Shown here in pieces: positions 1-64,000 of a DNA stretch of 64,000 nt. The stretch comes from Sphingobacteriaceae bacterium (lineage in GTDB: Bacteria > Bacteroidota > Bacteroidia > Sphingobacteriales > Sphingobacteriaceae), in contig JAGIAD010000011.1 in NCBI GenBank assembly GCA_017745075.1, positions 62,001-126,000 of the forward strand. The letters run 5' to 3'. Position 1 is the stretch's first letter. The number at the start of each line of letters is the position of its first letter. The translations under genes and the position numbers were made by a program. The notes beneath the pieces were generated by a model. It was not told the DNA's origin. It made no database searches and was given only the letters and a program-made list of their open reading frames with translations.

Positions 1-205
1 CATGATAAAATAATATTCGGTTAAACTAATTCCATGTAAAGATCAGTAGTTAAGCAGTTTATACCGAAACAACCTTTTTTTTTGATAAAAATTATTTTTA
101 TCAAGCCCTAAACTTTACAAAAATTTGGTTTAAAGAATCAAAAAAACAAGGCCACAGAATATAATTTTTATTGACCTCTTCCATTCCCCTCTATTATTGT
201 AAAAA

Positions 206-218
206 ATACACTAAGTAT
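206..218. promoter_or_regulatory. Candidate Lrp/AsnC operator, distal copy
   Basis: The 13-mer ATACACTAAGTAT is an imperfect dyad (ATAC...GTAT). The identical 13-mer recurs at 308-320, just before the start codon of the Lrp/AsnC gene. The copies are 102 bp apart start to start, close to ten helical turns. Lrp/AsnC proteins commonly bind several phased dyads in their own promoter, so autoregulation is the natural inference. Confidence 0.5.
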
Positions 219-307
219 GTTTTTAAAAAACAATCATAAATAAACTTAATTACATCTTATTTTAATTATTTTTAGCCCTTACAAAAGCGAACAAAAAAGC
301 GACAATT

Positions 308-320
308 ATACACTAAGTAT
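308..320. promoter_or_regulatory. Candidate Lrp/AsnC operator, start-proximal copy
   Basis: This is a second exact copy of ATACACTAAGTAT, ending 4 bp before the ATG at 325. Bound protein here would cover the translation initiation region and any promoter reading into it. Confidence 0.5.
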
Positions 321-324
321 TTAC

Positions 325-792
325 ATGCAAACCCAAAAAATTGATCAGACCGACATCGAAATCCTCAATCTGTTACAACGTGATGGATTGCTAACCTATA
401 AAGAAGTTTCGGGCAAGCTTAGAAAAAGCATGACCCATATTGTAGAGCGTATTAAAAAACTGCGCACAAATGGCTACATCAAATCAACGGTGGCCATTGT
501 AGACATTGATAAACTAAGGTCGCATTTTATAGCTTTTCCACACATCCAGCTTACCATGCATTCAGAAGATATTGTGCGGGCATTTAAAAACGAAATGGAA
601 AAATACCCGGAAGTAATGGAATGTTACCACCTCACCGGTCATTTCGATTTTATGCTTAAGGTAGCCATGCCCGATATGGTTTCTTATAACAATTTCCTCA
701 GGGATAATATAGGTGCATTGGCCTACATAGGAAACATACAGAGTTTCTTGGTACTCAACCAATCAAAAGCTGAAACAGCATACGCATTATAG
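325..792 (+). CDS. Lrp/AsnC family transcriptional regulator
   Basis: This 155-aa protein has the usual Lrp/AsnC length and layout. Residues about 6-60 form the N-terminal winged HTH (IDQTDIEILNLLQRDGLLTY, then the recognition region around KLRKSMTHIVERIKKL). Residues about 70-150 form the alpha/beta effector-binding and oligomerisation domain, with the typical segment MECYHLTGHFDFMLKV. Such proteins are octameric feast/famine regulators that sense amino acids. The ligand cannot be read from sequence. No partner gene is visible downstream, so the target may be the gene left of the window or its own promoter, where two identical dyads lie. Confidence 0.93.
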   Translation: MQTQKIDQTDIEILNLLQRDGLLTYKEVSGKLRKSMTHIVERIKKLRTNGYIKSTVAIVDIDKLRSHFIAFPHIQLTMHSEDIVRAFKNEMEKYPEVMECYHLTGHFDFMLKVAMPDMVSYNNFLRDNIGALAYIGNIQSFLVLNQSKAETAYAL

Positions 793-1130
793 GTTGATTA
801 GTTCATTAGCCATTGGTTCATTAGCCATTGGTTCATTAGTTCAATTGTCATTGGCTTATTGGTAATTGGTTAAGCGTGGTATTCATTTGTTGCTTCCAGA
901 TCTCATTAGGGAATTCCCTAACGTTATCTGATAGTAGTTTCTGGCAGCGCAATAATCAGCACATCCCATTCCCCTCTCCCAGAGGGGTGTCCGCAGGACG
1001 GGGTGTTCTGAAAACGTGGCGGCAGATGTTACCATCTGCTGCTTCCCAGGTTTAATTAATGAATGATCTAAACCTGTAAGATGGTAACACCTGGCAGCAC
1101 GAAAAACAGCCAACTGAAAATTGCCGATTG
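793..1130. repeat. Intergenic repeats: 15-bp tandem units and a palindromic element
   Basis: Two perfect head-to-tail copies of the 15-mer GTTCATTAGCCATTG lie at 801-815 and 816-830, with a decayed third to about 853. A separate block at about 960-1115 contains complementary stretches (CAGATGTTACCATCT against AAGATGGTAACACCTG, with CAGGTTTA and TAAACCTG inside) that could fold into a long imperfect hairpin. A short open frame on the minus strand here shows no protein-like features. Confidence 0.6.
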
Positions 1131-1763
1131 CTAACTATTTATTCCCATGGCATACAAAATAATATTTACCCCGAACTTGGTATTATCCTCTGCCAAAAAA
1201 CGTTTGTTCCTGAAATCGTAATCCCATTCGCAGCCATAATCTTTATTGCTGTATAACACCCCGATACGGTTATTTATGGTAATGGCTTTCAGGTAATCGT
1301 GCACCAGGTCGTCTCCCCAGCCGTTTAATTCAAAAGAAGTGGTTGGCGGGCCTTTCTCAAACTTAAAAAAGGAATTATAAATGCCGTGGTTGTTCGGAAT
1401 CTTTTTTAATGCCTGTGGCCCAAACAGGTTGCTCATCTGTGTTTCGAAAGAACGTGCAAACAAACCGTCGATATCATGGTTGCAGTCGTCGACAAAAACA
1501 AAACCACCATTATGCACATAGGTTTTAAAATTTACGGCTTCCTGCTGGCTAAACTGTACCAATTTATGCCCGCTTAAATAACAAAAGGGATATTTAAATA
1601 AATCGCGACTTCCCAGTTCCACAATCTTCTCTTCTTCATCTAAAGGGATGGTGGTATACTCCAGAAGAGAATTTAAGAGATTGGAAGGCATGCGTTGATC
1701 GGTATCCCAGTCGCCCGAATTATACTTTATCCTCGCAAACGTAAATTTAGTTCTTTGCATCAC
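1131..1763 (-). CDS. DUF4159 domain protein
   Basis: This 210-aa protein matches the DUF4159 pattern: an N-terminal FTFARIKYNSGDWDTDQRMP, a middle segment PFCYLSGH, and a glycine-rich FVFVDDCNHD resembling a Rossmann-like or glutamine-amidotransferase-like fold. No signal peptide is visible. It is transcribed divergently from the MoxR/DUF58/BatA-like operon across about 100 bp. DUF4159 proteins are often encoded next to MoxR-DUF58 systems, so a shared role in envelope or stress biology is inferred; no activity is known. The start at 1763 (MMQRTKF) could equally be the second Met. Confidence 0.85.
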   Translation of the reverse strand: MMQRTKFTFARIKYNSGDWDTDQRMPSNLLNSLLEYTTIPLDEEEKIVELGSRDLFKYPFCYLSGHKLVQFSQQEAVNFKTYVHNGGFVFVDDCNHDIDGLFARSFETQMSNLFGPQALKKIPNNHGIYNSFFKFEKGPPTTSFELNGWGDDLVHDYLKAITINNRIGVLYSNKDYGCEWDYDFRNKRFLAEDNTKFGVNIILYAMGINS

Positions 1764-1863
1764 CCTAAAATTACCTTCATTTTTTATAAATCGGTCTTTT
1801 TACATCAATTATCTTGTAAATTTTTTGATATTCTTTACACAAGGCTAAAAACTATCTGTCAAT

Positions 1864-2910
1864 ATGCCCTATATTGAAGCACTATATCGTAAAACTAAAA
1901 AATCAACCGTTTTGGAGCATTCAGAAAGCAAGCTAAAAATATTGATCGATAAGATCTCCCTGTTAAAAAGCGAAATACAAAAGGTAATTGTGGGTCAGGA
2001 CGTGATCATTGAAGAAATGCTGATCGCTCTAATGGCCGGCGGACATTGTTTATTGGAAGGTGTACCGGGTCTGGCAAAAACTTTAATGGTTAGAACGATG
2101 TCGCAGGCTTTAGACCTTTCTTTCAGGAGGATCCAGTTCACACCCGATTTAATGCCTACCGATATTGTGGGTACTGAGATACTGGAAGAAGACCATGCAA
2201 CGGGAAAACGTTTCTTTAAATTTAATAAAGGGCCTTTATTTGCCAACATTATCCTGGCAGATGAGGTAAACCGTACTCCACCAAAAACACAATCGGCATT
2301 ATTGGAGGCCATGCAGGAGTTTGAAGTAACCTATGGTGGACAAACCTATCCGTTAGACCGCCCGTTTTTTATCCTCGCTACCCAAAACCCAATTGAACAG
2401 GCCGGAACTTATCCCCTGCCCGAAGCACAGTTAGACCGTTTTCTGTTATATATTAAAATCGGTTATCCTACCGCAGCCGAAGAAACACAGATTTTAAGCA
2501 GTACCACAGGCAGCAATAAGGCAGTAATTAACCCGATTATCGGTGCAGAAGAAATCAAAGAACTTCAGGCCATTACCCGCGAGGTAAGCATCAGCAACGA
2601 TCTGGTTACTTATGTAAGTGAGCTCATCCGCGCCACCCGGCCTGATACCACCACCGTAAATTTTGTAAAAGAATGGGTACGTTGGGGTGCTGGTCCGCGG
2701 GCCGGACAGGCACTCATTTTAACAGCCAAAGCAAGAGCCTTGTTTAAAGGCAGATATGCCGTAATTTTAGAAGATTTACAGGCCATGGCCTACCCCGTGC
2801 TACGCCATAGGGTATTGATGAACTTTAAAGCAGAGGCCGAAAACGTATCTTCAGATAAAGTAACCGACGAACTGATCAAAGCCATTTCGAAACCCAAAGC
2901 CAATATTTAA
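1864..2910 (+). CDS. MoxR-family AAA+ ATPase
   Basis: This 348-aa MoxR-type ATPase has Walker A GVPGLAKT at residues 66-73 and Walker B LADE at 131-134, followed by VNRTPPKTQSALLEAMQE, the MoxR signature. Sensor 1 is in FILATQNP, and a C-terminal lid domain follows. MoxR ATPases act as chaperone-like partners of DUF58 and VWA proteins, and this gene runs directly into a DUF58 gene (stop TAA and start ATG overlap by one base at 2910). About 35 residues precede the conserved core, so an internal start is possible. It heads a five-gene operon to 9076. Confidence 0.95.
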   Translation: MPYIEALYRKTKKSTVLEHSESKLKILIDKISLLKSEIQKVIVGQDVIIEEMLIALMAGGHCLLEGVPGLAKTLMVRTMSQALDLSFRRIQFTPDLMPTDIVGTEILEEDHATGKRFFKFNKGPLFANIILADEVNRTPPKTQSALLEAMQEFEVTYGGQTYPLDRPFFILATQNPIEQAGTYPLPEAQLDRFLLYIKIGYPTAAEETQILSSTTGSNKAVINPIIGAEEIKELQAITREVSISNDLVTYVSELIRATRPDTTTVNFVKEWVRWGAGPRAGQALILTAKARALFKGRYAVILEDLQAMAYPVLRHRVLMNFKAEAENVSSDKVTDELIKAISKPKANI

Positions 2911-3797
2911 TGAGTAAGCTGCTCGATCCTAAAATATTGATGGCCATCAAAGACCTTTCATTATCGGCCAAAATGACCATCGATGGTTTTATGAACGGCA
3001 TTAATAAAAGTACCGTAAAGGGCCCGGGATTGGAGTTTAGCCAATATAGAAGTTATCAACCCGGCGACGATCTTCGATCGCTCGACTGGAAAATGTTTGC
3101 CCGCTCAGACCGTTATTACATCCGCGAATCGGAGGTAGAAACAAATATTGCCGTGCGCATTTTAATTGATGCCAGTGCCTCAATGAACCATAGGGATGGC
3201 GATTTTACCAAGATCGATTATGCCAGGTACCTCGGTGCTTCTTTAGCTTACCTTGCTAATTTACAAGGCGATGCTGTTGGCTTGTATGTACTGAAAAACT
3301 CCGGTATTTTCTCGATGACCCCCAAACAGGGTTACCAGCATCTGGCCCGGCTGTTTTATCAGCTGGAGCAAATCCATCCGAATGGTACATTTACCAAACC
3401 CATTCACTATAAAGAGTTATTTGCCGGCGCCCAAAAACGGGAATTGCTGATTTTCGTTACCGATCTTTATCAAAAAGACGACGAAATGATCAAGCTATTG
3501 GATACCCTCAATACTTTAAGGCACGAAACCGTAGTTTTTCACGTATTATCCAGAAACGAACTGGATCTTGATTTTAAGGGCTATAGCACTTTTGAAGACC
3601 TGGAAACCGGCGAAACCATCCAGATCGATCAAAACAAAGCAAGAACCAATTATCAGAACAAGCTTAATGTTTACCTGGAAGAAACCAGGATAAAGCTGCT
3701 GGACAGAAGGATTTTTTACCGTACCATCACTACTGACGAACCATTGGATCAGGCATTAAGAGATTTTTTAAAACAAAGAAACAAACTTAAAATTTAA
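2910..3797 (+). CDS. DUF58 domain protein (VWA-like)
   Basis: This 295-aa protein has the DUF58 hallmark PGDDLRSLDW at residues 51-60. A VWA-like fold follows, with the MIDAS-type DASAS at 88-92 and a later IFVTDLYQKDDE segment. No membrane segment is visible, so it should be cytosolic. DUF58 proteins pair with MoxR ATPases encoded next to them; here the two genes overlap by one base, which implies translational coupling. In Bacteroides the equivalent genes precede batA-batE. The biochemical role is not established. Confidence 0.93.
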   Translation: MSKLLDPKILMAIKDLSLSAKMTIDGFMNGINKSTVKGPGLEFSQYRSYQPGDDLRSLDWKMFARSDRYYIRESEVETNIAVRILIDASASMNHRDGDFTKIDYARYLGASLAYLANLQGDAVGLYVLKNSGIFSMTPKQGYQHLARLFYQLEQIHPNGTFTKPIHYKELFAGAQKRELLIFVTDLYQKDDEMIKLLDTLNTLRHETVVFHVLSRNELDLDFKGYSTFEDLETGETIQIDQNKARTNYQNKLNVYLEETRIKLLDRRIFYRTITTDEPLDQALRDFLKQRNKLKI

Positions 3798-3799
3798 CA

Positions 3800-5170
3800 T
3801 TGCATTTTTTATATCCCATAAGTTTATTTGCGCTTGCAGGCATAATTGTCCCGCTCATTATACACCTGTGGAATGTTAAACAGGGTAAAACCATTAAAAT
3901 CGGGAGCATTGCCTTGCTGGGTGAAAGTTCAAGTGCCAGTTCGAAAAGTTTCAAAATTAACGATTGGCTTTTGTTTGTTCTGCGCTGCTTACTTTTGGTG
4001 TTGCTGGCGTTTCTCCTGGCACGACCTTACCTTAAAAGAACGATCACTGGAAGTAATAAAAATGGATGGATTTTAGTAGACAAAAACATTTTTCCTCAGG
4101 TTTTTAAAACGCATCAAAAAACCATCGATTCATTGTTGAAAAAAGGTTATGAAATGCACGATTTTAATATAGATTTTAAACCATTAACCTTAAAAGACAC
4201 CCTCAATAACGAAACAAAACAGGTTAATACCTTAAATTATTCAGCATTATTCAGTGCGGCCAATCAGTTTCTTGCGCCGGGAGCTAAAGTTTATTTTTTT
4301 GCCAACCAACGCTTAAACCGCTTTGGTAACGAAATACCCACTGTAAATTATGCGCTGAACTGGATTCCTTTAAAGCAAAGCGACACTTTAAGCAATTGGA
4401 TTGCCACTTATGCCGGGAAAAAATATGAAGCGAAATCCAATCCATCCAGTACGACCTATCAAGCCTTGAATTCATCTGACAGGGAACCGATATCAATAGT
4501 AATATATGAAAACCCGGGCGCTACAGACCGTAAATACCTGATTGCAGCCTTAAAAGCCATTGAAAGTTTCACCGGGCGGAAAATGATCATCAATGGAGCT
4601 GCAGAAAAAGCAAACATTGGTTTTTGGCTGTCGGATAGTCCGGTTTCTGCAGATTTCAGCTCATCAATTGCATCTGACGGATCATTATTTCAATACGAAA
4701 ACGGTAAGCTGGTGACCTCAGCATCCTTTATTAACCTGTATGGCCACCAGATTAAATTAAGTAAAAGAACTGAAGCCAATCATGATGCAGAAAAAATATG
4801 GACCGATGGTTTTGGCAATGCAATTTTGACCAGGGATAAAACTCATAATTTAAACATTTTTCATTTTTACAGCCGCTTCAATCCGCAATGGAATGAGCTG
4901 ATTTGGGACGGATTATTTGTGAAGGCATTAATGCCGATCGTAATCGGAGATAAAGACCCGCATGATTTTGGTTTCGAAGACAATGCTGCCGACCAAAGAA
5001 CAGTATCCATTAAACAGAAAGCGGTAATTGAGGCCAACAAAACTGTTTCGGTAACCAAAACTACCCAAAATAAACCTATCGGAACGGTAATTTGGGTTGC
5101 TGCATTTTTAATTTTTGGAGCCGAACGTATTTTATCATTCAGAAAAAAAGCCAATAATGTTAAAAACTGA
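3800..5170 (+). CDS. BatA-like N-terminal domain membrane protein
   Basis: This 456-aa protein starts MHFLYPISLFALAGIIVPLIIHLW, the typical N-terminus of BatA/BatB-like proteins (TIGR02226 type). A second helix lies at about residues 54-76 and a C-terminal helix at about 430-446 (IGTVIWVAAFLIFG). The centre is extracytoplasmic with no recognised domain. The start codon is TTG at 3800, two bases after the DUF58 stop. It is chosen because the conserved N-terminus begins exactly there and no ATG precedes it. It probably forms an inner-membrane complex with its operon partners. Confidence 0.88.
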   Translation: MHFLYPISLFALAGIIVPLIIHLWNVKQGKTIKIGSIALLGESSSASSKSFKINDWLLFVLRCLLLVLLAFLLARPYLKRTITGSNKNGWILVDKNIFPQVFKTHQKTIDSLLKKGYEMHDFNIDFKPLTLKDTLNNETKQVNTLNYSALFSAANQFLAPGAKVYFFANQRLNRFGNEIPTVNYALNWIPLKQSDTLSNWIATYAGKKYEAKSNPSSTTYQALNSSDREPISIVIYENPGATDRKYLIAALKAIESFTGRKMIINGAAEKANIGFWLSDSPVSADFSSSIASDGSLFQYENGKLVTSASFINLYGHQIKLSKRTEANHDAEKIWTDGFGNAILTRDKTHNLNIFHFYSRFNPQWNELIWDGLFVKALMPIVIGDKDPHDFGFEDNAADQRTVSIKQKAVIEANKTVSVTKTTQNKPIGTVIWVAAFLIFGAERILSFRKKANNVKN

Positions 5171-7289
5171 AGGACGAAACTGGATACGGAACCTGAGGAT
5201 AAAGTGGATCAGTTTTTACCTGATCGGCACCATTGCCAGTGCCTTGGGTATTGCCTTGCTTTTATCGGTTACAGGTTTTTATCTATTACACTTACCTGCG
5301 TGGATTTTTGCCGTTATTTTCACCATTGTTGCCGCTATTTTATTATTCAGTAAACCGGTTTGGCGAAGTACTGACTTTGATGTTTCGAGGTTTCTTAATA
5401 ACCGTTATCCCGAACTGGAAGAAAGTGCCGATTTACTGCTTCAAAGCGAAACAGAATTATCTGCACTGCAACAACTGCAACGCAATAAAATAGAAAACGT
5501 TATCTCAAATTTGGCGCAGCCAAAAGAACCCTTTAAAAGGCTATATTTTGGGTTGGTCATACTCGCTGTAGCGCTTTTGATAAGCTTTGGAATTACAAAA
5601 ATCCCACAGATCAACAAAACAGGTTCCATCACCGAAGAGACCAAAAATCCTGTGTCTGCGATAAAGGAAAATATACCGGCAGAGATATCAACTTTCAGTG
5701 CCACTATTATTCCGCCGGCCTATACCGGAAAAGGGGAACGGAAACAAAAACAGTTTACCATTTCGGCCGAAACAGGTGCTACAGTGAATTGGAAAATCGA
5801 GACGAACATTGGCATTAAAAAGTTAAAGCTTATTTTTAACGACAATGAAATAGCACAGCCAAAAGCCTTAAATACAGCACATACACAATGGGCTTTCAGT
5901 AAAACAATACATAAATCAGGCTTTTACCAGCTGGATCTTGATGGCAAAAAATCAGACCTCTACCAGATTGAAGTTATTCCGGATCTGCCGGTTACCATTA
6001 AAATTACCCAGCCAAAACAGCATACTACAATTGATATCGGTCAGCCGCAAAAATTTAACCTCAATGTATCGCTTACTGATGATTATGGCATCAACGATGC
6101 TTTTATATCGGCAACCCTGGCCAGTGGAAAAGGCGAAGGCGTAAGTTTTACCGAGAAAAAACTCTCTTTCAATACGAATTTCGACAATAAGAAAAACATA
6201 ACACTTGGCAAACTGATCGATTTAAAAAGTCTTGGCATGAAACCTGGCGATGAACTCTATTTTTTCATTAAAGCCATGGATAACCACGGCCAATCGAGCC
6301 GCTCGGATGTTTATTTTGTTTCGATAGTAGATACTGCTGAGTTGATGAGTTTAGCAGGCATGACCAATGGTGTTAACCTTGTTCCCGAATATTTCAGGAG
6401 CGAAAGGCAGATTATTATCGATACCGAAAAGTTATTGAAAGAACAATCAACATTGCCCGCTACTACTTTCAAAACCAGGAGTAACGACTTAGGCATTGAT
6501 CAGAAGCTATTAAGGCTGCGATATGGGCAGTTTTTGGGTGAGGAAAATGAGACTGAAATCGGCGGTGATCATGACGACCATGATGAACATGCCGGGCACA
6601 AAAGCGGAGAAGAAAAATTTGGTGATGTTAGCGCAATTACTGACAAATATGCGCATAAACATGATATTGCTGAAGATGCCACCTTTTTCGAACCCGAAAT
6701 GAAAGCACAGTTAAAAGCCGTTTTAACCGAAATGTGGAATGCCGAACTGCGTTTACGAACCTACAAACCACAGGAAGCCTTACCATACGAATATAAGGCA
6801 TTGAGATTGCTCAAAGACCTGCAACAGAAATCGCGGGCCTATGTGGCCAAAACCACGGTTAAAGTTTCGGCTTTAAAACCAGAGAAACGTTTAAGTGGCG
6901 AGCTGGATAAAATTACACAGCCGGTGCAGAAAATGACCTTCGAACAAAAAGAAAAGCGAACAGCATATTTAAAAACAGTGCTTGCCTTACTGGAAAACAG
7001 AAAAACCGGTAAAAATTTTAACGAACAAGACCGGTTCTTGCTAGGCGAAACAGAAAAATACATGATCGGTGCCGCTGCAGATCATCCCTCAACCTATTTA
7101 AATGCCCTCACAAGTTTAAGAAAGCTAGGCGAAGCAGGTAAACCAATGCCTAAAGATATTGATATGGTACAGCAGGCGATACAGAAAATGATCAATGTTG
7201 AACCGGCCAAACCGCAGGCACAAAATGCCGTGCCAGCTTCGGTATTATATCAAAACTATTTTAATAACCTAAATAAAGCAGGCAGATAG
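5157..7289 (+). CDS. DUF4175-like membrane protein of the MoxR/Bat-like operon
   Basis: This is about 710 aa from the ATG at 5157, which overlaps the preceding gene by 14 bp. An upstream TTG at 5115 is in frame but less convincing. Two membrane helices lie at about residues 20-65 and another at about 130-148. A large extracytoplasmic part follows with Ig-like stretches (DDYGINDAFISATL). Residues about 469-483 form a His/Asp-rich loop, GDHDDHDEHAGH, which could bind a metal. The C-terminal third is helical and Glu/Lys-rich. The layout resembles DUF4175-type proteins found after MoxR-DUF58-BatA genes. Function unknown. Confidence 0.75.
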   Translation: MLKTEGRNWIRNLRIKWISFYLIGTIASALGIALLLSVTGFYLLHLPAWIFAVIFTIVAAILLFSKPVWRSTDFDVSRFLNNRYPELEESADLLLQSETELSALQQLQRNKIENVISNLAQPKEPFKRLYFGLVILAVALLISFGITKIPQINKTGSITEETKNPVSAIKENIPAEISTFSATIIPPAYTGKGERKQKQFTISAETGATVNWKIETNIGIKKLKLIFNDNEIAQPKALNTAHTQWAFSKTIHKSGFYQLDLDGKKSDLYQIEVIPDLPVTIKITQPKQHTTIDIGQPQKFNLNVSLTDDYGINDAFISATLASGKGEGVSFTEKKLSFNTNFDNKKNITLGKLIDLKSLGMKPGDELYFFIKAMDNHGQSSRSDVYFVSIVDTAELMSLAGMTNGVNLVPEYFRSERQIIIDTEKLLKEQSTLPATTFKTRSNDLGIDQKLLRLRYGQFLGEENETEIGGDHDDHDEHAGHKSGEEKFGDVSAITDKYAHKHDIAEDATFFEPEMKAQLKAVLTEMWNAELRLRTYKPQEALPYEYKALRLLKDLQQKSRAYVAKTTVKVSALKPEKRLSGELDKITQPVQKMTFEQKEKRTAYLKTVLALLENRKTGKNFNEQDRFLLGETEKYMIGAAADHPSTYLNALTSLRKLGEAGKPMPKDIDMVQQAIQKMINVEPAKPQAQNAVPASVLYQNYFNNLNKAGR

Positions 7290-7291
7290 AT

Positions 7292-9076
7292 ATGGAATTT
7301 AAATACATTACTATGCTTGCCGGTTTATTACTCATGGCCTTTTTGCTCTACAAAGAGCTGCGCCGGCCAAATCGGACCAGGTTAACATGGCGGATTTTAG
7401 CGAATATTGTTGCTGTTGGCTGTTTTGTGCTGTTAATTGTGCCGATCAGGTATGAAACACATATCAAACAAAACCCTGATGAAATTATTTTACTCACCGA
7501 AGGTACAAACCCCGATTCTGTTGCAAAACTAAAAGGGAAAAAATATGCACTTCCACCAGTTGACCTAAAAAATGAGAAAGCCACAATCCTCCCTGATCTC
7601 TCTTATTTCTTAAAATCGAATCCCAATATCCGGAAAATAAATATTTACGGTTACGGTTTAAGTAAGGGCGATCTGGAAAATCTCAAAGGCTATCAGGCTA
7701 ATTTTCATCCCTCAGTAAGCCCAAGTGGCATTATTGCGGTCAATTGGCCCGATAAATTAAAAACGAGTGATGTTTTAAACGTTCAGGGAACTTACCAAAA
7801 CACTGGTAATCAAGCAGTAAAACTTGTACTCAGAGGCTTAGGCAAATCAGTAGACTCCACAACTATTGAAGCGGGATCGAATAAAACCTTTTCGTTTAAA
7901 ACCAATCCCAAACAAACAGGCAAAGCCGTTTACGAATTAATTACTTTACAAAAAAACGATACCCTGGCAAAAGAACCTGTACCGGTTCAGGTTGGCGATC
8001 AGTCACCAATGAAAGTGCTTATCTTAGCGTCTTTTCCTGATTTCGAATATAAATTTCTGAAAAACTGGCTTTACGAAAATCAATATCCACTGGCTTTCAG
8101 AAGTCAGATCAGTAAAAACAAATATGCTTCCGATTTCCTGAATATGGATAGTGTGAACCTTAACCAGATCAATGCCGGAGCTTTAAAAAAATTCGACATC
8201 CTGATCGTTGATGAAGAAGAATTGGCTGCCATAAGCCCCATAGAAAGATCTGCGGTAAATATTGCCGTTAATAACGGAATGGGTTTATTGATCAGGACAA
8301 CAGGCTTAAAACCTTTAACAACGCTTAGTGCTCAATCCAATCGCTTCGAAATTCCAGCCTTAAAAGGAAAAATGCTTAATCTAATTCTTACAGAAGACAA
8401 TTTCAGGCTTAGTCCCTTACCGGTTGAACAAGGATTATTTTTAAGGCCAAGCCAGAATGAGCAGTCAGTTATTACCGATGTCAGCGGAAAAACATTATTA
8501 AGCAGCAACATCAACGGTTATGGCAAAATTTTGATCTCCAGCATTTCTTCAACATACAATTGGATACTTTCAGGAGAAAAAACTGATTACGCTGCCTATT
8601 GGTCAAAAGTTTTGTCAAGCGCAGCAAGAAAGAGAACCGACATCCAATCGGTTAACATTATTCCGCAATTTCCTGTTGTTAACCAAAGAATGAGGATCAT
8701 TACAGATTTATCTGTTGCGGGTAAATCACCAGGCTTAACAATCGATGATGTTCAACTACATCCGAGGCAAAATATGGAATTACCTTTTCAATGGGATGCC
8801 CTTTATTGGCCACAAAATGTGGGCTGGACTAACCTACAGGTAAATCAGGCTATTGAACAGTTATATATTTACAGGAAAAATGATTGGCAAGCGCTGAAAT
8901 ATCAACAAACATTAAACGATACCCACCGGTTTATCAAAAACCTGAGCAGAAACACCAATAAAATACAGTTAACAGATACTGTAATAATAGAGGAAGTATC
9001 AGTTTGGTGGTTTTTTGCCGGATTTTTACTGGCCGCCGCATTTTTATGGTACGAAGCCAGGATTCTGGCTGTTTAA
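7292..9076 (+). CDS. Large membrane protein, last gene of the MoxR/Bat-like operon
   Basis: This 594-aa protein has two N-terminal helices (about residues 5-20 and 33-50), a long extracytoplasmic region, and a C-terminal helix VWWFFAGFLLAAAFLWYEAR at about 570-590. The centre includes MKVLILASFPDFEYKFLKNWL and a LIVDEEELAAIS segment, resembling the glutamine-amidotransferase-like or Rossmann domains seen in other membrane proteins of this operon type. The gene begins two bases after the previous stop. I know no specific name for it. It is predicted to work with the MoxR, DUF58 and BatA-like proteins. Confidence 0.75.
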   Translation: MEFKYITMLAGLLLMAFLLYKELRRPNRTRLTWRILANIVAVGCFVLLIVPIRYETHIKQNPDEIILLTEGTNPDSVAKLKGKKYALPPVDLKNEKATILPDLSYFLKSNPNIRKINIYGYGLSKGDLENLKGYQANFHPSVSPSGIIAVNWPDKLKTSDVLNVQGTYQNTGNQAVKLVLRGLGKSVDSTTIEAGSNKTFSFKTNPKQTGKAVYELITLQKNDTLAKEPVPVQVGDQSPMKVLILASFPDFEYKFLKNWLYENQYPLAFRSQISKNKYASDFLNMDSVNLNQINAGALKKFDILIVDEEELAAISPIERSAVNIAVNNGMGLLIRTTGLKPLTTLSAQSNRFEIPALKGKMLNLILTEDNFRLSPLPVEQGLFLRPSQNEQSVITDVSGKTLLSSNINGYGKILISSISSTYNWILSGEKTDYAAYWSKVLSSAARKRTDIQSVNIIPQFPVVNQRMRIITDLSVAGKSPGLTIDDVQLHPRQNMELPFQWDALYWPQNVGWTNLQVNQAIEQLYIYRKNDWQALKYQQTLNDTHRFIKNLSRNTNKIQLTDTVIIEEVSVWWFFAGFLLAAAFLWYEARILAV

Positions 9077-9407
9077 TCAAAAATCGTCATCTCGACTGAA
9101 GCAAAGCGGAATGGAGAGATCTAACAATACACTTCTTAATATAGATTTCTCCGTTCAGCCGCTGACGAAACCTGTATAACAAGCATACCATAAGTAAAAA
9201 AACAAATGCTTAAATCAGCGCCTTCAGTCGAAATGACGTAAATAGAAAAGAAAAGACGCTAAAATATGTATTCACATATGGCAAAAAATACCTTTTCACT
9301 AAAAACACCTTCTTTTCTGCTTTGAAACTAAAATGTTATACTCTATTTAACCTTTTTAGCTCCAAAATTGGCTATATTGACGACTCAAACTAACTAAATT
9401 CAACCAA
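9077..9407. repeat. Intergenic region with a GTCATCTCGACTG palindromic repeat
   Basis: From about 9086 to 9240 lies a repeat beginning with CGTCATCTCGACTGAAGC and closing with the inverted CTTCAGTCGAAATGACG, so the unit is a long imperfect palindrome. The rest (9241-9407) is the AT-rich leader of the TldD gene, in which no certain promoter was identified. Confidence 0.7.
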
Positions 9408-11042
9408 TTGAAAAGAAAAGATTTCCTCTACTTAACCGGAATGGGTATGGGTGCCTTACTCCTTCCCGATCTTTCTGCATTCGGAACTCCAATAGACCCT
9501 TTACAGGCTTTAGATGGAGTGGATGTAAAAATTAAAAAGGAGCTCGCCGATGTAGCCCTCAACGCTGCAAAATCGAAAGGTGCAACCTATGCCGATATCC
9601 GTATCGGTCGTTACCTGAACCAATTTGTGGCCACACGCGAAAAACGGGTTCAAGGTGTTGCCAATACCGAATCGTACGGTGTAGGCATCCGTGTGCTGGC
9701 CAATGGTTGCTGGGGTTTTGCCGCAACCAACAATGTATCCAAAGATGCCATTGCCAAAGCAGCCGAACAGGCTGTTGCCGTTGCAAAGGCCAATGCCAAA
9801 ATACAGGGAGAACCTGTTCAGCTTGCCCCTCAAAAAGGTTATGGCGAGGTAAGCTGGAAAACGCCTATCGAAATCAATGCTTTCGAAGTTCCGGTAAAGG
9901 AAAAAGTAGACCTGCTGCTGAATGTAAATGATGTAGCCATGCAGAATGGGGCCAATTTTGTAAACTCCGTTATTTTTGCCGTTAACGAACAAAAATACTT
10001 CGCCTCTACTGATGGTTCGTATATCGATCAGGATGTTCACCGCATCTATCCAACTTTTAATGTAACCAGGGTTGACCGCGAATCGGGTAAATTTAAAACC
10101 CGTAATGCATTAAGCGCACCAAGCGGAAAAGGTTATGAGTATATGCACGCCCGCCCTGAAGATAAAGTTGCCGGCATTGTAACCCGTTACAAAGGCAGTT
10201 ACGACATGCTCGAAGATGTGAAAGAAGCAGCCCGTGTAGCTAACGAAAAGGTAAAAGCAAAATCGGTTGAACCGGGTAAATACGATTTGGTATTGGATCC
10301 TTCGCACCTTTGGTTAACCATCCACGAATCTGTTGGTCACCCGACCGAACTCGACCGTGTTTTAGGTTACGAGGCCAACTATGCCGGTACCAGTTTCCTT
10401 ACTTTAGACAAATGGGAATCGAAAAAATTCAAATTCGGAAGCGATAAAGTAAATATCGTGGCCGATAAAACCCAGGTAGGTTCTTTAGGTGCCGTGGGAT
10501 ATGATGATGAAGGGGTAAAATGCAAAAAATGGGATCTGATCAAAGACGGTATACTGGTAAGCTATCAGGCCATCCGTGATCAGGCACACATTATCGGTTT
10601 AACCGAATCGAACGGCTGCTGTTACTCACAGGGCTGGGATGATGTACAGTTCCAGCGCATGCCAAATGTTTCACTTCAACCTGGTAAAGAAAAACTAAGT
10701 GTTGACGACATGATCAAAAATGTAGAAAAAGGCATTTACATTATCGGCGATGGCAGTTTTTCTATCGACCAGCAGCGCTATAATTTCCAGTTCGGCGGAC
10801 AGATCTTCTATGAAATCAAGGAAGGTAAAATCGTTGGAATGCTTAACGATGTGGCTTACCAGGCCAATACACAAGAGTTTTGGAACTCCTGCACAGCGAT
10901 CTGCGATCAGAGTGATTACCGTTTAGGTGGCTCATTTAATGACGGAAAAGGTCAGCCCTCTCAAAGCAGTGCCGTTTCTCATGGCAGTTCTACAGCACGG
11001 TTTAATGGAGTTAATGTTATCAATACAGCAAGAAAAATATAA
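9408..11042 (+). CDS. tldD: TldD-family metallopeptidase with Tat-like signal
   Basis: This 544-aa TldD-type peptidase has the zinc motif HESVGH (HExxxH) at residues 306-311, followed by PTELDRVLGYEANYAGTSF, typical of the family. The start is TTG at 9408. It is supported because the encoded N-terminus, KRKDFLYLTGMGMGALLLP, reads as a twin-arginine-like signal; here the pair is R-K rather than R-R, which is weaker. The paralogue at 12739 starts the same way with R-R. TldD works with PmbA/TldE as a heterodimer that degrades unfolded peptides; a PmbA-like gene follows after 2 bp. Export of the catalytic subunit is inferred from the leader only. Confidence 0.92.
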   Translation: MKRKDFLYLTGMGMGALLLPDLSAFGTPIDPLQALDGVDVKIKKELADVALNAAKSKGATYADIRIGRYLNQFVATREKRVQGVANTESYGVGIRVLANGCWGFAATNNVSKDAIAKAAEQAVAVAKANAKIQGEPVQLAPQKGYGEVSWKTPIEINAFEVPVKEKVDLLLNVNDVAMQNGANFVNSVIFAVNEQKYFASTDGSYIDQDVHRIYPTFNVTRVDRESGKFKTRNALSAPSGKGYEYMHARPEDKVAGIVTRYKGSYDMLEDVKEAARVANEKVKAKSVEPGKYDLVLDPSHLWLTIHESVGHPTELDRVLGYEANYAGTSFLTLDKWESKKFKFGSDKVNIVADKTQVGSLGAVGYDDEGVKCKKWDLIKDGILVSYQAIRDQAHIIGLTESNGCCYSQGWDDVQFQRMPNVSLQPGKEKLSVDDMIKNVEKGIYIIGDGSFSIDQQRYNFQFGGQIFYEIKEGKIVGMLNDVAYQANTQEFWNSCTAICDQSDYRLGGSFNDGKGQPSQSSAVSHGSSTARFNGVNVINTARKI

Positions 11043-11044
11043 TT

Positions 11045-12361
11045 ATGGCCATATTAAGTAAAGAAGAAGCCCAAGCGATATTAAAAAAAGTAATCGGTTT
11101 TTCTAAAGCCGATTACTGCGAAGTAAGTTTAAGCGGTTCAGATGGTGGAAACATCCGTTATGCACGTAATGCCGTATCTACCGCCGGACAGATCAGTACC
11201 ATGAGTTTAGGGGTAAGCTCAACTTTCGGAAAAAAAACAGGTACAGCAACCATCAACGAATTTGATGATGCTTCTCTGCAGAAAGTGGTAAAAAGAGCAG
11301 AAGAACTGGCTATGCTGGCTCCAGAAAATCCTGAGTTTATGCCACCTCTCGGTCCGCAAACATTTGCTGAGTCGAATACATACAATGCAAAAACTGCTGC
11401 CATTACACCCGATACCAGGGCCGAAATGGTTGGAAAAAGTTTAAGCGTATCAAAAGCGGCAGGTTTAGATGCTGCTGGTTTCCTCGAAAATGCAACCCGG
11501 TTTAATGCAATCATGAACTCCAAAGGCCTGTTTGCTTACAATAAGGGTACTGATGTTTCTTTTTCTGTAACCGTTAGAAACAAGCAAGGAACAGGATCAG
11601 GCTATGTTGAGCAAAGTTTTAATGATCTCGACAAAATGGATACCCTGGCACTTAGCAAAATTGCAGCGAGCAAAGCCAATGGTTCTGCAGGTGCAAAAGC
11701 CATCGAACCAGGGAAATATACCGTGATTTTAGAACCCCTGGCAGCCAGTGATATTATTGGTAACATGTTCAGGGGATTTGATGCCCGCAGTGCCGATGAA
11801 GGCAGGAGTTTTATGAGCAAAAAAGGTGGTGGTACGCGTTTAGGGGAGCAATTGTTCTCTGAAAATGTAAATATCTACTCCGATCCGATGAATACCGAAA
11901 TCCCATCTTCAACTTTTACAGGTGAAGGTTTACCGGTAACCCGCACACAGTGGGTAGAAAAAGGTGTAGTCAAAAACCTATCCTACTCGAGATACTGGGC
12001 AGCACAGAAAAATGTTAAGCCCCTCCCTTTTAGCCGTAGTATGGTTATTGAAGGTGGAACACAATCATTGGAAGATCTGATCAAAAGCACCGAAAAAGGT
12101 ATATTGGTTACCCGTTTCTGGTATATCCGTTCTGTGGATCCACAAACCTTATTATTAACAGGGCTAACCCGCGATGGTACTTTTTACATTGAAAACGGCG
12201 AAATTAAATTCCCGATCAAGAATTTCAGGTTTAACGAGAGCCCGGTGATTATGCTGAACAACGTAGAAGCTCTGGGTAAACCCGTAAGAACAGGCAGCGG
12301 ATTGATACCACCAATGAAAATCAGGGATTTTACCTTTACTTCATTGTCAGACGCCGTTTAA
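11045..12361 (+). CDS. pmbA: PmbA/TldE-like partner of TldD
   Basis: This 438-aa protein of the TldD/PmbA family has no HExxxH motif, as expected for the TldE/PmbA subunit, which lines the chamber but does not bind the zinc. Family features include the N-terminal ADYCEVSLSGSDGGNIRYARN and a C-terminal GILVTRFWYIRSVDPQTLLLTG. The N-terminus MAILSKEEAQAILKK is soluble, with no Sec or Tat signal, unlike the TldD encoded 2 bp upstream. The pair is clearly one operon. Confidence 0.92.
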   Translation: MAILSKEEAQAILKKVIGFSKADYCEVSLSGSDGGNIRYARNAVSTAGQISTMSLGVSSTFGKKTGTATINEFDDASLQKVVKRAEELAMLAPENPEFMPPLGPQTFAESNTYNAKTAAITPDTRAEMVGKSLSVSKAAGLDAAGFLENATRFNAIMNSKGLFAYNKGTDVSFSVTVRNKQGTGSGYVEQSFNDLDKMDTLALSKIAASKANGSAGAKAIEPGKYTVILEPLAASDIIGNMFRGFDARSADEGRSFMSKKGGGTRLGEQLFSENVNIYSDPMNTEIPSSTFTGEGLPVTRTQWVEKGVVKNLSYSRYWAAQKNVKPLPFSRSMVIEGGTQSLEDLIKSTEKGILVTRFWYIRSVDPQTLLLTGLTRDGTFYIENGEIKFPIKNFRFNESPVIMLNNVEALGKPVRTGSGLIPPMKIRDFTFTSLSDAV

Positions 12362-12380
12362 GGAGTTCCTCAGAACATAT

Positions 12381-12714
12381 CGTCATCTCGAGCGGAGTGC
12401 AACGAAGCCGAGAGATCTGTTTAGATAGATCTCTCCATTCCACTGCGTTCCAGTCGAGATGACGACATTTTTTAAGAATAATGCTTCAAAAAAAGAGTAT
12501 TTCCTAGAAAGGTCACCCTGAGCGGAGTCGAAGGGCATAAGCAAATAATTAAAGCCGTCATCTCGAGCGGAGTGCAACGAAGTCGAGAGATCTGTTTAGG
12601 TAGATCTCTCCATTCTACTGCGTTCAGTCGAGATGAGGACGTTTTTTAAGAATGATGCTTAAAAAAAGAGTATTTCCTAGAAATGTCACCCTGAGCGGAG
12701 TCGAAGGGCTTAAA
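12381..12714. repeat. Tandem duplication of a compound palindromic repeat
   Basis: Two closely similar units of about 160 bp lie head to tail (12381-12540 and 12556-12714). Each begins with the palindromic element CGTCATCTCGAGCGGAGTGC, closing with inverted CAGTCGAGATGA. An AAGAGTATTTCCTAGAAA spacer follows, then GTCACCCTGAGCGGAGTCGA. The copies differ at a small number of positions. They separate the PmbA gene from the second TldD gene. Confidence 0.85.
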
Positions 12715-12738
12715 ACAACCTATTAAAACCATTAAAAA

Positions 12739-14379
12739 TTGAGAAGAAGAGATTTCCTATATATGACGGGTGTTGGCCTTGGCGCTAGCATGATCCCTAA
12801 TATCCCTGCCTTTGGCAAAATCATTTCTGTTGAAGAATCTTTAACCCCGGTTGATGTAGCCCTGAAGAAAAAAATGGCAGATGTGGCGCTTAACGCCGCT
12901 AAAAGCAAAGGCGCAACTTATGCCGATGTGCGTATAGGCCGGTACCTTAACCAGGTTGTAGCCACCAGGGAAACGCGCGTAGAAAACATTTCTAATTCCG
13001 AATCCTATGGTTTGGGCGTACGCGTTATTGCCAACGGAAGCTGGGGCTTTGCTGCTACCAACAATATGGATGATGCCAGTATTGCCAAAGCTGCAGAGAC
13101 TGCCGTGGCCATTGCAAAAGGGAATGCCAAACTCATGGAAGAGCCTGTTCAACTGGCTCCGCAAAAGGGCTTTGGCGAGGTAAGCTGGAAAACACCTATC
13201 GAAATCAATGCTTTTGAAGTGCCCATAGCCGACAAAGTAGACCTGTTACTGAAAGTAAACAGCGAGGCCATGAAAGGTGGGGCAAAATACATTAATTCCA
13301 ATCTCTTCATGATCAATGAGCAGAAATACTTTGCTTCGACAGATGGTTCATACATTGATCAGGATATCCACCGGATATGGCCCACTTTTACCCTGACCAA
13401 AACAGATGCAGCAAATGGCAAATTCGAAACCAGGAATGCTTTAAGTGCGCCAATGGGTATGGGTTTTGAATACCTTAAACCTAAAGACGACCAAAAAATA
13501 AACGGCGGTCCGGTTACGATGTACAAAAAGCGTTACGACATGCTGGAGGATGTGCGTGAAGCTGCAGCACATGTCGACGAAAAATTAAAAGCGAAACCCA
13601 TTGCTCCCGGCAAATACGACCTTGTATTGGATCCTTCTCACCTTTTCCTCACCATTCACGAATCAGTTGGGCACCCTACCGAACTTGACCGGGTTTTAGG
13701 CTACGAGGCTAACTACGCAGGAACCAGCTTTCTGACACTGGATAAATGGGAATCGAAAAAATTTAATTTTGGAAGCAAAGAAGTAAACATTATTGCCGAT
13801 AAACTGGAGACGGGCTCTTTAGGTGCTGTAGGTTACGATGATGAAGGTGTAAAATGCGGTAAATGGGATATCATCAAAGACGGGATTTTGGTGAATTACC
13901 AGGCTACCCGCGATCAGGCACATATTTTAGGTTTAAAAGAATCGCAGGGCTGTTGTTATGCCGACAGTTGGGACAGTATCCAGTTTCAGCGGATGCCCAA
14001 TGTTTCCTTAGCCCCAGGAAATGCTCCTTTAAGTGCTGCCGATATGGTTAAAAATGTCGAAAAAGGTATTTACATGTTCGGCAGGAATTCTTACTCCATC
14101 GATCAGCAACGTTATAACTTCCAGTTCAGTGCACAGCTAGCCTACGAAATTAAGGAAGGTAAAATTGTAGGTATGTTTAAAGATGCCGCTTATCAGGCCA
14201 ATACACAGGAATTCTGGAACTCCTGTGTGCAGCGTTGTGATAAAAACGATTACCGCTTGGGCGGAACATTTTCGGATGGAAAAGGCCAACCGGGGCAAGC
14301 CAGTGCCGTTTCGCACGGCAGCGCCACCACTCGTTTCAACGGCGTTAATGTGATCAATACAGGAAGGAAGTTGGGGTAA
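12739..14379 (+). CDS. tldD: Second TldD-family metallopeptidase with Tat signal
   Basis: This 546-aa protein is closely similar to the one at 9408 along its whole length. The zinc motif HESVGH is at residues 307-312. The TTG start at 12739 is favoured because translation from it gives RRRDFLYMTGVGLGASMIP, a recognisable twin-arginine signal, and no ATG lies suitably upstream. No second PmbA follows, so it either shares the PmbA at 11045 or acts alone. The pair of paralogues probably arose by local duplication. The high similarity is clear by eye but was not measured. Confidence 0.9.
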   Translation: MRRRDFLYMTGVGLGASMIPNIPAFGKIISVEESLTPVDVALKKKMADVALNAAKSKGATYADVRIGRYLNQVVATRETRVENISNSESYGLGVRVIANGSWGFAATNNMDDASIAKAAETAVAIAKGNAKLMEEPVQLAPQKGFGEVSWKTPIEINAFEVPIADKVDLLLKVNSEAMKGGAKYINSNLFMINEQKYFASTDGSYIDQDIHRIWPTFTLTKTDAANGKFETRNALSAPMGMGFEYLKPKDDQKINGGPVTMYKKRYDMLEDVREAAAHVDEKLKAKPIAPGKYDLVLDPSHLFLTIHESVGHPTELDRVLGYEANYAGTSFLTLDKWESKKFNFGSKEVNIIADKLETGSLGAVGYDDEGVKCGKWDIIKDGILVNYQATRDQAHILGLKESQGCCYADSWDSIQFQRMPNVSLAPGNAPLSAADMVKNVEKGIYMFGRNSYSIDQQRYNFQFSAQLAYEIKEGKIVGMFKDAAYQANTQEFWNSCVQRCDKNDYRLGGTFSDGKGQPGQASAVSHGSATTRFNGVNVINTGRKLG

Positions 14380-14993
14380 AAAAATCCTCCGCGATATGTC
14401 ATCTCGACCGAAACATCGCGGAATGCAGAGATCTGTCTCAAAACAGCAAACCATCACCAGTATTTACCATATAAGAAATATAAGGGCATTTGAGCTTATC
14501 CCCCTCTTAAATGCCTTATATGGTAAAACACATTAAGCAAATAAAGTCCCTTAATACACTTAGGATCACAAATTAATAAAACGGCCGTCATCTCGACCGA
14601 AGCATTGCGGAGTGGAGAGATCTGCCTAGAGGCAGGTTTCTTTAAACATCGTCCCGATTTGTAATCGGGATGCATGAGAAGGGCGATTGTATCGCCACAC
14701 ATATTTCATTCTGCATTGTAAATGCAAATCTCACTGATCCTCGTTACAAACGATGACCAGCTTTTACTATATAAAAACAAAGCAATTCAAACTTAAATTC
14801 TCTTAAATACCTTATATGGTAGAAAACAGTAAGCATTAAAGATCCTTCGCTACACTCAGGATGACAGCATTTTTAAACAACAAAGGGGCATTCTATCCAG
14901 ACATACCCCTTTTTTTTAACCAAATATAACCTGTTCAAGCCAGGAGTTTCTTCTATCGGCCTGGTTTTACCTACCGAAGTTTTTTATATATTA
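14380..14993. repeat. Repeat-filled intergenic region between convergent genes
   Basis: No gene is visible. It holds two GTCATCTCGACCG-type palindromic repeats (about 14398-14435 and 14586-14632). It also holds a 13-bp inverted pair, ATATAAGGGCATTT (14480s) against AAATGCCTTATAT (about 14509-14521), and a degenerate second copy near 14768-14826. A remnant CTTCGCTACACTCAGGATGACA lies near 14845-14866, and a terminator-like hairpin at 14882-14917. Confidence 0.7.
14882..14917 (+). terminator. Rho-independent terminator-like hairpin
   Basis: AAAGGGG (14882-14888) pairs with CCCCTTT (14906-14912) across a 17-nt loop and runs into an eight-T tract. It reads in plus orientation and lies between the second TldD gene and the convergent DUF4397 gene. 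Confidence 0.55.
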
Positions 14994-15857
14994 TTAATTC
15001 TGTGTAATAATTGTAGCAGTAATGGATGGCGTTCCGTTTATTGTACCATTGATATAAACCGTGTAGATTTTTCCGGCCTCGAAAGTAGCAGCGTTCAAAG
15101 CCGTATTGGTTAACGGAATAACAGTTTTCGTTGAATTATCTTTTATCAACAAGTTCAAATTTGTGCCTGCATCTATTTCTTTAAATGGTCCGAGTGTTCT
15201 CCAGCTCAAGCCTTCAATCACCGCTGGTGCTTTTCCTGAAGTATAAGGAATGAGGGTTTGATTGCCAAAATTACCATAAGCTACGCCGGCAAATATCTCT
15301 GTGCCGGTGGCGTAAGTAAGGTCAACCTTTGGTGCATCGGGCGAAAAATTGGCGAACCTGATTTTGGCTTTACCTGATGCAGGAAGGGTAAGATCATCAT
15401 ATACCAGGATCAGGCTATCGATATTGCCTGGATTTAATGTACTGGTCAATTTCTTCTTTACAGCAAACAAACTGTGTGCAAAATTTGCAATAGGCCCGTT
15501 CGGACCTGCAAAGGATGCCGAATTTGTTTCCTGTACAAAATTTGCACTTCCACCAAAAACATATGACGCTTTATAAGAAGGGTCTGTTCCTTCGGTGAGG
15601 TTAAACTGTACTTTTCCGTACTGGGTATCCAAATAACCCGAAGCTGTATTGCGTTGCAGTGCAGTTGCAGTAACTTTCCGGGTAAAATCCAAAAAATTAA
15701 CAGCTGTGAGGGATTGGCGTGCATTGATAAATTTAACCTTTGCACTTAAAGGAGGCCTGTCGCCAGCATTAATATCGAGGTAATCTGTCTTTTTGCACGA
15801 AGTGAACAAAGAAGCTGCTAGTGCAAAAAATAATATTGGAAATTTATAAATTCTCAT
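14994..15857 (-). CDS. DUF4397 lipoprotein
   Basis: This 287-aa protein has a lipoprotein signal (lipobox LFTSC, lipid-bearing Cys at residue 20). A DUF4397-type repeat fold follows: AKVKFINARQSLTAVNFLDF, later GKAKIRFANFSPDAPKVDLTYATGTEIFAGVAYG. DUF4397 proteins are predicted beta-rich surface or periplasmic lipoproteins of unknown function. The gene begins 8 bases after the TonB-dependent receptor gene and is almost certainly cotranscribed with it, so it may be a surface partner of that receptor. Confidence 0.88.
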   Translation of the reverse strand: MRIYKFPILFFALAASLFTSCKKTDYLDINAGDRPPLSAKVKFINARQSLTAVNFLDFTRKVTATALQRNTASGYLDTQYGKVQFNLTEGTDPSYKASYVFGGSANFVQETNSASFAGPNGPIANFAHSLFAVKKKLTSTLNPGNIDSLILVYDDLTLPASGKAKIRFANFSPDAPKVDLTYATGTEIFAGVAYGNFGNQTLIPYTSGKAPAVIEGLSWRTLGPFKEIDAGTNLNLLIKDNSTKTVIPLTNTALNAATFEAGKIYTVYINGTINGTPSITATIITQN

Positions 15858-15865
15858 CTGTGATC

Positions 15866-18634
15866 TTATTTAAAGGTGGCCGAAAGTCTGATAAATGGCT
15901 GTAAACCGGTACTGGTACCTGATTGTACGGCACTTGGCGAATTGGTACGGGTAATATTTGCACCCGGCGCAGGAATAGAATAATCGCCCAGCACGTTGAA
16001 AAGGTTATTTACACCAACTGTAGCCTGTAACAAAGGCGTAATCCTGTATCCTGCCGAAACATCGGTAATCCATATCGGACTATAGGTTTGATAATAATAA
16101 TCAGGCTTGGGGAAGTTGGCATTTAACTGGCTTACTACCGATATCGATCCAAAATATACACTGCGGAGTAAAAAGTTAAACTTATTGATGTTGTACGTTC
16201 CCTGAAGGGTGATTTTGGTTTTTGGAATGCTTCGTGTTACGCGCACCTCTTCACTCTCATCAAAAATAATGTAACGGTAGGCTTCTAAACCTTTAGGGGT
16301 ATTTACCTTGGTAAGGGTCGTTTTTTGGAGATTTACACCAGCCAAAAAGGCTACATTACCACCATTAGGCAACAGGAAACGGTAACTTCCCGTAAACTCG
16401 ATCCCTCTTGTGCGTGTACTGAAAGAATTATAGAAAAACTTGGCCTGTACAGTGCCGGTTTGTACAAACAATGCCCTTACATCAGCAGGCAAATTGGTAT
16501 CGGTAGCAGAAAAACGCCCGGTATTGCCTACGCGGTCTTTAATGTCGATCTGATAGGCATCAACTGTTAATTCTACATTTTGGACCGGCTGTGAAGTTAA
16601 GCCCGCAGAATAACCTTTCGATTTTTCGGGCTGCAGCGATGGAATGCCCAAAGCCCTGGTTGCAGGGTTTACATTGTTTGCCGTAACCTGGTCAATTGCC
16701 ACACCATTCTGGAAGGTGGTAGAAGTTTCGGTATAATAGAACTGGGCAAGATCAGGTGCCCTGAAACCGGTATTAAAACCACCACGCAGTGCCAGCCATT
16801 TGGCAAAACCATAGCGCGTTGCCGCTTTGTAGGTGGTTACACTTCCAAAATCGGAATAATTCTCTACCCTCACTGCACCTGATAAAAGCCATTTATCGGT
16901 CACATTCAGTTCAAGATCGGCATAACCTGCAGAAATAGAGCGTTTCACATTCACTTCGTTTGATGGCCTGAAACCAGCATGGATCTGCGAACCTGGCGAA
17001 AGCCCGTTTAATGGGGTACTTCCGGCAGCCACGAAATAAGGAATGCCACCGGTGGTATAACCGATAGAATAAATGGGGCTTAAATCTGCTTTAGAATAAG
17101 AACCTTCTTCGCCTGCAATAATCTGATAGGTTTCTACGCGATACTGACCACCGAAAGCAACGTTCAAACCTTTAAGTACCTTGTCAAATTTTCTCGAAAA
17201 ATCTAAACTCCCACTGTTTTGTGAAGCGTTATAACTCCCTGCATTAAAGGTACGGGGTGTTTTTTGGCCTAAACTGGCATTCAACGTATTGCTGATGATG
17301 TTATCGAAAGCGTTTCTTCCATATACATTGGATACGTCGAAATTCCACCCGCTCACCTTGCCTCTAACCCCTATTGCCAAAGATTGATCGGTAATGATAT
17401 TATCCATGGCCGGCAAAAAACCATCAGGGTAAACAAAAGTATTGTTACGCTCGGTCCAGCCTGGCAAGCGGTATACCGCTGTAAACTGCGAATTACGGTG
17501 ACTGATGCCTCCAAAAGAATATACTTCGAAACCATCTTTTAACGGGATTCCGGCATTGAATGATAATAAGCCATCTTTTGATTTATTGGTCGATCCACGC
17601 TGATCAAAGAAATGACGATCGATACCACGGCTGGCAATGATGGCATCATCGATTTCCCTGGTATAAATCTGGTCAAATCCCCTGGTATTTGCGCCGCCAC
17701 CATAAGCTGGGCCAATGTAGATTCCATCAGAATAATTTCCGGAAGGGAGTGAAACAGCCTGGGTAGCATATTCGCCGGTGATATTCAGGAAACCTTTTGT
17801 ACCCAGCCTGAGGCCAATGTTGGCATTGCTCCTTGTGGTTAAACCATCTCCCCTGCGGCGGATGCTTTCGATTGTACTTGCTGTAATTTCATCGGAGGTG
17901 TTTTTCAATACTACGTTGATTACCCCTGCAATGGCATCCGATCCGTATTGGGCCGCAGCGCCATCGCGCAAAATTTCGATGCGTTCTATCGCGCCTACCG
18001 GAATGGCATTCAAATCGTAGCCGGTAGCACCGTTGCCCAAACCACCCCAACTGATGTTTGAGCTTTTATGCCTTCTTTTACCGTTTACCAGCACCAATAC
18101 CTGATCTACACCCAGGCCCTTTAACTGTACTGTAGAAGTTGCCGAAGCAGCATCGCCTCCTCCCGAAACAGAAGAATGGAATGATGGTGATACATATTGG
18201 AGTAACTGTGTTACGCTGGCCTGTGGCGAGCTTTGCTGCAATGTTTTCAGATCAATCACATCAACCGGCACTGGCGAATTGAGTTTGGTGCGGTTGGCAT
18301 TCCTCGAACCTACAATCTGTAATTCAGTTAAAATATTATCGGCAGGCTCGAGTGAAACGTTCAATTTGGTAGCCGATCCGATTTCTACCGTAGCGGTTTT
18401 ATAACCGATATACGATACTTCGATGAAACGCCCGTTTTTGGTCGAAATTTTAAATGCACCGTCTTTATCGGTAACCGTAGCCCCTTCCAACCCTTTAATC
18501 CTTACCGATACTCCGGGTAAAGGTGATTGATTTTCTGCAGAAACCACCACACCGGTAATGGTGCGCTGCTGGGCAGATAATTTGGAGTAGATAGCTGTAC
18601 TCAACAGCAATATGATTAGTAATTTTATCTTCAT
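15866..18634 (-). CDS. TonB-dependent receptor with carboxypeptidase-like N-domain
   Basis: This is about 922 aa from the ATG at 18634, which gives the signal peptide MKIKLLIILLLSTAIYSKLSAQ. An open upstream extension lacks signal character. The order is: CarboxypepD_reg-like domain (RTITGVVVSAENQSPLPGVSVRI), plug domain with VLVNGKRRHKSSN and AAQYGSDAIAGVINVVLK, then the outer-membrane beta-barrel ending in aromatic Phe-Lys. No SusD partner is present, so this is a cofactor, metal or small-ligand type importer rather than a SusC. It lies between a di-haem peroxidase and a DUF4397 lipoprotein on the same strand. Substrate unknown. Confidence 0.93.
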   Translation of the reverse strand: MKIKLLIILLLSTAIYSKLSAQQRTITGVVVSAENQSPLPGVSVRIKGLEGATVTDKDGAFKISTKNGRFIEVSYIGYKTATVEIGSATKLNVSLEPADNILTELQIVGSRNANRTKLNSPVPVDVIDLKTLQQSSPQASVTQLLQYVSPSFHSSVSGGGDAASATSTVQLKGLGVDQVLVLVNGKRRHKSSNISWGGLGNGATGYDLNAIPVGAIERIEILRDGAAAQYGSDAIAGVINVVLKNTSDEITASTIESIRRRGDGLTTRSNANIGLRLGTKGFLNITGEYATQAVSLPSGNYSDGIYIGPAYGGGANTRGFDQIYTREIDDAIIASRGIDRHFFDQRGSTNKSKDGLLSFNAGIPLKDGFEVYSFGGISHRNSQFTAVYRLPGWTERNNTFVYPDGFLPAMDNIITDQSLAIGVRGKVSGWNFDVSNVYGRNAFDNIISNTLNASLGQKTPRTFNAGSYNASQNSGSLDFSRKFDKVLKGLNVAFGGQYRVETYQIIAGEEGSYSKADLSPIYSIGYTTGGIPYFVAAGSTPLNGLSPGSQIHAGFRPSNEVNVKRSISAGYADLELNVTDKWLLSGAVRVENYSDFGSVTTYKAATRYGFAKWLALRGGFNTGFRAPDLAQFYYTETSTTFQNGVAIDQVTANNVNPATRALGIPSLQPEKSKGYSAGLTSQPVQNVELTVDAYQIDIKDRVGNTGRFSATDTNLPADVRALFVQTGTVQAKFFYNSFSTRTRGIEFTGSYRFLLPNGGNVAFLAGVNLQKTTLTKVNTPKGLEAYRYIIFDESEEVRVTRSIPKTKITLQGTYNINKFNFLLRSVYFGSISVVSQLNANFPKPDYYYQTYSPIWITDVSAGYRITPLLQATVGVNNLFNVLGDYSIPAPGANITRTNSPSAVQSGTSTGLQPFIRLSATFK

Positions 18635-18723
18635 GTTGTTTATTTTGGAATAGACATACCAATGGCCGTTCCACCTGTACGGTTGGAAAAAAAACACCTT
18701 AAAAACTGTTTTTTGTATTTTGG

Positions 18724-19695
18724 CTATTGGCCTGCTTTATGGTTTGCTTTTTGAAATCTATCGTCGGTTAACGACAGTAAAAAAGCTTCAATATCGTTTA
18801 TTTCGGTTTCGCTCAATCCCAATGGTTTATTTAGGGAAAGGTCTCTGTTTTTACCGTTTTTAATTACTGCATCAGGATTATTATAATACTGGATCACTTC
18901 TTTTAATGTTTTGAACATTCCGTTATGCATGTATGGGGCCGTAATGCCGACGTTTCTTAAACCCGGGATTTTAAAATGTCCCTTATGTTCAGGGTTACCG
19001 GTAACATCAAACCTGCCCTGGTCTTTCAGATCCTCATCGTTAAACAAACCTATGCCTTTGAAACGATCGGCAGTAAAATCCTCACCCGAATGACAGTTGC
19101 TGCAGTTGGCCTTGCCGATAAACAACAGGCGACCACGTTTGGCATTTTCGGAGATGGCCTTATCATCACCATTGATATAACGGTCGTACGGGCTGTTAGC
19201 AGTTTCCAAAGTCCGTTCAAAAGATGCAATGGCCAGCAATAAATTCTTCTGCGTAGGTGGTGCATTAAAAATCTTCTGGAAAAGTGCTGCGTATTCTTTG
19301 TCTTTCTGCAACCTATCGATAGCATCAGCAATAGGCAGGTTCATTTCAACCGGATTGATAATGGGTTGTAAAGCCTGATCTTCGAGGGAGGTAGCCCTAC
19401 CATCCCAAAATAGATTCGGCCGACCCGATAAATTGGTTACCGATGGCGAATTGCGCGTTCCCTTAGTTCCGCCAACACCTAAACTCACCCTCGAGGTATC
19501 GGCAAAAGCAAATTCGGGTTTATGGCACGAAGCACAGCTGATGCTTTTATCTTTGGAAAGGATCGGATCGAAAAATAATTTTTCGCCCAAACGCTCCTTG
19601 CTATTGATTAACGTAGGATCATCGGCACCAAAACCGGCCATCAATACCACTAATACGATAAGACTTAAGGATATTATGAGTTTACTTTTATTCAT
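18724..19695 (-). CDS. Di-haem cytochrome c peroxidase (MauG/CcpA type)
   Basis: This 323-aa exported protein has an N-terminal signal or anchor helix (about residues 7-22). Two haem-binding motifs are present: CASCH at residues 54-58 and CSNCH at 198-202. Characteristic segments are RNSPSVTNLSGRPNLFWDGR and the axial-Met region IPGLRNVGITAPYMHNG. The family reduces hydrogen peroxide in the periplasm using cytochrome or quinol-derived electrons; MauG-type members oxidise other substrates. It lies 89 bases ahead of the TonB receptor and is probably in the same operon. Confidence 0.94.
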   Translation of the reverse strand: MNKSKLIISLSLIVLVVLMAGFGADDPTLINSKERLGEKLFFDPILSKDKSISCASCHKPEFAFADTSRVSLGVGGTKGTRNSPSVTNLSGRPNLFWDGRATSLEDQALQPIINPVEMNLPIADAIDRLQKDKEYAALFQKIFNAPPTQKNLLLAIASFERTLETANSPYDRYINGDDKAISENAKRGRLLFIGKANCSNCHSGEDFTADRFKGIGLFNDEDLKDQGRFDVTGNPEHKGHFKIPGLRNVGITAPYMHNGMFKTLKEVIQYYNNPDAVIKNGKNRDLSLNKPLGLSETEINDIEAFLLSLTDDRFQKANHKAGQ

Positions 19696-20057
19696 TGGTT
19701 TATTCGATTCGGGTAATATCGGATCCTATAGCTTTAATTTAATTGATAATTCATTATAGCACCCTTTACAAAACGCCATCGTCATGCTGAATTTATTTTA
19801 CAAGTAGAAGTAGTGTTTTCAATTGCCTTGTAGCTACTTCGTGGTCAGCATCTTTCCTGCATGATAGTCCCTGAAATAAATTACCTTCGGTGAGCTCGCT
19901 TAAGGCTCGGTTTACTTCGTAGCTTTCCGCTTCGCTACAGGTCAGGGTGACGACTGTAAAGATTCTTCACTGGCGTTCAGAATGACAACCAGATACTAGC
20001 TAGAGGCAGGGAGAACAATACATCCTCCCATACTCCACTAACCTTAACAAGAGATTT
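19696..20057. repeat. Intergenic region with palindromic repeats
   Basis: From about 19780 to 19990 the DNA is repeat-like: an ATCGTCATGCTGAATTTATT arm with later partially inverted segments (CAGGTCAGGGTGACGA and GTTCAGAATGACAACC). It also has internal GTAGCTACTTCGTGG and GTAGCTTTCCGCTTCGCTAC hairpins. No gene is seen. It separates the peroxidase and YceI genes, so these may be separate transcripts. Confidence 0.55.
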
Positions 20058-20699
20058 TTAATTATTTGCAACAAGCTGTACGTTCAGCTCAAAATCATCA
20101 TAAATGGTTTTATCGCCCAGGTTTTCGAAAAAGCTTTTCGACCTGAACTTGATATCGTACTTGGTTCTATCGATAATAATTTTTGCATTAGCCGTTACCT
20201 TATTGCCGTCCTGCTTAACCGTAGCCGGGAAACTGATTTCGTTCGTAATGCCTTTAATGGTTAATTTTCCTTTTACATTATACGTGCCAGCGCCTGTACT
20301 TTGGGCTGAAGTGATATTGAAAGTAGCTTTATCAAACTTATCAACGGCAAAAAAGTCAGCACTTTTTAAGTGCCCCAGTAGTTTAGCATTTGTTTCTTTA
20401 TCGGTAAGATCGGTTACTGCGATGGTTTTGGTATCGAGCTCGAAACTACCGCCTTTAAGTACTTTATTATCTAAGGCTAATGATCCCGAGGTGATATTGA
20501 TGGTTCCTGAATGTTCTCCCGTTACCTTTTTAGCCAGCCAGGTGAGTTTGCTTTGTTCAGGGCTTACTTTATAGCTGACCAATTTCCTTGCCGAAGCTTC
20601 GGTAGGGGTTTTAAGTTTTGGTTTTGGCCCGTTTAAATCGGTTAAAGATCCGGCTACGATGGTGGTAGCAATAAGTGCAATCGTTTTGTACTGTAACAT
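20058..20699 (-). CDS. YceI-family periplasmic lipocalin-like protein
   Basis: This 213-aa protein has an N-terminal signal (about residues 1-18) and a YceI beta-barrel: YKVSPEQSKLTWLAKKVTGEHSGT at the start, then HLKSADFFAVDKFDKATF and LTIKGITNEISFPA. YceI proteins bind polyisoprenoid lipids such as ubiquinone or its precursors in the periplasm and are linked to stress responses. The gene starts 27 bases after the upstream thioredoxin-like gene, so the two form an operon. Together with the nearby di-haem peroxidase this suggests a periplasmic electron-transfer setting (inference). Confidence 0.93.
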   Translation of the reverse strand: MLQYKTIALIATTIVAGSLTDLNGPKPKLKTPTEASARKLVSYKVSPEQSKLTWLAKKVTGEHSGTINITSGSLALDNKVLKGGSFELDTKTIAVTDLTDKETNAKLLGHLKSADFFAVDKFDKATFNITSAQSTGAGTYNVKGKLTIKGITNEISFPATVKQDGNKVTANAKIIIDRTKYDIKFRSKSFFENLGDKTIYDDFELNVQLVANN

Positions 20700-20726
20700 A
20701 TTATGGTTTTTTAGTTGAGGTGGTAT

Positions 20727-22046
20727 CTATTTTCCATTTGCCTGTGCCTCAAAATAGGCAGCAGATGGTACTGGTTCTGCAATTAGCTCATCCAGTACTT
20801 TATTGAATTTTTTCTCATAATCATCGTAATACTTTCCGGTAACGGTTCCGGTATAGCCGGTGTAGATTTCGCGTACTTCGCCCTTTCTATCAATGATAAT
20901 AGTGGTTGGATAAGCAATAAACTTATTTAAGGCCGGAAGCTTATCAGCAACCAGGCGTTTATCGGCTAATCCGCCAAACAGGATATCGTATTTGATATTA
21001 TATTTATCGCGAAGCTTGCCCAGTGTGTATTTTCCGTATTCCAGGTCATCTTTCTGCTCGAAACCGATAGCAATGGCTTCTACTCCCCTTTTACTGTTCT
21101 TATTGAACCAAGGCGAAAGAAATACAGTCTGATCGGTACAGTTAGGGCACCAGGTACCTATCAGTTCTACAATAACCACTTTACCTTTATATTTATCGTC
21201 GGTTAATGAAACCGGTTTACCGTTCAGATCGGGAAAAGTAAAAGCAATCTTTTTATAACCTTCTTTTAAATAAGTTAATTTATAAGGATCAGGCAGTTCT
21301 GCCTTACTGTCTTTTACACCTGTAAATTTGAGGTTATCATAAATCCCCTGACTGATTTCTCCTGAAAGCGTACCGTCTTCATTAATGGTACCTTTGTAAA
21401 TTTTAGGACTTGGACCGCTAAATCCTGAAAGTACAAACTGGTTTCCCTGTACGGTCCCTTCAAGCTCACGGCTATCGCCGGTTACCTGCATAATTACACC
21501 TGTAAGTTTATTCCCCTCCTGTTTTAATATGGCTACCTTATTCGGAACGGCCTCTTTAGAAAACCCTTTGAACTCCCATTTACCGGTTAAATTGGCCACG
21601 GGTGCAACATCTTTTCCTGGTTCAACAAAGCGGTACGATTTGCCCTGTTCTGCAGTGAAAGGCAGGGAATTACCCTGTAAACCCGGCACTAAACTTTTAT
21701 ATTCGCCAGAGATCCTGCCATCGTTTTCTATTTTGGCCACCAAAGCCGCATCGTAGGTATTCATCTTAATGAACAGAGAATCCTGCCCTAAATATTTGAT
21801 ATGGAAATCATCCCTGCGTGTCCCGTTTAACAGGGTAAAGGTGGCATGCTCAGCATCTTTTCCTTTGAGTTCGAAATTAAATGGCACTTCGGTTTCGGCA
21901 ACCTTAAATACCCCACGCCATATGCCTTCTTTTATAAATTTCCTGGCTGTTTTTGGTTCTTCATCTACTTTATTTACCGCAAAGGCTGTGGTAGAAATGA
22001 GGGAGGCCAGAGTCAGCACCTGTATTTTAGCAAAGTAATTTTTCAT
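20727..22046 (-). CDS. Exported thioredoxin-like (TlpA/redoxin) protein, copy 2
   Basis: This 439-aa protein has a signal peptide (about residues 1-23) and a two-part beta-rich N-terminal region (about 35-260, with IWRGVFKVAETEVPFNFELKGK and LTGKWEFKG). A TlpA-like thioredoxin domain follows with active site CPNC in IGTWCPNCTDQ and the cis-Pro region YPTTIIIDRKG. It should act as a periplasmic disulfide reductant or isomerase. A closely similar paralogue lies at 22217. Thioredoxin domains of this type are about 150 aa, so the N-terminal half is an extra module, perhaps for substrate or membrane binding. Confidence 0.9.
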   Translation of the reverse strand: MKNYFAKIQVLTLASLISTTAFAVNKVDEEPKTARKFIKEGIWRGVFKVAETEVPFNFELKGKDAEHATFTLLNGTRRDDFHIKYLGQDSLFIKMNTYDAALVAKIENDGRISGEYKSLVPGLQGNSLPFTAEQGKSYRFVEPGKDVAPVANLTGKWEFKGFSKEAVPNKVAILKQEGNKLTGVIMQVTGDSRELEGTVQGNQFVLSGFSGPSPKIYKGTINEDGTLSGEISQGIYDNLKFTGVKDSKAELPDPYKLTYLKEGYKKIAFTFPDLNGKPVSLTDDKYKGKVVIVELIGTWCPNCTDQTVFLSPWFNKNSKRGVEAIAIGFEQKDDLEYGKYTLGKLRDKYNIKYDILFGGLADKRLVADKLPALNKFIAYPTTIIIDRKGEVREIYTGYTGTVTGKYYDDYEKKFNKVLDELIAEPVPSAAYFEAQANGK

Positions 22047-22216
22047 CTTGTAAAGTCTTTAGTTTAGGTAAACATGGGCTGTATCATAGGGATAATTTTC
22101 TCCTAAATTTGTCGTGTTGAGCCTGCCGAAACAATTAAAATTTATTTAAACAGATCCTTCGACAAGCTCAGGATGACAAATCTTTACTGCCGATATTTAG
22201 GTTAGTTAGTTTGGTT
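22047..22216. repeat. Short repeat between the two redoxin genes
   Basis: This spacer contains GATCCTTCGACAAGCTCAGGATGACA at about 22153-22178, a variant of a repeat that also occurs near 14845, 24530, 26190 and 26555. It suggests the two paralogous redoxin genes are separate transcription units. Confidence 0.5.
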
Positions 22217-23518
22217 TTATTTACTTTTTAGTGTTTCTGTAGAAGCGAATTTTTCCGGTACAGGCTCAGCAATCAGCTCATCTAACACTTTATTGAATTT
22301 TGCTTCGTAATCGTTAAAGTATTTTCCGGTTACAGTTCCGGTATAGCCGGTGTAGATTTCCCTTACATTTCCTTTTCTATCGATAATAATCGTGGTTGGG
22401 AAAGCAATGAATTTATTTAATGCAGGTAGTTTTTCGGCCACCACTTTTTTATCGGCAATGCCTCCAAACAGGATATCATAAGTAATACCATATTTTTCTT
22501 TCAGCTTTCCCAGGGTGTATTTGGCATATTCGAGGTCATCTTTCTGTTCGAAACCAATGGCTATAGCTTCTACACCACGTTTTTGGTTCTTTTTAAACCA
22601 TGGCGAAAGGAAAACAGTCTGATCAGTACAATTTGGGCACCAGGTACCAATGGTTTCGATTATTACCACCTTACCTTTATATTTATCATCGCTCAGTGAA
22701 ACGTTTTTTCCCGTAAGATCAGGGAAGGTAAAATCGAGTTTGCTATAACCTTCTTTCAGGAAAGTGAGTTTATAAGGATCGGGAAGTTCGGCTTTCTCAT
22801 TACGCTGGCCATCAAATTTCAGGTTTTTGTAAATCCCAAAACCCTGTTCGCCGGTAATGCTCTTATCGTCGTTTATTTTACCCTTCACAATAAAAGGACT
22901 TGGGCCTGTAAAACCTGATAGCTCAAATTCATCGCCCTGTACCGTTCCTTCAAGCTCGCGGGTATCGCCCACAACGGTCATAATTACGCCGGTAAGTTTA
23001 TTGCCTTGCTGTTTTAGCAGTGCAATTGATGCGGGTACAGCTTCTTTGGTGTAGGTTTTGATTTCCCATTTGCCCGAAATATCGTATTTTGGAGCTATAT
23101 CTTTACCGGGTTCTACAAAGCGGTAACTTTTACCATGTTCGGCAACAAAAGGCAATGAATTACCCCTGAAACCGGGTACCAGACTACGGTATTCTCCCGT
23201 TAAGGTACCATTAGTTTCTATCTTCGCCACCAATGCCGCATCATATGTGTTCATTTTTACATAGATCGAATCTTCTCCGTGTCGTTCTACATGAAAATCA
23301 TCGCGCCTGGAGCCATTAATAAGGGTTAAAATGGCTGTTTGAGGATTTTTTCCTTTTAATTGGAAGTTAAAAGGTACTTTTGATTCGCTTACACTAAACT
23401 CTCCCCTCCAGATCCCCTCTTTTGGAAACGGCTTTTCCACCCTTGCCGATGCAGTGCCCCCCAATAGTAGTACTGAGGTGGTTAGGCATGCGATTTTTGA
23501 AGTAATTCTCGTTTTCAT
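22217..23518 (-). CDS. Exported thioredoxin-like (TlpA/redoxin) protein, copy 1
   Basis: This paralogue of the neighbouring redoxin has the same architecture: signal peptide, two beta-rich segments (IWRGEFSVSESKVPFNFQLKG; ISGKWEIKT), then a TlpA-like domain with CPNC in IGTWCPNCTDQ and cis-Pro FPTTIIIDRKG. The start at 23518 gives MKTRITSKIACLTTSVLLLGG, a proper signal peptide; MMI just upstream is in frame. The two copies have diverged evenly, so both look functional. The tandem arrangement implies duplication with possible division of substrates. Confidence 0.9.
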   Translation of the reverse strand: MKTRITSKIACLTTSVLLLGGTASARVEKPFPKEGIWRGEFSVSESKVPFNFQLKGKNPQTAILTLINGSRRDDFHVERHGEDSIYVKMNTYDAALVAKIETNGTLTGEYRSLVPGFRGNSLPFVAEHGKSYRFVEPGKDIAPKYDISGKWEIKTYTKEAVPASIALLKQQGNKLTGVIMTVVGDTRELEGTVQGDEFELSGFTGPSPFIVKGKINDDKSITGEQGFGIYKNLKFDGQRNEKAELPDPYKLTFLKEGYSKLDFTFPDLTGKNVSLSDDKYKGKVVIIETIGTWCPNCTDQTVFLSPWFKKNQKRGVEAIAIGFEQKDDLEYAKYTLGKLKEKYGITYDILFGGIADKKVVAEKLPALNKFIAFPTTIIIDRKGNVREIYTGYTGTVTGKYFNDYEAKFNKVLDELIAEPVPEKFASTETLKSK

Positions 23519-23527
23519 AATCATCAT

Positions 23528-24180
23528 TATTAGTTAAACACTATTATTTTAGAGTTTTTTGGTAACAAGCAACAATGATTCGCACGGAAAACCATACAGC
23601 AGGGCTACAGGCTGTTTAAACAGCTGTTATGCTATTGATTTTTAACGGGAAACGGTATGTTTACTTGTTACCGGTTAATTTATAATCTATTGCTAGATCA
23701 GTTTGAGCACTTTTTCCTATGGAAAGTTGCTAGAAGTTCAACGAGGACTGACTCTCCCTTCTTCTGTATAAATCAACTAATTAATGGTGGTAAATTAATT
23801 AGAGCAATAACCTAAACTAGTGGTGGTGATTAGTTTCGGCTGTTCCTGATACCCCGGCAACTTATTGACTGAAATACATGACCACCATAATATTCTATCA
23901 AAATGCCCCGGGGTACCAGGATTTTAAATAAGAATATTTGAATGAAGACCTTTATCAGGTGATCTGTACCTTAGCTTATATTAGCAGCAACAAAAGTTAT
24001 ACTGACCTGAAAAATTGATCAGAGAATATGACTGAAGTTGTACGCAGAGTTTCATATTGAACGTAGATTTGCTGGTGAACTGTTTTAATTTTTTGTAAAA
24101 GTATAAACTTTGAACAATTTAAACAAGTATTCCTATAGATTTTATAGACTTTATTTTTAAATATCTGATTTACAGAAAGA
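23528..24180. other. Gene-free region upstream of the redoxin genes
   Basis: No convincing coding region was found on either strand. It includes a GCAGGGCTACAGGCTGTTTA stretch and an inverted pair, CCTGATACCCCGG (23845-23857) against CCGGGGTACCAGG (23908-23920). That pair is 12 of 13 complementary across 50 nt and GC-rich in an AT-rich background. It lies some 330 bp upstream of the copy-1 redoxin start and might be a structured leader or the end of an unrecognised RNA. Confidence 0.4.
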
Positions 24181-24308
24181 TAATTTACAATACAAATAGT
24201 TTAACAGAGGGTTTGGGTATAGGGCATGGAGTTATATACCAGGGTTGTGGAATAATTAACCGCAAAGAACGCATAGGCTGGTTTATTCCATTATCTATCT
24301 TACACTTT

Positions 24309-24503
24309 AACCACAGAGCGCACAGAGAAAGCGCGGAGCTCACGGAAATTTTCATTCCATCTTTCATTTTACATTTAACCACAGAGACCACAAAGAGAAA
24401 GCACAGAGCTTTTCATTCCATCTTCCATTATACATTTTAACCACAGAGACCACAAAGAGAAAGCACAGAGCTTTTCATTCCATCTTCCATTTTACATTTT
24501 ACA
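24309..24503. repeat. Three-unit tandem repeat (AACCACAGAG units)
   Basis: Units begin at 24309, 24377 and 24439, with periods of 68 and 62 bp. Each has AACCACAGAG, an AAAGAGAAAGCACAGAGC-like segment and TTTTCATTCCATCTTCCAT. Units 2 and 3 are nearly identical. A related TTACCACAGAGCAAACAG block lies near 26047. Adjacent head-to-tail units without unique spacers exclude a CRISPR array. Confidence 0.85.
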
Positions 24504-24888
24504 TCTTACATAAAAGCTCCTTCGCCCACACTCAGGATGACAACTCAAAACGGCGTCATCTCGACTGAAGTGCAGCGGAACGGAGAGATCTATAAAAGTA
24601 GATTTAGCCTCGCTGAGCAATCGTGGTTCTCGACTGCGTTGCACACCGCTTGAAATGACGATCCCGGAGAAGGCTATCACCCATATTAATTTTTATACAA
24701 TAAATTATCCCTCAGGATGACAACCCCAACAAAACGTGCCATCATCTCGACTGGATCGCAGTCCCGACGTTAAGTTGGGAGAGAGATCTACCCGATACAA
24801 ACTTCTATGTAACAGCACAATACACGGTTAAAAATAATAAATTTCAAAAAAAACTACTATTTCTATAGAAATTATAGTAATTATTACT
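24504..24888. repeat. Palindromic repeats upstream of tRNA-Cys
   Basis: This holds CTCCTTCGCCCACACTCAGG (24521 on) and then a full GTCATCTCGACTG palindromic unit (about 24555-24660, closing with GCTTGAAATGACG). An ATAAATTATCCCTCAGGATG segment (about 24699) and a half unit CATCATCTCGACTGGATCGC (about 24740) follow. No gene was seen. Confidence 0.7.
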
Positions 24889-24896
24889 TACCTTTG
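24889..24896 (+). promoter_or_regulatory. Bacteroidota -7 promoter element before tRNA-Cys
   Basis: TACCTTTG matches the Bacteroidota TAnnTTTG -7 consensus and is followed by C. A start site near 24903 would give a 46-nt leader before the tRNA. No clear -33 TTG is seen. The same promoter could transcribe through the tRNA into the SAM-I riboswitch. Confidence 0.6.
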
Positions 24897-24948
24897 CTTT
24901 GTCTCTTTCAAAAAGTGAATCAATAAGCTGATTGAAAAAGGAACACAT

Positions 24949-25019
24949 AGTCATGTGGCCGAGTGGCGAGGTAAAGGTCTGCAAAACCTAGTACGGCGGT
25001 TCGATTCCGTCCATGACGT
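24949..25019 (+). tRNA. tRNA-Cys (anticodon GCA)
   Basis: A cloverleaf can be drawn. The acceptor 2-7 GTCATG (24950-24955) pairs with CATGAC (25012-25017). The D arm is GCCGAGTGGCGAGGT. The anticodon loop is CTGCAAA with GCA at 24981-24983. The T arm is GGTTCGATTCC and the discriminator is T73, the base expected for tRNA-Cys. CCA is not encoded. Oddities: the terminal pair would be A1-G72 (24949/25018) and the 27-43 pair is A-A (24974/24990), both mismatched, so it may be slightly degenerate or unusual. It lies 18 nt before the SAM-I riboswitch. Confidence 0.88.
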
Positions 25020-25036
25020 CTGAAATTGTATTACAT

Positions 25037-25133
25037 ACTTATCAAGAAAAACGGAGGGAATGGCCCTTTGATGTCTTAGCAACCTGTTTTAACAAGGTGC
25101 TAATTCCATCTGCAGGTAGCAGAAAAGATGAGT
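25037..25133 (+). ncRNA. SAM-I (S-box) riboswitch
   Basis: The conserved core is present in order: P1 strand CTTATCAAGA (25038 on), GGAGGGAATGGCCC, TGATGTCTTAGCAACC, AAGGTGCTAATTCC, GCAGAAAAGATGAG, closing P1 with GATGAG (25127-25132) against CTTATC (25038-25043). This matches the SAM-I aptamer. Downstream, GGTTCC (25141-25146) can pair with GGAACC (25192-25197), and CCCTCC (25179-25184) could instead pair with GGAGGG inside the aptamer (25053-25058), a possible switching helix. No T-run follows, so a classical terminator is not evident. The regulated genes are a 63-aa ORF and a DUF4833 protein. Confidence 0.93.
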
Positions 25134-25218
25134 TTGAAAAGGTTCCTGCAACTATTTTCAGCGAATAACCAATAGCTACCCTCCTCTTTCCGGAACCGTT
25201 AAACTAAAATGTTAAGAA

Positions 25219-25410
25219 ATGCCAGTTCATTTTGATTATCCATCAATCAGAGATTTTTTTGAAGTCTATGGAAACACTTCCTGCGAAAAATTAAACGACT
25301 ATGAACATTGCAGAGCGGAATCAGACCGCCTTTATAATGAACAGTTAAAAAAAAGTGAAAAAGATATTCCCGCAGCGGATCAAGAAAAAACAGACAGCTC
25401 TTCAACCTAA
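25219..25410 (+). CDS. Small hypothetical protein under the SAM-I riboswitch
   Basis: This 63-aa ORF begins 86 bases after the aptamer (ATG 25219). The sequence is acidic and hydrophilic (PVHFDYPSIRDFFEVYGNTS at the start, then a Glu/Lys/Asp-rich tail), with two cysteines (about residues 21 and 29) and no signal or membrane segment. I do not recognise a family. Its support is positional: it is the first open frame after a riboswitch, and the next gene follows 9 bases later. Expression would be expected to fall with high S-adenosylmethionine, as for other SAM-I targets. Confidence 0.6.
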   Translation: MPVHFDYPSIRDFFEVYGNTSCEKLNDYEHCRAESDRLYNEQLKKSEKDIPAADQEKTDSSST

Positions 25411-25419
25411 AAAACTAAA

Positions 25420-26001
25420 ATGCGTTTGATACCATCTACATTTTCAATGCCGAACAAAAGCCTGCTCTTTATTGTTTTAACCTTTGCGCTTTTCGCAACA
25501 CCAACCCGGGCACAAACCAAAGATCCCTCCCCCATTAATTTTCCTACGCCTAAAAATGTAGACAACATGTTATTCTACCTGCAGCGTGATCCAAATACGA
25601 ATACGCTAATTTATGCCTTAAACCTGAAAGAAAATGGCAGTATCGATGCCAGTTCGCCTATTCAGGTATATTGGATCCGTTATGGCGAAAAAGGGCAAAA
25701 GAAAGATCTAGGTTATATCCAGCGAAAATTTGCCTACGGTATCGATACCAAAGCATTGGGAGGAGATAATTACGAATTTAGATTTGTATCGCACAAAAAA
25801 CTACCTTTTTACCTGCAGCGCGCTAATGATAAAAGTTACCATGCTTCGGTAACGATTAATAACCACACCATTAAAGTAAACCGATTGTTTGTAAGAATAC
25901 AGGGCGGCAGTTTCTGGCTCCCTAATGTAAAATACGCAGAGGTTGAGGGGATTGATGAAGCAACAGGCAAGCCAATTGTAGAAAGGGTGAGTGTGAAGTA
26001 G
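25420..26001 (+). CDS. DUF4833 exported protein
   Basis: This 193-aa protein has an N-terminal signal peptide (hydrophobic SLLFIVLTFALFATPTRAQ; cleavage after about residue 32). One domain matches DUF4833: PKNVDNMLFYLQRDPNTNTLIYALN, IQVYWIRYGEKGQKKDLGYIQ and YEFRFVSHKKLPFYLQR. A start at the second Met (25447) would also give a good signal peptide. The family is of unknown function and is predicted to be periplasmic and beta-rich. It lies 9 bases after the 63-aa ORF, in a transcript led by a SAM-I riboswitch, a connection I have not seen described. Confidence 0.87.
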   Translation: MRLIPSTFSMPNKSLLFIVLTFALFATPTRAQTKDPSPINFPTPKNVDNMLFYLQRDPNTNTLIYALNLKENGSIDASSPIQVYWIRYGEKGQKKDLGYIQRKFAYGIDTKALGGDNYEFRFVSHKKLPFYLQRANDKSYHASVTINNHTIKVNRLFVRIQGGSFWLPNVKYAEVEGIDEATGKPIVERVSVK

Positions 26002-26592
26002 TCCTTGGCTTTTTAACCGCAAAGAACGTAATGTTTCCTCTCCTTTTACCACAGAGCAAACAGAGAAAAGGCACAGAGAATACAAAGTTGAGTTATGATT
26101 TAGCTCATAACCGCTGTCATTCTGAACGCAGTGAAGAACCCGAAGGCTCTGCGAAGCAAATCTTTTTGTTAAATAGTTAGTTACAGTTAAAGATCCTTCG
26201 TTGCGCTACCATTGACAGATCCCATAGAAGAATCGTCCTTTCGACTGGAGAATGCCGATTTTTCATCGGCAGCGAAATGGAGAAATCTATAGAGAAAGAT
26301 TTAGCTTCTCTGAGCAATCGCAGTTCTCGACTTCGTTGCACTTCAGGATGACAAATACAAAACTAAAGCATCATTTCGACTGAAATGCAAAAACCTAGTG
26401 AGGTTATTGTAAAAACAGATTTCTCCACTACGGTCGAAATGACGAATTAAAATGAAGTCTTGCAAAACTCACCACTGCTGTCATTCTGAACGCAGTGAAG
26501 AACCCGAAGGCTCTGCGAAGCAAATCTTTTGTGAAATAGTACAGTTAAAAGATCCTTCGTTGCACTCAGGATGATACATACAAAGCTTGCTT
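26002..26592. repeat. Repeat-dense intergenic region
   Basis: A roughly 90-bp unit beginning GCTGTCATTCTGAACGCAGT occurs twice in direct orientation (about 26113-26205 and 26477-26570). A compound unit at about 26205-26350 (GCTACCATTGACAGATCCCA, then TTTCGACTGGAGAATGCCG and CGGCAGCGAAATGGAG) is repeated at about 55041-55195. An ACCACAGAGCAAACAG block near 26048 resembles the tandem units at 24309. No gene was seen. Confidence 0.75.
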
Positions 26593-26865
26593 TTACTTCG
26601 GTTCCTTTCTATTATCAATGGCGGTGCTGAAGGTTTTATTAAACTCACCTTTAATCCACTGTACTTTTCCAATGTCACGCATATCAGGAGCAATAATATA
26701 ATTACCGGTTTCACTATCGAGAATAATCAGCATATTATTGGCTGCCTCGGTGCGGTATTTTCCTCCTGCCTGGTTCTGATCGTTTTTAAAGCTAATGGCT
26801 GCGAACATTAAGCCTGCCCCCAAAAACCCCAATAAAAGTGATTTGCTATCCAATGTGATTTTCAT
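26593..26865 (-). CDS. Small membrane-anchored hypothetical protein
   Basis: This 90-aa protein has one N-terminal hydrophobic segment (SLLLGFLGAGLMFAAISF, about residues 9-26) and a hydrophilic tail with NMLIILDSETGNYIIAPDMR, resembling short exported Bacteroidota proteins of unknown function. It is probably a membrane-anchored or signal-peptide protein facing the periplasm. It stands alone, with repeats downstream. No family is recognised. Confidence 0.65.
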   Translation of the reverse strand: MKITLDSKSLLLGFLGAGLMFAAISFKNDQNQAGGKYRTEAANNMLIILDSETGNYIIAPDMRDIGKVQWIKGEFNKTFSTAIDNRKEPK

Positions 26866-26955
26866 ATTCTTAAGATTTATTTATGTGTAAAATCAAGTTA
26901 AGAATTTTACTCCCCAAATTTTAATCCCATCAGAAATATTGCAATATGGCTGGTG

Positions 26956-27423
26956 CTAAATTTTAAATATGAGATAAGCTAAAACAGTTACAATCAGTAG
27001 AATCAATAATATTTTGATTAATTTTTTACTGAGGCTGTTTTGATTATTGCTGTAATTCCCAGAAATAATATTCTTAATATCGGTATCCCTGCTTTGTTGT
27101 ATAATATTGCCTCCAACCTTATACTGCATCAGCTTTTCTACATAATCCCTACTCGCGGCCAAACCTAAGCCTGTTGCATCTTTATAATGTTTAATGGCGT
27201 TTAACTTGTTGCCCTGACTTAAAATGGCCAATACCTCTTCGTCTAAATTTTGGGACTTGGGAGCAGGTTGCTGTGTTCCGGCTTCCAGGGCGTCTACATA
27301 ATCTTTAGCTTCTTTTAAACCGCATCCGCTATGATCTTTAACTACCTTAACGGCAGCTATTTTCTGGTTACGGTAGAGAAACAACAGTGCTTGCTGCTGT
27401 ATTTCGGGACTAACATTAATCAT
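26956..27423 (-). CDS. Tail-anchored protein with two L7/L12 C-terminal-like repeats
   Basis: This is about 155 aa from the ATG at 27423. An open frame extends further upstream but its sequence is not protein-like. Two related segments resemble the ribosomal L7/L12 C-terminal fold: QALLFLYRNQKIAAVKVVKD with GLKEAKDYVDAL, then VLAILSQGNKLNAIKHYKDA with GLAASRDYVEKL. The last 20 residues (KILLILLIVTVLAYLIFKI) form one membrane helix, so the repeats should face the cytosol from a C-terminal anchor. It has no ribosomal-protein neighbours. Function unknown. Confidence 0.78.
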   Translation of the reverse strand: MINVSPEIQQQALLFLYRNQKIAAVKVVKDHSGCGLKEAKDYVDALEAGTQQPAPKSQNLDEEVLAILSQGNKLNAIKHYKDATGLGLAASRDYVEKLMQYKVGGNIIQQSRDTDIKNIISGNYSNNQNSLSKKLIKILLILLIVTVLAYLIFKI

Positions 27424-27920
27424 AATTTTAAGCCAGCAAAACATGAACCAATTATTACAACCTGAAATGAGTCTTTTATCATGAATGCGATCACGTAAAG
27501 GTATTTTTTCTAGGAAAAATGATAAATGATCAGATAAAACTAAACAATGAATAAATAGGAACAGATAATGAGTATCAGTTTCGGGTAGTGAGCGATAGAT
27601 TTTCTGAATCACTTGATTATTCTGCCTCCCTGGGGCATCAGATCAGATATTGCCATGTATATGGGACTATGAGACCTGATACCGTCAGAATAAGCAGGAT
27701 GAGCGTAATAAAACTAAAAAATGGAACCCTTTGCCCTGAATAAATTCGCGGACACTGTATCCTGGTCGGGTAAACAGACCTTTCAGGGTAAATAAAAAGT
27801 CTTTATATACATACCAAACACCATGAACACGTCTGAACAAATATACAACATATCACCAATTGGTGATAAAAATATTTAAAATTGATTATGTAATTTTCGG
27901 GTACGATTATTTTTTATCTC
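27424..27920. other. Region upstream of the TetR gene
   Basis: No established gene. A 24-codon open frame, MEPFALNKFADTVSWSGKQT..., runs at 27721-27795 without a visible ribosome-binding site and may be chance or a gene remnant. The 18-bp palindrome at 27849-27866 is listed separately. Confidence 0.4.
27849..27866. promoter_or_regulatory. Perfect 18-bp palindrome, probable TetR operator
   Basis: TATCACCAATTGGTGATA is a perfect dyad centred 63 bp upstream of the TetR start codon. TetR dimers bind such short palindromes in their own promoters, so autoregulation is the likely reading. Confidence 0.7.
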
Positions 27921-28544
27921 ATGGAACAGGAAATAGCAGTTAAATCGTTAAGAAACAAAGAAAAAAGCAAGCAAAAATTCTTAGCTGCCGTGGAAAAAAT
28001 ACTCCATACAAAAGGTTTTTCCGGCCTTAAGGTTAACGATATCGCACGCACAGCAGGCCTTGACAAAAAACTGATGTATAACTATTTTGGCGGGAAAGAC
28101 GAGCTTATTGACGAATATATCCGTTCGCAGGATTTCTGGAGCAACGTAAAAGATGAATCAGAAGGAACCGCAGTGAACGACGGAGGGAAAACATTCGCCA
28201 GAGCCATGCTCCTCTCTCAATTCGATTATGTTTTTAAAAACAAGGATTTACAGAAAATCCTGCTTTGGGGATTGATAGAGAACCGGAAATCGTTGAAAAA
28301 ACTGGCAAACGACCGTGAAGAAAATGGTGAACTCTTATTTAATAGTATTACCGATCCGTATTTTGGTGAAAATGCCAAAAGATACCGGGCCATTATTGCG
28401 CTGCTGATTTCGGGAATTTACTACTTAGACATTTACGCCACAACGAACGACTGTACTTTCTGCGGATTAGACCTTAAAAGTGCAAATGGACGGGCAGAGA
28501 TTGAAAATGCCCTGACTTTTCTGCTCGATAAGACTTATGAGTAA
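27921..28544 (+). CDS. TetR/AcrR family transcriptional regulator
   Basis: This 207-aa regulator has an N-terminal HTH at about residues 12-60 (KFLAAVEKILHTKGFSGLKV, DIARTAGLDKKLMYNYFGGK), the canonical TetR layout. A helical ligand-binding domain follows that does not indicate a ligand. It ends in a Cys-containing segment (NDCTFCGLDL). It probably represses its own promoter through the 18-bp palindrome upstream. No obvious efflux pump or enzyme is adjacent; the next gene downstream encodes a membrane-bound wHTH protein. Confidence 0.93.
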   Translation: MEQEIAVKSLRNKEKSKQKFLAAVEKILHTKGFSGLKVNDIARTAGLDKKLMYNYFGGKDELIDEYIRSQDFWSNVKDESEGTAVNDGGKTFARAMLLSQFDYVFKNKDLQKILLWGLIENRKSLKKLANDREENGELLFNSITDPYFGENAKRYRAIIALLISGIYYLDIYATTNDCTFCGLDLKSANGRAEIENALTFLLDKTYE

Positions 28545-28750
28545 AAAAACCAGCGAGGAAAGCTTCTAGAAATATTCTTCTTCAGGAGACACTTCCATCT
28601 TTCAGTTCAGCTTCCCTTTGGGCAGCAGTGTTTTTTTAGCCTGGTTTTAAAGAAGTTTCATTTGCAACAAAAATAGATATCTTACCGCCTGAGGAGCCGG
28701 AAATATAAATAAAAATGTAAACTTTGCATTGTAAATAAATACCTGATACT

Positions 28751-29641
28751 ATGCCTGTTAACCAAAATTACTTCTTTAGAAAAGGTAAATCTCTTTTTGG
28801 ATTTATGCTACTCTTTTTTATCTCGATCATTTGTGCAGCTTTCAGTATGTTTGGACATGAAGATTTCGATATGGCCAGAAGAGAAGTTTTGCTGCGTAAA
28901 CTGGGGCACGAAATACTCTTACAATCGGGCGACAGTACCTCGTGGGTATTGCCGGTTAAAAAGATAAGCGAAAATGAATACCAGATCAGGTTTGCGCATG
29001 AGCTAACTTTTCAAACAGGTTCGCTGGTCAATATTACCAGGCAAGTGTTTGGGGATCATTTCTTAACCAATGATTACGTTGTGAAGGTTCTGAATACCAG
29101 CAATTCAAGTGTAGTTTATGGATTCGCCATATCGGAAAACAAAAAAGATGATATTATAGCCTGCATTGGAAGAAAGCAACCCATGGCGCGCTATGAGATA
29201 AACATTAAATTCAAACCGACAACAATAAGTACAGTTAAGAAGGGGTATCTTTTGGGCAGCCTGCCATTTCTGGCTCTTGTGGGTTTTATTTTTTTGAGAT
29301 CTGTTAAAACACGTAAAACTTTGTCCAGCGTTCAACCTACAGGTATGTTTACTTTGGGTTCAGTATTGTTTGATGCGAAAAACCGGACGATCACTGTAAA
29401 TGAAAAGGTAATAGAACTGACCGCGACCGAAAACCGTTTATTGCTTATTTTCGCCGCGGCGCCCAACGAAACCATTGCACGAAGCCGTTTACAAAAAGAG
29501 ATTTGGGAAGATGAAGGCGTAATTGTAGGGCGTAGTTTGGATATGTTTATCTCCAAACTCAGAAAAAAACTGGAAGATGATCAAAATATCAAAATTGTTG
29601 TGATACGCGGCAAAGGATACAAGCTTCAAATCAGTTCATAA
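28751..29641 (+). CDS. ToxR-like membrane-bound winged-helix regulator
   Basis: This 296-aa protein has an N-terminal membrane segment (about residues 14-34), an extracytoplasmic domain (about 35-160), and a second helix (GYLLGSLPFLALVGFIFL, about 165-182). A C-terminal OmpR/PhoB-type winged helix follows (about 200-295: LFDAKNRTITVNEKVIELTA, RSRLQKEIWEDEGVIVGRSL, VVIRGKGYKL). There is no receiver domain. Sensor and DNA-binding parts are joined across the membrane as in ToxR/CadC, but with the DNA-binding domain at the C-terminus. It should sense an envelope signal and act on DNA directly. Target unknown. Confidence 0.85.
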   Translation: MPVNQNYFFRKGKSLFGFMLLFFISIICAAFSMFGHEDFDMARREVLLRKLGHEILLQSGDSTSWVLPVKKISENEYQIRFAHELTFQTGSLVNITRQVFGDHFLTNDYVVKVLNTSNSSVVYGFAISENKKDDIIACIGRKQPMARYEINIKFKPTTISTVKKGYLLGSLPFLALVGFIFLRSVKTRKTLSSVQPTGMFTLGSVLFDAKNRTITVNEKVIELTATENRLLLIFAAAPNETIARSRLQKEIWEDEGVIVGRSLDMFISKLRKKLEDDQNIKIVVIRGKGYKLQISS

Positions 29642-29955
29642 AAGAATCTTCTCAACCTCATCTCAACTGTAACGCAGTGGGATGGAGAGATCTATCTTGA
29701 ATGAAAGACACTGAAACAAGTTCAGGGTGACGATATTATGGAAAAATCTACAGATCACTTATATTGTCATAAAATAAATCCCCCTCAGGATAACAATTCA
29801 GATAATAAAATCGTCATCTCGACTGTAACACAGTGGAACGGAGAGATCTATCTCGCATAAAGACCCTGAAACGAATTAAGGGTGAGGATATTATGGATAG
29901 ATTTATTATTACTTATACTGATTTATACAATAAATTATTCCTCATGATGACAGTT
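29642..29955. repeat. Two tandem copies of a compound repeat
   Basis: Two related units of about 150 bp (about 29658-29795 and 29814-29955) each carry CATCTCGACTGTAAC-type DNA, CAGTGGAACGGAGAGATCT and a GGGTGACGATATTATGGA segment. Each ends with ATAAATTATTCCTCATGATG-like DNA. They are members of the same interspersed family as 9086, 12381 and 24555. Confidence 0.7.
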
Positions 29956-31137
29956 TTATACAAATTCTTTGCTTGCATCATAACTGTATACCCAATGCAT
30001 TTTTTTCTTTTCCATATTGATAAAATATTTTAACATCATATCCCTGAAAAAGTTAGCTACAGGATTTGGTTTTGATTTGGCTCTGCCTATTTTTCTTGCC
30101 TGTGCAATTACCTTGGCTACCCGGCCAGACCTTAACTGCTGGAAACGCGAAAAGGCAAGCTCAGGATCAGGGTACGTGGCGAGGCACCTGGCCAAAATTG
30201 CGCTGTCTTCCAATGCAAGGGAAGCCCCTTGTCCGGTGTGGGGAGATATGGCATGTGCCGCATCGCCGATCAGGCACACTTTTGATGTATACCATTTTTC
30301 CAAAGCAGGCATATCGTAAATGGGATAAGCAAACAGGTTACTGCTGGCCGCAATAATCTGGCTTATTTTGTGGTAATCTTTTTGATGAAGTTCCAGTAAA
30401 TCTTTCTTTATATTTTGCTGCTGGAGATTAAATTCCGTACCATTTGGTTCCTTTTCCCAATCGTAGTTGTTAAACCACCATACTTGTCCGGTATTGGTAG
30501 TGGAATATCCGAAGAATGCTTCCCTGCCAAAAGTCATCTCAATAGCCTCCGACTTTTCCTGCCAGTCAGGAATTTTTACAATGGCACCGGTAGAAAGCAT
30601 TTTGGTATATACAGGTTTGGGCGCATCAGGGAAAACCAATCTTCTGCACCTGGAGTGGATTCCGTCGGCCCCTATCAACAGGTCGTAACCGGTCAGTTTA
30701 CCTTTATTGGTCTCTACATCTATTTTGGTCCCGGAATATTCAATGGACATCAATTTGCACCCATATTCTATCTGAACACCTAAACTGATCAGTTTTTCCT
30801 GCAGCAGGTTGCTGATAGCCGATCGCTTAACCTGTATGCTGCTTACACCATAAGCTTCTTTTTGGTAAGATGCATCCAGCTCTGCAATACGCTGTCCCTT
30901 TGCGTTATAAAAACGCAGTGTTCCGGGAACGTATTCTTCATAAAGCTTTGAAATATCGACAAGGCCGGAAAGAATATTCAGTCCATTTGGCGATATACCA
31001 AAAAACAACCCTTCATTCATTTCTGCCTCGCTGCGGGCCTCGATAATTTTTACCTGGGCACCCTGTTCAATCAGTTTAATTGCTAAGGCTGGTCCTGCAA
31101 TCCCACTGCCTACTATCAGTATTTTTCTCTCATCCAT
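29956..31137 (-). CDS. FAD-dependent monooxygenase
   Basis: This is about 393 aa from MDERKILIVGSGIAG (ATG 31137); an in-frame ATG at 31152 would overlap the upstream gene by 11 bp. It has the FAD fold VGSGIAGPALAIKLIEQGA, the DG motif LIGADGIHSRCR, and the second FAD motif GDAAHAISPHTGQGASLALED. This places it in the p-hydroxybenzoate hydroxylase-like aromatic/antibiotic monooxygenase group, which includes TetX. The substrate cannot be read. It follows a small membrane protein gene and is divergent from a MarR gene, an arrangement typical of an inducible detoxification unit. Confidence 0.9.
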   Translation of the reverse strand: MDERKILIVGSGIAGPALAIKLIEQGAQVKIIEARSEAEMNEGLFFGISPNGLNILSGLVDISKLYEEYVPGTLRFYNAKGQRIAELDASYQKEAYGVSSIQVKRSAISNLLQEKLISLGVQIEYGCKLMSIEYSGTKIDVETNKGKLTGYDLLIGADGIHSRCRRLVFPDAPKPVYTKMLSTGAIVKIPDWQEKSEAIEMTFGREAFFGYSTTNTGQVWWFNNYDWEKEPNGTEFNLQQQNIKKDLLELHQKDYHKISQIIAASSNLFAYPIYDMPALEKWYTSKVCLIGDAAHAISPHTGQGASLALEDSAILARCLATYPDPELAFSRFQQLRSGRVAKVIAQARKIGRAKSKPNPVANFFRDMMLKYFINMEKKKMHWVYSYDASKEFV

Positions 31138-31141
31138 CGTA

Positions 31142-31651
31142 TTAATTTTCATTGATGTTATCCTTTTTATTAAACCTTAAGATGAACACATAGCCTAAAT
31201 TAACCATTACATAAAGCCCTACACGCAGGTAATTGAGGTTCTTCCACATGGTGGCACGCTCGAGCAACCCCTGATCAACAACAGGCTTAACATCCATTGC
31301 CATAAACTGCATTAGTGTAGGCGCAAAATACTGCAGGGTCCATACCCTTAGTGAAATATGTACAGCGAGCAGCAATAACATGATGTTACGTCTTTGCCTG
31401 ATATGCCAGTTGAACATAAGTGCAATTAACAGGAAAACCTCATGTACGGAGTGTACAATCATCCAGAAAAGCTTGAAATCAAGCCCGTACTCAGTTTTGA
31501 AAAAAAATAAGGAGGCAGGCGGACCGGCCGTCCATGCAGGAACCATAATGGCGGTTTCCCACAATTGTGCCCCGTTCATTACAAAATAGAGTGCTGTGGC
31601 CACATACAGCCATTGATCTGCCCTCAATTTTTTATTGGTTATCGCGTTCAT
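31142..31651 (-). CDS. Four-helix membrane protein, unrecognised
   Basis: This is about 169 aa from MNAITNKKLRADQWLYVATA (ATG 31651), with an in-frame extension to 31678 judged unlikely. Four hydrophobic helices are visible (YVATALYFVMNGAQLW; LFWMIVHSVHEVFLLIALMF; NIMLLLLAVHISLRVW; VGLYVMVNLGYVFILRF), with conserved-looking His residues in helix 2. No family is recognised with confidence. It is upstream of, and probably cotranscribed with, the FAD monooxygenase, and divergent from MarR. Confidence 0.72.
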   Translation of the reverse strand: MNAITNKKLRADQWLYVATALYFVMNGAQLWETAIMVPAWTAGPPASLFFFKTEYGLDFKLFWMIVHSVHEVFLLIALMFNWHIRQRRNIMLLLLAVHISLRVWTLQYFAPTLMQFMAMDVKPVVDQGLLERATMWKNLNYLRVGLYVMVNLGYVFILRFNKKDNINEN

Positions 31652-31712
31652 TTTTTTGGTTTTAAAATTTATAAGCAAAGCATTCTTGATATCTTTACTA
31701 CAAAAAAAATTA

Positions 31713-31727
31713 ACTTTACAATAAAGT
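31713..31727. promoter_or_regulatory. Candidate MarR operator between divergent genes
   Basis: ACTTTACAATAAAGT is a dyad with perfect 6-bp arms and a 3-bp spacer. It lies in the 104-bp gap between the membrane-protein/monooxygenase pair and marR, where MarR-family operators usually sit. Confidence 0.55.
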
Positions 31728-31755
31728 ATCTTAATGACAAAGATAAATTGTTTTT

Positions 31756-32232
31756 ATGGACAATAAAGAAAAATCAGAAAAAAAAATACTTTTGGCAGAC
31801 ATAGACCACTTAACGAGGGAATTTTCGACAGGTACGGTACTTATGCACCAGGCCATTGCACAAAAAGCGGGCTTAACCGGTACCGACCACAAGTACATAG
31901 ACCTGCTCCTGCAACATGGTTCTATGACCGCCGGACAGCTGGCTGAGCTGAGCGGTATTACTACAGGGGCAGTTACCGCAATGATCGACAGGCTTGAAAA
32001 GAGCAAGCTAGTTACCCGGGAACGCAGTGCTGACGACAGAAGGAAGGTAATTGTGGTTCTTGACCGCGAAGAAGCATTCAGGCGGATAGGTCCGTCATTT
32101 AAGGCCATGCAGGAAGATCTGGATAAACTGTATGATGGATTTACCGTGACGGAATTGGCAACCATTGAAAAATACTTAAAAGCGGTTGTTGGATTCACCA
32201 ATAAGCAGATCAGGAACCTGAACGGACATTAG
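31756..32232 (+). CDS. MarR family transcriptional regulator
   Basis: This 158-aa regulator has the MarR winged helix at about residues 35-105: GLTGTDHKYIDLLLQHGSMT, AELSGITTGAVTAMIDRLEK and the wing SADDRRKVIVVL. MarR dimers are released from DNA by small aromatic ligands or oxidants. It is divergent from the FAD monooxygenase pair, which is its likely target, and is followed after 3 bases by a Crp/Fnr-type gene, so the two regulators are cotranscribed. Confidence 0.94.
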   Translation: MDNKEKSEKKILLADIDHLTREFSTGTVLMHQAIAQKAGLTGTDHKYIDLLLQHGSMTAGQLAELSGITTGAVTAMIDRLEKSKLVTRERSADDRRKVIVVLDREEAFRRIGPSFKAMQEDLDKLYDGFTVTELATIEKYLKAVVGFTNKQIRNLNGH

Positions 32233-32235
32233 GCG

Positions 32236-32805
32236 ATGGATAACATCAGAAAATATTTTAACGAATTTGTAGCGCAAAGCGACGAGGACTGGGCGATTTT
32301 CTCTTCAAAACTCGAAAGAGTTGAATTTCCAAAAAAATCAATCATCCTTGAAAAAGGAAAAAGGGAAAAATTCCTGTCCTTTATAGCAAAGGGAATTGTT
32401 AGGTTTAATATACCCAAGCCCGATTACGACTTCACATTCGGTTTCGCATTTGAAAACACGTTTGTAAGCGGATATGATTCGTTCCTTACCAAAACCCCTT
32501 CCCTATACAATATAGAAGCGATAGCTGATTGTGTACTATGGCGGATTAACTGTGAAGACCTGGAAACGGTTTACGACAGTACCTCAATCGGCGACCGCAT
32601 TGGAAGAAAAATAGCTGAAGAACTGTATCTTAAAAAAATGAAACGGGAAATGTCATTGCTGGAAGATACCGCGAAGAAAAGATATTTGGATTTAATGTCT
32701 GAACAACCCCAGCTCATTAAGTATATACCACAAAAATACCTGGCTTCGTACATTGGGATCAGGCCTCAATCGCTCAGCAGGATAAGAAAGGAGATTTCGA
32801 TTTAA
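32236..32805 (+). CDS. Crp/Fnr family regulator (cNMP-binding-like)
   Basis: This 189-aa protein has a cyclic-nucleotide-binding-like jelly roll (about residues 10-125: FPKKSIILEKGKREKFLSFI, GFAFENTFVSGYDSF). A reduced C-terminal HTH follows (IPQKYLASYIGIRPQSLSRI). There are no FNR-type N-terminal cysteines, so oxygen sensing by an iron-sulfur cluster is unlikely. It is the Bacteroidota-type short Crp protein, often linked to small membrane proteins. It starts 3 bases after marR, and a DoxX-like gene follows. Confidence 0.9.
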   Translation: MDNIRKYFNEFVAQSDEDWAIFSSKLERVEFPKKSIILEKGKREKFLSFIAKGIVRFNIPKPDYDFTFGFAFENTFVSGYDSFLTKTPSLYNIEAIADCVLWRINCEDLETVYDSTSIGDRIGRKIAEELYLKKMKREMSLLEDTAKKRYLDLMSEQPQLIKYIPQKYLASYIGIRPQSLSRIRKEISI

Positions 32806-32861
32806 TTAACATTTGTTCATTGATTGCTTTTAGGCGGCCTTATAAATTTGTAAGAAAAAAG

Positions 32862-33311
32862 ATGAAACCACTGTTTATATTGATCGCAGTTTTTGCGGGC
32901 TCACTTATCGGCACAAAAATATTTAAATCAGAAATTGACTACTACTTATCAGGCAAAATTGCCTTATCCGTTATGCTGCTGTTCACTTCATTGGGCCACT
33001 TTATGTTTACCCAGGGGATGTCAAAAATGCTGCCCGACTTTGTTCCTTTCAGAATCCCATTAATATATGTAACAGGATTTATCGAAATAGCTGCCGCCAT
33101 TGGAATATTTGTATCCGGTTTAAAACATACAACAGGGGTACTCCTTATTGTCTTCTTAATCTTGACCATGCCTGCCAATATCTACGCTGCAACAAAACAC
33201 CTTAATTATGAAACGGGAAACTTTGATGGCAAGGGTTTATCATATCTTTGGTTTCGTGTTCCTTTTCAGTTATTATTGATAGGCTGGACATACTTTTTTG
33301 TGGTTAAATAA
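32862..33311 (+). CDS. DoxX-like membrane protein
   Basis: This is about 149 aa from MKPLFILIAVFAGSLIG (ATG 32862); an upstream in-frame TTG at 32820 is less likely. Four helices and the central segment SVMLLFTSLGHFMFTQGMSK, PLIYVTGFIEIAAAIGIFV match the DoxX/DoxD-like small membrane family. These proteins are implicated in redox or quinone-linked processes without a settled function. It follows the MarR-Crp pair on the same strand and probably belongs to the same operon. Confidence 0.8.
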   Translation: MKPLFILIAVFAGSLIGTKIFKSEIDYYLSGKIALSVMLLFTSLGHFMFTQGMSKMLPDFVPFRIPLIYVTGFIEIAAAIGIFVSGLKHTTGVLLIVFLILTMPANIYAATKHLNYETGNFDGKGLSYLWFRVPFQLLLIGWTYFFVVK

Positions 33312-33664
33312 AGCGGCGGGTAATCTGGCGATGTTGGTCTGTTCGAAAACAATTCAGTGAATTCAACGACGAACAAAAACCAAGAGGAGTAGCTTCTTAA
33401 CACAAAGCCTGCTGGGCTCATTAAGACTTCAATTGATTCTGAATTGACAGGTTGTTATAAATTTATTTTTTACCTTTGTATTATGCAAAAACAAGTATTC
33501 ACATATTATAGTTTAGCCACGGGAATTGTTGCCTAATCTTGGGTGTTTTGTTCCTATAGTGTCTTTTCAGGTAGCCATTTAATATTACCTGCAGGCTTTG
33601 TAGTATCCAAAATATCCAGGCTAAAGAATTAAGCAATTTATTTCATCATCTTAACTTACAAATA
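33312..33664. other. Region upstream of rsgA
   Basis: No gene was seen. A good Bacteroidota promoter (listed separately) lies at 33452-33478. A 17-codon frame starting at 33483 coincides with the predicted transcription start and is probably not translated. The remaining roughly 180 bp would be an unusually long leader for rsgA. Confidence 0.45.
33452..33478 (+). promoter_or_regulatory. Promoter for rsgA
   Basis: TACCTTTG (33471-33478) matches the TAnnTTTG -7 element, with TTG at 33452-33454 as a -33 element and a 16-bp gap. It is the same -7 octamer as before tRNA-Cys. The next gene downstream on this strand is rsgA. Confidence 0.6.
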
Positions 33665-34717
33665 GTGAATAACTTATCATTATATGGCTGGAACGAAAGC
33701 CTGCTCCAGCATAAACAAAATTCATCATATAAACATCTTTTTCATGGTCGTGTTTCGACGGTAAACAAGACCAATTATGAAGTTGTGACCGAATGGGGTT
33801 TGCTGTTATGCGAACTAAGCGGTAACCTGCTCTACGGAAGGTCTTCATTTGAACTGCCTTGCACTGGTGATTGGGTAATTTACCAGCCTTTTGACACTGA
33901 TAAAGGTTTAATCGTTGATATTTTGCCCCGCAAGCATACACTTTACCGAAGAAAAGCCGGTACTGTATCTGAAAAACAGGCCATTGCCACACATATTGAA
34001 AAGGCATTTATAGTACAGGGCCTCGATGCCAATTTTAATCCAAAACGAACGGAACGTTTTATGGTTCAGGTATTGGAAGAGGGTATTGAACCTGTCCTGA
34101 TTTTAACTAAGGCCGACCTGGAGTTCAGTAGCGAACAGGTTAAAGAGGCGCTGAAACACCTCACAAGGCAAGTAAGCGTTTTTTATACCAGTATTTTGCT
34201 TCCCGAAACAACACATCAGGTTCGAAAATTTGTTAAGGCCGGCGAATCAATAGTCCTTATAGGTTCGTCAGGCGTGGGAAAGAGTTCTTTGATCAATACA
34301 TTGTGCGAACGTAAGGTATTACCAACATCAGAGACAAGCAGTTCTTCGGGCAAAGGGCGCCACACCTCAACACGAAGGGAAATGGTATTGATGGATGGTG
34401 GTGGTGTATTAATAGATACACCTGGCGTTAGAGAATTTGGACTAGCCGCCGACAATCCGGAAGCATTGGCAGATATGTTTAATGTTACCGATTTTGCTAA
34501 GTCCTGTCGCTATGCTAATTGCCGACATATTGATGAACCCGGCTGTTCTGTTTTAGCGGCGTTAGATAAAGGCCTTTTAGATGAACATAGCTATCACAGT
34601 TACCATAAGCTGCGTAAGGAAGCCTTGCATTTTTCAGAGTCAGAACATGAAAAGCGCAAAAGGGACAGGTCTTTTTCCCGAATTGCAATGGAAGCGCAGA
34701 AAAATAAAAAAAGATAG
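33665..34717 (+). CDS. rsgA: Ribosome small-subunit-dependent GTPase A
   Basis: This 350-aa RsgA (YjeQ) is a circularly permuted GTPase that helps late 30S maturation. An N-terminal OB fold (about residues 20-90) precedes the GTPase. G4 TKAD is at 148-151, before G1 GSSGVGKSS (200-208) and G3 DTPG (251-254), which is the permuted order. The C-terminal zinc site is C281, C286, H288, C294 (CRYANCRHIDEPGC). The start is GTG at 33665. It stands alone, with a convergent glycosidase gene downstream and a strong hairpin between them. Confidence 0.96.
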   Translation: MNNLSLYGWNESLLQHKQNSSYKHLFHGRVSTVNKTNYEVVTEWGLLLCELSGNLLYGRSSFELPCTGDWVIYQPFDTDKGLIVDILPRKHTLYRRKAGTVSEKQAIATHIEKAFIVQGLDANFNPKRTERFMVQVLEEGIEPVLILTKADLEFSSEQVKEALKHLTRQVSVFYTSILLPETTHQVRKFVKAGESIVLIGSSGVGKSSLINTLCERKVLPTSETSSSSGKGRHTSTRREMVLMDGGGVLIDTPGVREFGLAADNPEALADMFNVTDFAKSCRYANCRHIDEPGCSVLAALDKGLLDEHSYHSYHKLRKEALHFSESEHEKRKRDRSFSRIAMEAQKNKKR

Positions 34718-34767
34718 CTACCTGTTGTTAGCCATAGCCCGGTGTCTGCAATAAGCATCAGGCGAAA

Positions 34768-34794
34768 CGAGCCGGAATTAGCTATTCCGGCTCG
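34768..34794. terminator. Bidirectional hairpin between rsgA and the GH106-like gene
   Basis: CGAGCCGGAAT (34768-34778) and ATTCCGGCTCG (34784-34794) form a perfect 11-bp stem with a 5-nt loop, between two convergent genes. Only short T-runs follow on either side, so termination is likely but not textbook. Confidence 0.65.
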
Positions 34795-34853
34795 ATTTGA
34801 AACTTATATCTAGCCTCTTTCTGATTTACAATCAATAAATTTTGACCAGATGA

Positions 34854-37800
34854 TTATTTCACCTGCGTCAATAATTCAAAATCTTCTTCAAGCCCGTAAC
34901 CATACGTCTGGTAATCAGTTCCTGAAGGATAGGTTTTAACATTGTACCATTTGCCAGGGTCAACCAGCCCAGGCAAAGGTTTATTATGATGGGGTCCTAA
35001 CAGGTTCTTCAGGCTTCCGATCACTTCTACTTCGATGCGGTTGTTCCCCTTTTTCAGATAAGCACTTATATCGAGCTCATTAGGCGCTGAGCTGATCACT
35101 CCGGCCGCAGCGCCGTTAACTTTTACTGCAGCCACTGTACCTTTCCATCTTTTTAATCTGACCAGATAGTTCATTCCGATTTTTTGAACCTGGAATTCTT
35201 TAACGTATTTAATGCCCTGTCCGTAAAGCGGAAGCCCCTGTTTATCCCAAGGGCCAAATTTAAGCACCTGCGGGGCTACAATCTTCCAGCCCTTGGCAGC
35301 CGCAGCCAGGTTAAAATCGCCCAGGATATATACCGGTTCTATTTCTGCAAACACACGCATAGGTGAAATCGACAAAGCCAGGCTGTTTTGCCCTGGTTTA
35401 AGGTATTTGCCAATTTCAAAAACACCGAATGACCGGTCAAGCCACCATTTGCCTGGTTCAGCTTCTACTTTTATCCCGTTTATGGTTACGCTGTTCCAAA
35501 GCCCACGCTGCTCTACCACCGCGCGACAGTGTTTCAGCTTTACATTCCTATCTATTTCAAAATGGTAGGTTGCAGTATAACCACTTCCTACCGAGAAAGT
35601 ATCGCGCGCAACTATCCTGTCTTTAAATTGGGTACGGTTGTTCCATGGGTTGCCTACTCCATCCTTAAAACCAAAATGTTTAAAAGCGGTATTGGAAGCT
35701 ACTCCAACATGCAGATCGCGGTAAGCGCTGTCAGGACGTTTCAGTTCCAGATCGCAAAAATCTATCATCAGCGAGTTTTCATCCGGACGGAGAACTTTAG
35801 CCGGCAGTGTCTTTATCACTTTTTCGTTTATTATAGGCGCTGCCACCTTATAACCAGTTTCTTTCTTATCAGATACAAAAACCATCATGCTTCCTGCCGG
35901 CGGGATGGTAAAATTAAATTCAACCCTATCCTGATTCTTCTTTTCAGGATAGTCATAAATTCCGCCGTTAAAAAGTTCCATAAGCAGTACATCTTTCCCT
36001 TTAAGCGCCACACTGCCTGTAGCCACAGCATCCATACTTGCATTGGAAAGGAAAACCAATTGCCCGCCGGCAAGCTGCCTGCGCTGGTAATAGAGGTTGC
36101 CCCCTATTCCTTTATCGCTGGCAGCAGAGATGCTGAAATCGCCTGGTAGCAAATGCTCCCTGATGACCTGTATTTTGTCTGAATCCATGGCCTGTTGCAC
36201 GTTTAACTTGCCCGCACTGAAAAAATCATCAGAGATAACGGCATTTCCGTCAACAAAACCCGGTTTTTCAAACAGGATTACTTTGCCACCCTGACTGGCA
36301 TATGTTTTCAAGAGGTTAAATGTAGGGCCATCCAGGTTGTCCATTCCTGGTGGGATCACCACTGTACTATAGGCACGTTGCCCGATGACGAACTTTCCAT
36401 TTTCAATTTTCGCCTGGTCTTTGATGATGTTTTCGCAACCCAGATCATATTCCACATGCTGTTTTTGCAAAGTGGTAACGAAATCGTTGAAACCTTTTGT
36501 GATCTCAAAGAAGCGTTTATTTTCCTTGCCTTTAAAATAATACATCCAGGCTGAAGTTGTTGGCTCCAGCACCAGTATTTCATTTTTTTGCTGACCTGAG
36601 GCCAGGCAAAGCGACAACCGGGCAAAATACTGGTTCAGCGTTTTATAAAAGGGCCACCAGGGCTCATGATAAGAAAAACTGGGTGGATAATCGTATTTTC
36701 TGGCCCCGGTAATGGTCATGAACGATAGGTGCTGGTTCATAAAATTCACTCCCAGTACGAACTCCCAGTCGCCCAGCCGTTTCATGTCTTTAAAGGTGAG
36801 TTCCCAGCCCCCGCCTCCATAGGTTTCTGAAAGCGTACGCTGTTTACCAAGCTGATTGGCAACACTGCTCAACTCCTTAACCGCCCTGATATTGCCAAAC
36901 TGTACAGGTTTTTCTTCATTGAATTGGTTAAACAGCATGTCTATCCCCGGCATTTGGTGCCAGGCATACATGGCCATATTGTCTGGTCCGTGGTAGGGAC
37001 TTGGCCAGCCATGTTCCCAATAATGCCCCGTCCAGGTCAGGCCCTTTTGCTGCGTATAATTGTACATAGGTTTAGACCACCGGTCTATAAACAGCTGTAA
37101 CAGCGTTTGGTAATAGTTGTGCCTTACTTTTTTCCAGTTTCCGGTTTCCTCAAACAAAGATGGTAGATGTAGGGTCAGGTCGTAGCCCCATTTTTCTTTA
37201 AAGGTGGCAAACAAATCCGGTGTCCAGCGTACGCAATCTTTTCCTTCATTAATAATGGTCGGTTCATCAGAAAAAATACCCGGAACGGTTTTTCCGAATT
37301 CGCGGCCGGCTACTTTTTCATACCCCTTGAAGGTGACATCCATAAACTTCTGTGTTACACCCTTGGCCATCAGATCTACATAAGAGGATCCGATAGGGCC
37401 TGCTACTGTGCCCCGGTTCGATTTTTCGTAATTTACTTTTCTAAAAATCTGGTATTTTCCAGTTTTGCCCCGCTCTGCTGCCAGGTTTGAACTCACGTTT
37501 ATAAACGCTCCGTTAACCGCTTTCAAAGCGACGAAAACATCTGAAAGGTTATCAGGAAGCTGGTTTACCTCGCTCATGTATAACATCTGACCCTGGTTAT
37601 ACGATTCTGGCATCTGATCCGGAACCAAACCGCCCCCAAAACCGGTAGGGTAAGAATTCTCATCGTAAATCCATACTTTAAGCCCCAGCTTTTTGCCCTG
37701 TTGCATGGCATATTCGAACAGGCTGAACCATTCTGCTGATAAATATTCGGTAACCAGTCCGGGCCTGGCATGAACGATTACCCCCGAAAAGTCATTTTTC

Positions 37801-38015
37801 TTATAATCGAGCAACATCGAATCGATGAGCGGCTTGCTTACCTTCGCATTCCAAACCCAAAAGGGTGTTGTACCATAGTTGCTGACCGGGTTATTAAAGC
37901 TCCTTTTCAATACTTCGAAACTGCCGGGATTGGGCTGTTCTTCTCTTAGCTGAAAACCAAAGAGAAGCAGCAATCCGGCAACCAGAACAAGGGTTGATAA
38001 TTGTTTTAATTTCAT
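34854..38015 (-). CDS. GH106-like glycoside hydrolase (probable alpha-L-rhamnosidase)
   Basis: This 1053-aa exported protein has an N-terminal hydrophobic signal (LSTLVLVAGLLLLFG). The N-terminal catalytic barrel reads YGTTPFWVWNAKVSKPLIDS, GVIVHARPGLVTEYLSAEWF and GLKVWIYDENSYPTGFGGG, matching the GH106 pattern. The C-terminal part contains beta-sandwich segments like GH2-type sugar-binding domains (YLKPGQNSLALSISPMRVFA; YLKKGNNRIEVEVIGSL). GH106 enzymes remove alpha-L-rhamnose from pectic and other glycans. It is the last gene of the ECF/FecR-controlled PUL. The exact substrate is inferred only from the family. Confidence 0.82.
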   Translation of the reverse strand: MKLKQLSTLVLVAGLLLLFGFQLREEQPNPGSFEVLKRSFNNPVSNYGTTPFWVWNAKVSKPLIDSMLLDYKKNDFSGVIVHARPGLVTEYLSAEWFSLFEYAMQQGKKLGLKVWIYDENSYPTGFGGGLVPDQMPESYNQGQMLYMSEVNQLPDNLSDVFVALKAVNGAFINVSSNLAAERGKTGKYQIFRKVNYEKSNRGTVAGPIGSSYVDLMAKGVTQKFMDVTFKGYEKVAGREFGKTVPGIFSDEPTIINEGKDCVRWTPDLFATFKEKWGYDLTLHLPSLFEETGNWKKVRHNYYQTLLQLFIDRWSKPMYNYTQQKGLTWTGHYWEHGWPSPYHGPDNMAMYAWHQMPGIDMLFNQFNEEKPVQFGNIRAVKELSSVANQLGKQRTLSETYGGGGWELTFKDMKRLGDWEFVLGVNFMNQHLSFMTITGARKYDYPPSFSYHEPWWPFYKTLNQYFARLSLCLASGQQKNEILVLEPTTSAWMYYFKGKENKRFFEITKGFNDFVTTLQKQHVEYDLGCENIIKDQAKIENGKFVIGQRAYSTVVIPPGMDNLDGPTFNLLKTYASQGGKVILFEKPGFVDGNAVISDDFFSAGKLNVQQAMDSDKIQVIREHLLPGDFSISAASDKGIGGNLYYQRRQLAGGQLVFLSNASMDAVATGSVALKGKDVLLMELFNGGIYDYPEKKNQDRVEFNFTIPPAGSMMVFVSDKKETGYKVAAPIINEKVIKTLPAKVLRPDENSLMIDFCDLELKRPDSAYRDLHVGVASNTAFKHFGFKDGVGNPWNNRTQFKDRIVARDTFSVGSGYTATYHFEIDRNVKLKHCRAVVEQRGLWNSVTINGIKVEAEPGKWWLDRSFGVFEIGKYLKPGQNSLALSISPMRVFAEIEPVYILGDFNLAAAAKGWKIVAPQVLKFGPWDKQGLPLYGQGIKYVKEFQVQKIGMNYLVRLKRWKGTVAAVKVNGAAAGVISSAPNELDISAYLKKGNNRIEVEVIGSLKNLLGPHHNKPLPGLVDPGKWYNVKTYPSGTDYQTYGYGLEEDFELLTQVK

Positions 38016-38028
38016 TTGTGTGTTTACT

Positions 38029-39942
38029 TTAAATGCTGTTATCCAATGTAATGTTCGTCACTACGCTTCTACGGCCTGAAGGCGAAATCACTACTATTTT
38101 CAATACTCTTTTCTTTCCATCCGGAACATCGAGGCTTATTGGCCCGCGGTATTCATGATCGGCATCGCCGGGCAAACGGTTACTCAACGTATAATATATC
38201 TTTGCCCCGGCCATTGGCACTTTCAGATCGAAATAAAACTTTTTACCTACAAGGGTAGTATCGGTATAGGCAAAAGGCGTAGGTACGCGGTAATTGTACC
38301 CGGCTTTATCCAGTTTTTCGAGGTGCTTTGGAAGGGTGTTTTCAGCAAAGCCTTTATAATCTTTGTTGCTTTCCTGACTCCATGCCGTTTCTGCAAGTGC
38401 AAACATTCTCGGAAATATCATATACTGTAACTTGGAAACAGAAGGAATATGCTCAGTCCACACGCAGCCTGAAACACCCAAAATGTGTTTTTTATCTTCG
38501 GCTGTTAATGTTTCATATTCAGGGTTGTACCCATAGGCTTTCCAGACCGGCGAAAAGCCTCCGTGATTGATGGATTCCATATCTGAACGGCTCTGTGCAT
38601 AATCAAAATATAAACCATTATTTCCCGGTGACAGAACAATATTCAGTTTTTTCTTTAATTGGGCTACGGCTCCTTTCTCTCCAAAACGGTTCATGATGGC
38701 AACCTGGTCATTCAATCCACCTTCCAGTATTTCATCCCAGCCGATCAGTTTTTTGTTTTTTGAACTAATGATCTTATTCAACCTGCTGATAAAATACCCC
38801 TGCAACTCATGGGTGGTGCCGATATTCATTTTTTTCATGAAGGCCTGTATTCCTGCATCTTTCTCCCAAAACCCTTTAAAGCACTCATCGCCACCAATAT
38901 GGATATACTCATAGGGAAACAAGGAGGCAACCTCAGTAAAAACCTTGTCGAGGAATACATAAGTTGCTTCGTTTGCAGGGTTAAGGGTATTGTCGATATA
39001 CATTTCATACTTTCCGTCAGGGAACCATTTGGCAAAACTGCTTCCGGGATTTACTTTAATGCTGGTATCCTGTGTACAGGAAAGTTCCGGATAGGCTGCA
39101 ATTGCGGCCATAGAATGGCCCGGCACATCGATTTCGGGCATTACCTGGATGTTTCTTGCTGCAGCATACCTGATCACCTCGCGTATCTCGTCCTGTGTAT
39201 AAAAACCGCCATCTGTGGCCTTCTCTCCAGGTTTAGGCGGGTCCATTGCGCCAAAATCGCCTATACGGGGCACCCTGAAAGCCCCCACCTGTGTAAGTTT
39301 TGGCAAACTTTTAATCTCTATTCTCCAGCCCTGATCGTCAGTTAAGTGCCAGTGAAAGCGGTTTAATTTATAGTGGGCCATTATATCGAGCAAATCTTTA
39401 ACCTGAGCAACCGTAAAAAAATGACGTGAAACATCGAGCATCAGGCCGCGGTAGGCAAATCTTGGATAGTCGCTAATGCGCTGGCAAGGCAGCCTCAGCT
39501 CTCCTGCAGATTCAACAGGGAATAGCTGTATGAGCGATTGCATCCCATAAAACAAGCCCGCCTTTTTGCCTGTCACCACAATGGCCTGAGGCGTAATGCT
39601 AAGCTTGTAGCCTTCATCTGGCAGATTCTCGGCGCCTTTGCTGGTAAACAGGATGCTATTCGGCTTATTTTTTACAGCTTGGGGAAGCATCCGTTTGACA
39701 GACTGACTGCCCGGAGATTTGCTTAGGCCAGAAAGAAAGGTTCTAAAAAAACCGAGCAGTGGCTGTCCGGTAGCATCGGCAGTAATGACGGTCTGTTCAT
39801 TGAACACAAATTCGCCCGCCTGTTTTTCAAACACCACAGGAGCCGGGATAATGGTGCTCCTGTGGTTGGTTTCCTGTGCTTTTGTTAAGGCAAAATTGAA
39901 CAATAAAATAAACATGCATCCTGCCGTTATCGTTGATCTCAT
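38029..39942 (-). CDS. GH20 beta-N-acetylhexosaminidase
   Basis: This 637-aa protein has a signal peptide (to about residue 22), a GH20 N-terminal domain (about 28-155) and a GH20 barrel. The catalytic pair D352-E353 lies in HIGGDECF. Other motifs are YRGLMLDVSRHF, NRFHWHLTDDQGWRIEIKSL and MPEIDVPGHSMAA. A C-terminal extension (about 540-637) may be a beta-sandwich. It removes terminal GlcNAc or GalNAc. Together with the GH106-like enzyme it points to a rhamnose- and hexosamine-containing glycan as PUL target (inference). The gap to the GH106-like gene is 13 bases. Confidence 0.95.
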   Translation of the reverse strand: MRSTITAGCMFILLFNFALTKAQETNHRSTIIPAPVVFEKQAGEFVFNEQTVITADATGQPLLGFFRTFLSGLSKSPGSQSVKRMLPQAVKNKPNSILFTSKGAENLPDEGYKLSITPQAIVVTGKKAGLFYGMQSLIQLFPVESAGELRLPCQRISDYPRFAYRGLMLDVSRHFFTVAQVKDLLDIMAHYKLNRFHWHLTDDQGWRIEIKSLPKLTQVGAFRVPRIGDFGAMDPPKPGEKATDGGFYTQDEIREVIRYAAARNIQVMPEIDVPGHSMAAIAAYPELSCTQDTSIKVNPGSSFAKWFPDGKYEMYIDNTLNPANEATYVFLDKVFTEVASLFPYEYIHIGGDECFKGFWEKDAGIQAFMKKMNIGTTHELQGYFISRLNKIISSKNKKLIGWDEILEGGLNDQVAIMNRFGEKGAVAQLKKKLNIVLSPGNNGLYFDYAQSRSDMESINHGGFSPVWKAYGYNPEYETLTAEDKKHILGVSGCVWTEHIPSVSKLQYMIFPRMFALAETAWSQESNKDYKGFAENTLPKHLEKLDKAGYNYRVPTPFAYTDTTLVGKKFYFDLKVPMAGAKIYYTLSNRLPGDADHEYRGPISLDVPDGKKRVLKIVVISPSGRRSVVTNITLDNSI

Positions 39943-39947
39943 AGATT

Positions 39948-41033
39948 TTAAAGGTAATTGGGGTCAAATGATTTTCCACGGTAAAATCCTGCAGAACTAA
40001 CCGTACGTGAATATAGAAATGCGCCGGTGGTGAGGTTATAAAAATCTACATGTGTACTGCACCAGCCATTAATTGGACAACCGGGATCTTTATAGGTCTG
40101 CACCATAGTGTTCTGGCCTGGCAGGGTGCTTACTGAATTTACAAAGGTACGTTGTGCGGCACCGGTTATTGCTCCCGCTCCTTCGATAAATGTACCAAGA
40201 GATTTCCTGAATATATAAACACCACCATTAGTTGTTACTAGCAGCTTATCGGTATCACCATCATAAGGCGCAATATCGTGTCCCCATGGCGAAAGAAGTT
40301 TGTAACTGGCTATCTTAGACAGCTTCGGATTGGAAACCGTGCCTCCACTTATGGCTGTATTATAAGCATACTTTTTCAGTGAATCGCCAATTGCCCATAA
40401 GCAATTATTAACAGGATCCCACAGTACCTGATGGGCAGATTTCAGCGGATAAATTGTATTTACATACTGATTAGGCGCAGCCTGCGAAGAAGAATAGATC
40501 CTGATGTAATTACCACCGGTATTGGCGCTTGTACCGGCAGCAGCCACCACACAATTTCCGTCTGGGAGAATTTCCATACCATGCACACCTGCATCAGCCG
40601 GAAATCCCGTTGCCCAAATGCGTTGTCCGCCCGGGTATTTAGCAATTACAGATAATCTTTCTGCCTGGGCCGTAATTACCTGACCAGAACCCCAAAGGTT
40701 ATTGTTCCTAACTTTTAAATCGTTCGTGCGGCCCCATAAGGGTATTTCGGTAGTAGCATTAAACCCCAATGCTGTTGTTGGCTTAAACGACCATTTAGGG
40801 GTAGCCCAGCTTGTTAATACAGGATCGTAGGCTTCCATGGTGTTATTGGCCTGGTTGGTGGTACCAATCCAGCAACAACTTGCCAGCGCTGCATCTGCTG
40901 TAACATTTGCATTTAATTGTTTGTTTGCAACAGCCAGCTCCTTTGCTTCCTGTGGTTTGTTTTCTTTTTTACATGCCAAAAATAGGATTGAACAACATAA
41001 AAAGAATATGATTTTAGCATTTAATGTTTTCAT
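39948..41033 (-). CDS. DUF6528 lipoprotein, copy 2
   Basis: This is about 361 aa from MKTLNAKIIFFLCCSILFLAC (ATG 41033), a lipoprotein signal with lipobox LFLAC. Sequence blocks typical of DUF6528 follow: MEAYDPVLTSWATPKWSFKP, HGMEILPDGNCVVAAAGTSA, SAHQVLWDPVNNCLWAIGDS and SPWGHDIAPYDGDTDKLLVT. The spaced W-x-P and G-H blocks suggest a beta-propeller-like fold. It lies between SusD/DUF6528 copy 1 and GH20, where surface glycan-binding proteins usually sit in PULs, so glycan capture is a reasonable guess. Confidence 0.85.
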   Translation of the reverse strand: MKTLNAKIIFFLCCSILFLACKKENKPQEAKELAVANKQLNANVTADAALASCCWIGTTNQANNTMEAYDPVLTSWATPKWSFKPTTALGFNATTEIPLWGRTNDLKVRNNNLWGSGQVITAQAERLSVIAKYPGGQRIWATGFPADAGVHGMEILPDGNCVVAAAGTSANTGGNYIRIYSSSQAAPNQYVNTIYPLKSAHQVLWDPVNNCLWAIGDSLKKYAYNTAISGGTVSNPKLSKIASYKLLSPWGHDIAPYDGDTDKLLVTTNGGVYIFRKSLGTFIEGAGAITGAAQRTFVNSVSTLPGQNTMVQTYKDPGCPINGWCSTHVDFYNLTTGAFLYSRTVSSAGFYRGKSFDPNYL

Positions 41034-41078
41034 CTTTATACATTTTGATGGTGTACGAAAAAACTTGTTCAAAAGCTG

Positions 41079-42131
41079 TTATTGATAGCTACTGTTAAGC
41101 AGCTTCACTTTATAAAAGCATGCTCCATTTACGACCCTTGAGCCGTCCAGCTGGCCATTGGCCGAATAAAAATCTACCGTGCTGGTGCTCCAGTCGTTCA
41201 AACCGCAATTCATTGCAGGACGTGGGTTTTTATTGTAATCAGGACGGGTCAGCACAATTTGTCCGCTAGGCTGGTTAGCTATCCCCTTTACAAAGGTGAG
41301 GCCTGCCGTTGGCGATGTAGAAAAAGTCTTGGTAGTTTTATTGTACACATACTCCCCGCCATTGCTGGTTACCCAGAGTAAATTGTCATTGCCATAATAA
41401 GCTGATACTTCATGGCCCCAGGCAGATGGAATAGTCGTTCTCCATGAATCGATTTCATTAAGTTCCGGAACGGCATCTGTACCGCCAATGGCAAGCGCTG
41501 TAATAATATGTGCTTTGGTTATAGCATGCTGGCCGGTAACCCAAAGTACATTGGTTTTGGGATCCCATAAAACAGCATGTGCTGAAATAAGAGGATATTC
41601 GGCATAATATTCCTGATCGGGGCCCTGCGAGGAAGCATAAAGCCTAACCCAACCCCCATCTGATGCGGCTATAGCAATATTTCCATTGGGCAGCAGTTCT
41701 GCCGAATGAAGGTTTCCGCTAAGGCGTTTTGACCATTTGCGTTTACCTGAAGGATATTCGATAATGGCCGCAAAACCATTATCAGTGAGGGCCGCATATT
41801 CGGCATTGTTCCATACCGGCACTTTTCTGAGCTTAAAATCTGTTCCGCCGCCAAAGGTGTTGATATCGGCAGTAACAAAGCCAAGTGCAGTTGTAGGCGC
41901 CCACGACCATTTCTTTGCTTCGGCAGCATTCCAGTTTTCTATTGTTGGATCGTAGATCTCAATTTTCCGGCTGGCATCGTTGGTAAGCACCGTCAAAAAG
42001 CCCGCAAAGGCCTCTGGTGGCTTGCTTACAACAGGAGGTTTAACAACCGGTGGTTCGGTGGTATTTTTATTACCACATGACATATTCAGTGCCAGGGTAA
42101 AAATGGCACCTAAAATAAATATTCTTTTCAT
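41079..42131 (-). CDS. DUF6528 lipoprotein, copy 1
   Basis: This 350-aa paralogue of the next gene has lipobox LNMSC and a Pro-rich linker (VVKPPVVSKPPE) separating the lipid anchor from the domain. Shared blocks are IEIYDPTIENWNAAEAKKWSWAPTTALGF, LHSAELLPNGNIAIAASDGG, SAHAVLWDPKTNVLWVTGQH and SAWGHEVSAYYGNDNLLWVT. The copies have the same layout but differ clearly, so this is an old duplication. It begins 14 bases after susD and ends 45 bases before copy 2. Confidence 0.85.
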   Translation of the reverse strand: MKRIFILGAIFTLALNMSCGNKNTTEPPVVKPPVVSKPPEAFAGFLTVLTNDASRKIEIYDPTIENWNAAEAKKWSWAPTTALGFVTADINTFGGGTDFKLRKVPVWNNAEYAALTDNGFAAIIEYPSGKRKWSKRLSGNLHSAELLPNGNIAIAASDGGWVRLYASSQGPDQEYYAEYPLISAHAVLWDPKTNVLWVTGQHAITKAHIITALAIGGTDAVPELNEIDSWRTTIPSAWGHEVSAYYGNDNLLWVTSNGGEYVYNKTTKTFSTSPTAGLTFVKGIANQPSGQIVLTRPDYNKNPRPAMNCGLNDWSTSTVDFYSANGQLDGSRVVNGACFYKVKLLNSSYQ

Positions 42132-42145
42132 GACGTTCGTAATAA

Positions 42146-43705
42146 CTAGTAACCAGGATTCTGTTTAAGTTTATCATTCAGCATTATTTCGGAGGTTGGA
42201 ATTGGAAATAATAGCTTTTCCTGGGTGACATTATAAGTACCCGCCTGTAAATAGCTGAATCTCTGCTTTTGGCTTACCCCAAAAGCATTCATTACGGTAA
42301 TTGCATTTCCGGTCCTTACGAGATCTATCCAGCGTTTATTTTCAAAAGCCAGTTCTACCCTTCTTTCATGTAGTATAATAGCCCTTAATGCATTTTGGTC
42401 GGTAGTGGTAATCGTAGCTTTGCCTGCACCAAATGCCCTGTCCCTAACCTGGTTCAGGTAAGGCAATGCCTGGGCCGATTTTCCACCTTGTTCGTTTAAA
42501 CTTTCGGCCAGCAGCAACAACACTTCTGCATAGCGGTAAACAGGTAGGTTATCGTTTGTTTGGTTCGCAATGGTATGTGCATGAAGAAATTTTTTGGCAA
42601 AGGGCCTGCCTACTTTGCCGGAAGGTGCTGTGTATCCAACAATAGATCTCACCGCAGTAGCAGTAAATACATCATTAACATTGAAAGACCCTTCGGCAAC
42701 TGCGATGGTAGCATCCAGCCGCTGATCTCCTGATTCATAATCGGAGATGAGTTCCTGGGTTGGGGTATTGTACCCTCCCGGAGCCGTTACCGTATTTGTA
42801 TTTACACCGGTTATTATGGTCGTACTCGTCATTCTGGGCAAATAATTGTACACATTTCCTCCTGTATTTGCCTGAGGGGTTGCCAGACCTGTATTAAACT
42901 GGATTTCGAATATTGATTCCTTACTGTTTTTATTGGCAAGCTGAAACACATCCGGGTAGGTTGTCATCAGGCCATAATTCATTTGGGTAACCTGTTTTAA
43001 TACCGCTTCTGCCAGGTCATATTTTTTTGTTGATACATATACATCACCAAGTAAGGTAAGCGCACTTCCTCTTGTGGCCCTGCCGGTTTGAGGAAAGGAA
43101 GGTGGAGCAAGCTTTTCTGCTGCATCTTTTGCATCAGCTATAATAAAATCGTAAACCTCCTGTGCCGATGAGCGGGCAATATACGTTTCATTACGGCTTA
43201 AAGGAGCCCGCGGATAGATGGGTACCCCACCAAAATACCGTACCAGTTCCAGGTAAGATAATGCACGTATAAATTTGGCTTCGCCAATCACCTGGTTTCT
43301 GCTTGCTGTAGGCAGCGCCACATCATCAATGTGATCCAGTATGGTGTTTGAGGCCGAGATGGCATTATACGCGGCATCCCATTTGGCCGGAGTTTCTATA
43401 TTAGATCCGTCGTTGATAAAATCGGCAATAGCCCATTTACTAAAAGTTGCTACCGCCTGATCAGTCGGGGTATAATCGTAATGCGCGTTGTCTGACCGCA
43501 TTTCGCCCATAAGCCAGGCACTTCTGTTATTGTATATGCTTCTCAGCTGGGCATAAGCCCCGTTCACCGCCAGGTCAAAATCATTTTGGCTTTTAAAATA
43601 ACTGCCGAGGTTGATGCTGTTAGGATTATTTTCGTCAAGAAACTTTTTACACGAAGCTAATCCCAGAGATAGTATAATGATGCTATATAAAATATACTTT
43701 TTCAT
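42146..43705 (-). CDS. SusD/RagB-family outer-membrane lipoprotein
   Basis: This is about 519 aa from MKKYILYSIIILSLGLASC (ATG 43705), lipobox GLASC. SusD-like features are the N-terminal FLDENNPNSINLGSYFKSQND, TPR-like helices with LVRYFGGVPIYPRAPLSRNE, and a C-terminal RRVELAFENKRWIDLVRTG. SusD proteins cap the SusC barrel and bind the glycan at the cell surface. It directly follows susC (31 bases). Confidence 0.95.
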   Translation of the reverse strand: MKKYILYSIIILSLGLASCKKFLDENNPNSINLGSYFKSQNDFDLAVNGAYAQLRSIYNNRSAWLMGEMRSDNAHYDYTPTDQAVATFSKWAIADFINDGSNIETPAKWDAAYNAISASNTILDHIDDVALPTASRNQVIGEAKFIRALSYLELVRYFGGVPIYPRAPLSRNETYIARSSAQEVYDFIIADAKDAAEKLAPPSFPQTGRATRGSALTLLGDVYVSTKKYDLAEAVLKQVTQMNYGLMTTYPDVFQLANKNSKESIFEIQFNTGLATPQANTGGNVYNYLPRMTSTTIITGVNTNTVTAPGGYNTPTQELISDYESGDQRLDATIAVAEGSFNVNDVFTATAVRSIVGYTAPSGKVGRPFAKKFLHAHTIANQTNDNLPVYRYAEVLLLLAESLNEQGGKSAQALPYLNQVRDRAFGAGKATITTTDQNALRAIILHERRVELAFENKRWIDLVRTGNAITVMNAFGVSQKQRFSYLQAGTYNVTQEKLLFPIPTSEIMLNDKLKQNPGY

Positions 43706-43736
43706 TTTTAATGCTTTTTGGATGAAGACTATCTGG

Positions 43737-46700
43737 TTATAAAACAAGGTTAATCCCGAACGTAAATGTTCTTGGAATTGGATAAGCCCCTAAATCCTGC
43801 CCCTGGGCAACAGAAGTAAGGCCGTTTATGCTCACCTCAGGATTGCCTGGATAGCTGGTGAAGATGTAGGCATTTTGTACAGTGGTGTACAGGCGCAGGC
43901 TTCTCACATAAGGCATTTTTGTAAAGTTCCTGAAGGTATAACCTAATGCAATGTTGTTAATGGTAATATGCGAAGCATCATGAACCCATCTGCTCGAATT
44001 GGCGCGGTAGGCACCTGTTGTTCCGGCCAATGTACGCGGAACCTGGCCATTTCCGGGGTTTGCTTCTGATCGCCAGCGTTGCAACAATTCTGGCGGACCA
44101 TTAAAAACGCCATCAAGATTATAGGTACTCTCTTCTACGCCATTATAAAGATCATTACCATAAGTACCAGACAGCACAATATTAAGATCGAAATTCTTGT
44201 ACGAGAAGCTATTGGTAAAGCCGAATATGAAATCAGGATTAGGATTACCGATAATGGTCATGTCTTCAGGCCAGGTAATCTTACCATCGCCATTTAGATC
44301 TTTGTAGCGTACTGTTCCTGCCTGCGATAAGGTAGTTGGGCTTGTACCGTAGTATTTAGGGCCTGCATTGGCTTCTGCCTGGGTCATGAATACACCATCG
44401 AACACATAACCAAAATATTGGCCTATCGGCTTACCTACAATGGTTCTCCAGTCGGTAAACTCAGATAATACTCCCGAAGGGTTATCTGCAAAAGACACGT
44501 TATTTACCCCTATTTTCTTAACGATATTCCTATTGAAAGAGATATTAAAATCGGTGTTCCATTTAAACGCACCGGTTAAATTTTTGGTACTTAAGGTAAT
44601 TTCGTGTCCCCACTGCCTAATGTCGCCTAAATTGTCCTGTACGCTGGTATAACCTGATGAATGTGGTACCGGAACGGTGAACAACAAGCCATCTGTATAT
44701 TTGTTATAATAATCGTAGGTTAAATTAATCCTGTCTTTAAACAGGCCAATATCTATCCCCAGGTCTAACTGTTTGTTGCGTTCCCAAACCAGGTCAATAT
44801 TTCCCAAACCACTTTGTACCTTTCCGGGTGCCAGTACACTACCAAACACATAATTGCTATTGCCGATAGTTGGTGTATGCGCATAGTTCTGGTTGGCAAG
44901 GCTACCGCCAAACTCGTTTTGACCGGTTAAACCATAACTGGCACGTATTTTCAGAAAACTTATCTTAGAAAAATCCTTTAAAAATGCTTCTTCGCTGGCA
45001 ATCCAGGTAGCACCTATAGAAGGGAAAGTTCCCCACCTGTTATTCGAACCAAAGCGCGAAGATCCATCTCTCCTTACCGAAGCCTGAAGGGAATACCTGT
45101 TCTTATATGTATAATTTACACGGCTGAGGGCTGATAACATGCTCCAGGCATAAGCGGCCGAGGTATTTGTTGTAAAACGGGTAGCAGCACTTAAATAAGG
45201 TACACTATTATCAGGATAATCTCGCCCAACAATTTGCGAAGAGTAAATATCAAAACGTTGTGCAGTAAAACCGGCCAATACTTCCAATGAATGGTCTTTA
45301 GCGAAAACGTTCTTATAGCTCAACAGGTTTTCGTTTAACCAGGTGGTTGGGTTTTCGGTATACGATTCGCCCAAAGCTGTATCGTTGCTTCCTGCAGTAG
45401 GAAATTCGACCGGTACATCGTTAAATCCTCCAAATGCAGTAGATGGCACGAACTTTTTCGCCTGCATGTTGCCCAGGTCGAGATTGGCAGAAGTTCTGAA
45501 AGTAAAATGTTTTAAAAAACCGATCTCTGCAAAAATATTACCCAGCACACGTGTTCTTTTAACATCATCATTAATTTCAGTCAGCTGCCGCAACGGGTTC
45601 GCCCAAACAAACATGTTTGGAAAAGAGCCAACTCCTAAAGACAAAGAGCCATCTGTGTTATATGGCGATCCCATAGTAGGCATCATCAGCGTTGAAGCAA
45701 AAATTGCCCTTTGCCCATCTACATTGAAACCCGAGCTATTTGCCCTGTTTTGCCTGTTGTTGTGCTCAAGTTGTACAGATGGAGCAAGGCTTACCCCCAG
45801 CTTAATATTATCGGTTAGTTTTACATCGCCGTTTATACGCAGCGAAAAACGTTTATAACCGGTGTTTTTTACAATACCATCCTGATCAAAATAGCCTCCT
45901 GTTATGCTCAAGGCAGATTTATCATTGCCCGATGAAATGGCCAAACTATAATTCTGGGCGGCACCCTGACGGGTCAGTACATCGTACCAGTCTGTTCCTT
46001 TACCGTATTGTTCGGGGTTTTGGTAAGCGCCGGGTATGCCTCCGGTATAACCTTCATACAAAGCTTTATCTTCAAAAAAGCCTTTCATGTAGGTAGCCAG
46101 CTGTGTAGCGTCCATTACCTCGGGCTTCAGTTCTTTCATGTTTTCAGCAAGCCCGTAATAGCTGTTAAATTCAATTTTAGGTGCGCCTGATTTACCACGT
46201 TTGGTTGTAATGAGGATAACCCCATTGGCTCCGCGCGAACCATACATGGAAGTACTCGAAGCGTCTTTCAACACAGAAAAAGATTCTATCTCGTCGGGGT
46301 TGATGTTATTGATGTTATCGGGATTTCCAATCATGGGTATTCCATCAACAACAAAAAGCGGCCTTACTGATGAGGTTAGCGAGGCTGCACCACGTATGCG
46401 GATATCCATACCCTGCCCGGGCCGTCCGGTTCCCTGAGCGGCCTGTACACCCGGAAGTTTTCCCGTTAATCTTTCAGCAAATGTTCCGGTTGGCTGATCC
46501 TTGATATTTGCAGCCGATAAAGTTGCAACCGATCCAACCAGGTTTCTTGTGGTCTGCGTTCCGTAAGCCACCACAACTACTTCATTTAATGCGGTATTCG
46601 ACTCTGCCAGTTGAACATCAATATTGGTTCTGCCATTAATGGGCACCTCCAATTGAGCATAACCGATATAGGAAAAAACGAGGGTTCCGGTTAACTCAGG

Positions 46701-47147
46701 TATCGTTATGCTGTAGTGGCCGGCCTTATCGGTACTTGCGCCACCTGAAGAAGCGCCTTTGAGTTTAACAGATACACCGGGTAAAGGTAAACCCTTCGTA
46801 TCTGTTACTGTTCCCTTAACGGTAACAACTTTAACTTCTGAGGGTAAAAGTTCGTTTGTTTTTCTAACCACCACCATTCCCTGGATAAAGCTAAAAGATA
46901 CCCTTTGCCCTTCAAAACATTTCTCAAGAACAGTGGTTAAGGGGCTGTTTTTAACTTTTATGGTAACTGGTTTCGTGTTTTTGATAATATCTGCATCGCA
47001 CAAAATATCATAACCGGTTTGTTTACGGATTTTGTTGAAAATCTGCTCCAGTCTGGCATTTTTTTCTGATAAGGTTACCTGCTGGGCAAAGCCACTTGCG
47101 CTTACCTCCAGCAAACCGATAAGAAGAAAAAAAACGATCAGTTTCAT
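43737..47147 (-). CDS. SusC/RagA-family TonB-linked receptor with STN domain
   Basis: This is about 1136 aa from MKLIVFFLLIGLLEVSASGFA (ATG 47147), the signal peptide; the frame is open further upstream but not protein-like. The order is: STN domain (ARLEQIFNKIRKQTGYDILC), CarboxypepD_reg-like domain (VKGTVTDTKGLPLPGVSVKL), plug with VVVVAYGTQTTRNLVGSVAT and MYGSRGANGVILITTKRG, then the long barrel. The STN domain contacts the FecR anti-sigma factor, and fecR and an ECF sigma gene lie directly upstream, so substrate import controls its own transcription. It imports oligosaccharides with the SusD partner. Confidence 0.95.
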   Translation of the reverse strand: MKLIVFFLLIGLLEVSASGFAQQVTLSEKNARLEQIFNKIRKQTGYDILCDADIIKNTKPVTIKVKNSPLTTVLEKCFEGQRVSFSFIQGMVVVRKTNELLPSEVKVVTVKGTVTDTKGLPLPGVSVKLKGASSGGASTDKAGHYSITIPELTGTLVFSYIGYAQLEVPINGRTNIDVQLAESNTALNEVVVVAYGTQTTRNLVGSVATLSAANIKDQPTGTFAERLTGKLPGVQAAQGTGRPGQGMDIRIRGAASLTSSVRPLFVVDGIPMIGNPDNINNINPDEIESFSVLKDASSTSMYGSRGANGVILITTKRGKSGAPKIEFNSYYGLAENMKELKPEVMDATQLATYMKGFFEDKALYEGYTGGIPGAYQNPEQYGKGTDWYDVLTRQGAAQNYSLAISSGNDKSALSITGGYFDQDGIVKNTGYKRFSLRINGDVKLTDNIKLGVSLAPSVQLEHNNRQNRANSSGFNVDGQRAIFASTLMMPTMGSPYNTDGSLSLGVGSFPNMFVWANPLRQLTEINDDVKRTRVLGNIFAEIGFLKHFTFRTSANLDLGNMQAKKFVPSTAFGGFNDVPVEFPTAGSNDTALGESYTENPTTWLNENLLSYKNVFAKDHSLEVLAGFTAQRFDIYSSQIVGRDYPDNSVPYLSAATRFTTNTSAAYAWSMLSALSRVNYTYKNRYSLQASVRRDGSSRFGSNNRWGTFPSIGATWIASEEAFLKDFSKISFLKIRASYGLTGQNEFGGSLANQNYAHTPTIGNSNYVFGSVLAPGKVQSGLGNIDLVWERNKQLDLGIDIGLFKDRINLTYDYYNKYTDGLLFTVPVPHSSGYTSVQDNLGDIRQWGHEITLSTKNLTGAFKWNTDFNISFNRNIVKKIGVNNVSFADNPSGVLSEFTDWRTIVGKPIGQYFGYVFDGVFMTQAEANAGPKYYGTSPTTLSQAGTVRYKDLNGDGKITWPEDMTIIGNPNPDFIFGFTNSFSYKNFDLNIVLSGTYGNDLYNGVEESTYNLDGVFNGPPELLQRWRSEANPGNGQVPRTLAGTTGAYRANSSRWVHDASHITINNIALGYTFRNFTKMPYVRSLRLYTTVQNAYIFTSYPGNPEVSINGLTSVAQGQDLGAYPIPRTFTFGINLVL

Positions 47148-47212
47148 GATTAAAAATAGTTTATACCCCCTGTAACTTTTTTTATTACAGAGGTCATAAG
47201 GATAAAATTCCA

Positions 47213-47220
47213 TATCTTTG
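47213..47220 (+). promoter_or_regulatory. Plus-strand -7 promoter element antisense to the susC leader
   Basis: TATCTTTG matches TAnnTTTG on the strand opposite to susC. It is 66 bp upstream of the susC start codon and is followed after about 115 bp by a strong terminator in the same orientation. No plus-strand gene exists here. No clear -33 TTG was found. Confidence 0.5.
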
Positions 47221-47226
47221 ATTATT

Positions 47227-47336
47227 AGGTTGGTTCTATAATTTGTTTGATCTTATTATAATGTCTGTAAAGCAACAATCGCCTAAACCGCATTACGCGG
47301 GTAACCGGGGGCGCTGCAATCGCTCCTGGTTTTTTA
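47227..47336 (+). ncRNA. Predicted cis-antisense sRNA of the PUL
   Basis: The interval between the plus-strand TATCTTTG element and the plus-strand terminator would give an RNA of about 105-110 nt, transcribed opposite to the fecR-susC intergenic region and so antisense to the susC mRNA leader. Small antisense RNAs at exactly this place, between anti-sigma gene and susC, repress ECF-controlled PULs in Bacteroides (for example DonS of B. fragilis). The RNA itself is inferred; the promoter element and terminator are seen. Confidence 0.5.
47303..47335 (+). terminator. Strong rho-independent terminator on the plus strand
   Basis: AACCGGGGGCG (47303-47313) pairs with CGCTCCTGGTT (47321-47331), an 11-bp stem including G-T pairs, with a 7-nt loop and a T-run through 47335. 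It cannot serve the minus-strand genes around it, which would read it as an A-run before the hairpin. Confidence 0.7.
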
Positions 47337-47362
47337 GATAACTGTGCTGAAATGATGTACCA

Positions 47363-48547
47363 CTATTTCATAACAATTATCCTCCTTTCTTTCCCCTTTC
47401 CGTCTAAGTTGTCCATTTTAAAGCGTACCACTCCGGTAAGTGCCAGGCGTTTTAAAACTTCCGATACATTTTTAAAGCGCGATACCGTGCCCCATAAAGC
47501 TTTATCCTGGAGGTTATCCTGGTAAACTATGGTTACATCGTACCAGCGCGATATTTTTCGCATGATACTTTCAACAGATTCATTGGCGAACATAAAATAG
47601 CCGTTTTTCCAGGCAACGGCCTGTTCTGTATCTATATCTTTATTGAGTGCAATTGCTGCTCCTTCCTGTTCCGGAATTTCTGCTTGCTGCCCGGGTTTCA
47701 GGATCACTTTTTGTGTGCCGTTATTTACTTTCACGGCACCTTCGAGCAGGGTAACCTGACTGGCCGCCTCATCTTTATAGGCCATAATATTGAAATGGGT
47801 ACCTAATACCTCTACTTCTGCGCTGCCATAATTTACAACAAATGGTTTCGCCTTATTTTTAGCGACTTCGAAATAAGCTTCTCCACTAAGGGTCACCGAG
47901 CGCTTATTACCGGTAAACTGCGATGGGAATGACAATTTACTATCGGCATTTAACCAGACATGGGTCCCGTCTGACAGGACAACCTGGTAGGTTCCTCCTT
48001 TCGGCGTGGCTGCTGTAATCAATTCGTTTGAGGCAATGCTCCTGATCTGCGTACTAGGGTCTGCCGAACTGCCATCACTGTATGTTAACTTATTTTGATT
48101 GATAAATACTGCTTTCCTTTTCTCGCTGAGTTGCACGACTGCCCCATTCGAAAAACTTAACATGGCCGTATTTTTGCCCGGAGGGATATCGGTTTGGGCT
48201 ATATGCTGTAAACGGGGTTCAATTGTTCGGTTCAGATAGAACCATAATCCTGTGCCCAGGGCAATGAGGATAGAAGCAGCTACTGCAATGCGCGTTAGCC
48301 AGTCAATTTTTGCGCTGCCAGGGTTATGCTGGTCGCTTTCAACTTCAAGTTTACTGTTTACTTTCTGGAGTATCCTTTGTTCCAGGGCCTGCTCTGTTGC
48401 AGCAAAAGAATCAGGAATCTGCAGTGGCGTTTCAAGATTTGTATTATACCAATCATTGAACTCCCGTAATTCGTCTTCTGTGATGCTATGATCAAGCCAT
48501 TTCGAGGCAAGGTATCTGTATCTTTGTAATTCTTCTGAGTTTTCCAT
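47363..48547 (-). CDS. FecR-family anti-sigma factor
   Basis: This 394-aa protein has an N-terminal cytosolic sigma-binding part (about residues 8-80, RYLASKWLDHSITEDELREF), one membrane helix (about 84-108, IAVAASILIALGTGLWFYL) and a periplasmic FecR domain (about 175-270: TPKGGTYQVVLSDGTHVWLN, SGEAYFEVAKN, LGTHFNIMAY). The C-terminal DUF4974-type domain includes ISRWYDVTIVYQD. It holds the ECF sigma factor until the SusC STN domain signals. The sigma gene is 67 bases upstream. Confidence 0.95.
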   Translation of the reverse strand: MENSEELQRYRYLASKWLDHSITEDELREFNDWYNTNLETPLQIPDSFAATEQALEQRILQKVNSKLEVESDQHNPGSAKIDWLTRIAVAASILIALGTGLWFYLNRTIEPRLQHIAQTDIPPGKNTAMLSFSNGAVVQLSEKRKAVFINQNKLTYSDGSSADPSTQIRSIASNELITAATPKGGTYQVVLSDGTHVWLNADSKLSFPSQFTGNKRSVTLSGEAYFEVAKNKAKPFVVNYGSAEVEVLGTHFNIMAYKDEAASQVTLLEGAVKVNNGTQKVILKPGQQAEIPEQEGAAIALNKDIDTEQAVAWKNGYFMFANESVESIMRKISRWYDVTIVYQDNLQDKALWGTVSRFKNVSEVLKRLALTGVVRFKMDNLDGKGKERRIIVMK

Positions 48548-48614
48548 TTTTTAAGGCCTGTAACTATAATATCCATTGTAAAATGGAAATCCCTTAGTTA
48601 CCCCTAAAAAAAAA

Positions 48615-49175
48615 TCACAATAGGGTTAAAAAGAATTGATTAAGCCTTGCACGCAATGTTTTTATCGCCTTTCCCATGTGCGCCTCAACTGTTTTTTCAG
48701 AAATATTGAGTTCATGGGCAATTTGTTTCTGAGACATGTTAAGGTTTCTGCTCATACTGAACACCAACTGGCATTTTTCGGGCAGTTCGGAAACGTATTT
48801 ATCCAATGTTTCTTTCAGATCCAGAAATTCCAACCATTGTTGCGTAGAGTCGTCCAATACATTGCTGGCAATGCTCTGTGAATATTTTTGCTGATGGTAC
48901 TGTTTATCCAGTATTTTAATAATCCAGTATTTTACCGATGTAGTTAAATAGGCAGCTAACGTAGTGGTGATGGTAATAACGGCCCTTCTGTTCCAAAGCG
49001 ACATAAAGATGTTCTGCACCACTTCTTCTGCTTCTTCCATGTTACCCAGCTTTTTACTGGCTACGTAAAAAAGCTTTCTCCAATACCGATGATAAATCTC
49101 TGTAAAGGCAGAATGGTCTCCCTCTTTAAGGAAGCCTATCAATTCCTCATCAGTAAATGTGCCGTAGGCAGCCAT
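48615..49175 (-). CDS. ECF RNA polymerase sigma factor
   Basis: This 186-aa sigma-70 family protein of the ECF type has sigma2 at about residues 20-90 (FTEIYHRYWRKLFYVASKKL, EAEEVVQNIFMSLW) and sigma4 at about 120-175 (LPEKCQLVFSMSRNLNMSQK, NISEKTVEAHMGKAIKTLR). Together with the following fecR and susC genes it forms the trans-envelope switch that turns on this PUL. Confidence 0.95.
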   Translation of the reverse strand: MAAYGTFTDEELIGFLKEGDHSAFTEIYHRYWRKLFYVASKKLGNMEEAEEVVQNIFMSLWNRRAVITITTTLAAYLTTSVKYWIIKILDKQYHQQKYSQSIASNVLDDSTQQWLEFLDLKETLDKYVSELPEKCQLVFSMSRNLNMSQKQIAHELNISEKTVEAHMGKAIKTLRARLNQFFLTLL

Positions 49176-49502
49176 GACTCTTAAATTTCGCTTAATTTAT
49201 TAAAAAGATAAAGTTCCAGAAAAATTCTGCAATTAAGCAAGTCCTAATATATTAACTTTCTATTAAATATTACAGATTTATATACCCTCATCAACTCGGC
49301 ATGCTCACCCATTTATGCTGGGCTTGGAAAAACATTTGGTTAGCTGCTTAAATCTAACGTTACCCTGGCATTTAACTGTTATGTACTGTCATGCACACCA
49401 TTCGATACCGGCTTGATGCATTTGATCATCAGACAGATAAACAGCAGGTTACATCCATTGTAATAAAACCGTTGTTGTGTTTCTGCCTTGCCCCAATCTC
49501 CT
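49176..49502. other. Gene-free region upstream of the ECF sigma gene
   Basis: No open frame or RNA was recognised. The part next to the sigma gene (49190-49300) is very AT-rich and probably holds its promoter, though no clear TAnnTTTG match was found on the minus strand. Confidence 0.4.
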
Positions 49503-50225
49503 CTACCTGCCTACAATCTTTCTTGTTACAAATTCACTGAAAAACAAATCCCTGTAGATACTGCCTATCGGGATTTCGTTTGAACCTATATACACGGTAT
49601 TGTTATCAACTGAATCAATGTGCTTAACATTGATGACATAGGATTTGCTTACCCTCACAAACCGGTCTTTAGGCAACTGGTCGTAAATGGTTTTGATATT
49701 CATCGCTGTAATTACTTTTTGATTTTCGCTGTGCATCACAACATAATCTTTTAAGCCCTGAATAAAAAGAATGTTATCGAAATAAACCTTAAAAATCCGC
49801 CTGTCTGCCTTCACAAAGAAAAAATCGGCAGCTACCTGTTCAATATTGTTATTGATATAATCTGCCTTGAATAATTTAGAGTAGGTCTGCGCTTTTTCTA
49901 CAGCCTTCTGAAAACGCCCCAGTTTTACGGGTTTTATAAGGTAGTCTATCGCATCCACTTCGTAGCTGTTGGTCGCAAATTCAGAATAGGCCGTTGTAAA
50001 AACCACGAACGTTTCTTTCGGAATGGTCCGGGCAAATTCAATACCATTAATTCCCGGCATCTGTATGTCAAGAAAAATCAGTTCAACTTTATGGTTTTCT
50101 ATAAAGCCGGTAGCCGTTTCCGCACTGTTGAACGAACCGATCAGGTTCAAACCATTGGTTTGGCCAATCAACATTTCTATCGCCTCTCTTGCTAATGGTT
50201 CGTCGTCTACAATGATACAGTTCAT
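49503..50225 (-). CDS. LytTR-family response regulator
   Basis: This 240-aa protein has a receiver domain with acidic D7-D8 and phosphoacceptor D53 (FLDIQMPGINGIEF), the conserved FTTAY and the Lys in DYLIKPV. A LytTR DNA-binding domain follows (about 135-235: FFVKADRRIFKVYFDNILFI, RVSKSYVINVKHID). Its start overlaps the kinase stop by 4 bp, so the two are translationally coupled. The likely targets are the divergent TonB receptor and DUF4249 genes. Confidence 0.95.
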   Translation of the reverse strand: MNCIIVDDEPLAREAIEMLIGQTNGLNLIGSFNSAETATGFIENHKVELIFLDIQMPGINGIEFARTIPKETFVVFTTAYSEFATNSYEVDAIDYLIKPVKLGRFQKAVEKAQTYSKLFKADYINNNIEQVAADFFFVKADRRIFKVYFDNILFIQGLKDYVVMHSENQKVITAMNIKTIYDQLPKDRFVRVSKSYVINVKHIDSVDNNTVYIGSNEIPIGSIYRDLFFSEFVTRKIVGR

Positions 50226-51229
50226 AATTTTATAGCTAATGTTGTACAGTACGTTTCCGGTTTATCTTCTGTATTTAAAGTATAGGCACCCGGGAACAAA
50301 AGCTCCAGCCTGCGTTTCACATTTGCCAGCCCCAGGCCGCCAATGCGACCAACAGATTTGAGCAGCGGTTTGGAATTAATGCACTTAAAAAACAGTTCAT
50401 CATTCCTGACAACAAAATACAGGTGTACATACGACGGTTTTGTTGTATCATTATTGTGCTTCACTGCATTTTCTACAAACGAGATGAACAGCAAGGGAGG
50501 GATCTGTACGCCGCTCAAATCCCCCTCTTTCGAGATCAGGAAATCGAAACTATCTCTCCTCACTTTTTCTAAGTTTAAAAAATCCTCCAGGAAATGAATA
50601 TCCGACGTCAATAATACCTTATCCCTTGCGCTGTCATAAAGCTGGTAGCGAAGCAGGTCGCTCAGCTTCATTAGAACCTGCGAGGCCTTTTCCGGGTCCT
50701 TTTTCGTTAACACATTGGCATTGTTGAGCATATTAAATAAGAAATGCGGATTGATCTGGTTTCTTAACTGCTCCAATTCGGCATAAGTTTTAGACTGTTC
50801 CAGCTCGTAGATCAATTGCTTATCAGTCATTCCCTTCTGAAACAGTTTGATGGAAGATGAAGCCGCCAGCAGCAGTATAGTGAGAAAAGAAAAAAGCGGG
50901 ATGTTTAATCCGTGACCGTTATCAAAAGGGTTAAAAAAGTAACCGCAAACGGCTACTACAATCAAAATACCCATTACGGCCAGGCCATATGCAATGTTTT
51001 TATTCCTGAACAGAAATCTTGGTACCAGTACATACATATTAACATAAAACAACACAATAAAGTATATAAATACCACCACCGGATTTTCAATTACAGAAGC
51101 GCTTTTGAACAACACGATGCCAATAAAAGCAACGAGCAGTAAATGCCTCAGTATCCTGCGGTCGGGCGAAACCAGGAAGCGGAAGAGCACGTTTTCGCTA
51201 ACGAGCTGTTGATGAGCAAGTTTATCCAT
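50222..51229 (-). CDS. LytS-type sensor histidine kinase
   Basis: This 335-aa membrane kinase has four N-terminal helices (about residues 28-125), a coiled linker and a His_kinase domain with the phosphoacceptor H162 in NQINPHFLFNMLNN. A compact ATP-binding domain follows (FISFVENAVKHNNDT N-box, GGLGLANVKRRLELLF). No separate sensor domain is visible, so the signal is probably detected in or at the membrane. It is paired with the LytTR regulator that overlaps its stop codon. Confidence 0.95.
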   Translation of the reverse strand: MDKLAHQQLVSENVLFRFLVSPDRRILRHLLLVAFIGIVLFKSASVIENPVVVFIYFIVLFYVNMYVLVPRFLFRNKNIAYGLAVMGILIVVAVCGYFFNPFDNGHGLNIPLFSFLTILLLAASSSIKLFQKGMTDKQLIYELEQSKTYAELEQLRNQINPHFLFNMLNNANVLTKKDPEKASQVLMKLSDLLRYQLYDSARDKVLLTSDIHFLEDFLNLEKVRRDSFDFLISKEGDLSGVQIPPLLFISFVENAVKHNNDTTKPSYVHLYFVVRNDELFFKCINSKPLLKSVGRIGGLGLANVKRRLELLFPGAYTLNTEDKPETYCTTLAIKL

Positions 51230-51280
51230 TCAAAAAAATTGTTAAACAAATTTAATATTTAAAACGATGGCCAAATCTGC

Positions 51281-51314
51281 TTTTATACGAAAACGCGTGC
51301 TTTTTATACGAAAA
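51281..51314. promoter_or_regulatory. Direct repeat, probable LytTR operator
   Basis: TTTTATACGAAAA occurs at 51281-51293 and again at 51302-51314, exactly 21 bp apart (two helical turns), the usual geometry for LytTR dimers. An inverted TTTCGTAT lies at about 51352-51359, and ACGCGTG is repeated at about 51293 and 51332. The site is in the 246-bp gap between the kinase gene and the TonB receptor gene. Confidence 0.65.
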
Positions 51315-51431
51315 TACAGAACGCTATAAAAACGCGTGGACCGCAAATGAATTTCGTATTGCCAAGGCCTGCTTTGCTATAAAAGATACAGCCTTTGGTA
51401 TAATTAAAAAAACGCGGTTATTCATTAAGGA

Positions 51432-51439
51432 TAGCTTTG
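51432..51439 (+). promoter_or_regulatory. Promoter -7 element of the TonB receptor/DUF4249 pair
   Basis: TAGCTTTG fits TAnnTTTG and lies 36 bp before the ATG at 51476, giving a leader of about 30 nt. No well-spaced TTG is present upstream, which fits a promoter needing an activator such as the adjacent LytTR protein. Confidence 0.55.
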
Positions 51440-51475
51440 TGTCTCCATTGCCATTGTTTAATCGATTTTTAAAAG

Positions 51476-53848
51476 ATGAGATATAAGATCATTTATTCAT
51501 TACTATTATTAATCCTTTCTTCCCTGGCCTTCTCGCAGGAAAAAATTACACTGAGCGGAACGGTCACCGTAAAAGCAAGCACAGAAACAGTAAGCGGGGC
51601 CACCATCTTCATTCCCGAAGCAAAGGTTTCGACCGTTACCAATGCATATGGCTTTTACTCAATCATTCTACCCAAAGGAACCTATACCATCGCGATCAGC
51701 AGTGTAGGGTTTGAGACTATCGAAGAGCGTATTTCTCTTGCCGGAAATACCAGGAAAGACTTTTCGATGGTTGAAAAAAGCAAAACTTTAAATGAAGTAG
51801 TTATCACTCAAAATAGTCTGGCAAGCAACATCCGCAAGCCTGAAATGAGCGTGAATAAGCTTTCCATTGCTACCGTTAAAAAGATGCCGGCTGTGATGGG
51901 CGAAGTTGATATCCTGAAAGCAATACAGCAACTTCCGGGTGTTTCCAGTGCGCAGGAAGGTGCAACAGGCTTTAATGTAAGGGGTGGCTCGGTTGATGGC
52001 AACCTGATCATGCTTGATGAAGCCGTTGTTTACAATACTTCGCACCTGTTTGGTTTTTTCTCCGTTTTTAATGCAGATGTGATCAAAGACCTGAAATTGT
52101 ACAAAGGTGGCATACCCGCTAATTTTGGAGGCCGCACTTCCTCCGTTCTGGATATTTATCAGAAAGAGGGAAACAACAAGGAATACCACCTAAGTGGTGG
52201 CATTGGGGCAGTGGCGAGCAGGCTACTTGCAGAAGGCCCTATTGTAAAAGACAAAGGTTCTTTCGTGGTGGCCGGGCGTACTTCCTATGCCCATTTGTTC
52301 CTGAAACTGGCTGGTAATACCAATTCTGTTTCTTTTTATGATCTGAATGCCAAGCTCAACTATAAGATCAACGATAATAACAGGATTTTCCTTTCAGGGT
52401 ATTTTGGCAACGACCAGATGGATTTCAGCAACTTTTTCAACAACAATTATTCGAATTCCTTTTTTAACCTCCGCTGGAATCATGCTTTCTCCGATAAACT
52501 TTTCTCTAATGCCTCGGTCATTTACAGTAAATACAATTATGGCCTCGACATCCAATCGGTTGGCATTGACTGGGTGTCTAACATCCGCAATTACAACCTG
52601 AAATACAATTTTACCCATTACTTATCCAATAAGCTGGCTTTGAATTATGGTATCAATTCTATCTATTACCAATTCAACCCTGGTACCATAAGCCCCCTGG
52701 ATGCGACCTCGCCTATCAATGCTGATCAGATTGAAAAGAAGTATGCCTGGGAAAATGCATTATACATTAGTGCCGAGCAACAGCTTTCTGATAAAATATC
52801 GTTGATTTACGGATTACGCTACAGCAATTTCATGCGTTTAGGAGATCAGTATGTTAATACCTATGCCAATAATCAGGCCGTGGCTTTCAATCCAGATTTA
52901 CAAATTTACGAAGAAGGAATACCAACAGGTTCGACGTATTACAGCAAAAATCAAAAGATTATTGGTTTTGGAAATCTTGAACCTCGTTTTGCTGTTTCTT
53001 ATGCTATAGATAACGACCAGTCTATTAAAGCGAGTTATAACCGGATGAGCCAGTATATACATTTAATTTCCAATACGGCTTCTGTATCGCCCCTTGATAT
53101 TTGGGCACCCAGTGATCAATATTTAAAACCCGAAATCCTTGACCAGGTTGCCCTGGGCTATTTCAGAAATTTCGGCAACGGGAAGTATTCTTTGGAAACA
53201 GAGGCTTTTTACAAGAAAACCAAAAACAAGGCAGATTATATCGATGGTGCCGAACTGATTGCCCGTAAGGCCATAGAAGAGGTGTTGCTAAACGGAGAGG
53301 CAAAGGCCTACGGACTTGAGCTGATGTTAAAGAAAAACACCGGGAAGCTAACGGGATGGCTTTCTTATACACTTTCAAAAGCCCAGCAGCGCACACCCGG
53401 CAGAAACCCTGCTGAACCTGGTATTAACAGCGGCGATTGGTACCGTTCCAATTACGATAAAACACATAACCTTTCCATTACGGCAGCTTATCAATTGTCG
53501 AAAAAATGGAGTTTTGGCGGCATTTTCACCTTTCAATCAGGAAAAGCCGCCACCTTTCCCATTGGCAAATATCAATATCAGGGAATTACGGTTGCGAATT
53601 ATGGCGCACGAAATGCCAATTCGCTCCCTGCCTATCACCACCTGGATCTATCGGCCACCTATACACCAAAACCCGATAGCAAGAAAAGGTGGAAAAGCGA
53701 GTGGGTGTTTAGCATCTATAATGTTTATGGCAGAAGTAATGCCGCATCCATCATGTTTGAACAAAGTAAAGAAACAGGTTTAAGTGAGGCCTCCTGCATT
53801 TCGATTTTCGGTATCGTTCCGGGGGTCTCATATAATTTCAAATTTTAA
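51476..53848 (+). CDS. TonB-dependent receptor, two-component-linked
   Basis: This 790-aa receptor has a signal peptide (MRYKIIYSLLLLILSSLAFS), a CarboxypepD_reg-like domain (LSGTVTVKASTETVSGATIF), a plug (AIQQLPGVSSAQEGATGFNV, LYKGGIPANFGGRTSSVLDI) and a barrel ending SYNFKF. It lacks an STN domain, so it does not use FecR signalling; a LytTR system is divergent instead. A DUF4249 lipoprotein gene follows after 14 bases. This receptor/DUF4249 pair is common in Bacteroidota and its substrate is unknown. Confidence 0.94.
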   Translation: MRYKIIYSLLLLILSSLAFSQEKITLSGTVTVKASTETVSGATIFIPEAKVSTVTNAYGFYSIILPKGTYTIAISSVGFETIEERISLAGNTRKDFSMVEKSKTLNEVVITQNSLASNIRKPEMSVNKLSIATVKKMPAVMGEVDILKAIQQLPGVSSAQEGATGFNVRGGSVDGNLIMLDEAVVYNTSHLFGFFSVFNADVIKDLKLYKGGIPANFGGRTSSVLDIYQKEGNNKEYHLSGGIGAVASRLLAEGPIVKDKGSFVVAGRTSYAHLFLKLAGNTNSVSFYDLNAKLNYKINDNNRIFLSGYFGNDQMDFSNFFNNNYSNSFFNLRWNHAFSDKLFSNASVIYSKYNYGLDIQSVGIDWVSNIRNYNLKYNFTHYLSNKLALNYGINSIYYQFNPGTISPLDATSPINADQIEKKYAWENALYISAEQQLSDKISLIYGLRYSNFMRLGDQYVNTYANNQAVAFNPDLQIYEEGIPTGSTYYSKNQKIIGFGNLEPRFAVSYAIDNDQSIKASYNRMSQYIHLISNTASVSPLDIWAPSDQYLKPEILDQVALGYFRNFGNGKYSLETEAFYKKTKNKADYIDGAELIARKAIEEVLLNGEAKAYGLELMLKKNTGKLTGWLSYTLSKAQQRTPGRNPAEPGINSGDWYRSNYDKTHNLSITAAYQLSKKWSFGGIFTFQSGKAATFPIGKYQYQGITVANYGARNANSLPAYHHLDLSATYTPKPDSKKRWKSEWVFSIYNVYGRSNAASIMFEQSKETGLSEASCISIFGIVPGVSYNFKF

Positions 53849-53862
53849 TAATAAGGGCACAA

Positions 53863-54678
53863 ATGAAACATATATTTAAATACCTGCTTGCAAGCTGTTT
53901 TTTTCTTCTATCATGCAAAAAAACAATAAACGTAAACCTGGAAACCGCAGAACCCAGATTAGTAATAGATGCATCGATTGATTGGCTAAAGGGTACCAGC
54001 GGTAATCAGCAAAAAATAAAACTCTCTACTACAACAGGATATTACAGCACAGCTTTTCCAACGGTTTCGGGAGCTGATATTGTGATCACCAATTCGGCAA
54101 ATACTGTTTTCCGGTTTGTAGAGAATGCCAATACCGGTGAATACAGGTGTTCAGATTTTCAGCCTGTTATCGGAGAAACCTATTCGTTAAAAGTAGTTTT
54201 AAACGGGGAAATTTACACTGCCACCGAAACCTGTACAGGCGTACCGGATATTGAAAACATCGAGCAGAATAACGAAGGCGGTATAGGAGGCGACGAAATT
54301 GAAATCAAATATTACTACCGGGATAATGGCAATGAGGAAAATTACTACCTCCACCGTATTATATCACCCATATCGGTATTCCCAGCTTATAAAGTTAAAG
54401 ATGATCAAAAAACCCAGGGTAATTTAATGCAGGAATATTTTTCAGACAAGGATTTGAAAGAGGGCGATGCGATCAATATCGGCTTATATGGAATTTCAAG
54501 GAGATATTACGATTATTTCAGGAAATTGCTGGTCGCCTCCGGTGCCGGAAGCGGTCCTTTTCAAACCGTACCAGGCGCCGTAAGAGGAAATATTATTAAC
54601 AATACCCACTTCGACAACTTTGCCTATGGATACTTCAGGGTATCGCAAATGGTGGTAAAAAATTACACCTTACAATAA
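53863..54678 (+). CDS. DUF4249 lipoprotein
   Basis: This 271-aa protein has lipobox FLLSC (Cys at about residue 18) followed by the DUF4249 start NLETAEPRLVIDASIDWLKG and Ig-like beta segments (SGADIVITNSANTVFRFVEN, IGETYSLKVVLNGEIYTATE). It probably sits on the outer membrane as a partner of the preceding TonB receptor, in the place SusD takes in SusC systems. Substrate unknown. Confidence 0.92.
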   Translation: MKHIFKYLLASCFFLLSCKKTINVNLETAEPRLVIDASIDWLKGTSGNQQKIKLSTTTGYYSTAFPTVSGADIVITNSANTVFRFVENANTGEYRCSDFQPVIGETYSLKVVLNGEIYTATETCTGVPDIENIEQNNEGGIGGDEIEIKYYYRDNGNEENYYLHRIISPISVFPAYKVKDDQKTQGNLMQEYFSDKDLKEGDAINIGLYGISRRYYDYFRKLLVASGAGSGPFQTVPGAVRGNIINNTHFDNFAYGYFRVSQMVVKNYTLQ

Positions 54679-55399
54679 TGAAGATTTAATTAAAGTATAT
54701 TTAGATGCATTTTCGTTAAATATTCAGCGCAACAGAACAAAGAATCATCTGTTTAAAATTCAATAAAAATTATCTCGATGTCAGTCAGAGCCTGTCGAAG
54801 ACCTCTGTTCTTCATGTAAGAAAGTAATCGACAAGCTGCCATTGACAGGTAGAAGAATCGCCCTCTGTCCGTAGAGTTAAGCATAGCGTCTCCTACGGAT
54901 ACAAGAATAAAATTGAGTTTAAAACTCAACTAAAACGAGTCACAGACTCTTTTCTATTATTAATCCATAGAGCCCTTCGGAACTCTACGGACAGACAGGC
55001 GAGGACCTCTATTCTTAATGCAAGAAAGCAATCGACAAGCTACCATTGACAGGTCCCGTAGAAGAATCGTCTTTTCGACTGGAGCGTACCGATTTTTCAT
55101 CGGTAGGCGAAATGGAGAAATCTATATAGACAGATTTAGCTTCGCTGAGCACTACGTGGTTCTCGACTGCGTTGCACTGCGCTCGAAATGACGACCACCC
55201 TTATTAATTTTACACAATAAATTCCCTCAATGTGACAGAAAAAGTGTAATATGTGTACAATTGAATAAAATTTAAAAGCATTCCAATAAATTCTGCTAAA
55301 AAACACTCAATTATTCAAATGTGCTAGTAAAAATGACGAAACAAGCTATCCTTATACCTGCGATCCAAATAATTTAGCCTCCTTATCATCAACCAATAT
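54679..55399. repeat. Repeat-rich region before the xylan cluster
   Basis: Two similar blocks of about 63 bp (about 54798-54860 and 55004-55067, each with AATCGACAAGCT and CCATTGACAGGT) flank the MITE-like element at 54865-54994. A GTCATCTCGACTG-family compound repeat follows to about 55195. The last 200 bp (55200-55399) are AT-rich and should hold the promoter of the xylanase cluster, but no clear TAnnTTTG was found. Confidence 0.7.
54865..54994 (+). mobile_element. MITE-like element, copy A
   Basis: This 130-bp element is bounded by perfect 14-bp terminal inverted repeats, CTGTCCGTAGAGTT and AACTCTACGGACAG. Inside are further dyads (TTGAGTTTAAAACTCAA, GAGTCACAGACTC). A near-identical copy lies inverted at 62732-62860. 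It has no coding capacity. Shared flanks CCCT and ACAGG suggest the mobile unit may be a few bases longer; no target-site duplication is certain. Confidence 0.75.
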
Positions 55400-56479
55400 A
55401 TGAGCTGGAAGCTGAATAAATTACAAACGATTTCTTTTTACGTCGTCTTTTTAACCCTGCCCCTTGTTGCCTATAAAAGGGCCGAAGGACTGAAAGATTA
55501 TTATAAAGATTACTTCCCTATAGGTGTTGCGGTTAAGCCATCCGACTTTCGGAACGATGAAAAATCGTTAATCTTAACACACTTCAACTCTATCACTGCA
55601 GAAAATGCTATGAAAATGGGTCCCATACACCCCTTTGAAAAAAAGTATTTCTGGCAAAATGCCGATTCTATTGTTCAATTTGGATTAGACCATAAATTAA
55701 AAATAAGAGGGCACTGCCTGGTTTGGCACGGACAAACACCAAAATGGCTGTTTAAGGATTCTGCCGGAAACCAGGTTAACAAAGAGGTTTTACTTTCGAG
55801 GATCAAAGATCATATTAATACAGTAGTATCGCGGTACTGCGGAAAAATTTATGCTTGGGATGTCGTGAATGAGGCAATAGCTGATGACAGCAGCACTTAC
55901 CGTAAATCTCAGTTGTATCAGATTGCCGGAGAAGATTTTATTGAGCAGGCATTCAGGTATGCACACGCCGCAGATCCAAAAGCAGTATTGTTTTACAACG
56001 ATTACAACACAGAAAATCCAATAAAACGGGAGAAGATCTATACGATGCTGAAAAAGCTACTGGCCAAAGGCGTTCCCATCCATGGCGTGGGTTTACAGGC
56101 TCATTGGTCTGTCAATAACCCGAGCCGGTCAGAGCTTGAAAAATCAATCGAATTGTTTTCATCACTGGGCCTTCAGATCCAGTTTACCGAGCTGGATATT
56201 TCCGTATTCCAGGGAAGGCAGGGCGGTCAAATGATCACAGGAGAGAAAAGCCAGGGTAAAACGGCTTTTACCCCTGAAATGGAACAGCAGCAACTGGAGA
56301 AATATAAAATGGTTTTCGAGGTCTTCAGAAAATACAAAAAAAAGATCACCGGTGTTACTTTCTGGAACGTTTCAGATCGCTACAGCTGGCTTGATGGTCG
56401 GGGCAGAAAAAACTTTCCCTTACTGTTCGACACTAATTTACAACCCAAAAAAGCATACTACGAGGTAATCAGGTTTTAA
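55400..56479 (+). CDS. GH10 endo-1,4-beta-xylanase, copy 1
   Basis: This 359-aa GH10 enzyme has the acid/base E158 in WDVVNEA and nucleophile E264 in FTELDIS. Other GH10 landmarks are HFNSITAENAMKMG, GHCLVWHGQTPKW and YNDYNTE. The N-terminal hydrophobic segment (about 10-25) is a signal peptide or anchor without a lipobox Cys. It cuts xylan internally. It is similar to the second GH10 at 57454; the two are separated only by the CE6-like esterase gene, which suggests duplication within the cluster. Confidence 0.95.
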   Translation: MSWKLNKLQTISFYVVFLTLPLVAYKRAEGLKDYYKDYFPIGVAVKPSDFRNDEKSLILTHFNSITAENAMKMGPIHPFEKKYFWQNADSIVQFGLDHKLKIRGHCLVWHGQTPKWLFKDSAGNQVNKEVLLSRIKDHINTVVSRYCGKIYAWDVVNEAIADDSSTYRKSQLYQIAGEDFIEQAFRYAHAADPKAVLFYNDYNTENPIKREKIYTMLKKLLAKGVPIHGVGLQAHWSVNNPSRSELEKSIELFSSLGLQIQFTELDISVFQGRQGGQMITGEKSQGKTAFTPEMEQQQLEKYKMVFEVFRKYKKKITGVTFWNVSDRYSWLDGRGRKNFPLLFDTNLQPKKAYYEVIRF

Positions 56480-56575
56480 GCAGGCAGTGGGCAGATGGAT
56501 GCAAAATTTCTGCGGCCGTCCTTCCTGCTGTAAAACCTGAACATAAATGCGTCAAATCACTTACCATTAATATAA

Positions 56576-57424
<849 letters not shown>

Positions 57425-57453
57425 TCAGCTTTAACCTTTCAAAATTGAAGATA

Positions 57454-58560
57454 ATGAGTACCAAAAATATACTTTTAAGCGGTAGTTTAATGCTCTGTTT
57501 TGCGTTCAGCTTTGGAGCATATAAAACCAGACAGTTTTCTTCCGGTCATCAAACAGATACCATTGGTTTAAAGGATGCTTACAAAAACTATTTTTCTATT
57601 GGTGTTGCTGTTGGCAAAAGAAATTTGAGCGGCGAAGAAAGCGCATTGATCAAAAAACACTTTAACAGCATTACCGCCGAAAACGACATGAAAATGGAGC
57701 GGATGCAGCCCCAGGAAGGCCAATTTAACTGGAAGGAAGCCGATTCGATCATCAGCTTTGCAGCAAAAAATAATATCAAAGTACGCGGACATAATTTATG
57801 CTGGCACGAACAGGCACCATCCTGGTTTTTTACAGATAAAGACGGAAAGGAAGTAAGTAAAGCAGTATTGCTACAACGCTTAAAGGCACATATCGATGCT
57901 GTTGTTGGACGATATAAAGGAAAAATATATGCCTGGGACGTTGTAAATGAAGCTATTGACGACGATTCTACCAAATACCTCCGGAATTCGAAATGGTTTC
58001 AAATCTGTGGTGAAGACTTTATCGTTAAAGCTTTTGAATATGCCCACGCCGCCGATCCGGATGCCCAGCTTTATTACAATGATTACAATACCGAAAGGCC
58101 CGAGAAAAGAGAGCGTGTATACAGGTTACTCAAAAACCTAAAAGACAAGGGCGTACCTATAAATGGCGTTGGTTTGCAGGCACACTGGTCTATTTACGAA
58201 CCTACTGAAAAAGAACTGGTTGCAGCAATCGAGCGTTATTCATCTCTAGGGCTTAAAATACAGTTTACCGAGCTGGATATTTCCATTTACCCCTGGGAGA
58301 AAAATAAACGCAGCAAACGTCCAGATGAAAGCGATGCCTACACCACTGAACTCGAAGCCAGGCAGGTAGCGAAATACAAAATGGTGTTCGATGTATTTAG
58401 ACGGTATAAAAACGTAATCACCAATGTTACTTTCTGGAACATTTCAGATCGCCGGACGTGGCTGGATGGTTATCCCGTACCCGGCCGTAAAAATTATCCC
58501 TTACTTTTCGATACGCAATTAAAGCCCAAAAAAGCTTACTGGGAAGTTGTTAAATTTTAG
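57454..58560 (+). CDS. GH10 endo-1,4-beta-xylanase, copy 2
   Basis: This is about 368 aa from ATG 57454 (a TTG 9 bp upstream is also in frame). Acid/base E166 is in WDVVNEA and nucleophile E273 in FTELDIS. It shares HFNSITAENDMKME, GHNLCWHEQAPSW and YNDYNTER with copy 1 but differs before E166 and in the loop after the nucleophile (YPWEKNKRSKRPDE). The N-terminus carries a signal peptide (about 8-22). The GH115 gene starts 3 bases after its stop, so they are cotranscribed. Confidence 0.95.
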   Translation: MSTKNILLSGSLMLCFAFSFGAYKTRQFSSGHQTDTIGLKDAYKNYFSIGVAVGKRNLSGEESALIKKHFNSITAENDMKMERMQPQEGQFNWKEADSIISFAAKNNIKVRGHNLCWHEQAPSWFFTDKDGKEVSKAVLLQRLKAHIDAVVGRYKGKIYAWDVVNEAIDDDSTKYLRNSKWFQICGEDFIVKAFEYAHAADPDAQLYYNDYNTERPEKRERVYRLLKNLKDKGVPINGVGLQAHWSIYEPTEKELVAAIERYSSLGLKIQFTELDISIYPWEKNKRSKRPDESDAYTTELEARQVAKYKMVFDVFRRYKNVITNVTFWNISDRRTWLDGYPVPGRKNYPLLFDTQLKPKKAYWEVVKF

Positions 58561-58563
58561 CTC

Positions 58564-61416
58564 ATGAAGAAATTATTTGCACTGATCTTACTGTTATCGG
58601 GCTTTATCCTTGTCCGGGCCAATACCCTAAGCCCCATTACAGTAAATCATTATTTTCCCGGAAGCTTTCCGCTGGTAAGCCAGGGTAAAGTTCCTGCAAT
58701 TATGGTTAGTGCTAACGAGTGGCCGGGAGCTGTACGGGCGGCCAAAAACTTTCAGAGCGATATTAAATCGGTAAGTGGCATTGAGCCTGTATTTTTGACG
58801 GACAGAACAAGCAGGTTGCCCATCATTATTGGTACCATCGGTAAAAGCAAAATCATCGACGAAATGATCCGCAACCGCAGCCTGAATGTCTCCGAAATTG
58901 CCGGCAAATGGGAGGCAACCCTGATTCAGGTGATCAAAAACCCTGTACATGGAATTGATTCGGCATTAGTAATTGCAGGAAGTGATAAGCGTGGAACCAT
59001 ATATGGGGTATACGAGCTTTCTGCCCAGATAGGAGTTTCGCCCTGGTATTATTGGGCTGATGTTCCGGTAAAAAAAAGCCATTCGCTTTATGTTGTCGGA
59101 GGTAGCCATGTAATTTCATCGCCGGCGGTAAAATACCGGGGAATATTTTTAAATGACGAAGCCCCTGCCCTTTCGGGATGGAGCAGAAAACAATTTGGAG
59201 GCTTTAACCATAAGTTTTATGAAAATGTATTCGAATTAATTCTCCGCTTAAAGGGAAATTATTTATGGCCTGCCATGTGGGGAAATGCATTTAATGACGA
59301 TGATCAACTCAATCCTATCCTTGCAGACGAATACGGGGTAGTAATTGGAACCTCACATCACGAACCCCTTACACGTGCGCACGATGAATGGAAGCGGTAC
59401 AAAGGCGGCAAATGGAACTATGAACAAAATCCGGCGCAGTTACGTTCCTTTTGGGAAAGCGGCCTGCAGCGCGTTGCCGGTAAAGAACAAATTATTACCA
59501 TTGGTATGCGTGGTGATGGCGACGAGCCCATGTCAGATGGTACAGCCACCGCCCTACTCGAAAAAATTGTAAAAGACCAGCGCCAAATTATTGAAAAAGT
59601 AACCCAAAAGCCTGCAGCTCAAACCCCACAGCTTTGGGCATTATATAAGGAAGTTCAGGATTATTACGACAAAGGCATGCGGGTTCCTGACGACGTCACT
59701 TTACTACTTTGCGATGATAATTGGGGCAACATCAGAAAATTGCCTGGCCTGGGTGAGAAACCCAGAAAAGGTGGCTACGGAATTTATTATCATTTCGATT
59801 ATGTAGGCGGCCCGAGGAACTACAAATGGGTAAATACCAATCCCATTCAAAAAATATGGGAACAAATGCACATGGCTTACGAGTATGATGCCAATCAGAT
59901 TTGGATTGTAAACGTAGGCGATTTAAAACCCATGGAATTTCCCATCCAATTCTTTTTAGATTATGCCTGGAACCCTGATGCCATACCGGCCGATAAATTA
60001 ATGGATTACACAACGGCTTGGGCTGCCAAACAGTTTGGCAATGAACAGGCCATAGCCATATCGGGCCATATTGATACTTATCTGAAATATGCCGGGAGGG
60101 TTAAACCGGAGCTTCTTGATGAAAACACCTATAGTTTAACCAATTATAATGAGTTCGAGCAAGTGACCAATGATTTTATTACGCTCAGACAACAAGCCAT
60201 CGCCACCGGCAAACAATTAGCTGATAACCAAATGGATGCCTATTACCAATTGGTACTTCATCCTATTGCAGGTATGGCTAATTTATATGAGTTGTATCTC
60301 GCTGTCGCCAAAAATAAGCTATATGCCAAACAGGGCCGCTTTTCGACCAACGGTTTTGCCCGCAAGGTCGATTCTCTATTTAAACTGGATGCAGAAATCA
60401 ACACCTACTATAACAAAACGATGGCTGGTGGAAAATGGGATCACATGATGGACCAAACGCATATCGGGTACACTTCCTGGCAACAACCAGACCGCAACAT
60501 TATCCCTAAAACCACCCTCATCAACAACACAGTTACGGCTCTGGGCATTGTACTGGAAAAATCAACACACCATTTTACAGGAAAAACAAAGTTACCTGAT
60601 GGTTTCACTTTTTCGGCACTCACCAATGCATCCCATACCTTCGAAATTTTTAAAACAGGCCCTGATGAAGTGAAATACGAGATTAAAGCCCCATCTTTTG
60701 TATTACTCAGCCTTGTAAAAGGGGTACTGGGCGACGACCAGAAGATTCAAATCAACATTGACTGGAGCAAAGCGCCAAAAGGGGCTAAAACAACCGAAAT
60801 TGTTATTGCTGGCAGTGACCGTTCTCATATTACCGTGCCGGTTAAAACTGAAAACACAGTACCTGCAGATTTAACTCCCAATTTGTTCCTTGCTGATGAT
60901 GGTTACATCTCTATAGAAGCAGCAAGCTACAGCAGAGCGGTAAACAGCCGGCCAATTTTTTGGAAAACCATACCCAATTATGGAAAAACCAGGAGTGCAG
61001 TAATTCCAATGCCGGTAAGTTCGCCTATACAGCAACCTGCAGAAGGCGCTCCGCATCTGGAATACGATATTTTTGTAAACGAAACGGGGAGTTTTACCTT
61101 AAATACCTTTGTATCTCCCACTATTGATTTTACCGGTAAAGATGGCTTAAAATTCGCTGTTTCTGTAGATGAACAAAGCCCGGTAGTGGTTAACATCAGC
61201 AAAGATTATGCTTCAGATTATGCCTGGGGGCAATCGGTGGCCAACAACATCAAAATTTTTAAAACAGCCCTTACCTTTCATAAAAAAGGAAAGCACACCA
61301 TTAATTATTGGATGATTAACCCTGGCGTGGTACTACAAAAATTGGTACTGGATCTTGGCGGGTTAAAACCAAGTTATTTAGGACCTCCGGAAAGCATTAA
61401 AAGTACACAAAATTAA
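58564..61416 (+). CDS. GH115 alpha-glucuronidase
   Basis: This 950-aa protein has a signal peptide (MKKLFALILLLSGFILVRA) and the GH115 pattern throughout: LPIIIGTIGKSKIIDEMI, KRGTIYGVYELSAQIGVSPW, KYRGIFLNDEAPALSGW, KGNYLWPAMWGNAFNDDD and LLLCDDNWGNIRKLP. A C-terminal beta domain lies at about residues 780-945. GH115 enzymes remove 4-O-methyl-glucuronic acid side groups from xylan, including from internal positions of the polymer. With the GH10 and esterase neighbours it defines a glucuronoxylan cluster. Confidence 0.95.
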   Translation: MKKLFALILLLSGFILVRANTLSPITVNHYFPGSFPLVSQGKVPAIMVSANEWPGAVRAAKNFQSDIKSVSGIEPVFLTDRTSRLPIIIGTIGKSKIIDEMIRNRSLNVSEIAGKWEATLIQVIKNPVHGIDSALVIAGSDKRGTIYGVYELSAQIGVSPWYYWADVPVKKSHSLYVVGGSHVISSPAVKYRGIFLNDEAPALSGWSRKQFGGFNHKFYENVFELILRLKGNYLWPAMWGNAFNDDDQLNPILADEYGVVIGTSHHEPLTRAHDEWKRYKGGKWNYEQNPAQLRSFWESGLQRVAGKEQIITIGMRGDGDEPMSDGTATALLEKIVKDQRQIIEKVTQKPAAQTPQLWALYKEVQDYYDKGMRVPDDVTLLLCDDNWGNIRKLPGLGEKPRKGGYGIYYHFDYVGGPRNYKWVNTNPIQKIWEQMHMAYEYDANQIWIVNVGDLKPMEFPIQFFLDYAWNPDAIPADKLMDYTTAWAAKQFGNEQAIAISGHIDTYLKYAGRVKPELLDENTYSLTNYNEFEQVTNDFITLRQQAIATGKQLADNQMDAYYQLVLHPIAGMANLYELYLAVAKNKLYAKQGRFSTNGFARKVDSLFKLDAEINTYYNKTMAGGKWDHMMDQTHIGYTSWQQPDRNIIPKTTLINNTVTALGIVLEKSTHHFTGKTKLPDGFTFSALTNASHTFEIFKTGPDEVKYEIKAPSFVLLSLVKGVLGDDQKIQINIDWSKAPKGAKTTEIVIAGSDRSHITVPVKTENTVPADLTPNLFLADDGYISIEAASYSRAVNSRPIFWKTIPNYGKTRSAVIPMPVSSPIQQPAEGAPHLEYDIFVNETGSFTLNTFVSPTIDFTGKDGLKFAVSVDEQSPVVVNISKDYASDYAWGQSVANNIKIFKTALTFHKKGKHTINYWMINPGVVLQKLVLDLGGLKPSYLGPPESIKSTQN

Positions 61417-61438
61417 CTTTAACGAAACGATAAAACAC

Positions 61439-62539
61439 ATGATTAACGAATTTAGAAAATTAAGCCTTTTTACAGCAATAGTTGCGATGGGTATTGCCGG
61501 CTCTTGTCAGCAGGCAAACCGGAAAACAGAAAAGGAAGCGGCAAATACAGGTAAAAAAACCAGCTACCTTTCGCAGCCCATTATCTCCGGCATTTACACT
61601 GCCGATCCGTCTGCACACCTGTTCAATGGAAAAATTTACATTTATCCTTCGCACGATATCGAAACCGGAACCACAGAAAATGACAGTGGTGATCATTTTG
61701 ATATGAAAGACTATCACATCCTGAGTATGGACAGCATTAATGGCAAGGTTACCGATCATGGCGTGGCATTAAGCATAGGCGACATTCCGTGGGCCGGCAG
61801 GCAACTCTGGGCACCCGATGCGGCCTTTAAAAACGGCACCTACTATCTTTATTTCCCCGTTAAAGACAAATCAGATGTATTTAGAATAGGTGTGGCTACA
61901 TCAAAAAATCCGGCAGGGCCGTTTAAGGCCGAACCAGCGCCTATTAAAGGAAGTTTTAGTATTGATCCGGCAGTATTCACCGATACCGATGGCAGCAGCT
62001 ACATGTATTTCGGAGGTATCTGGGGCGGACAGTTGCAGCGCTGGAATAATGGAGTGTATGATAAAAATGGCTCTAAAACCGATTCGCAAAGAGAAAATGA
62101 GCCTGCTTTGAGCGCTAAGGTAGCCAAAATGAGCAGCGATATGTTATCTTTTGATGGCGAAGTAAAAGATGTTCAGATTATAGATAAACAAGGAAAACCC
62201 TTACTCACTAAAGATCACGATAGGCGTTTCTTCGAAGGTGGCTGGATGCACAAATTTAATGGCAAATATTATTTCACTTATTCAACCGGCGACACCCATT
62301 ACCTAGCTTACGCAATTGGTGAGAAACCCTACGGGCCATTTGTTTACGAAGGTACTTTTATGAAGCCTGTTCAAGGTTGGACCACCCACCATTCTATTTT
62401 AGAAATCAAAGGCAAATGGTATATCTTTTACCACGATACCCAACTTTCGGGCAAAACACACCTCAGAAATGTAAAAGTAACCGAATTGAAACACAGGGCT
62501 GATGGTACGATCGAAATGATTGATCCCTTTGTTAAATAA
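61439..62539 (+). CDS. GH43 beta-xylosidase/arabinofuranosidase
   Basis: This 366-aa lipoprotein has lipobox IAGSC (C23). The five-bladed propeller has the GH43 triad D56 (ADPSAH), D176 (SIDPAVF) and E266 (FFEGGWM). GH43 members act as beta-xylosidases or alpha-L-arabinofuranosidases on xylan fragments; the choice cannot be made by eye. It starts 22 bases after GH115 and is the last forward gene of the cluster. Confidence 0.93.
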   Translation: MINEFRKLSLFTAIVAMGIAGSCQQANRKTEKEAANTGKKTSYLSQPIISGIYTADPSAHLFNGKIYIYPSHDIETGTTENDSGDHFDMKDYHILSMDSINGKVTDHGVALSIGDIPWAGRQLWAPDAAFKNGTYYLYFPVKDKSDVFRIGVATSKNPAGPFKAEPAPIKGSFSIDPAVFTDTDGSSYMYFGGIWGGQLQRWNNGVYDKNGSKTDSQRENEPALSAKVAKMSSDMLSFDGEVKDVQIIDKQGKPLLTKDHDRRFFEGGWMHKFNGKYYFTYSTGDTHYLAYAIGEKPYGPFVYEGTFMKPVQGWTTHHSILEIKGKWYIFYHDTQLSGKTHLRNVKVTELKHRADGTIEMIDPFVK

Positions 62540-62892
62540 CGTGAGTTTTGGATATTAACCATTGATTATCAACTTATTACAACATGCTTCATCATTGCGA
62601 GGCGGGGTATGAACGAGCCGAAGCAATCTATCATGTAATCTATCATCAAAAAGATTGCTTCACTCCTGCGCCTCCCCTTCTTCAGTTCGCAATGACGAAA
62701 TTAAGGCCCAAGACTCACTTAAAATACCTGTCTGTCCGTAGAGTTCCAAAGGGCTCTATGGATTAATAATAGAAAAGAGTCTGTGACTCGTTTTAGTTGA
62801 GTTTTAAACTCAATTTTATTCTTGTATGCGTAAAGACGCCATGCTTAACTCTACGGACAGAGGGGTTTTAAATTTCCATCTGTAAATAACCA
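62540..62892. repeat. Intergenic repeats between convergent xylan genes
   Basis: Two elements are visible. At 62592-62695 a palindromic unit opens with TCATTGCGA and closes with TCGCAATGA, with inner AGCAATCT and AGATTGCT arms. At 62732-62860 lies copy B of the MITE-like element (listed separately). A 60-codon frame across the first repeat is not protein-like. Confidence 0.75.
62732..62860 (-). mobile_element. MITE-like element, copy B (inverted relative to A)
   Basis: This 129-bp element has the same perfect 14-bp ends (CTGTCCGTAGAGTT and AACTCTACGGACAG) as copy A at 54865-54994. Read on the opposite strand it differs from copy A by only a handful of bases near one end. The pair encloses the five forward xylan genes (55400-62539). 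Confidence 0.75.
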
Positions 62893-63738
<846 letters not shown>

Positions 63739-63801
63739 TTAGTTGTTATGATGATGTTTTTCCGCGCTTTGTTTCAAAACCCTGTAGCCAGAAAAATTAT
63801 A

Positions 63802-64000
63802 CTATTTTGCTTCGATCCTGAAATAATCAAAATCAACATATCCACCAGGGCTTTCGGTTGCGTAATTAAATAGTGCAAAACGATAACCCATAAAATGCGG
63901 TAAGGTGTAGGCCATTTGCAGTGGCTCCCCTATCGGCTTCCAGTTTTTGCCGTCAAAACTGTAGAAAAAGTAACCTTTATCTGTTCGGTGCTCAAAATCG
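63802..64000 (-). CDS. Partial GH43-type protein, C-terminal beta-sandwich only
   Basis: Translating the minus strand from the window edge gives an uninterrupted frame of 65 residues ending at a TAG (63804-63802). It includes DKGYFFYSFDGKNWKPIGEP and PHFMGYRFALFNYATESPGG, then YVDFDYFRIEAK. This is the C-terminal concanavalin-like domain found in GH43 xylosidases/arabinofuranosidases. Start and catalytic domain lie beyond the window. It is upstream of, and probably cotranscribed with, the CE1-like esterase (75-bp gap). Confidence 0.75.
   Translation of the reverse strand, partial: DFEHRTDKGYFFYSFDGKNWKPIGEPLQMAYTLPHFMGYRFALFNYATESPGGYVDFDYFRIEAK

Follow-up and report, generated by a model that had tools for sequence, protein, structure and literature searches.

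The window, by which we mean the whole 64-kb stretch of DNA that was analysed, comes from a 5.8-Mb genome (G000) with six SAM-I sites, and the sole tRNA detected in it is a tRNA-Cys at 24949-25020. Behind TACCTTTG at 24889, this tRNA gene is followed on the same strand by a SAM-I riboswitch aptamer, a 63-aa open reading frame (ORF63) and a DUF4833 gene, which is the order read by the first-pass annotation. The aptamer was recovered by its covariance model, and ORF63, which had been called unrecognised, has no match in Pfam or NCBIfam. The gap between tRNA and aptamer is as short as had been supposed, at 15 nt (ARAGORN tRNA end to Rfam aptamer start) instead of the 18 nt given there. The earlier reading had missed the second-type nature of the tRNA-Cys, two palindromes, a CCC leader ORF and a divergent SAM-I. 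The features of the locus are as follows.

20727-22046, reverse strand: paralogous thioredoxin-like exported protein, next gene of the divergent operon (PF00578, E 4.7e-15)
22217-23527, reverse strand: thioredoxin-like (AhpC-TSA/redoxin) exported protein behind the divergent SAM-I (PF00578, E 9.9e-16)
23677-23774, reverse strand: second SAM-I aptamer, divergent (RF00162, 53.6 bits)
23981-24055, reverse strand: leader ORF MKLCVQLQSYSLINFSGQYNFCCC (translation)
24130-24150, reverse strand: second palindromic operator-like site, upstream of the divergent operon (PWM 13.4, second-best in the window)
24851-24871, forward strand: 21-bp palindromic operator-like site, upstream of the tRNA-Cys promoter (PWM 16.3, top score in the 64-kb window; overlapping match at 24860-24880)
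24889-24896, forward strand: TACCTTTG, -7 element of the Bacteroidota type (sequence)
24949-25020, forward strand: second tRNA-Cys (GCA) with an A1.G72 mismatch, U73 and no encoded CCA (ARAGORN; Rfam tRNA 49.4 bits; comparison with housekeeping tRNA-Cys)
25036-25134, forward strand: SAM-I riboswitch aptamer (RF00162, 76 bits, E 4.8e-16, gathering score 44.4)
25219-25410, forward strand: ORF63, a 63-aa acidic protein (third-position-biased change; conserved N-terminus)
25420-26001, forward strand: DUF4833 protein, 193 aa, exported (PF16117, E 2.9e-49, 167 bits against a cut-off of 23.1)

The promoter consensus of Bacteroidota is given as TAnnTTTG in a passage of PMC9723704. The striking element of the arrangement is a second tRNA-Cys that appears to be sulfur-regulated.

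The second tRNA-Cys and the SAM-I unit behind it

The window copy has the cloverleaf, the GCA anticodon and the U73 of a tRNA-Cys; the seven-pair acceptor stem with a paired 1-72 is absent, and A1.G72 stands in its place. Housekeeping tRNA-Cys genes (24 loci) have G1-C72, many of them encode CCA, and nearly all adjoin the same downstream gene. A second type, hereafter tRNA-Cys2, has A1.G72 and U73 and lacks CCA, and the window copy belongs to it. Its identity as the housekeeping tRNA-Cys is ruled out by the A1.G72 type, and G000 carries a separate copy with the housekeeping core on C5.

A tRNA-Cys core was matched in 93 of 99 Pedobacter genomes, with at least two copies in 56. A survey of 250 genomes of the order, which allowed up to two mismatches anywhere, found the second type in 47, of which 46 have A1.G72 and one (G120) has G1.G72. 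Among 20 second-type loci chosen without an acceptor constraint, all of them Pedobacter and hand-picked by a non-housekeeping core among the matches listed, A1.G72 is present in 18; of the other two, the first is a G1-C72 variant and the second was left unparsed. The acceptor pairs 3-70, 5-68 and 6-67 of tRNA-Cys2 change in compensatory fashion. In a phylum sample of 395 genomes, 85 matched a stricter core that tolerated up to 2 mismatches; among the matches listed, A1 occurs with G72 only in G000, G036 and G624, and the rest are G1/C72 copies. A pattern scan of named genomes returned 110 stretches, 64 from Pedobacter and 46 from others, which include Mucilaginibacter, a Sphingobacterium MAG and Chitinophagaceae (Sediminibacterium, Niabella, Flavisolibacter, Ferruginibacter); the pattern fixes A1 and G72, and these stretches are hence no test of the mismatch.

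The succession of tRNA, SAM-I and ORF63 recurs in relatives, with 13 distinct sequences, and DUF4833 follows them in nine genomes. In these nine genomes, where tRNA-Cys lies close upstream of DUF4833, ORF63 is always present, and SAM-I was found by pattern in eight of them and, in G158, by its covariance model (69 bits). The gap between tRNA and aptamer is 4-25 nt across the 13 sequences, which leaves little room for a separate promoter and suggests read-through from the tRNA into SAM-I. The aptamer core is altered in 2 of the 13 relatives (GAAACC in L224; GCAATC/GGCGC in L383), and GTAGGG replaces GGAGGG in 6 of 13. No conserved expression platform was recognised behind the window SAM-I, where the consensus fold shows clearly only the aptamer. 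A terminator (hairpin and U-run) was detected behind SAM-I at none of six tRNA-SAM-I loci by an insensitive test that detects only 4 of 16 SusC-type and 0 of 4 metH terminators. Elsewhere in the window genome, SAM-I precedes metH and metY (read by eye), a SusC-type receptor and an Aminotran_5 desulfurase-like gene. The open-licence literature yielded no paper on a SAM riboswitch with tRNA-Cys in Bacteroidetes, and no description of a second, sulfur-linked tRNA-Cys heading a SAM-I arrangement.

An ordinary extra tRNA-Cys could also have come to lie upstream of a separate SAM-I unit by chance, with the arrangement kept by descent only. The restriction of the arrangement to one Pedobacter clade fits such an origin: a pattern search found SAM-I behind tRNA-Cys2 at only 10 of the 64 Pedobacter loci and at none of the 46 others. 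The short gap kept in 13 distinct sequences argues against a chance neighbourhood, as do three further lines of evidence given below, and we consider it very unlikely.

ORF63 is most likely a real protein. Strong matches occur in 10 genomes, all Pedobacter, of a 301-genome family sample, with two weak ones in G179 and G164, and in all ten genomes with a strong match the tRNA and SAM-I precede ORF63. When 12 distinct sequences are compared over 43 codons, the pairwise differences at codon positions 1, 2 and 3 number 228, 88 and 733, and it is this concentration of change at third positions that points to a translated product. A role as a leader peptide is ruled out by the same bias together with the lack of a conserved Cys.

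Palindromes, Cys-run leaders and sulfur genes

The palindrome has the 21-bp consensus AnTCTACTAAnTTAGTAGAnT. A PWM of width 21 was trained on 28 Pedobacter tRNA-Cys2 upstreams, with a threshold of 8.3, which is the 99th percentile of 11,200 dinucleotide shuffles. It passes in 25 of 28 training and 27 of 28 held-out upstreams, and in 60 of all 64 Pedobacter tRNA-Cys2 upstreams (56 of them non-redundant), so that four loci lack it. None of the 24 housekeeping tRNA-Cys upstreams exceeds the threshold. The species behind the PWM, those of the 20 loci chosen without acceptor constraint and those of the check made with the count of DUF4833 places given below overlap, so that the 18 of 18 of that check is not independent. 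The two best sites of the window are those of tRNA-Cys2 and of the divergent operon; 386 kb of background holds 14 sites over threshold, none of which reaches 13. An alignment of G000 with eight relatives, nine sequences in all, shows the site at 24851-24871 to be conserved. In genera other than Pedobacter, only 6 of 45 tRNA-Cys2 upstreams score above the threshold.

The palindrome is shared by sulfur-linked promoters, 19 of 23 of which exceed the threshold, two of the 19 being the window's own. The four misses are metH, metY, sulfite reductase (6.3 against 8.3) and one of three DUF4833 promoters. Of 15 SAM-I loci scored, 13 pass, metH and metY being again the failures, and the palindrome marks SAM-I promoters of the SusC type and of a desulfurase-like gene. 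A site common to tRNA-Cys2 and sulfur operons is the second point against a chance neighbourhood. In the two PhyH promoters examined at the level of single bases (L272 and L130), the palindrome stands just downstream of a TACGTTTG element, where a repressor would be expected to bind; at the tRNA-Cys2 promoter of the window it stands upstream and ends 17 nt before the -7 element.

Several of these promoters are followed by short ORFs with runs of Cys codons. The PhyH operon, present in all 12 genomes searched (the window genome included), has both the palindrome and a conserved leader ending MRMCCCCA in 12 of 12. In the divergent operon of the window, MKLCVQLQSYSLINFSGQYNFCCC sits between palindrome and SAM-I; related leaders ending CCCR occur in G145, G173, G230, G266 and others, and none was found in G088. 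We infer that this operon may read three sulfur signals in series, through operator, Cys-tRNA leader and SAM-I. DUF4833 has its own MCCCCK leader in G194, G209 and G215, where the palindrome passes in two of three; inspection by eye found no Cys leader at ten more distant stand-alone DUF4833 upstreams. In G000, an ORF ending MICCCCITH lies between an Rrf2 gene and sulfite reductase, and another ending ICCDMRAVTCMCCCIQ lies behind the metY-like SAM-I. Cys-run ORFs also arise by chance: the 464 kb of DUF4833 loci contain 24 of them, genuine leaders among these. By eye, the MICCCCITH ORF is followed by a terminator-like hairpin and a T-run.

The Rrf2 gene of G000 directly precedes sulfite reductase. 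Among the named Rrf2 subfamilies its product scores best with CymR, at 87.2 bits against 66 for RirA and 65 for IscR, and stays under the NCBIfam cut-off for the CymR equivalog (195 bits). The Rrf2 family covers both cysteine and Fe-S regulators, according to the abstract of PMC5015018, and the palindrome could accordingly belong to an iron or Fe-S regulator (an IscR/SufR-like Rrf2), with tRNA-Cys2 answering Fe-S or redox stress. The redoxin and peroxiredoxin-like neighbours of tRNA-Cys2 would suit such a regulator, as would its place just behind suf-like genes, named by eye, in G206 and G278. It is made unlikely by the coincidence of the palindrome with SAM-I and Cys-run leaders, the expected readers of SAM and Cys-tRNA, and by the sulfite reductase neighbour and CymR-leaning scores of the G000 Rrf2. 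A CymR-like cysteine regulator is preferred on these grounds.

In some other genera, Pfam searches placed further sulfur-related genes near tRNA-Cys2: a siroheme-synthase/TauE fusion (L332), sulfite reductase with a TauE gene (L287), Rrf2 with a desulfurase-like gene of the Aminotran_5 family (L304), a sulfatase (L279) and a member of the window's redoxin family (L289). Relatives of the thioredoxin-like protein at 22217-23527 adjoin tRNA-Cys2 in some Chitinophagaceae. Reference sulfur proteins lie within 1.5 kb at 12 of the 46 non-Pedobacter loci and at none of the housekeeping controls in either set (27 and 24); the references were drawn from the counted loci, and three of the 12 matches are the source loci themselves. 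The other 34 loci have no reference sulfur gene within that distance, and in Pedobacter only 2 of 64 loci have one. The proximity to sulfur genes in some other genera is the third point against a chance neighbourhood.

DUF4833, ORF63 and the lipid operon

The first-pass annotation had seen in the SAM-I unit a possible link of DUF4833 to sulfur metabolism. For one subclade the Cys4 leaders and the common operator support the link; it falls for DUF4833 as a whole. At 74 of 106 other places, DUF4833 is fused to or lies beside genes for a CDP-alcohol phosphatidyltransferase, a fatty-acid hydroxylase, GtrA or PhyH; ORF63 is at 8 of the 106, and its absence from the other 98 rules out a sulfur family in general. 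DUF4833 is thus first a lipid-operon family. By these references both kinds of neighbour, lipid gene and ORF63, are missing at 24 of the 106 places, some of which have only 1.5 kb of flank.

In G188, G242, G094 and G269, DUF4833 is the last gene of an operon of PhyH, CDP-alcohol transferase, GtrA and DUF4833, and these DUF4833 proteins are 62-65% identical to each other's reference. Of the 12 genomes searched for the PhyH operon, 11 have both DUF4833 places away from it; in G215 one of two was placed. Two clades have a relocated DUF4833, one behind tRNA-Cys2, SAM-I and ORF63 and the other behind the MCCCCK leader (G194, G209, G215). In G188 and P. agri, one run contains the palindrome, tRNA-Cys2, SDR, PhyH, CDP-alcohol transferase, GtrA and DUF4833 (on one strand in G188), and this different junction of tRNA-Cys2 with DUF4833-type lipid genes also speaks against a chance neighbourhood. 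P. chinensis has tRNA-Cys2 followed by ORF63 without SAM-I, one gene from the PhyH-to-DUF4833 operon, and in G164 an ORF63-like ORF lies downstream of CDP-alcohol transferase and GtrA. From these placements in the SAM-I clade, the leader clade, G188, P. agri, P. chinensis and G164, DUF4833 of the subclade and ORF63 seem to belong to a single lipid-linked set, in which control by sulfur would persist while the device changes.

The DUF4833 model is mostly beta-strand with a mean pLDDT of 73. Fold searches led to no assignment, with a best Foldseek E of 0.046 and a best VIA-align Z of 3.2 (89 residues, 5.6 Å), and a profile search of solved structures gave one match with an E of 1. No paper naming DUF4833 was found in the open-licence literature.

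Within 1.5 kb of tRNA-Cys2, lipid reference genes are present at 17 of the 64 loci in Pedobacter and at 10 of the 46 elsewhere. The corresponding controls gave 1 of 24 and 0 of 27, and the sole control match (L192) is an extra tRNA-Cys of G120, beside SDR and PhyH. PhyH and SDR also adjoin tRNA-Cys2 in G624 and Niabella. These neighbours, together with an A1.G72 end held in 18 of 20 acceptor-unconstrained loci while the rest of the acceptor stem changes in compensatory fashion, raise the alternative that tRNA-Cys2 is mainly non-translational, a dedicated donor or sensor of cysteine that would serve, for instance, a lipid or envelope enzyme from the SDR/PhyH/fatty-acid-hydroxylase set. We find this doubtful. 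The GCA anticodon and U73 are retained, and the L192 control shows that a tRNA-Cys without A1.G72 can have the lipid link as well. The Cys-run leaders, moreover, should activate the lipid operon under a shortage of Cys-tRNA, which is the wrong sense for a consumer of Cys-tRNA; a sulfur-sparing remodelling of the envelope with a co-induced tRNA is therefore favoured over a lipid that would consume Cys-tRNA.

A putative sulfur-starvation control point and its known counterparts

Taken together, the locus is probably a two-sided control point of sulfur starvation, part of a regulon that would include its own tRNA-Cys and would stand perhaps under a CymR-like Rrf2 repressor. Such a repressor would bind the palindrome and release the promoter when cysteine is scarce. 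RNA polymerase would then make a single transcript, from which RNase P and 3' processing would free tRNA-Cys2, and the SAM-I aptamer would permit expression of ORF63 and DUF4833 only at low SAM. On the divergent side, operator, Cys-tRNA leader and SAM-I would act in series. The most likely task of the lipid genes would be a remodelling of the envelope that spares or recovers sulfur, while tRNA-Cys2 would keep the decoding of cysteine, leaders included, workable under shortage.

As to its role, tRNA-Cys2 may be a starvation isoacceptor for decoding, a shifter of the Cys-leader readout or a non-ribosomal carrier of cysteine. We advance tentatively the more far-reaching idea that some Bacteroidota possess a tRNA-Cys reserved for sulfur starvation, its 1.72 pair broken, which would be induced together with the sulfur regulon. 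With the Cys-run leaders and SAM-I switches of that regulon it would close a circuit, in which the cell alters the tRNA that its own attenuators read; or it would carry cysteine, outside the ribosome, to the co-regulated lipid enzymes.

tRNA genes usually count as housekeeping. The one described here appears to be regulated within a nutrient regulon, would stand first in an mRNA that carries a riboswitch, and has been retained in several genera with a mismatch at the acceptor end. For DUF4833 and for the unnamed operon of the lipid genes SDR, PhyH, CDP-alcohol transferase and GtrA, a likely physiological signal emerges, the shortage of sulfur or cysteine, which makes their functions testable. 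Operator, Cys-leader and SAM-I suggest multi-level sulfur control in these bacteria.

Compared with known systems, the SAM-I element matches the S-box (RF00162) with a full-length aptamer well above the gathering score; what differs is its setting, 15 nt behind a tRNA gene and in front of an uncharacterised small protein and a lipid-family DUF. The pairing of CDP-alcohol phosphatidyltransferase with GtrA in the PhyH operon with DUF4833 resembles the Bacteroides inositol-lipid cluster BT_1522-BT_1526, where a CDP-alcohol phosphatidyltransferase adjoins a GtrA-motif protein, whereas DUF4833, PhyH and sulfur control are absent from the passages of PMC9246714 that describe the cluster. The set described here resembles the CymR regulon of Firmicutes in that an Rrf2 gene adjoins sulfur genes, namely sulfite reductase in G000 and the desulfurase-like gene in L304, and in that sulfur-linked promoters share a palindrome, here a putative binding site. 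It departs from that regulon by including a tRNA-Cys and by an Rrf2 protein that scores below the NCBIfam cut-off of CymR. The bacterial initiator tRNA has an unpaired 1.72, a feature that tRNA-Cys2 shares, whereas tRNA-Cys2 is of the elongator type, with a GCA anticodon, and lies in a putative sulfur regulon. Mycobacteria have polycysteine attenuators, Cys-run leader peptides, and the leaders found here are likewise short ORFs that end in Cys codons just upstream of sulfur-related operons. In contrast to the mycobacterial attenuators, those of Bacteroidota precede lipid, DUF4833, redoxin and sulfite reductase genes and are combined with SAM-I and an operator.

Surroundings of the locus

Repeated intergenic elements (ACCACAGAG... 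and CATTCTGAACGCAGTGAAGAA...) are seen by eye on both sides of the locus (window 24300-24660 and 26040-26580). On the minus strand, the ORF at window 26956-27612 encodes a protein whose domain match is to the C-terminal domain of ribosomal L7/L12; its C-terminus appears hydrophobic by eye.

tRNA-Cys trailers and further copies

A conserved trailer (TTAGATGTTTGGTTAGATCTAAG and variants) lies 3´ of the second, non-housekeeping tRNA-Cys (tRNA-Cys2) at several loci among L197-L220 and is followed there by a terminator-like hairpin. The window's genome contains a third tRNA-Cys-like core with an odd 5´ half (L266, G000:C25:566060). An additional, housekeeping-like tRNA-Cys in a comparison genome (L192, G120:C1:18473) is adjoined by SDR, PhyH and fatty-acid-hydroxylase-like genes.

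Sulfite reductase locus and tandem aptamers

On the window's contig, L386 (G000:C2:13672-17073) holds an Rrf2 gene and sulfite reductase, and the interval between them contains a short ORF with four Cys codons (Cys4 leader) and a terminator-like hairpin. Tandem pairs of SAM-I aptamers, spaced by ~32 nt, are located at G194:C18:53184-53432 and G215:C1:4739574-4739822, in two genomes that carry DUF4833 behind its own MCCCCK leader.
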